Assembly: GCA_017403985.1 (NCBI GenBank)
Contig: JAFRDE010000040.1
Coordinates: forward strand, 1 to 32,062
Length of the DNA: 32,062 nucleotides
From: Ruminococcus sp.
GTDB lineage: Bacteria > Bacillota > Clostridia > Oscillospirales > Acutalibacteraceae
Direction: 5' to 3'
Both the position numbers and the translations under genes were made by a program. Positions 1 through 32,062 of this stretch are shown piece by piece; the stretch's first letter is position 1; each line of letters begins with the position of its first letter. The notes under the pieces are model-generated. The model was not told where the DNA came from and did not search any database. It saw only the letters and a list, made by a program, of their open reading frames with translations.

Positions 1-1
1 C

Positions 2-361
2 GGCTTATGCGTACGCTCCTGCCGCGAGGTCATGGACATCCACGCGCTTGGACTGATGGGAAGAGGCTTTACCACCGAACCCTCACCCGCGTTCGCATTA
101 CCGCTCGATCAGACGAAGTGCAACAACTGCGGACTGTGCGTACAGCTCTGCCCGACCGGCGCGCTGACCGAGCGCTCCGTCCTCAGCAAGCAGGTCCCGC
201 TCGATGAACAGTACACCGAAGAGTTCATCGACATCGACGGACAAAAAGCTTCCGTTCTGGTTTCAAGATACAACGGCAAAATTCTCAGAGTGATTCCCAA
301 TGACGGGATTTCACGCAGCGCGAACCTTTCTCGCGAGCAGCTCTTAGCTAAGTTACAGTAA
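2..361 (+). CDS. NuoG/HydA-type 2Fe-2S/4Fe-4S protein, C-terminal fragment
   Basis: The frame is open from the first bases of the window, so the gene begins upstream; 119 residues are visible. They start inside a first cysteine cluster (GLCVRSCREV) and continue into a complete 4Fe-4S motif, CxxCxxCxxxCP, in KCNNCGLCVQLCPTGALT. This order, with GRGF and PLDQTKC between the clusters, is typical of the N-terminal Fe-S region of complex I subunit NuoG and of the related NAD-linked [FeFe]-hydrogenase and formate dehydrogenase electron-transfer subunits. The protein ends about 70 residues after the last cluster, so it is a small electron-transfer subunit rather than a full hydrogenase. Partners (NuoE/NuoF-like or hydrogenase) would be expected upstream, outside the window. 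The family is fairly certain; the exact complex cannot be told from the fragment. Confidence 0.75.
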   Translation, partial: GLCVRSCREVMDIHALGLMGRGFTTEPSPAFALPLDQTKCNNCGLCVQLCPTGALTERSVLSKQVPLDEQYTEEFIDIDGQKASVLVSRYNGKILRVIPNDGISRSANLSREQLLAKLQ

Positions 362-365
362 TGCA

Positions 366-402
366 AAAAGGCTGTCTCACCGATCAGGTGAGGCGGCCTT
401 TT
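366..402 (+). terminator. Strong rho-independent terminator upstream of pyrG
   Basis: A 16-bp stem (366-381 with 387-402, two G-T wobbles) closes over the loop GATCA. It begins with AAAAGGC and ends with GCCTTTTG, so the 3' arm itself supplies the T-rich tail. It starts 4 nt after the stop codon of the iron-sulfur gene and ends 35 nt before the pyrG start codon, leaving no room for a separate promoter in between. It may be a plain terminator for the upstream gene or a leader attenuator for pyrG. Confidence 0.85.
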
Positions 403-437
403 GTTGATATGACATGAAGAACAAAGAAGGTGTTTGT

Positions 438-2087
438 ATGACAAAGTATATTTTTGTAACCGGCGGCGTCGTGTCCGGTCTCGGCAAAGGCATCACTGCC
501 GCGTCGCTCGGCAGACTGCTGAAAGCCCGCGGCTTGAAGGTTGCGGCGCAAAAGCTCGATCCGTATATCAACGTCGATCCCGGCACGATGAGCCCCTATC
601 AGCACGGCGAGGTCTATGTCACCGAGGACGGCGCCGAGACCGATCTCGACCTCGGTCACTACGAGCGGTTCATCGATGAGGATCTGAACAAATACAGTAA
701 CCTCACCACCGGCAAGGTCTACTCCAACGTGCTCAACAAGGAACGTCACGGCGAGTATCTCGGCAAGACGGTGCAGGTCATCCCGCACATCACAGACGAG
801 ATCAAGCGGTTTATTTATTCCGTCGGAAAAAAGACCGACGCGGACGTCGTCATCACCGAGATCGGCGGCACCATCGGCGATATCGAGAGCCAGCCGTTCA
901 TCGAGGCGATCCGTCAGGTCGGTCACGAGGTCGGCAAGGATAACCGTCTGTATATCCATGTGACGCTGGTGCCGTATCTCAAGGCATCCGGCGAGCATAA
1001 GAGTAAGCCCACCCAGCACTCCGTAAAAGAACTGCAGGGGCTCGGCGTTTCACCCGACATCATCATCCTGCGTACCGACGAGCCGATCACCGATAAGAGT
1101 ATCTTTGACAAGATCGCGGGTTTTTGCAACGTATGGCCGGACTGCGTCATCGAGAATCTGACCCTGCCCGTGCTGTATGAAGCGCCGCTGATGCTTGAGA
1201 AGGCGCACCTTTCCGACATCGTTTGCCGTGATCTGAATCTGAAATCCCACAAGCCCGATCTGGCGGACTGGGAGCATATGATCGAGCGCATCAAGACGCG
1301 CGAGAAGCTGGTAAAGATCGGCTTGGTCGGAAAGTATGTCGAACTGCACGACGCCTATCTCAGCGTTGCGGAGGCGCTCCGTCACGCGGGCTACTATCAG
1401 GGCGCGTCGGTGGAGATCGAATGGATCGACTCGGAGGGGATCACCGCCGATAACGTCAATGAAGCTTTGAACGGCATCGACGGAATCATCGTCCCCGGCG
1501 GCTTCGGCCGCCGCGGTATCGAGGGTATGATCCTCGCCGCGCAGTACGCGCGTGAAAACGACCTGCCGTACTTCGGCATCTGTCTCGGTATGCAGATCGC
1601 CGTGATCGAGTACGCCCGCCATGTCGCGGGGATCGAAAACGCCAACTCCGGCGAGTTTGCGCAGAACGTTCCCAAGGTGATCGACTTTATGCCCGGACAG
1701 AACGACGAGATCGACAAGGGCGGCACCCTGCGCCTCGGCGCGTATCCCTGCATCGTGCAGGAGGACACGACGATGTACAAGGCGTATTCCAACCGTCATT
1801 GCGAAGCCCCTTCAGGGGCTGTGGCAATCCCACAAACAGGGAATAATACGCTGGTCATCTCCGAGCGTCACCGTCACCGCTATGAGTTCAACAACGAATA
1901 TCGCGAAACCCTCCAAAACGTGGGTTTGACACTCTCCGGACTCTCGCCCGACGGCAGACTGGTTGAAACGGTAGAACTCAGCGACAGACCCTTCTATGTC
2001 GGCGTACAGTATCACCCCGAGTTCAAGAGTCGTCCCAACAAGCCGCACCCGCTCTTTTCGGCGTTTATCAAAGCAGCTTTGGGATAA
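438..2087 (+). CDS. pyrG: CTP synthase (glutamine hydrolysing)
   Basis: Makes CTP from UTP, ATP and glutamine-derived ammonia, the last step of pyrimidine nucleotide synthesis in the cytosol. The N-terminal amidoligase domain (about residues 1-265) opens with [17 protein letters not shown], including the P-loop. The C-terminal class I glutaminase domain has the nucleophile C382 in GICLGMQ and the rest of the triad in YHPEF (H526, E528). The start is ATG 438, behind a GAAGG site 7 nt upstream; an in-frame ATG at 414 lacks a site and would precede the conserved MTKY start. At 549 residues it is slightly long for the family, because about 18-20 extra residues (around 452-470, [18 protein letters not shown]) sit between KAY and the conserved [13 protein letters not shown]. 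The insert is encoded by a palindromic repeat (see separate entry). The frame stays open and every catalytic motif is intact, so the gene is probably functional. Confidence 0.97.
1794..1830. repeat. Palindromic repeat inserted in frame inside pyrG
   Basis: The sequence from CGTCATTGCGAAG to CTGTGGCAATCC is an imperfect palindrome: a core of AGCCCC-TTCA-GGGGCT (1805-1820) flanked by ATTGC (1798-1802) and GCAAT (1824-1828). CGTCATTGCGA...GGCAATCC has the look of a short dispersed repeat found in many bacterial genomes, normally between genes. Here it lies inside the glutaminase domain of CTP synthase and is read as [14 protein letters not shown]. Where exactly the insert begins and ends relative to an uninterrupted pyrG is uncertain, roughly 1788-1847. 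Confidence 0.75.
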
Positions 2088-2121
2088 TAATACTTTATAT
2101 ATTGAAAACGGTTCATTTCTA

Positions 2122-2150
2122 TGGACAAACGCCGTTTGGTTTGATACAAT
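2122..2150 (+). promoter_or_regulatory. Sigma-A type promoter for the XRE regulator
   Basis: The -35 box TGGACA (2122-2127) and -10 box TACAAT (2145-2150) are 17 bp apart, and TG one base before the -10 makes it an extended -10 promoter. Transcription would start near 2157, about 23 nt upstream of the ATG at 2180. Confidence 0.7.
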
Positions 2151-2179
2151 GAATGTATTAAATCAACGGAGGGTTGAAA

Positions 2180-3019
2180 ATGAGCGTTATCGGAGAGCAA
2201 ATCAGGAAATACCGTGTTCAAAAGAAATACACACAGGAGAAGCTCGGCAGCCTGATCGGCGTCACGACGCAGGCGGTCTCGAAATGGGAGCGCGGCGGTA
2301 CGCCGGACGCGGAGATCCTTCCGCAGCTTGCCGATGCGCTGGGCGTCAGCATCGACGCGCTTTTCGGCAGGGAGGAGCAGGATGTACAGCTATTGCTGAC
2401 CAAAAAGCTGAGCACGATGCCGCCCGAAGAGGCCTTTCGCCAAGCGTTCAACTATTGCTGGTCGTTCATTCCGGGGCTGACGGGCGACGACAGCTTTTCC
2501 GATAGCTTTTACGACGCCTTTACCGGTCATCCCGGTCAGCAAAGCGATCAAAGCCCGGATTTTTTGGCGAAGCTCCTTCTCGACGACGGTATGACAGTGG
2601 CGCGGATGTCAAACGATTTCCGATACTTTTTCCTGATGGTGCGGCCGCATGACGACAGTATTTCGGCATATTTTGAAAACGAAGACGCTATCAGGCAGGT
2701 TTTTGCGCTCTTTGCGGATAAAAAGATACTGAAAACGCTCTATTATCTTTATACGGTGTCGAATATTCCGGTCACCGCGCAGCTGATCAGTCAGGGAACC
2801 GGACTCGAATTGAGCGACGTCGAGCGCTGTATGAAGACGCTGTGTGACAAAATGATCGTGCATCCCATGAAGATCGCGTCCGTTGACGGAGAGATCAACT
2901 CCTATATCATCCGCTTTGAGGCGAACGTGCTTCCGCTGCTCTGTTATGCGGACGAGATCGCCAAAGGATGCCAGTATCCGTTTTTCGGTATGTGCAGCAG
3001 AGAAAAACCGCTGTTTTAA
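2180..3019 (+). CDS. XRE-family helix-turn-helix transcriptional regulator
   Basis: A 279-residue DNA-binding protein. Residues 5-60 form a Cro/C1-type helix-turn-helix (IGEQIRKYRVQKKYTQEKLG, then TTQAVSKWERG and LADALGVSIDALFG). The remaining 220 residues are an unrecognised helical C-terminal domain, perhaps for ligand sensing or dimerisation; the segment near the end (SNIPVTAQLISQGTGLELSDVERCMKTL) could be a second winged helix. The start is ATG 2180, 6 nt after GGAGGG; an in-frame TTG at 2174 would overlap that site. It has its own promoter and is followed by a hairpin, so it is probably a single-gene unit. Its targets are unknown; the secreted dockerin gene directly downstream is one possibility. 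Confidence 0.85.
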   Translation: MSVIGEQIRKYRVQKKYTQEKLGSLIGVTTQAVSKWERGGTPDAEILPQLADALGVSIDALFGREEQDVQLLLTKKLSTMPPEEAFRQAFNYCWSFIPGLTGDDSFSDSFYDAFTGHPGQQSDQSPDFLAKLLLDDGMTVARMSNDFRYFFLMVRPHDDSISAYFENEDAIRQVFALFADKKILKTLYYLYTVSNIPVTAQLISQGTGLELSDVERCMKTLCDKMIVHPMKIASVDGEINSYIIRFEANVLPLLCYADEIAKGCQYPFFGMCSREKPLF

Positions 3020-3061
3020 ACCACCCGTTGTATTTCTCTCCGATCTGTTGAATAAATGATT

Positions 3062-3101
3062 AAACAGTTGCTTGATATTTATCGGGCAGCTGTTTTATTA
3101 T
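3062..3101 (+). terminator. Probable terminator of the XRE regulator, overlapping the next promoter
   Basis: AAACAGTTGC (3062-3071) pairs with GCAGCTGTTT (3086-3095) with one wobble over a 14-nt loop, followed by TTATTATAT. The stem is 43 nt after the stop codon. The loop contains the TTGATA that could serve as the -35 of the following gene, so termination and initiation signals are interleaved here. Confidence 0.5.
3072..3101 (+). promoter_or_regulatory. Candidate promoter for the dockerin protein gene
   Basis: TTGATA (3072-3077) and TATTAT (3096-3101) are 18 bp apart, with a start expected near 3108, about 39 nt before the ATG at 3147. It overlaps the hairpin of the preceding terminator, so one of the two readings may be wrong. 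Confidence 0.4.
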
Positions 3102-3146
3102 ATAGGTGGAAAACGGATTGCAAATCTTTTTGAAAGGATGGTTTTT

Positions 3147-4151
3147 ATGAAATCGATTATCACAAAATGTTTATCCTTCGTTGTTATTATTGCGGTGTTG
3201 ATATCTGTTCTCTGCTTCGGGTCAGGCATCAGTGCTTTAGCGGCTTCACAAAACGCAATCAGGATTATCGTTGACGGAGAAACCTTCGGAGATTATCAGA
3301 AAGTTTACTGCATGATCTACGACGAAACCGCCGATGAAGACGTTACCTCATGGATGAGCAAAAATGCGCAAATGACGCGCGAAGGCGAATCCGAAACATG
3401 GAGCTATGACCTCGACGCGCATGAAATCACGTTAGACCCGGCACATTGCTATACCGTTTCGTTCATGTCCGATACATCGACAACGGATGAGCTTGTCATC
3501 GACGGTTATGACGCCTCAAAGGATTATACCGCCGTATTCAGCGAGCTGTATACCTATAAATCGTTCACGGAGTTCCCCATATACCTGTACAAATGGATCG
3601 GAGAGAACGAGTTTGACGTCGGTATGGATATCATCCGGATAAACACCGATACCTGCCCCTTCTGGAAGCCCGTCGAAAACCTGTACTGCCGTATCGTTGA
3701 TGAAACGGCAAACGAGGAAACGATAGAAATGGGAAGGATGACGCAGGAAGCGGACCCCGATGTGTGGAGCTTCGATCTCGGTAAACACGGCGCAGCTCTT
3801 AATCCCGAACACACTTATTCTGTCGTATTCCACGACGGAAGAGGTCAGACGGAGCCGCTGATGATAGACAACTATGACCGCTCTGTCGACTATACCGCCC
3901 ATTATACCGGCAAGGATATGGTGTGGTCAGCGGATTATTCGTTCATCTACGGCGACGCCGATTGTGACGGCGAGATCACGATCATCGACGCGACCGTGAT
4001 CCAACGCGTGTTTGCGGGTTATGTATGTCGCAGCTTCAACGAGAAAGCAGCCGATGTTGACCGAAACGGTTTGGATATCAACGACGCAACCTTGATCCGG
4101 CGATATTTAGTTGAATTGATTGATCACTTTCCTGTTGAAAAAGACAGTTGA
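3147..4151 (+). CDS. Secreted protein with two tandem repeat domains and a C-terminal dockerin
   Basis: A 334-residue exported protein. Residues 1-35 are a signal peptide (MKSIITK, a hydrophobic stretch, then SALAAS). Two related domains of about 75-80 residues follow. They share VYCMIYDETADED / LYCRIVDETANEE, a W-S-Y/F-DL motif, H-x-YxVxF and the closing DxSxDYTA. Residues about 269-325 are a type I dockerin-like module with two EF-hand-type repeats (GDADCDGEITIIDATVIQRV and ADVDRNGLDINDATLIRRYL), which in this family binds a cohesin on a scaffold or cell-surface protein. No catalytic motif is visible; the repeats may bind carbohydrate or another surface ligand. The start is ATG 3147 with AAAGGA upstream; ATG 3138 overlaps that site. 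The dockerin call is secure, the repeat function unknown. Confidence 0.85.
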   Translation: MKSIITKCLSFVVIIAVLISVLCFGSGISALAASQNAIRIIVDGETFGDYQKVYCMIYDETADEDVTSWMSKNAQMTREGESETWSYDLDAHEITLDPAHCYTVSFMSDTSTTDELVIDGYDASKDYTAVFSELYTYKSFTEFPIYLYKWIGENEFDVGMDIIRINTDTCPFWKPVENLYCRIVDETANEETIEMGRMTQEADPDVWSFDLGKHGAALNPEHTYSVVFHDGRGQTEPLMIDNYDRSVDYTAHYTGKDMVWSADYSFIYGDADCDGEITIIDATVIQRVFAGYVCRSFNEKAADVDRNGLDINDATLIRRYLVELIDHFPVEKDS

Positions 4152-4173
4152 TGAGATATACAAGGATGGAATA

Positions 4174-4974
4174 ATGATGATAAAAGACAGTTTAACCGTG
4201 CTGAGCTTGCCCTACTATACAGGGCGGAACAAAAAGGTGCGCGTATTTGTGCCCGAGCATGAAGAAGGCGAGAGGCTGCCCGTGATCTATATGACGGACG
4301 GACAAAACCTGTTTGAGGATGATAACCCGGGGCAATTCGGCTGCTGGTATACCCGCGAGGCGGTCAGGGAAGTCGGCAAAGCGATCATCGTCGGTATCCA
4401 CAACGATGAGGGAGAGATCCGGAGGACAAATGAGCTGACGCCGAAGAGTATCGGCGCAATTCATTATCCGGCCGAAATTCCTGAAGAGATGCGAAAAAAG
4501 ATCGTCCCCGAAGGCGAGCTGTTTGACGACTTTGTGATCAATACCGTTATACCTGAGATCGAGAAGCGTTTCCCCGTTGAAAGGGGCAGGAGCGCCGCGG
4601 CGTTCTGCGGCAGTTCCTCGGGCGGTCTGCAGGCGTATTTTACCGCGCTCAGCCATCCCGATAGTTTTTGTCTGTCCGGCGTTTTCTCTCCCGCGTTCCC
4701 TTTATATTCTGTCAGCGATATCGTCGGCTGGACGGCTGCAAAGCTGAGTGGATCCATGCCGTATCTCTACTTCTACAGCGGAGCGGTCGGCGAGCTGGAA
4801 AAGGCGATATGCGAGAGTACGCAGGCGGTATATGACGCGATCGCGGAGTTTTATCCTCCGGAGCTTTTGAACGAAGTTATCCTTTTCGATCAGCCGCATC
4901 ACGAAAGCGCGTGGGCGCCGATCTTCAAGGATTTCCTATATACATTTCTGACACGCAGAGAAGATGGGAGGTAA
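4174..4974 (+). CDS. Alpha/beta-hydrolase esterase (Fes/esterase-D like)
   Basis: A 266-residue cytosolic hydrolase without a signal peptide. It has the pattern of the putative esterase family, which includes enterochelin and feruloyl esterases: VRVFVPEHEEGERLPVIYMTD near residue 30, the oxyanion-region segment DGQNLFED, the nucleophile elbow GSSSGG (S148), and a late HHESAW segment supplying the likely catalytic histidine near residue 250. The ATG pair at 4174/4177 follows AAGGA by 7 nt. The stop codon at 4972 overlaps the ribosome binding site of the tannase-like lipoprotein, so the two hydrolases are translated as a coupled unit. They probably act on related esters, one outside and one inside the cell. 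The substrate cannot be read from the sequence. Confidence 0.8.
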   Translation: MMIKDSLTVLSLPYYTGRNKKVRVFVPEHEEGERLPVIYMTDGQNLFEDDNPGQFGCWYTREAVREVGKAIIVGIHNDEGEIRRTNELTPKSIGAIHYPAEIPEEMRKKIVPEGELFDDFVINTVIPEIEKRFPVERGRSAAAFCGSSSGGLQAYFTALSHPDSFCLSGVFSPAFPLYSVSDIVGWTAAKLSGSMPYLYFYSGAVGELEKAICESTQAVYDAIAEFYPPELLNEVILFDQPHHESAWAPIFKDFLYTFLTRREDGR

Positions 4975-4978
4975 AGAG

Positions 4979-6580
4979 ATGAAAAGAGTATTATCATTCG
5001 TTTTAGTTATTATCATGACAGCAGTCTTATTCGCTGCATGCGGCAGTTCCGACGGCGGCAAAACAGCGGAAACAACGGCGCCTGAGCCCGTGACAAATCT
5101 GCCCAAGCCGGATATGACAAAATGGCGTTACGATGAGGAGAACGATTTCTATTATCAGACAGAGATCGGTTATTGTGAAACGCCTGCCGACGAAAGCTAT
5201 GAACAGCTGGCAGTATTTGTTCCCGGCGCGTATATGGACGCAACGGATAACGGAGACGGCACCTATACCTGCGAGCTGAACGACAGCGCACAGATCAATG
5301 GCTATACTGCCTTGAACGCACCGATCACGATGCAGATTTATACGCCCGCTTATGCCGCCGCCGACGCATTGACCGAGGAAATGGTGTCTCAAAGGTCTAT
5401 TTCTGAGGAGATTGCGGATATCACTTCTCAGGGAATGATTTATTCCTGTCCCGGCTGCCGCGGCATCAACGAGGGCGCACCCGCGGGCGTTACCGATCTT
5501 AAGGCGGCGATCCGTTATCTTCGCTATGCCGACGACGTGATCCCGGGCGACGCGGAGAGCATCTTTGTGTTCGGTATGAGCGGAGGCGGCGCGCAGGCGG
5601 CGATCCTCGGCGCGTCGGGCGACAGCGAGCTGTACGATCCGTATCTGGAAGCGATCGGCGCGGTGCAGGGTGTGTCCGACTCCGTAAAAGGCGCGATGGC
5701 TTGGTGCCCGGTCACGAATCTCGGAACCGCCAACGCGGAGTACGAGTGGATGATGGGCTGTACCCGCAAGGATAGATCAGAAGAAGAAAACGCGATCTCC
5801 GACGGCTTGGCGAACGCGTATGCGGAATACGTCAACAGCGCCGGCTTCAAGGATGAAAACGGAAAGCCGCTGACCCTGACGCAGTCTGATGACGGCATCT
5901 ATCAAGCGGGAAGTTATTATGATCATGTCAAAGGCGTGATCGAAACATCGCTGAATCATTATCTGTCCGATAACGATTTCGGCAGCAGCTCCGCGCAGGA
6001 ATACATCGACGGTCTGAACGCGGATCAAAAGTGGATCACTTATGATAAGAGCACTAATACCGCCTCGATCACAAGCGTTGCGGATTTCGTCAATCACTGT
6101 AAGGTCGCATCCGATACCGTTGTCGCATTTGACTGGCCGCACAGCTATAATACGCTGTTCGGTTACGGCGACGGTAAAGGCGCCCATTTCGACAGCATCC
6201 TTGCCGATGTGCTGACTGATTTGAACAGTGAAGACGCGCAGGAGTATATCGACGATTTTAAAAAGACCGATTCCTTCGGTTACAGCGTCAGGCAGCGCGT
6301 CGATATGTATACCCCGCTCTATTATCTGATGGAGAGCGAGGACGGTTACGGTTCGGCGAACGTCGCGCCTTATTGGCGGATCCGCACCGGTATCGAGCAG
6401 AACACGAACGCGTCGACGACCGAGATCAACCTTGCGCTTGCCCTTGATAACTATGACGGCGCTGAAAGCGTTGATTTTGAAACCGTATGGGCGCAGGGGC
6501 ATGAGCCCGTCGAGCGCACCGGCGACAGTACCGAGAACTTTATCGCGTGGGTTCACAGCTGCATGATCCCGAACAAATAA
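4979..6580 (+). CDS. Tannase-like (subtype B) alpha/beta-hydrolase lipoprotein
   Basis: A 533-residue exported hydrolase. A signal peptide ends in the lipobox LFAAC (C21), so it is probably anchored to the outer face of the membrane, followed by a Gly/Ser/Thr-rich linker. The segment VTDLKAAIRYLRYADDVIPG, then the nucleophile elbow GMSGGG (S201) and AILGASG, matches bacterial subtype B tannases and related feruloyl-ester hydrolases. The C-terminal WAQGHEPVE (H508) is the likely catalytic histidine. The family hydrolyses galloyl or other phenolic esters; the substrate here is inferred. GGGAGG lies 7 nt before ATG 4979, inside the end of the preceding esterase. Phenolic-ester cleavage would fit a plant-fibre-degrading gut bacterium and the nearby dockerin protein. 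Confidence 0.8.
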   Translation: MKRVLSFVLVIIMTAVLFAACGSSDGGKTAETTAPEPVTNLPKPDMTKWRYDEENDFYYQTEIGYCETPADESYEQLAVFVPGAYMDATDNGDGTYTCELNDSAQINGYTALNAPITMQIYTPAYAAADALTEEMVSQRSISEEIADITSQGMIYSCPGCRGINEGAPAGVTDLKAAIRYLRYADDVIPGDAESIFVFGMSGGGAQAAILGASGDSELYDPYLEAIGAVQGVSDSVKGAMAWCPVTNLGTANAEYEWMMGCTRKDRSEEENAISDGLANAYAEYVNSAGFKDENGKPLTLTQSDDGIYQAGSYYDHVKGVIETSLNHYLSDNDFGSSSAQEYIDGLNADQKWITYDKSTNTASITSVADFVNHCKVASDTVVAFDWPHSYNTLFGYGDGKGAHFDSILADVLTDLNSEDAQEYIDDFKKTDSFGYSVRQRVDMYTPLYYLMESEDGYGSANVAPYWRIRTGIEQNTNASTTEINLALALDNYDGAESVDFETVWAQGHEPVERTGDSTENFIAWVHSCMIPNK

Positions 6581-6583
6581 TAA

Positions 6584-6649
6584 GGAAATAAGCTATAAAC
6601 AATCAACGGACTGAATTGGCACATCATTTGTGTCAATTCAGTCCGTTGA
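6584..6649. repeat. Dispersed hairpin repeat, copy 1
   Basis: A 21-bp inverted repeat (6603-6623 with 6629-6649, one G-T wobble, loop TCATT), preceded on the plus strand by GGAAATAAGCTATAAACAAT. A near-identical unit lies at 8589-8652. It sits between the convergent ends of the tannase-like gene and the GNAT gene. Read on the minus strand the hairpin is followed by TTGTTTATAGCTTATT, so it may terminate the minus-strand unit, and perhaps the plus-strand one. Confidence 0.8.
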
Positions 6650-6686
6650 ATCTGTATACTGACGATTGAGCCATTATTCGCGGCGA

Positions 6687-7487
6687 TTATCGGAGCGTGA
6701 TCCCGATGAAAACATCGTCGGGAACCGCATCCCCTTCCAGAGGCAGGATCATCCCGTACGGTCTTTCAACACGCCCTTCGAACGCAGTATCATCCGCTGC
6801 GCCGGTCAGGGAAAAGCAGCGGATGTTTTCAGCGCGAAGCAGGGCTTTGAGCGCGTCGATATCGCGGTACAGGGCATAGATTACCTCGGCTTTGCCTCCG
6901 TCGGGCTGATAAATCGCGAAAGCGTCCGCGCTTTGCGCCGTTCGCGCGCCGTAACAGCCGTAGTAGTCCGCGGCGAAGCGAATGAAGTTCTCCTCCCAGA
7001 TCAGACAGGAGGATATGACTGACACCGTCTGCAGCTGCGTCAGATTTAAAGTTCCGCGACGGACGGTGCGGGCTGTATCGGCAGTGAGCACTGCGTTTTT
7101 TATCGCGCATGCGGGTCGGTAGCCGAAGCGCGCGTAGTATCGGTAGAGCGGCTCGTCGGCGGGCAGCAGCAGTGAGTAACGGTCGCCGCGCTTTGATGCG
7201 TCTTTGAGCGCATAGGCGATCAGCGCCGACATGATCCCGCGTCCGCGGTACGCGGGCAGGGTCGCCGCGCCGCAGAGGTAGTGGGCGCGTTCGCCGTTCA
7301 GCGTGCAGCCGATCAGATACAGCGCGGCAGCAAGATCGCCGTCCGACTCACAGGCGTAGGCGTGGCAGGTCGCAAGATTGCGCTGCAAAAACAGCTCCGC
7401 CGCGTCCTCGCGTTCGTCAAAGCACGAAAGCCAGATCGTTTTCAGCGCGGGTAGGTCGTGGGGGGTACAGACACGGTAAACGTTCAT
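6687..7487 (-). CDS. GNAT-family N-acetyltransferase
   Basis: A 266-residue cytosolic acyltransferase. The acetyl-CoA binding motif A is clear: AATLPAYRGRGIMSALIAYA near residues 74-93, containing the (R/Q)xxGxG/A signature, followed by LLPADEPLYRYYARFGYRPA, the usual second half of the fold. The C-terminal 120 residues are an unrecognised extension, a layout seen in Eis-like GNATs. The ATG overlaps the TGA stop of the upstream DUF2156 gene (ATGA), so the two are translationally coupled and likely act together. The substrate is unknown. The call as GNAT is firm; assignment to a subfamily is not. Confidence 0.85.
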   Translation of the reverse strand: MNVYRVCTPHDLPALKTIWLSCFDEREDAAELFLQRNLATCHAYACESDGDLAAALYLIGCTLNGERAHYLCGAATLPAYRGRGIMSALIAYALKDASKRGDRYSLLLPADEPLYRYYARFGYRPACAIKNAVLTADTARTVRRGTLNLTQLQTVSVISSCLIWEENFIRFAADYYGCYGARTAQSADAFAIYQPDGGKAEVIYALYRDIDALKALLRAENIRCFSLTGAADDTAFEGRVERPYGMILPLEGDAVPDDVFIGITLR

Positions 7488-8368
7488 TTCAGTGTCGCCT
7501 CAAATCGATCGTAAATGATAACAGGATAGTAAGAGAGCTTGGATTTTTTGAGCCCTTCGATCCCGAGATCTTCTTCTCTGTTGATGTATTTGTAAGCTGT
7601 CAGCGTTTTGGCGAAAGCGTTGTTGATTACCGCGTAACTGCCGGTATAGCCGCGCAGGGCTTTCTCAAAAATGATGTCGAAGCATACGTCGGAGATCTCG
7701 CTGCCCAGCGTCATGGCGACGGGCTCTGAGCCGGCGTAGAGCACCGCGCCGCGCATCCCCAGCTTCTGATAGTGTTCGAGCGCCTCGCGCAGTACCGCGT
7801 ACTCGCCGTGGGCGGCGGGGTCGATGCCGTTTTCGGCGCACCACAGCTCCATCACACGCAGGGCGTCGGCACGGTTGGCGTCATCCAGCGGCGCGAACGA
7901 CGCGTCCGGATACGTGCGGTAAAAGCGCGCGATGTAGTTGCGCTTCGCGTGATAGCGCTTTCCCTCCAGTTGTGCCAGATCCTCGGTGAGATAGATGTAA
8001 TCCTGCGTGTCATAGGATCGCTCAAAGGCGAACCGCGAGGGGAAAAGCGCCTCGAGGAGATCGCGTTCCTTTCGGGACAGATAACAGAACAGCGGCGCCT
8101 GCCCTCTTTCGGCTGCGTCGGCGAGCACAGCTTCAACCGCGCCTTTTACGTTTTTGCCCGCGGGCAGACAGTAGCCCCAGATCGTCGTGTCGTCGCGATA
8201 GTACGCCTTGATGAGCGTGTCGTCGTACAGTGCGACGCGCAGCGGATATTCCCGACTCCACAGGTAGCCGCTGACAAAGTTGAACTCGCATCCGAGGGCG
8301 TCGGTGCAGTCGTAATACTGTCGGTATGCAGATAGCCGATCGATGGCTAACGGTTGAAAATCCAGCAT
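7484..8368 (-). CDS. DUF2156 protein (phosphatidylglycerol lysyltransferase C-terminal-like)
   Basis: A 294-residue protein of the DUF2156 family, the soluble GNAT-like domain that in MprF enzymes transfers an aminoacyl group from tRNA to phosphatidylglycerol. The characteristic segment LEGKRYHAKRNYIARF is at about residues 134-149, and the C-terminal part (FDIIFEKALRGYTGSYAVIN, then YINREEDLGIEGLKKSKLSYYP) is also typical. There are no membrane helices, so it is a stand-alone domain and not a full flippase-synthase. AAAGGAG precedes the ATG and a consensus promoter lies at 8408-8436 on this strand. It is the first gene of a two-gene unit with the GNAT protein. The function of stand-alone members is not settled; transfer of an amino acid or acyl group is a reasonable guess. 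Confidence 0.85.
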   Translation of the reverse strand: MLDFQPLAIDRLSAYRQYYDCTDALGCEFNFVSGYLWSREYPLRVALYDDTLIKAYYRDDTTIWGYCLPAGKNVKGAVEAVLADAAERGQAPLFCYLSRKERDLLEALFPSRFAFERSYDTQDYIYLTEDLAQLEGKRYHAKRNYIARFYRTYPDASFAPLDDANRADALRVMELWCAENGIDPAAHGEYAVLREALEHYQKLGMRGAVLYAGSEPVAMTLGSEISDVCFDIIFEKALRGYTGSYAVINNAFAKTLTAYKYINREEDLGIEGLKKSKLSYYPVIIYDRFEATLK

Positions 8369-8407
8369 AAAAGGGTATGGTCTCCTTTCGGTTCGGGTTC
8401 GATAATT

Positions 8408-8436
8408 ATTATATAAAAGACAAGTGAAAAAGGCAA
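8408..8436 (-). promoter_or_regulatory. Promoter of the DUF2156-GNAT unit
   Basis: Read on the minus strand, TTGCCT (8431-8436) and a perfect TATAAT (8408-8413) are separated by 17 bp. Transcription would start near 8401, about 33 nt before the start codon at 8368. Confidence 0.75.
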
Positions 8437-8588
8437 TCTTTTTTGACGGATTGATCTTTTTTTATCGCGATAGTTCAAGGCTGTAAACTGTCACCGTCAA
8501 TATCTTTTCTGCGTGACAGCGGAGATCGGACCTTGATCCACTCCCGTAGAGCCGATAGATCATTACATGATCCCTACAGATAAAGACA
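8437..8588. other. Intergenic stretch without a gene
   Basis: With the promoter on its left and the hairpin repeat on its right, this is the unexplained part of the 381-bp gap 8369-8749. It has T-rich runs at 8438-8463, a 7-bp inverted repeat CTGTCAC/GTGACAG (8488-8494 and 8513-8519), and the palindrome GATCAT-TAC-ATGATC near 8560. No reading frame here has a start site or a credible protein. Confidence 0.5.
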
Positions 8589-8652
8589 GGAATAAGCAAT
8601 AAACAACAACGGACTGATTCGGCACATCGATATGTGTCAAGTCAGTCCGTTG
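8589..8652. repeat. Dispersed hairpin repeat, copy 2
   Basis: The arms 8607-8627 and 8632-8652 pair over CGAT with two wobbles and one mismatch. The left flank GGAATAAGCAATAAACAA matches the flank of copy 1 at 6584-6603. As with copy 1, the unit lies behind a minus-strand gene (the FtsX-like permease, which ends at 8750) in the same orientation, and on that strand it is followed by TTGTTTATTGCTTATT. It may terminate the transporter operon. Confidence 0.8.
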
Positions 8653-8749
8653 GTACTATGTCAGAAAGCACCTGATTGATTTGAAAACGGTATGATTCCC
8701 GATGAGGTCAAGTGCGAAGGGAGCCTATGTTTTTCAATATTTGCCCGGG

Positions 8750-9922
8750 TTATGCGTTACTGCCGCGATCATACTTTTTATGCTTTTTCACGAGACAGCT
8801 GATGCCGACGGTCAGCGTCAGAGACAACACAATCAGGACGGCAAAGCAGGAACACAGCAGGAGCATCGTGTGAGAAAACAGATGCAGATAATATCCGTTC
8901 CCTACAGAAAGGTTGGCGTTTGTCTGTTGGATATGATCGGTGAACGTTCCGAGATAGTGACCGATCTCAAAAACGTTGTCATAAGGAACGTAGTCTGCAG
9001 GAAGGACGATCCTTGGCGGGAATAAAATGATGAGCGCGATCGGTACCGCGATCAGGACGACGGCGAGCAGGATGCGCGCGAGAAGGTAAAACTTGTTTTG
9101 CCAAAGCACGGTGCGCCGATAATCCGTCTGTTCATCTTTGCGCAGCTTGCGGTAAGCGCGGCGCGTCATGCCGGATAGATATTTCAGGACGATGAACAGG
9201 AGGATCAGCGCGATGAAGGAAATAAACCAATTCGGCAAAACGGCAATCATGCCGCGCTTGACGGCAAGGTCGTTTTCCAGATAAAAGTCGGTGTCGGAAC
9301 CGGTCATGCCGAGCAGCCGCACCGCTTTTTCGGAGAACGAGCCCTTCGGCGCCGATACGGTATCGACCATCTGCTCTTCGTAACCGTCATAAGCGGTGTA
9401 GGGGAGATAGACGCGGTCGTAAACGTCCGACGATATCCCACGCAGAAAGCCCGAGGGCTTCTGATAGATGCCGACAACGGTGTAATCCTTTCCCCAAAGA
9501 GAGACGGTCTGTCCCACGACGTTCGCGTCCACGCTCATCGCGAGCGCGGTCTTATCGCTGATAACGACAGCGGGCGTTTTGCCGGCGATATGCTCCTCGG
9601 TGATCGCGGAGCCGCCGACATGGATGTTGTAAACCCGGAAGTAGTTTTCGTTGACGAGCACCGGCTTGATCTCACCGACGCCCTCGACGGTTAAGGGATC
9701 AAGTTCGCCGCAGACGACCAGATCGTCGCCGCGATTTGTTTCCGGCAGCCTGTCATATGCTGTAAAGGTGATCTGCGGTGAAAGACGGCTGCGGCTGTAT
9801 TCCAGCAGCGCGGGGATCTCGGCGGCAACCGTATAGGACAGTACAAAGAAGACGACGCCGATCAGCAGGAAACAGACGCCCGCGATCCACAGACCGATAT
9901 GCTTTCTTTTCTCTTTAGCCAT
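8750..9922 (-). CDS. FtsX/MacB-like ABC permease
   Basis: A 390-residue membrane protein with the FtsX-family layout. One helix (about residues 10-32) is followed by an extracellular MacB-type core domain (about 33-225, with YFRVYNIHVGGSAITEEH, TPAVVISDKTALAM and GQTVSLWGKDYTVVGIY), then three helices (about 226-250, 277-300 and 353-380). Such proteins work with a cytosolic ATPase, as in MacB or LolCDE-type systems that export substrates or act as mechanotransmitters. No ATPase gene is in the window. It overlaps the upstream adaptor-like gene by 8 bp and is the last gene of the operon beginning at 13710. Its presence behind a sugar importer is unusual. Confidence 0.8.
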   Translation of the reverse strand: MAKEKRKHIGLWIAGVCFLLIGVVFFVLSYTVAAEIPALLEYSRSRLSPQITFTAYDRLPETNRGDDLVVCGELDPLTVEGVGEIKPVLVNENYFRVYNIHVGGSAITEEHIAGKTPAVVISDKTALAMSVDANVVGQTVSLWGKDYTVVGIYQKPSGFLRGISSDVYDRVYLPYTAYDGYEEQMVDTVSAPKGSFSEKAVRLLGMTGSDTDFYLENDLAVKRGMIAVLPNWFISFIALILLFIVLKYLSGMTRRAYRKLRKDEQTDYRRTVLWQNKFYLLARILLAVVLIAVPIALIILFPPRIVLPADYVPYDNVFEIGHYLGTFTDHIQQTNANLSVGNGYYLHLFSHTMLLLCSCFAVLIVLSLTLTVGISCLVKKHKKYDRGSNA

Positions 9923-10607
9923 CTAATGTCACCCTTTGTCCGTCATGGATCTCTTTGGTGCTTGTCAGCACGATCGGCAGCATGTCGGCGTCCATGTCTA
10001 CCGCGGCGTAGAAGTCGGATTCAGCAAGGATCGTCACCGGTGTTTGCTTGACATAGCGCTTCTGATCGTCGCCTTCCGTGACGACATAGACATAGCTGCC
10101 GTTCTGTATCGCGGATTTCATCAGGATATGCCTGTATCTCTGACTTTCGAATGTGTTGTCGATGATGACAGTATCGCCGTAGACGGGCATTTCTTCGCCT
10201 TCCTGCAGCTCCATGGTTTTCAGCTCGGCGGTACATTCGATACCCTCTTCGGTTTCTCTTTTGCCGACGATGACGGCGACGCCGCTGCGGTAGGCGTATT
10301 CGTCCTTACCTACCTGTACCGACGCTTTGACGTTGACGGAGGCGCCCATCTGCATGAACGTATTCAGCGACGGGTCGCAGGTGAAGCGGAAGCGCAGCTC
10401 GCTGCCGTCTGCCGACGCGGAGTCGGATGGCTCAAAGACGGAGGCGGTACGCAGATCGTATTTCAGCGTTCCTTCGCCGCCGAACGTGCAGGTGACGTGA
10501 GGCAGAAGATAGTTGTCGATCGTGCCGGAAAAGTAGGTCAGCAGCGCGATGATCGCTAAAAACGCGATCGAAACTTTTATGATGATGGATTTGATACTTG
10601 ATTTCAT
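9915..10607 (-). CDS. Membrane-anchored adaptor-like protein (HlyD/MacA-like, distant)
   Basis: A 230-residue protein with one N-terminal transmembrane anchor (IIIKVSIAFLAIIALLTYFS) and an extracellular beta-rich region. The pattern, with SELRFRFTCDPSLNTFMQMG early and GSYVYVVTEGDDQKRYVKQTPV and LTSTKEIHDGQRV near the end, resembles the membrane-proximal part of periplasmic adaptor (membrane fusion) proteins that pair with MacB-type permeases. It lacks an obvious lipoyl domain and coiled-coil hairpin, so it is short for the family. GAAGGTG before the ATG lies across the stop of the MalG-like permease, and its own 3' end overlaps the FtsX-like gene, so production of the set is coupled. The adaptor reading is supported more by context than by motif. 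Confidence 0.6.
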   Translation of the reverse strand: MKSSIKSIIIKVSIAFLAIIALLTYFSGTIDNYLLPHVTCTFGGEGTLKYDLRTASVFEPSDSASADGSELRFRFTCDPSLNTFMQMGASVNVKASVQVGKDEYAYRSGVAVIVGKRETEEGIECTAELKTMELQEGEEMPVYGDTVIIDNTFESQRYRHILMKSAIQNGSYVYVVTEGDDQKRYVKQTPVTILAESDFYAAVDMDADMLPIVLTSTKEIHDGQRVTLDG

Positions 10608-10609
10608 AG

Positions 10610-11446
10610 TTACACCTTCGAATTCTTGAATTCTTTGCTGTGATAGAGATAGAGCAGCAGGGGAGGGATCATAAAGATGACGCCGCAGGCGAAAATGACG
10701 CCCGGGTCGGTCGTGCCGAAGCTGCTCAGCGCGACAGAGAGTGGATACTTATCTTTGTCCGTGATATAGATGACGACCTGCTCAACCATGTTCCAGTTGT
10801 CGATGAAGGTCAGGATCATCAGCGCGGCAATACCGCCTTTGACCTGCGGGATGACGATTTTGAACAGGATTTTCAGCGTCGAGGCGCCGTCGATGCGCGC
10901 CGCCTCGATCGCGTCGTCCGGCACATAGCGCATATACTGCCGCAGCAGACATACGCCGAACGCCGTAAATGCCGAGGGCAGGATCAGCGCCCAGATCGTG
11001 TCGAGCAGTCCCATCCGCTGTATCATCATGTAGTTCGGTACCATCGTGACCCACGACGGCATGATCAGCAGGATGATGAAGATGAAGAACAGCGCGTCAC
11101 GGAACGGAAAACGCAGTTTTGTGAACGCGAAGGCGGCAAAGATCGATACCATCGTCTGGATCACTACGATCGGAACCGTGATCAGCAGCGAATTCCAGAA
11201 GTAATTCAGGAATTGAGGTCTTCTTAAAAACGCCTGATAATACTGTTCCAGGCTGAACTGATCGGGTATCAGGTGAAAGTTAGCGTAATGCTCCGGCGAG
11301 GTGGTATAGGATTCGACGATCTCGCTCGACGTCATCACGGAGTTCGCCAGCATATAGACGATCGGCAGCAGGAACAGCAGGACGATCAGGATGAGCGCAG
11401 CGTATTTGAGGATGATGACAGCGCGGTTTTTACCATGCTTTTTCAT
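10610..11446 (-). CDS. CUT1-type carbohydrate ABC permease (MalG/UgpE-like)
   Basis: A 278-residue inner-membrane permease with six predicted helices. The EAA loop, which docks the ATPase, is EAARIDGASTLKILFKIVIP at residues 181-200, as in MalG-type subunits. It forms a heterodimer with the MalF-like protein encoded just upstream; the start overlaps that gene's stop by 4 bp (ATGA). No ATPase is encoded here. In many Firmicutes a shared MsmK-type ATPase made elsewhere serves several CUT1 importers, which would explain the gap. The substrate is unknown, probably an oligosaccharide. Confidence 0.92.
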   Translation of the reverse strand: MKKHGKNRAVIILKYAALILIVLLFLLPIVYMLANSVMTSSEIVESYTTSPEHYANFHLIPDQFSLEQYYQAFLRRPQFLNYFWNSLLITVPIVVIQTMVSIFAAFAFTKLRFPFRDALFFIFIILLIMPSWVTMVPNYMMIQRMGLLDTIWALILPSAFTAFGVCLLRQYMRYVPDDAIEAARIDGASTLKILFKIVIPQVKGGIAALMILTFIDNWNMVEQVVIYITDKDKYPLSVALSSFGTTDPGVIFACGVIFMIPPLLLYLYHSKEFKNSKV

Positions 11447-12288
11447 ATACTGCTCCTCCTTTCAATTCGGAAGAAAATCAGCATGATCACGATGATGAAG
11501 ATGCTCAGCACGATGGACGCGGCGCTCAGCCGCGGATAGTTGAGGTTGTAGAAATTGTTGTTCATAAAGTGCTGGATCATATAGAGATGTTCGTCCGGAT
11601 ACTGACCGTACAGCAGGTATACTTCGCGGAAGATTTTGAACGAGCTGATGACGGTCAGCAGGATAACGAAGAAGGTGGTCGGACGCAGAAGCGGCAGGAC
11701 GATCTTCGTGACGACCTGCGCGCGGTTCGCGCCGTCCAGATAGGCGGGTTCGCGGACCTCTTTGGGGATCTTTCGCAGTCCCGCCGAAAACAGGATGATG
11801 TTGTAGGCGCAGTTTTTCCAGACAAAGATGAAGATCACCAGCGCCATCGACCACGGTCCCTTGAAGAAGGAAACGGTGTCCAGTCCCATCTTTTGGAGCA
11901 GGTTGTTCAGAACGCCGTAATCGTCGAAGAAGATCTGCCACACATACACGACAGAGGCGATCGGTACGATCAGCGGCGATAGGAACAGGCTGCTGAAAAA
12001 GCTCGTGTGCTTGTCAAAGGTGGAGAGGAACAGCGCGATCAGCAGGGGGATGATGACCGCAAGCGGGATGGCGAACAGCGAGAAGATCGCCGTGTTCTTC
12101 ATCCCCAGCCAGAAGGTGTTGGATTTGAACAGCGCCGTGAAATTCGCGAAGCCGGCGAATTGATCCTGCAAGGTAAAGCCGTGGTAGATGCTGATACAGA
12201 ATGGGATCAGGTAGAAGATGAAGATACCGATGAGCGCGGGCAGTGCAAAGCCGACGCCGGTCCATGCTTGTTTTGTTTTCAGTTTCAT
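11443..12288 (-). CDS. CUT1-type carbohydrate ABC permease (MalF/UgpA-like)
   Basis: A 281-residue membrane protein with six predicted helices, partner of the MalG-like permease. Its EAA loop is REPAYLDGANRAQVVTKIVL, near residues 179-198. The start is taken as ATG 12288, because GGAG lies 8 nt upstream; an in-frame GTG at 12297 overlaps that site and adds only three residues. It follows the solute-binding lipoprotein gene by 18 bp. Together the three genes make the binding and membrane parts of an oligosaccharide importer. Confidence 0.92.
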   Translation of the reverse strand: MKLKTKQAWTGVGFALPALIGIFIFYLIPFCISIYHGFTLQDQFAGFANFTALFKSNTFWLGMKNTAIFSLFAIPLAVIIPLLIALFLSTFDKHTSFFSSLFLSPLIVPIASVVYVWQIFFDDYGVLNNLLQKMGLDTVSFFKGPWSMALVIFIFVWKNCAYNIILFSAGLRKIPKEVREPAYLDGANRAQVVTKIVLPLLRPTTFFVILLTVISSFKIFREVYLLYGQYPDEHLYMIQHFMNNNFYNLNYPRLSAASIVLSIFIIVIMLIFFRIERRSSI

Positions 12289-12306
12289 TTCATACACTCC
12301 GTATGG

Positions 12307-13710
12307 TTATTCCCAAATATATATCTTCGTAGCGGAAGTCAGATTGTCCGCGCATTTGTCGAGATTTGTTTTGCCGTCCCAGTAGTCCTGCAGGATAGGA
12401 ATAGCGACGTTTTTATCATAGCTTGCGTTGTACAAGTCAAAGTACAGTTCGACGGAATCGATTTTTTCGATATGATCGATCAGCGCCTGCGTGACCGGGC
12501 TGAGCTCGTTCTTCGGCGCGATATCGATGTTGTACATCTCGAAAAGATCGCCGATGTTTTTCGCGTCCCGGATACAGTTCTCGTAAGCGGAATTCAGCAC
12601 CGGCAGATAATCGATGTCGCCGCCGTAGGAATACTCTTCTCCGGTTCCCGTATAGAGATTCTGTACATGATCGCCGAGCAGGTATTTGAGAAATGCCAGC
12701 GCTTTATCACACTTTTCCTTTTTGATGTTGGAGCGGACAAAGATCGCGTCTACGATGCCGGCGGAATAGGTGTTTTCATCTTTTTCAAAACAGGAATACA
12801 GCACAGGGTCGTCGGCTCGCTTGTCGATCCCGATATCGTCGGGCAGGCTCATCATGAATTCCATGTAGATCGGATTGGAAAAGGAATGAACCGGATTGAA
12901 CAGACAGGGCGTCTGTTCTTTTGAATCGGAGACCTCGGGTTCCTCCGCCGCGGAGACTTCGGAATGTTCCCGAAGCTGTGACATCAGCTGCAGGTTTTCC
13001 TTGAAGTCCTCATCGAATGAAACGCTTTGGTTATTGAAGTCTACCTGAGAATTGACCAGCCGCAGGATGACCGTGTTGGGGTTCACCGCTCCGTTTCTTG
13101 CGTCGCCGCTCATGAAGTCAAAGCCTTTGGGGTCCTGCAGATAATCGGCAAAAACGGAATCCATATTGTCGAAGGTCAGGTGATAACCCTGCTCTGTCGG
13201 CATATTGAATTTTTGCAGGGTTTCTTTTTCACCGACTAGCGTATAGACGCGGTAGAACAGCGGCAGGAAGTATCGCTTTCCGTCGCAGATACCAGCGTCC
13301 ATGACAGTTTGATTATAGGCGCCCAGATCGATCTTGTCCGACGCTGTGTCGTTTGCGATCAGTTCATTCAGATCATAGAACGCGCCTGTCTTCATCAGGT
13401 GCTCAAAGGGCAGATCCATGTTGTTGGAGAACAGATCGGGTCCCGCTCCCGCCATCACCTCGATGTTCAGCCGCTGGCTCATGGTCTCAAAGTTGTCGAA
13501 TTCGATCAGCTTGATCTTCATGTCCTCCGTAGAGTGGGAGGTGCACCAGCGGTTATAACGCTGGATCTTTTCGACCGTGTCGTCCTTATATTCTTTGGTA
13601 TAGTAGTAGGTGAGCTGTTCGCTGTCAGCGGCATTGTCGCCGTCACTGCCGCACGCACAGCAGACGACCGCCAGCAGCAGCGCCAGCAATAAGCATAAGG
13701 TTCTTTTCAT
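12307..13710 (-). CDS. Extracellular solute-binding lipoprotein of a sugar ABC importer
   Basis: A 467-residue lipoprotein. The signal peptide MKRTLCLLLALLLAVV ends in a cysteine-rich lipobox (CCACGSD, lipidated Cys probably C20), which anchors it outside the membrane. The mature part has features of family 1 solute-binding proteins: a segment like AGAGPDLFSNNMDLPFEHLM early, and later IFVRSNIKKEKCDKALAFLK, which matches the 'substitute into a running list' region of such proteins. It is the first gene of the minus-strand transporter operon and delivers substrate to the two permeases that follow. AGGAG lies 8 nt before the ATG. The operon is divergent from the two-component system, whose putative operator sits between them, so uptake is probably switched by that sensor. 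Confidence 0.9.
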   Translation of the reverse strand: MKRTLCLLLALLLAVVCCACGSDGDNAADSEQLTYYYTKEYKDDTVEKIQRYNRWCTSHSTEDMKIKLIEFDNFETMSQRLNIEVMAGAGPDLFSNNMDLPFEHLMKTGAFYDLNELIANDTASDKIDLGAYNQTVMDAGICDGKRYFLPLFYRVYTLVGEKETLQKFNMPTEQGYHLTFDNMDSVFADYLQDPKGFDFMSGDARNGAVNPNTVILRLVNSQVDFNNQSVSFDEDFKENLQLMSQLREHSEVSAAEEPEVSDSKEQTPCLFNPVHSFSNPIYMEFMMSLPDDIGIDKRADDPVLYSCFEKDENTYSAGIVDAIFVRSNIKKEKCDKALAFLKYLLGDHVQNLYTGTGEEYSYGGDIDYLPVLNSAYENCIRDAKNIGDLFEMYNIDIAPKNELSPVTQALIDHIEKIDSVELYFDLYNASYDKNVAIPILQDYWDGKTNLDKCADNLTSATKIYIWE

Positions 13711-13753
13711 TTCCTACGCTCCTGTTCAACATTTGTTTTCGTCTTACAGCTCT

Positions 13754-13786
13754 ATCATAAAATGTTTATCTGAAGTTTATCTGAAG
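13754..13786 (-). promoter_or_regulatory. Putative response-regulator operator and -10 of the transporter operon
   Basis: On the minus strand two perfect 11-bp direct repeats, CTTCAGATAAA (13776-13786 and 13765-13775), are followed after 5 nt by TATGAT (13754-13759), a good -10. There is no -35 box, since the repeats occupy that place; this is the layout of promoters activated by OmpR/PhoB-type regulators, which bind tandem repeats one helical turn apart. The expected transcript start is near 13747. Confidence 0.65.
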
Positions 13787-13789
13787 AAC

Positions 13790-13818
13790 TTGTCTTTTTT
13801 TGCAAAATTTTTTATAAT
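13790..13818 (+). promoter_or_regulatory. Promoter of the two-component system genes
   Basis: TTGTCT (13790-13795) and a perfect TATAAT (13813-13818) are 17 bp apart, giving a start near 13825. The left operator ends only 3 bp upstream of this -35, and the right operator would lie in the early transcribed region. Both placements suggest autoregulation. Confidence 0.65.
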
Positions 13819-13832
13819 ATGATTAAATCAAT

Positions 13833-13854
13833 CTTCAGATAAACTTCAGACAAC
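13833..13854 (+). promoter_or_regulatory. Second operator half: 11-bp direct repeats facing the regulator gene
   Basis: CTTCAGATAAA (13833-13843) followed directly by CTTCAGACAAC (13844-13854) is the inverted counterpart of the pair at 13765-13786. A TATAAA lies 5 nt after it, mirroring the leftward arrangement. However, that box is too close to the ribosome binding site (AGAGG, 13866) to give a normal leader, so this pair more likely serves feedback control of the upstream TATAAT promoter. Confidence 0.6.
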
Positions 13855-13879
13855 AATGCTATAAAAGAGGTGCAGGCTG

Positions 13880-14557
13880 ATGTATAAGGTGTTATTGGTC
13901 GAGGATGATCGCAACATCCAAGCGCTGATCGCCAATTACTTTATCAAAAAAGAAAAAGGCGTTTTTGAGATCGATACCGCATCCGACGGACAGACGGGAT
14001 TGGAAAAGGCATACGAGAACAACTACGACTGTCTGCTGCTGGACGTTATGCTGCCGGAGCTGGACGGCTTTGAGATATGTCGCGAGATCCGCCGCGAGAG
14101 CGACGTACCGATCATCTTTATCACCGCGAGGACGGATGAGAGCGATATTCTCAACGGCTACGCGCTGGGGTGCGACGATTATGTGGTCAAGCCCTTTCCG
14201 CTGCCCGTTCTTTATGAAAAGGTGAACGCCCTGATCAAACGCGCCAAGGGTTTGGTGCGTTCCAAGGTGTTTTCATCGGGCGGGATCTCGCTCAATCCCA
14301 ACAACGGTATCGTGATCTGTGACGGCAGAGAGATCAAGCTGACCGCCAGAGAGTACGGTATCCTGAAAGTCCTGCTTGAGAACAAGGGCAGAGTTATCAG
14401 CCGCGAGAAGCTGATCGATATCGTTTGGGGTTATAACAACGATACCGACGAGCGCGTACTGGATACACATATGCGCAACCTGAGAAAAGCGCTGGGTGAT
14501 AACGGCAAGCAGATCAAGACCGTTATCCGCCGGGGCTATCAAATCGAGGATCAATAA
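13880..14557 (+). CDS. OmpR/PhoB-family response regulator
   Basis: A 225-residue transcription factor. The receiver domain (1-120) has the acidic pocket EDD near residue 8, the phosphoacceptor D55 in LLLDVMLPELDGF, and the conserved lysine in DDYVVKPF. The C-terminal winged helix (about 130-225) has the typical LTAREYGILKVLLENKGRV and the recognition region DERVLDTHMRNLRKALG followed by IKTVIRRGYQIE. It is phosphorylated by the histidine kinase encoded immediately downstream; the TAA stop and the kinase ATG are adjacent. Its likely DNA site is the set of 11-bp repeats in front of it, which also control the divergent transporter operon. AGAGG lies 9 nt before the ATG. Confidence 0.95.
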   Translation: MYKVLLVEDDRNIQALIANYFIKKEKGVFEIDTASDGQTGLEKAYENNYDCLLLDVMLPELDGFEICREIRRESDVPIIFITARTDESDILNGYALGCDDYVVKPFPLPVLYEKVNALIKRAKGLVRSKVFSSGGISLNPNNGIVICDGREIKLTAREYGILKVLLENKGRVISREKLIDIVWGYNNDTDERVLDTHMRNLRKALGDNGKQIKTVIRRGYQIEDQ

Positions 14558-16192
14558 ATGGAACAAAGACTGAAAAAAGAACGAAACAGGCTGATCCTTC
14601 GCGTTACCCTGATCATGCTGGCGATATGGCTGACCTTATCGGGCGTTTTCTGCGCGGTAAGGCTGAGTAATGAAAAGGTCAATGTGCAGAAAAACGAGCT
14701 TGCCGACCTGTCGCATTTCATGCAGCTGATGACCGTAGGAAATACCAACGATACGGTCAATCGCACGCTGCTGGAATACACCAATCCGTCTGACGGACAG
14801 GGGCAGGGAAAAGATACTCATAACAAGCAGCTGATCATCACCGACCGCAAGACCAATCAGGTGATCTCTGATACGGCGGGCGGCGTCGGCGTTCTGTTCT
14901 ATGTCAAGATAAAGCCGGAGTATTCATATGATCTGGTCGGCATAATGCATTATGACGACATACGCAGCGCGTTGAGCGACGAAGAGTATCAGCGCATCAC
15001 CGAACTGCTGAACACCGAACGCGACGACGGTAATTATTATGAGGCGATATGCACCAAGTTTCATATCGAAAAGGGATTCATACCGCTGGAATTGAAGATC
15101 GTCCTGGTCAACGGCAAAGACTCGCGATTCACCGTCGATAATGACGTCGCTGTGTTTGACCTCAGCGAAAACAAGATTGACGGATCACAGATCTATGAAA
15201 GCGGCGATATCCGCCGAAATACCGTACCGAAGGATTTCATCGCGGACGGCGTCTGCAACAAGGACATCATCGGCTCATTGACAAAGGAACAGCGCAAGAG
15301 CGCCGTTGAAATGATACCGACGGGGATGTTCCGCTATATCTTTTATGCGTCGGATTATCTGAATCATATCGGCGATGAATATGAAGAGGGGGACGCCTCG
15401 TGGCTCGTGCAGTATGCGAAAGAGGTCGATATACTGGACAGCTGCAAGACTGATTTAGCATTCGGCGTATGTGCGATCTTCGGTTTCTTTCTGACGATCG
15501 GGGCGATCTTGTGCGTGATGATCTGGAAAACCGTCAAGGCGCAGATGATACAGGAGCAGAAGCGGCTCGATCTGACGAACGCGCTGGCGCACGACATCAA
15601 GACGCCGCTCTTTGTGATCAGCGGTTATGCGTACAGTCTGAAAGAGGATATCGATGAAAATGAGCGCGGGCTGTATCTCGACAAGATCATCGAGCAAACG
15701 GACGAGGTCAACAGTCTCGTTCACAGGATGCTCAACTTCAGCAAGCTCGATTCATACGCAATGACGCTGAATCGATCGGAATTCGATCTGTGCGAGCTGG
15801 CGCGGTCGATCGCCGAAAAATACACATCCCTCCCCGATAACAAAACGCTCGATTTTACCCACAGCGGCGACAGCGTGATCACCGCGGACAGGGAGCTGAT
15901 CAAAACCGCTCTGCAAAACCTGATCGATAACGCGGCAAAGTACTCCCTGCCTGACAGCGAGATACAGATCGACGTTTCCGAAAAGACGGTCACCGTCTCG
16001 AACGAGTCCGAACCGATGACAAAATCGGAGCTGAAGCAAATCTGGCAGCCGTATTTCCGCAAGGATAAAAGCCGTCACGAAAAAGGCAACGGCTTAGGTC
16101 TTTCTATCGTCAAATCTATTCTGGATCTGCATAAAGCGAGCTATCGCATGTTTATGGACGGTTCGAGGCTGATTTGTCAGATCATGTTTTAA
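14558..16192 (+). CDS. Membrane sensor histidine kinase
   Basis: A 544-residue kinase. TM1 is at about residues 12-33 and TM2 at about 303-325, enclosing a large extracellular sensor of about 270 residues that I do not recognise. The cytosolic part has almost no HAMP linker: about 20 residues after TM2 the H-box begins, with phosphoacceptor H345 in ALAHDIKTPL. The N-box is LQNLIDNAAKYSLP and the G-box GNGLGLSIVKSIL, so the ATPase is complete. GAGGAT at the end of the regulator gene serves as its ribosome binding site. It most likely senses a sugar, a cell-wall compound, or the state of the divergent transporter, whose operon shares its control region. Confidence 0.93.
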   Translation: MEQRLKKERNRLILRVTLIMLAIWLTLSGVFCAVRLSNEKVNVQKNELADLSHFMQLMTVGNTNDTVNRTLLEYTNPSDGQGQGKDTHNKQLIITDRKTNQVISDTAGGVGVLFYVKIKPEYSYDLVGIMHYDDIRSALSDEEYQRITELLNTERDDGNYYEAICTKFHIEKGFIPLELKIVLVNGKDSRFTVDNDVAVFDLSENKIDGSQIYESGDIRRNTVPKDFIADGVCNKDIIGSLTKEQRKSAVEMIPTGMFRYIFYASDYLNHIGDEYEEGDASWLVQYAKEVDILDSCKTDLAFGVCAIFGFFLTIGAILCVMIWKTVKAQMIQEQKRLDLTNALAHDIKTPLFVISGYAYSLKEDIDENERGLYLDKIIEQTDEVNSLVHRMLNFSKLDSYAMTLNRSEFDLCELARSIAEKYTSLPDNKTLDFTHSGDSVITADRELIKTALQNLIDNAAKYSLPDSEIQIDVSEKTVTVSNESEPMTKSELKQIWQPYFRKDKSRHEKGNGLGLSIVKSILDLHKASYRMFMDGSRLICQIMF

Positions 16193-16346
16193 TACGGCTG
16201 ATAATCGTTCGGTCCCTGCCCGGCGCCGTCGGGATATTAAAAGACTGCCTGAAGGGTTTGCGATGGGCGATCTTCTGAAAGTGAAAGAGAAGGATCCCAT
16301 AAAGAAAGCGGACATAATCGGCGCTTGATTAAAAACAGAGTAAAAA
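16193..16346. other. Intergenic stretch after the kinase gene
   Basis: No gene is visible. A short GC-rich inverted repeat near 16213-16234 (TCCC...CCGG..CCG..GGGA) lacks a T tract, so it is a doubtful terminator. The stretch leads into the MITE-like element. Confidence 0.4.
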
Positions 16347-16734
16347 GGTAGGGTGACTGTAGTAATCCGACCCTGCTGAAAACGGCAGTATTCCGGCAAT
16401 TTTCGGCTTATCAATGCGTCGTCGTTCGCTGTTTTCGCTGCGAGCGGTCAAGCGTGACCGCTCGCGTGCTCGTTTAGCGACTCCTCCTTTCCCCACCGCG
16501 CAGGGGCGCGTCGGGGGTCCCCGGGATTGGCGCCAGCCTGCCTGCGCTCTCTGCACCGATACTTACTCGAAATCCTACTCATTTTCAGTCCATCGGAGTT
16601 TTGACGGAGCAGATTTTTGTCTGACCGCGGCAAAACCACAGCGAACCCTGACGGGTTCGCGAGGATTTTAACAAAGGGCAGGCGAAAAGATGCCCGTCAA
16701 AACCACGGTTCGGATTATTACTGTCACCCTGACC
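16347..16734. mobile_element. MITE-like element with 26-28 bp terminal inverted repeats
   Basis: The ends are inverted copies of each other: 16347-16372 (GGTAGGGTGACTGTAGTAAT, then CCGACC) and 16707-16734 (reverse complement GGTCAGGGTGACAGTAATAA, then TCCGAACC). They match at 24 of 26 positions plus two single-base gaps. The roughly 388 bp between the outer ends have no credible gene. They contain a perfect 11-bp hairpin (16440-16450 with 16455-16465, loop AGCG) and a right half that is repeated at the window end. No target duplication is evident. It is too small to encode a transposase, so it would be a non-autonomous element or an RNA-type repeat. Confidence 0.65.
16597..16728 (+). repeat. 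Structured repeat, right half of the MITE-like element (copy A)
   Basis: The first 108 nt (16597-16704) align without gaps to the reverse complement of 31950-32057 at roughly 75 percent identity by eye; beyond that both copies continue with GGTTCG...GT(C/T)ACC. Three small hairpins are shared: CAGA/TCTG near 16610, GCGAACCC-TGAC-GGGTTCGC (16641-16660), and a GGC/GCC pair near 16680-16695. The central hairpin keeps its pairing in the other copy through paired base changes. Confidence 0.75.
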
Positions 16735-16775
16735 GCTTCGGTGAAATCGATTCATCGAAGCGGTTTGATCTTTTG
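16732..16775 (+). terminator. Hairpin terminator upstream of the S8 protease gene
   Basis: ACCGCTTCGGTGA (16732-16744) pairs with TCATCGAAGCGGT (16752-16764) with one wobble over a 7-nt loop, followed by TTGATCTTTTG. It is far (540 bp) from the kinase stop and overlaps the end of the MITE-like element, so it may have arrived with it. Confidence 0.55.
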
Positions 16776-16821
16776 TTAGGGAAAGGACTGGATTTTCCGT
16801 TCTGTCACGTAATTCTGCATG

Positions 16822-16876
16822 ATTATCATTGATAATTCCGAATGCGAATAATTATTCATACTAATACGTCTATAAT
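16822..16876 (+). promoter_or_regulatory. Candidate promoter region of the S8 protease gene
   Basis: TATAAT at 16871-16876 is a perfect -10, 30 nt before the start codon; the -35 place (around 16848, ATAATT) is poor. Upstream, ATTATC-ATT-GATAAT (16822-16836) is a perfect palindrome that could be an operator. A weak -35 plus a palindrome suggests regulated transcription. Confidence 0.4.
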
Positions 16877-16906
16877 GAAATCAGTAATTGCTCAGGAGGC
16901 GATTTT

Positions 16907-19900
16907 ATGAAACAGCGCATCATTTCCATCATCATCTGTATCTTTCTTCTGGTCGGGATGATCCCGCTGTCGGCGATCGCTGCCGATGCGGTCGAAAGTG
17001 CCCCGGAACTGATCGAGGGAACCTACGCGCCGGGACAGGTCGTCGTTCTGTTCAACAGCAGTGCGATCGACGCCGATTCTGTTCCGGATAAAGGCGATCT
17101 TGCCGCGGTCGGAGCGGATTTCGGAGAGATGATGGACGCTTCGTCTTCGGCCGGAGAGGCTTACTCTGCCGCGGATGAAGAGATCGGTATTCTTTCGAAG
17201 AGTCTGGGCTCGGATTTCGTGCTGGAGGATACGCTGGTATTTGCCGACGCTCCCGATTCCTCGGGCGGTCTTGCTTCAACCGGTGCGTCAGCCGATACTG
17301 TATCGGACAGCGAGCTGACCGTTGCGCTGATTTCTTCGGATAAGTATGACACCGCGACGATGATCGGGATGCTCGGCAAAAACAAGAACGTCGTGAAGGT
17401 CGAACCGAACTACTATGTCTATCCGACGAGCTTTGACGATTATTCGCTCAACGATCCTTATAACAGCTATCTGTATAACGTCAACTCTCCCGCGGCTGAA
17501 AACACCGGCGGCGAGCAGGTGAACGACCGCGGAACATCCGCAGAGGATGCGCTATCGATCAACGCGTCCTCCGGCTGGAAAAAGCTCACCGGCGACGAGG
17601 ACGAGGTCGTTGTCGCCGTCATCGATACGGGCGTGCTCGCGGAGCATGAAGACCTAAAAGACATGATGTGGACGAATCCCGGCAACATCGGGCTGAAGGG
17701 CGAACACGGCTATGACTTTTACAACAACGACGGCGATCCGACCGACGATAACGGCCACGGCACCCACTGCGCCGGAACGATAGCCGCGCAGGCAAACAAC
17801 CTGAAGGGCGTTGCGGGCGTCGCGTCACAGGCGAACGTCAAGATCATGGCGCTCAAGCTGCTTAACGGCGGCGGTTCAAACGGAACAGAACAAGACGCGA
17901 CCGTATATCAGACCTTCGGATGCTACAACTATATCCATAAGGCTGTTATGGGCGGCGTCAATGTCGTTGCCGCCAACAATTCATGGGGCGGCGGCGGATT
18001 CTCTTCCATCTACGACGACATTGTATCTGTTTTGTGCGAAGACGGCGTGATCTGCTATATCGCCGCATCTAACGACGCATCTGACAACGATCGCACGCCG
18101 GTCAATCCCGCTAATTCGGATTGCGACAATACGGTTGTTGTCGGCGCGGCTGATATCACGGGATTGCCCACGGCGTTTTCCGATTACGGAAAAACCACCG
18201 TCGATGTTTTCGGCCCCGGAATGAATATCCTCTCCGCTATTTCCTATGACAGTTACTTCCCGTCGATTGATGACGCGGAGCTGTTCAACGCTACCACCGA
18301 GTATTACGGCGAGTTCAATGCCGACACCCTTGTCACGGACGGCACGGTCACTCCCTCTGTCGGAAATAGGGCAGGTGAGGACGTCAAGGCGTTCGGCAGC
18401 CTGCAATTTGTCAAGCAGCGTTCGCTGAAGGACGACGACGAATATGAGATCCCGGACGACGCGGAGCTGGAGCTTTCCGTAGAAAAGGGCAGACACTTCA
18501 CCAGTGACAATCCGTACCGTCTGAAAATCACCGTCAAAAACGCGCAGTACGGCGAGAGATACTTTTTCTTCTTCCCATACGAAAAGAACCCGCTGACCAC
18601 CGGCGACGACAACACATGGACCTCCGTTACTACAGAAAATGTCGCGAGCAGCGACGGCTCCTCTGCGATTTTCGGTGCGGGAGATCTATATCGGGATGAA
18701 GACGGAAAGATAGATTTTCAAGAGCTGGCTGTAGTAGGCCTTACCGGGCCTAAGTATGACCGGATAGAGCGCCACATCACCAACGCGGGTTTTCATACGC
18801 TGCTCAGCGCTGAGGACGCCGACGATAAGGAGATGTACTTCGGACTGTGCATGGTCAATGAATATGCACAAGGCGAGTCGCACGACGCTTCCATCTATCT
18901 CGACTCGATCGCGATTTCCAAGCCCGATATCGAGTTCGAGCCCAACACCTCATACGACCTGATGTCCGGCACCTCACAGGCGACGCCTGCCGTCTGCGGC
19001 GCGGGTGCGCTGCTGGCGGCGCTCAATCCGAGGCAGGAGAATGAATCCGGCGCCGATTACGCGAAGCGCATCAAAGCAAAGCTGCTGACCTGCGTCCGCC
19101 GGACTGACGAACTCGCCGATCTCTGTTCGACCGGCGGTTATGTCGATCTGTCCCTGATCGACGCGGCGATCCCCTCTGTGTCAGACGCCCTTTGCGACAT
19201 GGAGAACGAGAGTATCATTCTGACCGGCGAGAACCTGTTCGAAGGCAGCACCCTTACCTACAGACGCATGGCAGTCGACGGCGCGGAGGAAGAAGCGCTG
19301 CCGGACGATATGCCGGTCGAGTGCGCTTCCGACGGAACGAAGCTCATCATCCATAACGCAAAACGTCTGTTCTCTACCTATACCGCGTTCACCGTAACGG
19401 CTCAGAACGGCATGAAGGGCACGGGCAAATTCTTCCTCGTCAAGGGACAGAACAAGCTGCAAACAGTCAACTCCCTCACTCAGCCGTACAATCACGGCTA
19501 TATCGATACTCCCGTCCTTCTGACAGACGCCGACGGCGAAGGCTTGTACGGCTTTTACCCCTATACCGGCGAGGTTTGCCGATACGACGGCGAGCAGTTC
19601 ATCACCTATCGCGATACTGATTTACTCGAGGTGATGAGAAGATATCTCGTGGAAAACGGAGAAGATAAATATTCAGTATATAACGACTACAGAATATCTT
19701 GTTATACGCTTCTCTCACCCGCCTGTGAAAACAGCATTATCTATGTGCCGATAGTTATCTGTATACCCGAAGAACTCGCACAGGACGAGGAAGCCGGACA
19801 GATCAGTTACAGGAAAGACTGTTATCTGGCGTCCTTCGATCTGAACAGCGGCGATCATCACTGGCAATTGAGTGAGATGACGCTGCCGCCCGACGAGTTA

Positions 19901-20749
19901 TGGTATGACAACACGGCGTATTTTGTCCCGACCTTATTCAACGGCAAGCTCCTTTGTATCGGCGACAGCACCCTGATCGAAGAGGAGGACGCCGCGCTTC
20001 CGGTGTACAGCTATGATCTCACAACAAAGGAATGGACAAAAGAACCCGATCTGCCGTATGCTGCCGATTATTTTGACTGCGCCGTAAATAACGGAAGGCT
20101 CTATGTGATGTTCGGCAGCGATTCCGATACTTCTTTATCAAATGAGGAAAGGATACTTTCCGAGGTTTGGTGCTTTGACGGAGAGACATGGGAGCAGAAG
20201 CGTGACGATCTCAAATATGTCGGAAGGGTTTACGAAAATCAGGGCGTCCTGCTCCATGCCGATGCGATCGCCGCTGTAAAGAACGGATTGATTTTTATCG
20301 GCGCATCCGTGGACGGCGGCGGAAACATGTTCCTCTACAATACCGATACCGATTTGATAGAACCGCTGTATTATACCGTTTTCGACAGCGTCAGCGACGC
20401 GAGGAACGAGTATCAATCCTGTGTCGCGACACGCGACGGCATTTATTACTTATACGGATCGTACAACGATAACAATTCGTTCTGGAACCTCTGTCTGCTC
20501 CCTGAAAGCAGCGGTGTTTACGAGAGCCCGTATGAGAAACTCATCCCCGGCGACGTCGACGGGGACGGAACTGTAACAATCATTGACGCGACATGGATCC
20601 AGCGTAAGCTTGCCGCGTCTGCTGTTCCTGATTCATTCAACGATAAAGCGGCAGACGTCGACGGTGACGGCGTAGTGACGATCCTCGACGCGACATTGAT
20701 CCGGCGCTATCTTGCCGGTATGCCGTCTCCGCTGGATAAGACTCAGTAA
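16907..20749 (+). CDS. Secreted S8 (subtilisin-like) protease with inserted domain, Kelch-like region and dockerin
   Basis: A 1280-residue exported protease. The order is: signal peptide (1-25, ending SAIAADA); an I9-like propeptide to about 170 (ending KVEPNYYVYP); the S8 catalytic domain with D240 (VIDTG), H284 (DNGHGTHCAG), oxyanion N389 (AASND) and S690 (SGTSQATP). Between N389 and S690 lie about 300 residues where subtilisin has about 66. The surplus (about 450-682), with YGERYFFFFPYEKNP and DASIYLDSIAI, looks like a beta-sandwich inserted in the catalytic domain. A Kelch-like propeller region follows (about 890-1200, e.g. YSYDLTTKEWTKEPDLPYA). The C-terminus is a two-repeat dockerin (from about 1214, GDVDGDGTVTIIDATWIQRK and ADVDGDGVVTILDATLIRRY), so the protease is probably attached to a cohesin-bearing surface scaffold. 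AGGAGG lies 7 nt before the ATG. Confidence 0.92.
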   Translation: MKQRIISIIICIFLLVGMIPLSAIAADAVESAPELIEGTYAPGQVVVLFNSSAIDADSVPDKGDLAAVGADFGEMMDASSSAGEAYSAADEEIGILSKSLGSDFVLEDTLVFADAPDSSGGLASTGASADTVSDSELTVALISSDKYDTATMIGMLGKNKNVVKVEPNYYVYPTSFDDYSLNDPYNSYLYNVNSPAAENTGGEQVNDRGTSAEDALSINASSGWKKLTGDEDEVVVAVIDTGVLAEHEDLKDMMWTNPGNIGLKGEHGYDFYNNDGDPTDDNGHGTHCAGTIAAQANNLKGVAGVASQANVKIMALKLLNGGGSNGTEQDATVYQTFGCYNYIHKAVMGGVNVVAANNSWGGGGFSSIYDDIVSVLCEDGVICYIAASNDASDNDRTPVNPANSDCDNTVVVGAADITGLPTAFSDYGKTTVDVFGPGMNILSAISYDSYFPSIDDAELFNATTEYYGEFNADTLVTDGTVTPSVGNRAGEDVKAFGSLQFVKQRSLKDDDEYEIPDDAELELSVEKGRHFTSDNPYRLKITVKNAQYGERYFFFFPYEKNPLTTGDDNTWTSVTTENVASSDGSSAIFGAGDLYRDEDGKIDFQELAVVGLTGPKYDRIERHITNAGFHTLLSAEDADDKEMYFGLCMVNEYAQGESHDASIYLDSIAISKPDIEFEPNTSYDLMSGTSQATPAVCGAGALLAALNPRQENESGADYAKRIKAKLLTCVRRTDELADLCSTGGYVDLSLIDAAIPSVSDALCDMENESIILTGENLFEGSTLTYRRMAVDGAEEEALPDDMPVECASDGTKLIIHNAKRLFSTYTAFTVTAQNGMKGTGKFFLVKGQNKLQTVNSLTQPYNHGYIDTPVLLTDADGEGLYGFYPYTGEVCRYDGEQFITYRDTDLLEVMRRYLVENGEDKYSVYNDYRISCYTLLSPACENSIIYVPIVICIPEELAQDEEAGQISYRKDCYLASFDLNSGDHHWQLSEMTLPPDELWYDNTAYFVPTLFNGKLLCIGDSTLIEEEDAALPVYSYDLTTKEWTKEPDLPYAADYFDCAVNNGRLYVMFGSDSDTSLSNEERILSEVWCFDGETWEQKRDDLKYVGRVYENQGVLLHADAIAAVKNGLIFIGASVDGGGNMFLYNTDTDLIEPLYYTVFDSVSDARNEYQSCVATRDGIYYLYGSYNDNNSFWNLCLLPESSGVYESPYEKLIPGDVDGDGTVTIIDATWIQRKLAASAVPDSFNDKAADVDGDGVVTILDATLIRRYLAGMPSPLDKTQ

Positions 20750-20816
20750 AGCTGAATAGGGTTGTATTGCCGCAGCAGTGATACAACGTATGAAATTTCA
20801 GATAAGAGTGATAAAG

Positions 20817-20854
20817 ATAACAGCCCTTGATGCCTGAACATCAAGGGCTGTTAT
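20817..20854 (+). terminator. Terminator-like hairpin after the S8 protease gene
   Basis: A perfect 16-bp stem (20817-20832 with 20839-20854, loop CCTGAA) ends in TTATGG. The usual T run is short, so it could also be a processing or transcript-stabilising hairpin. A smaller 7-bp stem, GTTGTAT/ATACAAC (20761-20787), precedes it. Confidence 0.65.
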
Positions 20855-21129
20855 GGTACGGGTGTTGATAACGGACTTATCAAGACAATACGTTTTTTCG
20901 GTAGCTGCACACATTTTCTGCTCATACATTTGTGATTCAGCCCTTTGAACGATACAATGATAGTAAAATTCTCCAAAGATTTCTTTGTTGTTCGACAAAA
21001 AGGATAAATGAATCTCTTTGTAATTTTATATTTCTTTGAAATAATGTTAATGAAAGGCAATAATCTATATCTGAACACCTTTTATCTTCGTTCGATATGG
21101 TTTTGCAAAAAGCATAAAGGAGAAAGCTT
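20855..21129. other. AT-rich intergenic region before the dockerin pseudogene
   Basis: Noticeably more AT-rich than its surroundings and without a credible gene. It holds a possible promoter for the pseudogene (TTGAAA 21036-21041, 17 bp, AATAAT 21059-21064) and a strong AAAGGAG ribosome binding site at 21116-21122. Confidence 0.45.
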
Positions 21130-23060
21130 ACGAAAAAGCGTTTTTCACGCCGTCTGATCGCAGCGTTTCTCGCGCTCGTGATGATGGTATCCATCGCATC
21201 GGCGACCATGGTGTCGGCGAACGCGGAAAAGACCAAAGAGATCGAAGCGGTACAGAAGGTCGTTGACTCGCTCCAGATCGTGCGCAAGTTCTTCCCTGAG
21301 GACAGCTTTGCCGGCAGGTACGCCGAGCCGGTCCTCGATTTGATCACCTCTGCTTTCGGCTTCACCCAGACCGATCCTACACAGGAGCAGCTCGACGAGC
21401 TCCTCAAGAAGGCGGAACCGCTCTCCGACCGGATGTCTGAGATGCAGAGCCATATCGAGAGCTTTATCGAGATCGACTCGACTCTCGCTCCCTTCGACAA
21501 CGAATATCAGGACGTCAAGGGCAATTTCATTCATGATGACTTCAACTCCACCCTGAGCTTCAAAAAGCAGATCGACGTGATCGAGAACAGCGACTATTCT
21601 GACGAGACCAAGCGCAGCGCGCTTTCCGATTTGGTAGGCGCTCCGTCTACATGGTCGGATAGGGACAAGCCCATCGGTTACTTCGACAAGTACGCGAACT
21701 ACCTGACCGGCTCCACCGGTATCTTCCACGACAAGAACATCTATGAGGCGGGTCTCGAGTACTATAAGGACAGGTCATCTTCGGACAGGAAGCGCTGAAC
21801 AAGCTGGACGAGGAATTCTTCCAGTCCGCCTATATGCTCTATCTCTAGTGCTCGAGCAAGCTGATCGTCTGTCTCGAGGCGCGCAGCCAGGTCCTGCGTG
21901 AGCAGGGCGGCGAGGCGAACGATCTCGAAGCTGACCTCTGCGACGCCAAGATCCTGTCCTATATCCGGAACATGGCGAACATCACCCGCAAGTACGCCAT
22001 CTCTCGTCTGAACGTACAGCCCGGTGAATTCTATGACAGAACCGATGATTCCACCGGTACTCAAACCATCCTGCTTGACCGCGAGATAGGCTGCAAGAAC
22101 TTCTATGAAGAAGCGATCGGGTTTTACTCCGATTCATATGGTGAGGTTGATCCCTACACCGAGGACGGCTGCAGTTTCATCAATCAAGACAGAATGAAGA
22201 GATGGACTAAAGGCTATCCCTCGGAAGCGTATGTCAAAACCACGCTGGAAAACGCGGGTTTGAGCACCGAGCAGATCGAATCAATCATCAGCTATATCAG
22301 GACGAACTTCGCGAATACCATGAGCGATGGGCACACGTTGAAGGACTTCCTGATCAACTGCGGCTATAATGTTGACAGCGAACAAAATGCAGAAGCGCTT
22401 TATTTGATTCATAAAAGCCGTGAGCCTGAAATCACGGGCGGTGACGGTACCAATACAAGTGCGACAGAAAAAATAGATGTATATATGCTTGACGGTCCCA
22501 GGATCCCGGAGGTCACGATAGCGGATTATGTCACATGTGCCGCAGTCGGAGATGACGGTACTGTCAGCCCGCTCGACCCCGTTCTCTATTTCAGAACAGC
22601 CGACTGTGACCGCGGTCATCTGACCGAAGCGATCGCGATGGCAGAGTCGATGGTAGAGGATCAGCAGAACGGCGCGGTACGCTACAGCGCTGAGAGCTTC
22701 GCGAACCTGAATGAAGCGCTCGAAATCGCCAAGGACTATGAGAACAGCACCAATCAGGAGGAGATCATCGATCAGGCGTATGAGCTGATCAACGCGATCT
22801 ACGACGTCCATGTGCTCGCGCCCATCGGCGACGCGGATCAAGACGGCTTCGTCACCATCATGGACGCGACTCTGATCCAGAAAAACTTAGCCAACATGCA
22901 CAACTCCGAGTTGTCCGAGGATCAGTCCTATCTGGCGGACGTTGATAAGAACGAACGGATCGAGACCATCGACGCGACCCTGATCCAGCGCTATTTGGCT
23001 AATATGACGTCGTTTTGGGCGAGCCCCGCGCGTAACACGATCGATCATATCCTATACTGA
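21130..23060 (+). pseudogene. Broken gene for a secreted helical protein with FIVAR-like domain and dockerin
   Basis: Three lesions separate this from an intact gene. First, the codon 7 nt after a perfect AAAGGAG, where the signal peptide (KKRFSRRLIAAFLALVMMVS, ending SANA) must begin, is ACG at 21130 and not ATG; no normal start precedes GTG 21178. Second, the frame slips by -1 near 21770, after GLEYYKD, and continues as QVIFGQEALNKLDEEFFQSA. Third, a TAG interrupts that frame at 21846-21848 (MLYL*CSSKLIV). Afterwards it is open to 23060. The ancestral product would have about 640 residues: signal peptide, a long helical region of unknown function, a FIVAR-like three-helix segment (RGHLTEAIAMAESMVEDQQN through EEIIDQAYELINAIYD), and a dockerin (GDADQDGFVTIMDATLIQKN and ADVDKNERIETIDATLIQRY). 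The downstream half could still be translated, but without a secretion signal. Confidence 0.8.
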
Positions 23061-23074
23061 TAACCGCACACAAG

Positions 23075-23101
23075 GGGCTGTCGCATGAAACGCGATAGCC
23101 C
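23075..23101 (+). terminator. Hairpin after the dockerin pseudogene
   Basis: GGGCTGTCGC (23075-23084) pairs with GCGATAGCCC (23092-23101) with one wobble over a 7-nt loop, 14 nt after the stop codon. There is no T tract after it, so termination would be weak. Confidence 0.4.
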
Positions 23102-23183
23102 TGCAGGATGAATATGCATGGATAATCCATAATTGCCTGCAAAGATGCCTGTTCATCCGGCAGAATCTTCGTATATAAATGAA

Positions 23184-23211
23184 AAATCCTGTCACCGAAG
23201 CGGCAGGATTT
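23184..23211 (-). terminator. Terminator of the GT2-GH3 / ligase / pyrophosphorylase operon
   Basis: Read on the minus strand, AAATCCTG pairs with CAGGATTT (23204-23211 with 23184-23191), with a small CCG/CGG stem inside the loop. It is followed by more T residues (CAGGATTTTTCATTT). It starts 32 nt beyond the stop codon at 23243. Confidence 0.7.
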
Positions 23212-23242
23212 CTACTTGAATGTTTTGTTGTGACAGCGTCGC

Positions 23243-24466
23243 TCATAATGCGACGTTGTTTTTCTTTAATAGTTCTCTCGCGCTTTCTACCGAGTCGACG
23301 CCTGTTGCGTTTTTGATCGGAGCAAATTCTTTGTCTCTGATAACTTCATAGGGCAGACAGCTCGAAAGCTGATGGATCATATCGAGAACCAGTTGCTCAA
23401 ATTTAAAACCGTTCGGTTCGGACGGCTTGATCAAAGCGCCGTTTTCGTCAATATACGGAATTTTTTTCTTGACCACGTGCATCGGCATTTTGTCGTCCGT
23501 CACCTTGGAAAGCTCGTCGGTGCGGAAAAGATAGTTCAGGATGACGCCGTAGTTGTACGCGGGATCGCCGTTTTTGTCCTTTGCGTTCATCATGTCCTCC
23601 GACAGCTCATAGTACTCTACGATAGAAGGTCTGCCGTCTTCAAGGCACATGACGCCAACCTTTTCATCCGGCGCCGCCTTGCGTACGACCTTTGAGCCTA
23701 CAGCGACATCCGCGAGGATCGTCGCGCCGATAAAGCAGGGGTCGCAGATGCGCTGGAGAACATTGTCTACCGCGAAGATGTTGATCCATTCGATCCCTTC
23801 ATCGGTCAGGATCTTGTCCAGACCGGCGCGCACCATGGAAGAATACCATCCGGCGTTGCCGTTCGGCGAGGTCGAGATATGATCTTTGGCGTCCATATAG
23901 AGTTTGCCGTTAAAATCACAGGCCGGCGCCATATCTTGCTTAAAGAATACGACTCTGTCTTCTTTATATCCGAAATAATCGTGTTCTTTAAAGAATTTGA
24001 CGGTCGCGTCGTTGTTCTTTTCACTGGTCATGATAAACAGTCTGATCCATGTATCTGTCTGTTTGACGACGTCAAGCAGATTGGAAACGATCCGCTCAAA
24101 GATATATACGGGCTTCGTGATACCGATATCATACATACCCTTCGGGTTATCGGAACCGAGCCTGGTGCCCATTCCGCCGGCAAGCAGAAGAGCGGCTGTT
24201 TTGCCAGCTTTGATGGCTTCTGTACCAACACGATTCAGCTCTTGACGGCGCGCATTGATTTCATCCAGCTGCATTGCCTCGAGAGGGGAGAATTCCCCGC
24301 GTTCATCACTCACGCCGCAATCGATCCTTTTCAAAACAGAGAAGTCGGTTTCTTCAATCTGCCTGAGCAGATTATCTTGCTGCGTTTTTGATAATTCGTC
24401 ATAATACCGCAGAATATGATCCTGACCGATGGCTGTCATTTTTGTTTTCGCTTCTGTGTAATTCAT
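23243..24466 (-). CDS. UDP-sugar pyrophosphorylase (UDPGP type 1, UAP1-like)
   Basis: A 407-residue nucleotidyltransferase that joins UTP to a sugar 1-phosphate (GlcNAc-1-P, Glc-1-P or similar), giving UDP-sugar and pyrophosphate. The nucleotide-binding loop is LLLAGGMGTRLGSDNPKGMY, about residues 92-111. The uridine/sugar site segment SPNGNAGWYSSM corresponds to the NGNGG motif of the eukaryote-type UAP/UGP enzymes, with one glycine replaced by alanine. NYGVILNYLF and PSEPNGFKFEQLVLDM are also typical. It belongs to this eukaryote-like family and not to the GalU or GlmU types. AGGAG lies 6 nt before the ATG. It is the last gene of a three-gene operon with the acyl ligase and the GT2-GH3 fusion, so it probably provides the donor for that glycosyltransferase. 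Which sugar it uses is not evident. Confidence 0.88.
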   Translation of the reverse strand: MNYTEAKTKMTAIGQDHILRYYDELSKTQQDNLLRQIEETDFSVLKRIDCGVSDERGEFSPLEAMQLDEINARRQELNRVGTEAIKAGKTAALLLAGGMGTRLGSDNPKGMYDIGITKPVYIFERIVSNLLDVVKQTDTWIRLFIMTSEKNNDATVKFFKEHDYFGYKEDRVVFFKQDMAPACDFNGKLYMDAKDHISTSPNGNAGWYSSMVRAGLDKILTDEGIEWINIFAVDNVLQRICDPCFIGATILADVAVGSKVVRKAAPDEKVGVMCLEDGRPSIVEYYELSEDMMNAKDKNGDPAYNYGVILNYLFRTDELSKVTDDKMPMHVVKKKIPYIDENGALIKPSEPNGFKFEQLVLDMIHQLSSCLPYEVIRDKEFAPIKNATGVDSVESARELLKKNNVAL

Positions 24467-24514
24467 AATGATCTCCTATATATTTTTAAATGGTTATTAT
24501 CTGCTTTTACGGGG

Positions 24515-26503
24515 TTAGCGAATCGGTTCGTGCTGCATCAGGAAATCTTTGATATCAAAATCTTTGTCATAGACAAAATCGATCATGACCTGATACTTAC
24601 CGTTGTCCAGACGCTTCATACTGCAGTCGTCAACCAGAGTCAGGAGAACGGCACTTGCCATTTTTCGCTGTTCTTCAAGGTCGGGATTTCTCTCCATATC
24701 GGAATCCGTGACCGTGATGCGCAGGCAGTTCTGCATATAGTCGAGCGAGATGTCGATATCGCCGATATCCTCGGCGGTCTCGTTGACGCGCATAATCAGG
24801 ATTTCTTCGACAGACTGACGGATCGCCAGAGCTTTTTCTCTGGTGAAGCCGAGATTCAGCGCGCACTCCTCAAACACCGCAGAGGCCGGCGTGATATTGT
24901 AGGTGCTGTTTTTGATCGACATGGAGATGATCCGGATGCCTTTTTCCAGCTTGCCTTCAAGAATCAGCCTGTGCAGTCTTCTGAGCATTTCAATGTGGAG
25001 ACTGCGCTGATCGATCTTTCCGTTCGCATTGAGCGGAAACTCCTTAAAAACAAAGTAGTAGACCGGAGATTTATAGGAGCCGACTTTTTCTTTCATGTAT
25101 GCTTTGATCTCAGCTTCATCAAACGCGGCTCCGGGCGCTAATGTTACACACGCTCCGAGATTTTCGCCGTAAATACGATCTTTATAGCCGAAGATCCTGC
25201 AGGCGCCTATCGACGGGTGAGACATCACCTGTGCTTCTATCTCTGCGGGAGCGAGATTCTCTCCTCCTTTGATGATGAGATCCTTGATTCTTCCGACAAT
25301 GCGGATATTGCCCTGTTCGTCAAAGATGCCGAGATCGCCGGAATGAAGCCAGCCGTCCGCGTCGATCGCCTGTTTTTCGGGCGGGAGCTTGTAATAGCTG
25401 TTTTTCAGATGGTAGCCGCGTGTAATGATCTCGCCGATCTCACCCGGCGGCAGGATCCCGCGCTCCTCGTCCCAGGCTGCCGCTTCGATTCCGTCTACGA
25501 CTCTTCCGACGGTGTTGTAGCGGATCGAAACATCATCGTCGGGTCTGGTGAGCGTATAGGTCGCGGAGGTCTCGGTCATACCGTATAAGTTGATGAAGGT
25601 GGTGTTGTACAGCGCGGTCTCAAAGCGCATGAATTGTACCGGGGAGGTATAGCTGCCTGCGATAGAGCAGATACGAACGCGCGGAGCGACCATCTCGGTA
25701 AGTTCTTTCTTGTCGATGATTCCCTGATAGATTGTCGCTACCGACCACAGATCGGTCGCGTCCTCTTTTTCTATGAGCTTGGCAATCACATCCGCCTTGA
25801 TCGCTTCGGGCAGGATCAGCGTTCCTCCGTTGGACAGGTAGATCCATGAAACAAATATCGCGTAGGCGTGGAACAGCGGGACGCCGAGCAGACATCTCTC
25901 GCCGCGGATCGAACTGATTTCCTTTGCGAGCTGTCTGACGACGTTAGTGATCGCATACTGTGAGGTCAGCACAGCCTTCGGAAAAGCCGTTGTGCCGGAA
26001 GTATAGATGATGTAAGCGTCGTCGCGGACAGTCCAGCCCGCCGTATCGGGAACATGGGGAGGAATTGTTGAAAAATCTTCGTCAACGATACTGACACACT
26101 TATCCGCGTCAAGCCCGAAAGCGTCGGCGATGGTTTGTGCGTCCTCCGCGTGACCGGAGACGTCATGCGTTTTTCCGAACATCATGTATGTCGTCTCGGC
26201 AAATTCAACCAGCGGTCCGGCATCCTTGAGCGAAAGATTCGCGTTCAGTATCAGCGCGATACCGCCTGAGCGGATGATACCGTAGTAGGTGTACAGCCAT
26301 GCCGGTGAGGCGGTCGCCCAAAGCGCGACCTTGTCGCCTTTTTTCAGTCCCATGTTAAGGAGAGCGGCAGCAACGCTGTCGATTTTGTTGACAAGCTGCC
26401 GATAGGTCAGTCTTATTTCTCCCATGACGATTGCTTCACGATCCGGAGCGGCGTCCGCCTGTTCCGTGAGTATGTCATAATAATACTTTTCAATCGTCTG
26501 CAT
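24515..26503 (-). CDS. AMP-forming acyl-CoA/acid ligase fused to an RsbW-like ATPase domain
   Basis: A 662-residue fusion. Residues 1-515 are an ANL-superfamily adenylating enzyme, which activates a carboxylic acid as acyl-AMP and usually passes it to CoA. Seen are the P-loop YTSGTTAFPK (167-176), the LYGMTETSATYT motif, HSGDLGIFDEQGNIRIVGRI with RIKDLIIKGGENLAPAEIE, and the C-terminal catalytic lysine in LNANGKIDQ. Residues 522-645 resemble anti-sigma kinases of the RsbW/SpoIIAB type: AIRQSVEEILIMRV takes the place of the N-box and LVDDCSMKRLDNGKYQVMID of the final strand pair. The N-box asparagine is absent, so phosphotransfer is doubtful and the domain may be structural or regulatory. GGGAGG lies 8 nt before the ATG, and the gene overlaps the end of the GT2-GH3 gene by 14 bp. 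The acid substrate is unknown. Confidence 0.85.
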   Translation of the reverse strand: MQTIEKYYYDILTEQADAAPDREAIVMGEIRLTYRQLVNKIDSVAAALLNMGLKKGDKVALWATASPAWLYTYYGIIRSGGIALILNANLSLKDAGPLVEFAETTYMMFGKTHDVSGHAEDAQTIADAFGLDADKCVSIVDEDFSTIPPHVPDTAGWTVRDDAYIIYTSGTTAFPKAVLTSQYAITNVVRQLAKEISSIRGERCLLGVPLFHAYAIFVSWIYLSNGGTLILPEAIKADVIAKLIEKEDATDLWSVATIYQGIIDKKELTEMVAPRVRICSIAGSYTSPVQFMRFETALYNTTFINLYGMTETSATYTLTRPDDDVSIRYNTVGRVVDGIEAAAWDEERGILPPGEIGEIITRGYHLKNSYYKLPPEKQAIDADGWLHSGDLGIFDEQGNIRIVGRIKDLIIKGGENLAPAEIEAQVMSHPSIGACRIFGYKDRIYGENLGACVTLAPGAAFDEAEIKAYMKEKVGSYKSPVYYFVFKEFPLNANGKIDQRSLHIEMLRRLHRLILEGKLEKGIRIISMSIKNSTYNITPASAVFEECALNLGFTREKALAIRQSVEEILIMRVNETAEDIGDIDISLDYMQNCLRITVTDSDMERNPDLEEQRKMASAVLLTLVDDCSMKRLDNGKYQVMIDFVYDKDFDIKDFLMQHEPIR

Positions 26504-29138
26504 ATGTTTGTCCTCCCTGTTTTATGATCCGTGATTTAAAAAATCTTTCCGTAACCGGATTATCAATAAATCTGACGGGTTTGATGAAGTCCGGCGGGAA
26601 ATTCAGCCGGAACATAAGCACATCTCTGTAGAAAAGCTGCGTTTCCTGTTCAATAAACTCAACTCTGACGGGGTTAATTTCGTGTCGGGCGACGGCGTTT
26701 CGATATGCTTCGTCGGTTTCCAGACTCTTTTCAATGAGATCAGCCGTTTTGGTTATATCGATGTCTGATATATCATCATGATCTGTTTCAAGCAGGATCA
26801 CAAGACCGTTGTGATTGCCGTTCAGCAAATATGCATAGTCGCTGATAAACAACCCTGTTTTGTTGCGAAGCTCTATCACGCTGCTGCTGACTGCTTTTTC
26901 AGTGACTGCGACTCCTTTCAGCCTTGCCGTCTGGGACGAATCGTGATCGTAGTAAAAGTACGGAACTGCGTTCTTTATGTGATCGACGCGTATCACGTCG
27001 TTCAGCCTGTATCGGTACAGACCCGAATAAGTCGAGATCAGCAGCGAGTAGCGCTTTCCGGCTTCTGTCTGAGGTGCAAACACCGCTTCGGCATTTTCAT
27101 CAGCGTCCGCGGGAACAAATTCGACGAACGCATTGCTCGGATCAAGAGCATAGAGCCCTTTCGTTCTTGTTTCCGTTCCTATAAGAGCGGTCAGTTCCAT
27201 ATAGCAGCCGTTTTCGTGTTCAATATTGCCCAGATACCTTTTGATGCTTTCTGTATAAACAGAAAAGCATCCGCCGCCGAAAGCAATCAGCCTCTTCATG
27301 TTTTTCCATATTTTCGGAACGACAGGACAGTCAAAGCCCTGCAGGAAGATATCCGACAGCTCAGCCGCTCTGTCGGGGTCGGCAGTCATGCGGTTTGTGA
27401 TGATTTCTCTGAATTCGTCGGAAATGATCTGACCGAAATGATCCGGTCGACCGCTTGCGATATCGGCGCACAGATTTATCCAGTTCTTTTCAAGGAATCG
27501 TAATGTACACCATGCTTCCCATGTGCTGGGAGCGATCATCTGGTCAACGTTTCTGTCAGCCAGCGCGAACAACAGTCTGATATACGTCAGCTCTGTCAGC
27601 TTATGGGGGAACAGGACCTCCGGCGGCGCAGTGAACAGATTATTCTTTTCGAATAATGAGAGTTCCCGGTCGGCGAATAACTGAGAAAGAATCGAGCCGT
27701 GAGCGGTGTTTACATAAGCGTTGTCATTGAATCGGTTCTTTTGCGGCATGCTTTCCAGCATGAGGAAGGTCCTTTTTCCTCTGCAGGCGTCAAGGTACAG
27801 CTTTTTCAGCGGTTCCAGCTGGATATCCGTGCAGGGGATAAGCTTGGGGTTAGACATTCTGCCGAGCGTGAACATATAGCTTTTGATCGGATCGGATGTA
27901 ATGATGCCCGATTCTCCGATGTTTGTCTGAAGCTTAATCAGCGGCTCATAGGTATCATAATCCGATCGGGGAACGGATGAGCGGAATCCGGTGAGTGTAA
28001 GGATCCTTGTGAACTCATATCTGATCCCCATATCGGTAGTCTGATTGCGGTGAAGGATATTGCGCAGTACGATCTGATAGGGCGAGAGCGCCTGAGCCGA
28101 TTTCTCGTCAACAGCGATGAGCGTATCGCTGCCGGAGCTGCCGATATATTTTTCCGGCTCGAGGATCACGGCGCGGGGAAATTCATATCTTTCTCTGACG
28201 GCTTTTTCGGAGTACAGCTTTGAGACTCTGAGCGGTGTTATCTGTTCGAGATACGGCGCTAAGATCTCCTTGATCGTGTTCCTGTCCTCAAGCGTCAGTG
28301 AATCGGAAGCGATCATGAATCCGGCAAGAACACAGCACAAGCCGGAGATGATCGCGTTCATGTCGAATCCGTAAGCAAGTCCCGCGTCAAAAATCTTCTT
28401 GTAACCCTGCGCAAAAGAGATCAGCGTTTGAGCGTCCTTGCCGGCGTTCTGTACCAGCGATCCGCTGTTGATAAAATAGTGGTATCCGATCATCTGGGGA
28501 AGATAGCAGATTTTGTCGGCGTGTCCGTAGCATTCCAGATTGAACAGATAGTCCTCACCGAAGGGGACCTCTTCATCGAAACGAATGGCGTTTTCGTCCA
28601 GAAAACGCTTGTCATAGATGCGCGAAGTCACCATACCGCATACGCCGCTGAACATTTTTTCATCATCGCGGTGATCCATATTGACGACGATTTCTTCGCG
28701 CGTCTGATCCCAGAGAACAATTTCCGTAACCGGTCTGTTGTGATCGCTTTCCAGCTCATATTCTCTTCGGAACCAGGTGATCTGCGCCTGCGTTTTCTCC
28801 ATATGAAACAAAGCCTTTTGCAGACACTGCGGCGTAAACATATCGTCAGCGTCAAGAAAACCGATATACGGAGCCGCGGCGCGCTCCAAGCCGTAGTTTC
28901 TGGGAGCGGAAGGCGTACGCTTGCCGTCGTTCAGAATAAAGATCTTTACGTTATCATAGCCGCAGAGCAGTTCCGTTACGCTGCGTCGGTATTCCTCGTC
29001 GCTATTGTGTACGACCACGATCCATTCGATCTTTTCGAACCCGATCGTCTGACAAAACATGGATTCGCAGCATTTTTTGAACAGCTCCTGTTCAACGTTG
29101 AAAAATGGAGTGATGATAGAGATATCATAATTCATCAT
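26490..29138 (-). CDS. Fusion of glycosyltransferase family 2 and a GH3-type (auxin-responsive) adenylating domain
   Basis: An 882-residue cytosolic fusion. Residues 1-230 are a GT-A glycosyltransferase 2 (DISIITPFFNVEQELFKKCC, then PSAPRNYGLERAAAPYIGFL and the metal site DADD at 96-99). After a helical link of about 150 residues, about 400-850 match the GH3 family, whose members adenylate an acid and join it to an amine: FGGGCFSVYTESIKRYL, GTETRTKGLYALDPSNAFVE, and the strongly typical STYSGLYRYRLNDVIRVD with D714. The GH3 phosphate loop (usually SSGTxSGxxKxIP) reads TLGRMSNPKLIPCT at 424-437, so it has lost most of its Ser/Thr residues. The start is ATG 29138, 8 nt after AAGGAGA; the frame stays open further upstream, but only through the promoter. 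It is the first gene of the operon, with a TTGACA-17-TATTAT promoter. Both domain calls are well supported; the product is unknown. Confidence 0.85.
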   Translation of the reverse strand: MMNYDISIITPFFNVEQELFKKCCESMFCQTIGFEKIEWIVVVHNSDEEYRRSVTELLCGYDNVKIFILNDGKRTPSAPRNYGLERAAAPYIGFLDADDMFTPQCLQKALFHMEKTQAQITWFRREYELESDHNRPVTEIVLWDQTREEIVVNMDHRDDEKMFSGVCGMVTSRIYDKRFLDENAIRFDEEVPFGEDYLFNLECYGHADKICYLPQMIGYHYFINSGSLVQNAGKDAQTLISFAQGYKKIFDAGLAYGFDMNAIISGLCCVLAGFMIASDSLTLEDRNTIKEILAPYLEQITPLRVSKLYSEKAVRERYEFPRAVILEPEKYIGSSGSDTLIAVDEKSAQALSPYQIVLRNILHRNQTTDMGIRYEFTRILTLTGFRSSVPRSDYDTYEPLIKLQTNIGESGIITSDPIKSYMFTLGRMSNPKLIPCTDIQLEPLKKLYLDACRGKRTFLMLESMPQKNRFNDNAYVNTAHGSILSQLFADRELSLFEKNNLFTAPPEVLFPHKLTELTYIRLLFALADRNVDQMIAPSTWEAWCTLRFLEKNWINLCADIASGRPDHFGQIISDEFREIITNRMTADPDRAAELSDIFLQGFDCPVVPKIWKNMKRLIAFGGGCFSVYTESIKRYLGNIEHENGCYMELTALIGTETRTKGLYALDPSNAFVEFVPADADENAEAVFAPQTEAGKRYSLLISTYSGLYRYRLNDVIRVDHIKNAVPYFYYDHDSSQTARLKGVAVTEKAVSSSVIELRNKTGLFISDYAYLLNGNHNGLVILLETDHDDISDIDITKTADLIEKSLETDEAYRNAVARHEINPVRVEFIEQETQLFYRDVLMFRLNFPPDFIKPVRFIDNPVTERFFKSRIIKQGGQTYADD

Positions 29139-29211
29139 ATCGCGGTTCTCCTTAACACACGAATAAACTGACGCTTTACACTTTGCTGACAGCGCTGATA
29201 TATATAATAAA

Positions 29212-29240
29212 ATAATATCAAATACGGCGTATACTGTCAA
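29212..29240 (-). promoter_or_regulatory. Consensus promoter of the GT2-GH3 operon
   Basis: On the minus strand TTGACA (29235-29240) and TATTAT (29212-29217) are exactly 17 bp apart. The start is expected near 29205, giving a leader of about 67 nt before ATG 29138. A perfect -35 and spacing point to substantial, possibly constitutive expression. Confidence 0.8.
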
Positions 29241-29460
29241 TAATTATCCAAAATATGATAAGCTGCATCATATGATAACCCGATGACTTCGCAGCCTGAC
29301 AGCGATCGCCCCGATCCGGTGAGATGATTATTGAATCTATCTATAGGAAACTCCTATAAAGATAAAAGAATGACAGCGCCTGCCCGGCAGCGCCCTTGAT
29401 GGGTGAGAGAGAGCTATACGAAAATTGCGCGCCAAAGGCACGATTTTCCCGTGAATGATA
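29241..29460. other. Intergenic stretch between the divergent GT2-GH3 and GlgX promoters
   Basis: There is no credible gene. A perfect palindrome, TATAGGA-AAC-TCCTATA (29342-29358), and a GC-rich stretch around 29380-29405 (GCGCCTGCCCGGCAGCGCCC) are the only structures seen. The palindrome could be an operator for either flanking promoter. Confidence 0.45.
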
Positions 29461-29488
29461 TTGACAACAGATTATCGCTATGTAAAAT
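29461..29488 (+). promoter_or_regulatory. Promoter of the glycogen debranching enzyme gene
   Basis: TTGACA (29461-29466) and TAAAAT (29483-29488) are 16 bp apart, with a start near 29495. The roughly 80-nt leader holds the inverted repeat at 29508-29550. Confidence 0.65.
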
Positions 29489-29507
29489 AAAACTGTAAGA
29501 CTTTATC

Positions 29508-29550
29508 TTAAGGCAACACCGCACACCTGAATGATTCGGTATTGCTTTAA
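29508..29550. repeat. Inverted repeat in the leader of the debranching enzyme gene
   Basis: TTAAGGCAACACCG (29508-29521) and CGGTATTGCTTTAA (29537-29550) pair at 12 of 14 positions outright and one more by wobble, over a 15-nt loop. It ends 12 nt before the ribosome binding site (AAGGAG, 29562). TTAAGGCAACACCGCAC looks like the end of a short dispersed repeat, but no second copy is in this window. Confidence 0.55.
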
Positions 29551-29573
29551 AGCCGATTGTCAAGGAGAATGCC

Positions 29574-31652
<2,079 letters not shown>

Positions 31653-31700
31653 TCCTGTTTGGATCGGTCAATCATCTTTGATTCCAACATAGTTGATAAT

Positions 31701-31744
31701 TACGACAAACGGATTGCGTTCGATCTGTTTGTCGTATTTTTTTT
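31701..31744 (+). terminator. Rho-independent terminator of the debranching enzyme gene
   Basis: TACGACAAACGGAT (31701-31714) pairs with ATCTGTTTGTCGTA (31723-31736), with one wobble, and is followed by eight T residues (31737-31744). It begins 48 nt after the stop codon. Confidence 0.93.
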
Positions 31745-31924
31745 ACGGGGAACCGCCTGTTTGAGTTCGGAAAGCAGTTATACTGATATCCAATAAAGCC
31801 CTTCTAAAGCCCTTCAACATTTATTAGTGACCGGTTTTGATGGGGATAATATCCCGCTGCTTACAGCGAAAGAACCCGCAGGGGAAGGTTTATCCTCTTC
31901 GGCCGATACCTCCGTCCGGGATAA
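31745..31924. other. Intergenic stretch near the window end
   Basis: No gene is seen. It contains a short tandem repeat (AAAGCCCTTC twice, near 31793-31820), the palindrome GGGATA-A-TATCCC near 31842-31854, and then the flank of the repeat element. Confidence 0.4.
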
Positions 31925-32057
31925 GGTAACGGGAGTCGAACCCCCAATCGGTTCTTGGCGGCATATTTGTGCCTGCTCTTCGTCAAAATCCTCGTGAATA
32001 CGTCAGTATTCGCTGCGGTTTTTCCTCGATCAGACTCAAATCTGCTCGCCAATAACT
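31925..32057 (-). repeat. Structured repeat, second copy (copy B), cut by the window end
   Basis: On the minus strand this matches the right half of the MITE-like element at 16597-16728. Its central hairpin is GCGAATAC-TGAC-GTATTCAC (31994-32013), with the same loop as copy A but different paired bases. Its outer end, GGGGGTTCGACTCCCGTTACC on the minus strand, differs from copy A, so it belongs to a related subtype. The other half would lie beyond 32062. Confidence 0.75.
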
Positions 32058-32062
32058 GCTTC

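Follow-up and report, generated by a model that had tools for sequence, protein, structure and literature searches.

A three-gene Ruminococcus operon combining a GT2-GH3 fusion with an acid-activating ligase that carries a predicted RsbW-fold domain

We see about an even chance that a three-gene operon of Ruminococcus sp., found in the 32,062-nucleotide contig analysed here (the window), is the left arm of a cluster for the synthesis and export of an acylated glycoconjugate, with acid activation gated by partner switching. The operon encodes a GT2-GH3 fusion protein, an ANL ligase with an additional C-terminal domain, and a UAP1-like pyrophosphorylase. The RsbW identity of the additional domain and the probable larger cluster past the contig end were both missed by the first-pass annotation, which had treated the three genes as one coupled route to an amidated or acylated glycoconjugate.

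The operon and its three proteins

The features discussed below are as follows:
29240-29212, minus strand: sigma-70-type promoter of the operon, TTGACA-17-TATTAT (11/12 matches)
26490-29138, minus strand: GT2-GH3 ORF, 882 aa
28149..29138, minus strand: GT2 glycosyltransferase part, residues 1-330 (PF00535, E 2.3e-17)
26490..28133, minus strand: GH3-fold part, residues 336-882, with degenerate motifs I and II (PF03321, E 4.5e-42)
24515-26503, minus strand: ORF of the ANL ligase with its C-terminal domain, 662 aa
24989..26503, minus strand: ANL acyl-activating ligase domain, residues 1-505 (PF00501, E 2.9e-65; PF13193, E 9.3e-12)
24515..24988, minus strand: predicted RsbW/SpoIIAB-fold domain of the ligase, residues 506-662 (PF13581, E 0.011, under its cut-off)
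23243-24466, minus strand: UAP1-like ORF, 407 aa (PF01704, E 2e-35)
about 23212-23181, minus strand: intrinsic terminator hairpin downstream of UAP1 (-15.1 kcal/mol, z -3.65)
29574..31652, plus strand: glgX-like debranching enzyme between the two probable arms of the cluster (PF00128/PF02922)
31922..32062, plus strand: repeat at the end of the contig, matching without a difference the 141 bp that open contig C28 (join supported by the G415 locus L035)

The ORFs, the conservation of the promoter and the stability of the hairpin confirm the layout proposed at first: three genes that share one promoter and end in a terminator, the first two overlapping by 14 bp. The overlap between the GT2-GH3 and ANL genes (26490-26503) is also present in the related genome G505 and is replaced by a 4-bp gap in G415. 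The -35 box and its flanking bases are kept at two G415 loci, upstream of GT2-GH3 (L035) and at a deletion scar (L061), and 2 of 200 shuffled sequences fold as well as the terminator hairpin or better. A palindrome listed at 23232-23260 has the opposite orientation. An Rfam scan of the window returned zero matches at gathering thresholds.

The GT2 part combines a GT-A fold, a DxD motif and a catalytic acidic residue, as judged from the alignment and from structure matches of its model, which resembles TarP and RmlT; D96, D98, D99, and E195 are invariant and D196 is nearly so among 22 aligned sequences. The remainder of the protein has the GH3 fold (PF03321 above its cut-off; best Foldseek match to a plant GH3, E 8.6e-33), and PF23571 is also matched in the fusion (E 1.4e-16). 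However, GH3 motif I (SSGTSxGxxK) reads TLGRMSNPK in the window and motif II (Y..SE) reads YMELTALIG versus YASSECYFG, while motif III (YR..D) is kept as YRLND. A second GT2-GH3 protein, encoded on C28, lacks all three motifs. Among the fusion relatives, motifs I and II are both retained in 8 of 51 distinct rows, and motif I is intact in 13/13 standalone GH3 rows, one of which has T replacing the second S. Members of the GT2-GH3 family form a natural series, with GH3 motifs that range from intact (L073/L080 type) to eroded. The window GH3 has also lost the position that aligns with motif I residue S115 of OlsH, described as essential for that enzyme in an excerpt of PMC12493201. Because its nucleotide-binding motifs I and II are gone, we do not count this domain as acid-adenylating, and the proposal of two acid-adenylating enzymes is rejected; on sequence grounds, the ANL ligase appears to be the only credible adenylating enzyme in the operon. 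The GH3 part is under purifying selection, with a dN/dS of 0.16-0.17 that, like the other dN/dS values given here, is rough because synonymous distances are near saturation. A restriction of ANL/NRPS genes to loci with a motif-less GH3 was unsupported (0/8 versus about 9/41, the 9 and 41 being approximate hand counts; Fisher p 0.32, with p-values over such related loci not independent).

The ligase contains TSGTTAFPK, YGMTE, SGDLG, and NGK, matching the P-loop, YGxTE, SGD, and C-terminal NGK lysine that we take to be the diagnostic motif set of ANL enzymes, in agreement with its Pfam matches. Its C-terminal extension, described earlier as an ATPase-like domain, is indeed a domain, but one with a predicted RsbW (partner-switching) fold from which the ATP-binding residues have been lost. 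The sequence is divergent for this family, and the AlphaFold2 model of residues 506-662 (pLDDT 76.4, pTM 0.71), whose input alignment also contained better RsbW-type domains, has RsbV/RsbW, SpoIIAB or anti-sigma-F entries as its first 18 PDB matches. At what are presumably the positions of the N-box Asn and the G boxes, the window reads EEILIM and TDSDMERNP. This domain, too, is under purifying selection, with a dN/dS of 0.106 versus 0.057 for the ligase domain (G505 comparison only).

The third gene product has a UDPGP domain, the LAGGxGTRLG signature and UAP1-type nearest relatives (AGX1, AGX2, and other UAP1s, phmmer E about 1e-75) and is probably a UAP1/AGX-type UDP-N-acetylhexosamine pyrophosphorylase, likely a replacement for GlmU. 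UAP1 was found in 4 of the 161 genomes of the genus, and the GlmU uridylyltransferase is absent in 4/4 of these carriers versus 6/61 other congeners (Fisher p 3e-4). Two UAP1 copies stand away from an intact GT2-GH3/ANL pair: one in G451, where full-length GT2-GH3 was not found, and one in G415, which adjoins a deletion scar devoid of the GT2-GH3 and ANL genes. Given the missing GlmU uridylyltransferase in all four carriers and the two copies that sit apart from the pair, the role of a dedicated, pathway-specific donor enzyme that had been assigned to UAP1 is unlikely. UAP1 lies within the cluster in G505, and in the Lachnospiraceae metagenome-assembled genome (MAG) locus L087 a 77% identical UAP1 adjoins the GT2-GH3 gene (gap, 24 bp). 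If true, the UAP1/GlmU swap puts a peptidoglycan-precursor enzyme in a dispensable-looking cluster.

A probable larger cluster beyond the contig end

The window contig (C46) ends 410 bp past glgX in the repeat shared with C28; this repeat also ends contig C63, a point against the C46-C28 join. A glgX gene lies beside GT2-GH3 in both G415 and G505, and at the G415 locus L035 it adjoins a GT14 gene and the start of a STAS gene, the arrangement from which we infer the C46-C28 join. A tRNA-like look of the repeat was discounted: no tRNA was called in the window or in L003, and one tRNA-Leu was called in L134. The window operon is probably the left arm of a cluster of about 18 genes cut by the contig end. 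The C28 arm encodes more glycosyltransferases, the second GT2-GH3, condensation-like (C-like) proteins, a carboxylesterase, two ABC exporters, acyltransferases, a STAS antagonist, and a SpoIIE-RsbW sensor, whose RsbW-family match has the N box and G boxes. An acylated glycoconjugate remains the best guess for the product, strengthened by this probable right arm. The earlier observation that no carrier, flippase or polymerase adjoins the operon stands for the window, but the likely next contig does hold acyltransferases and exporters.

In G505, a single contig holds most of these kinds of genes: SpoIIE, HGSNAT-like, C-like, GT2, and glgX genes lie on one strand, with STAS, GT2-GH3, ANL-RsbW, C-like, esterase, GT2, two ABC, and UAP1 genes on the other. 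The suggested co-occurrence of the genes is borne out in part: in G000, G415, and G505, three species of this genus, GT2-GH3 has the ANL gene as its neighbour, and ANL-RsbW, C-like, and GT2-GH3 genes occur together in the Lachnospiraceae MAG locus L086, but UAP1 is separate in G451 and G415. Near the fusion, genes for carboxylesterases and C-like proteins turn up repeatedly, and GT2-GH3 clusters are found in Lachnospiraceae, Ruminococcus, Selenomonadaceae, Synergistaceae, and Prevotella records. The C-like name is provisional, based on an invariant H...D..G pattern (H111, D115, and G118); in searches with this family, no condensation-domain family was significant (best, PapA_C, E 0.0056, in 2 of 10 members) and there were zero PDB sequence matches.

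Partner-switching domains near GT2-GH3 fusions

STAS or RsbW-type domains were found within 5 kb of GT2-GH3 at 19 of 39 non-Bacteroidota loci and at none of 11 Bacteroidota loci, as assigned from record titles. These counts leave out three loci: L067 and L068, which duplicate L035 and L036, and L037, a 98% copy of L003. L115 covers the gene start only, and the window and L003 are taken as two loci, though they are probably one cluster. All 23 nearby domains share the strand of GT2-GH3, and none was found at 5-10.5 kb, a near/far comparison that favours near since the RsbW, STAS, and other HMMs were seeded from some of the same loci, mostly from near genes. For STAS, 11 were observed versus 0.9 expected from own-genome density. 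A STAS gene directly precedes the fusion in G505 and L069 (Butyrivibrio sp. YAB3001), and the STAS domain at L076 lacks the presumed phosphorylated Ser. No SpoIIE was found within 5 kb of any of 50 fusion loci. Because this 5-kb range lacks any STAS or RsbW-type gene at 20 of the 39 non-Bacteroidota loci and at 11/11 Bacteroidota loci, some on short contigs, a switch near GT2-GH3 is not obligatory. RsbW-type domains are fused to the ligase at three loci (the window, G505, and L086) and to a MATE transporter at 8 GT2-GH3 loci, as well as at the standalone-GH3 loci L047 and L049.

In the mechanism that we propose, the ANL ligase would activate a fatty or other carboxylic acid, while the GT2 domains of both GT2-GH3 proteins and the other glycosyltransferases would use UDP-HexNAc and further donors to assemble a short glycan. 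Acylation would fall to condensation-like proteins and membrane acyltransferases, perhaps with the esterase-fold enzyme, and export of the product to the MsbA-like ABC pair. The window GH3 domain, presumably no longer adenylating, could bind the acceptor, carry out condensation or act as a scaffold, in each case for acyl groups that the ANL ligase has activated. The membrane sensor, with its SpoIIE phosphatase and RsbW kinase, would set the phosphorylation of STAS, which in its dephosphorylated form would dock on the ATP-dead RsbW domain and change ligase activity. UAP1 would supply UDP-GlcNAc to the whole cell instead of GlmU and simply ride in the operon. More broadly, and at a shade under even chances, rumen and gut bacteria may have repeatedly attached a partner switch to metabolism (RsbW on a ligase or MATE flippase; STAS on an APH-type kinase), such that STAS phosphorylation toggles synthesis and export of GT2-GH3-made acylated glycans without transcription.

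Several other explanations, not mutually exclusive, have to be weighed. One that we consider rather unlikely treats the RsbW-like domain as a structural relic that only dimerises or stabilises the ligase, with the nearby STAS, RsbW, and SpoIIE proteins controlling transcription via a sigma factor on the model of B. subtilis or of HmpUVW/SypAE. Loss of the N box and G boxes and the weaker constraint on this domain than on the ligase would fit such a relic, as would the tendency of described partner switches to act mostly on gene expression, according to an excerpt of PMC8256260. However, purifying selection acts on the domain, STAS could still bind after ATP binding has been lost, the same kind of domain is found on MATE transporters, and STAS directly precedes the fusion at two loci.

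The original scheme, with a dedicated UDP-sugar made by UAP1 and transferred by GT2 while both GH3 and ANL adenylate acids to yield an amidated or acylated glycoconjugate, is improbable. The GT2 and ANL motifs are intact, UAP1 accompanies GT2-GH3 in L087 and G505, and some fusion relatives do keep GH3 motifs I and II, but both the window GH3 and its C28 paralogue have lost them, and UAP1 tracks the lack of the GlmU uridylyltransferase and occurs apart from its supposed partners. Also quite unlikely, though less so, is a cluster of partly related genes in which GT2-GH3 and ANL belong together, UAP1 is a housekeeping enzyme, and the product is a surface polysaccharide instead of a small acylated compound. 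UAP1/GlmU complementarity, several GT2 genes and one GT14 gene, the likeness of the GT2 part to TarP, and the Wzy_C and Mur ligase genes beside the Selenomonas locus L107 would agree with a polysaccharide; the recurrence of carboxylesterase and C-like genes near the fusion speaks against it, as does the lack of a Wzx/Wzy pair among the labelled C28 genes from GT14 to SpoIIE.

Relation to known systems

Several known systems come close to parts of the proposed cluster. None of the open-access PMC matches listed describes a GH3-glycosyltransferase, RsbW-enzyme or MATE-HATPase fusion, or such a rumen cluster. The OlsH/OlsI ornithine-lipid pathway likewise pairs a bacterial GH3 with an alpha/beta-hydrolase partner and makes an amino lipid, and the excerpt of PMC12493201 credits OlsH with recognisable motifs, whereas in the window motifs I and II are gone and the GH3 is joined to a GT2 domain. 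Equivalence to OlsH is rejected, as the OlsH equivalog model scores 27.7 bits against a cut-off of 620. The wall teichoic acid glycosyltransferases TarP and RmlT provide the nearest solved structures to the GT2 part, including TarP with UDP-GlcNAc; unlike them, the window GT2 is fused to GH3, and none of the C28 genes was recognised as a teichoic acid gene. The window UAP1 belongs to the same family as eukaryote-type UAP1/AGX but has 407 aa versus about 505-522 in AGX1/AGX2, and its host is a bacterium devoid of the GlmU uridylyltransferase that most tested congeners have.

Partner switching is a textbook mechanism of sigma factor control. The SpoIIE-type phosphatase, STAS antagonist, and RsbW-fold domain of the Bacillus switches RsbU/RsbV/RsbW and SpoIIE/SpoIIAA/SpoIIAB also occur together on one contig in G505 and, judging by the genes alone, in C46 and C28 combined. 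Unlike in Bacillus, the RsbW-fold domain forms part of an acid-activating ligase (in relatives, of a MATE transporter); its window copy lacks the ATP-binding residues, and no sigma factor gene came to notice among the genes examined. If the proposed mechanism is true, partner switching would act here as post-translational control of metabolism, with a docking-type domain within enzymes and transporters. STAS switches are likewise tied to polysaccharide loci in SypA/SypE of Vibrio fischeri, where the target of SypA is given as unknown, and in HmpU/V/W of Nostoc, according to an excerpt of PMC8256260; the domains of those systems are regulators, whereas here one sits in a biosynthetic enzyme or transporter.

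The operon and the probable cluster around it

The three-gene operon proposed in the first-pass annotation is borne out, with all three reading frames, identified by ORF and domain matches, on the minus strand:

26490-29138, minus strand, GT2-GH3 fusion
24515-26503, minus strand, ANL ligase with an extra domain
23243-24466, minus strand, UAP1-like pyrophosphorylase

The promoter (11 of 12 bases match), the 14-bp overlap of the first two genes, and the terminator downstream of UAP1 (a good hairpin) that it described are likewise present. The -35 box and its surroundings are kept upstream of the GT2-GH3 orthologue in the congener G415, whose fusion reading frame has one TAG close to its end, and at a second G415 locus. 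Congener comparisons, several with dS close to saturation, indicate purifying selection on the operon domains, with dN/dS values of 0.115-0.126 for GT2 and 0.157-0.171 for GH3 (against G505 and G415), 0.057 for ANL and 0.106 for the ligase C-terminal domain (against G505), and 0.042-0.12 for UAP1 (against G505 and G415; not computable for G451).

In 394 genomes drawn from the order, GH3 (PF03321) is found in 13, and frames of >800 aa with GH3 are found in this genome (G000) only. Among 161 genomes of the genus, full-length GT2-GH3 is encoded in three (G000, G415 with 80% identity, and G505 with 79%), UAP1 in the same three and G451, and the ligase C-terminal region is matched in three, strongly in G000 and G505 and weakly in G489 (E 6e-4); the G415 contig stops inside the ligase gene.

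A second GT2-GH3 gene of the same genome, 35% identical to the window copy, lies on contig C28 in a run encoding GT14, STAS, acyltransferase 3, three GT2, GT2-GH3, a condensation-like (C-like) protein, a carboxylesterase, two ABC exporters (nearest models MsbA, scores below the cut-off), another C-like protein, an APH-like kinase, an HGSNAT-like protein, and a SpoIIE phosphatase. C28 begins with 141 bp identical to those that end the window. This stretch is a repeat that matches the genome at 20 places, over at least 64 bp at 15 of them; the three full-length 100% matches are at the window's contig end (C46), the C28 start, and, on the opposite strand, the C63 start, so the overlap by itself leaves two predecessors for C28. 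In G415 a single contig runs from the beginning of the STAS gene through GT14, glgX, and GT2-GH3 to the ligase, which favours C46. On one G505 contig, the first strand encodes SpoIIE, HGSNAT-like, C-like, GT2, and glgX, and the second encodes STAS, GT2-GH3, ANL-RsbW, C-like, esterase, GT2, two ABC proteins, and UAP1. From the overlap and both gene orders, the window operon probably forms the left arm of an ~18-gene cluster (3 + 15, glgX excluded).

The repeat is intergenic at window positions 31922-32062 and 16549-16694 and at C28 positions 1-279, where a perfect inverted repeat of 21 nt (1-21 and 259-279), resembling a tRNA T-arm, bounds it; no tRNA was called there, and one may ask whether the contig-end repeat is a MITE-like element. 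Right-arm DNA of G415 and G000 is 97.7% identical over 7.9 kb (L037, on G415 contig C125, versus C28 6441-14385), and the window operon with glgX only 82-83%, which may mean that the right arm was transferred recently or that a MAG is contaminated. Window positions 16907-20749, 21972-23060, and 3072-4151 encode proteins with dockerins, one of them a subtilase, which suggest a cellulosome-type host.

The GH3 domain and the pyrophosphorylase

For OlsH, the GH3 enzyme of the bacterial ornithine-lipid pathway, motif I S115 is reported to be essential and motif II S293 to be modulating (PMC12493201). The window GH3 domain has TLGRMSNPK as motif I and YMELTALIG as motif II and retains motif III; all three are degenerate in the C28 paralogue. 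In an alignment read by eye, which left out L061 (a mis-labelled ANL row) and the duplicates L067 and L068, motifs I and II are kept in 8 of 51 distinct fused rows (L070, L073, L074, L076, L079, L080, L084, and L109) and motif I in all 13 standalone GH3 rows; the L078 fusion, read separately, has a degenerate motif I. Most fused copies have thus lost the motifs, though some keep them. A model of the fusion (882 residues, pLDDT 86) retains the GH3 fold (Foldseek best E 8.6e-33), and selection is still acting, so the window domain retains some function.

A GlmU-type uridylyltransferase domain is found in 51 of 60 evenly drawn genus genomes (E 4e-47 to 7e-58) and as a contig-edge fragment in G434, from the same 60. 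It lies within ~1 kb of prs in 3/3 fetched examples, and in G530 it was identified as the uridylyltransferase portion of GlmU, adjoining ribose-phosphate diphosphokinase. It was not found in G000 and G451 in a first search, nor in G415 and G505 in a second. All 4 UAP1 carriers therefore come out without it, versus 6 of 61 others (65 distinct genomes from both searches, 6 of the 10 in the second being hand-picked non-carriers; Fisher p 3e-4); in the even draw alone the figures are 2/2 versus 6/58 (p ~0.016, by hand). Neither enzyme was found in six non-carriers in these searches; because their listed completeness is 75-91%, this may partly reflect missing sequence, a doubt shared by the GlmU absence in G415 and G505 (91 and 89% complete).

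The UAP1 copy found in G415 lies after a scar where the promoter of GT2-GH3 and its opening codons abut the tail of the ligase gene, the bulk of the two genes being missing there; another G415 contig carries GT2-GH3 and the beginning of the ligase gene. Retention of UAP1 beside the scar is consistent with an indispensable enzyme. The scar is at L061 8854-10533, with a C-like gene fragment beyond. A UAP1 gene (77% identity) also directly adjoins GT2-GH3 in a Lachnospiraceae MAG (L087), which speaks against a purely accidental placement in the operon.

Partner-switch domains near GT2-GH3 genes

The extra domain of the ligase matches Pfam HATPase_c_2 at E 0.011, below the Pfam cut-off. In its AlphaFold2 model (pLDDT 76.4, pTM 0.71), built on a 14-sequence alignment that took in better RsbW-type domains, which aids the model, the first 18 PDB matches are RsbV/RsbW, SpoIIAB, or anti-sigma-F entries (E 5e-7 to 1.3e-5), with histidine kinases ranking after them. 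As modelled, the domain is RsbW-like. At the positions that we take to be the N box and G boxes, the window copy lacks the Asn and the G boxes, which points to a probably non-catalytic docking domain. The C terminus of the C28 SpoIIE protein matches RsbW/SpoIIAB models and has the N-box Asn and G boxes by eye, so it is a candidate for both the kinase and the phosphatase acting on the STAS protein of the same cluster. Ten of the 11 STAS sequences examined have a Ser presumably equivalent to the residue phosphorylated in SpoIIAA; the L076 sequence does not. Elsewhere in the genome, on contig C43 (L125 9369-12618), a STAS-APH fusion gene lies directly upstream of a SpoIIE-RsbW gene; in L124 and L126, STAS-bearing genes lie close to C-like genes.

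One contig-database scan yielded 49 loci, judged by record title to be mostly from rumen or gut MAGs, with isolates including Butyrivibrio sp. YAB3001, Lachnospiraceae KH1P17, and Prevotella sp. tc2-28. The fusion is held by 50 of the 51 loci counted (the window, C28, L035, L036, and L069-L115), 39 non-Bacteroidota and 11 Bacteroidota, and a STAS or RsbW-type domain lies within 5 kb of it in 19/39 of the former versus 0/11 of the latter. All 11 STAS and 12 RsbW-type genes are on the fusion's strand, and none lies 5-10.5 kb from it in the 50 loci (near-versus-far binomial p 0.005 and 0.003, respectively); the own-genome density (8 STAS in 2.68 Mb) predicts 0.9 STAS genes against the 11 observed. 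SpoIIE is within 5 kb in 0/50 loci, its distance being ~6 kb in G505 and ~10 kb on C28. The RsbW-type domain is carried by 3 ligases (window, G505, and L086), 8 MATE transporters (L072, L075, L076, L077, L078, L084, L097, and L112), and a contig-edge fragment (L085); of the STAS domains, 6 are joined to an APH-type kinase and the other 5 stand free.

MATE-family transporters with a C-terminal RsbW-type domain (L072 8207-9955; others include L047 and L049) occur in Bacillota and Synergistaceae. In an alignment without L078, their N-box Asn is retained in L072, L075, L076, L077, L084, L097, and L112 and gone in L047 and L049.

Standalone GH3 genes from the order have similar company in 6 of 11 tabulated loci (L039, L042, L047, L049, L050, and L051), with MATE-RsbW, GH3, and SpoIIE in L047 and L049 and STAS, GH3, and SpoIIE-RsbW in L050 and L051, and no such company in L038, L041, L045, L046, and L048; the table leaves out L040, L043, and L044. 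Other recurrent neighbours of the fusion, in a first, uncorrected count, are C-like proteins, ABC pairs, and esterases. Multi-ANL (NRPS-like) genes of 1,877-2,130 aa adjoin GT2-GH3 or lie within ~4 kb of it in Prevotella and Blautia MAGs (L093, L100, L103, and L114), with an ATP-grasp gene downstream in L103 that has relatives in L114.

Proposed function and comparison with known systems

The best-supported view is that of an acylated-glycoconjugate cluster in which the ANL ligase would activate the acid, the product would be synthesised and then exported, and partner-switching control would act via the ligase's RsbW-like domain. We infer the product's chemistry as well as the docking and its sign. 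One rival reading places control at transcription and regards the RsbW-like domain as a relic; another has a surface polysaccharide as the product; a third is the dedicated four-activity glycoconjugate pathway of the first-pass annotation.

Among the matches listed in the open-access literature, we found neither a ligase or MATE transporter with a fused RsbW-type domain nor a description of GT2-GH3 clusters. The parts of the cluster are of known kinds, and the acylated-glycoconjugate reading would make its control a variant of partner switching, with a putative interaction between the partners.
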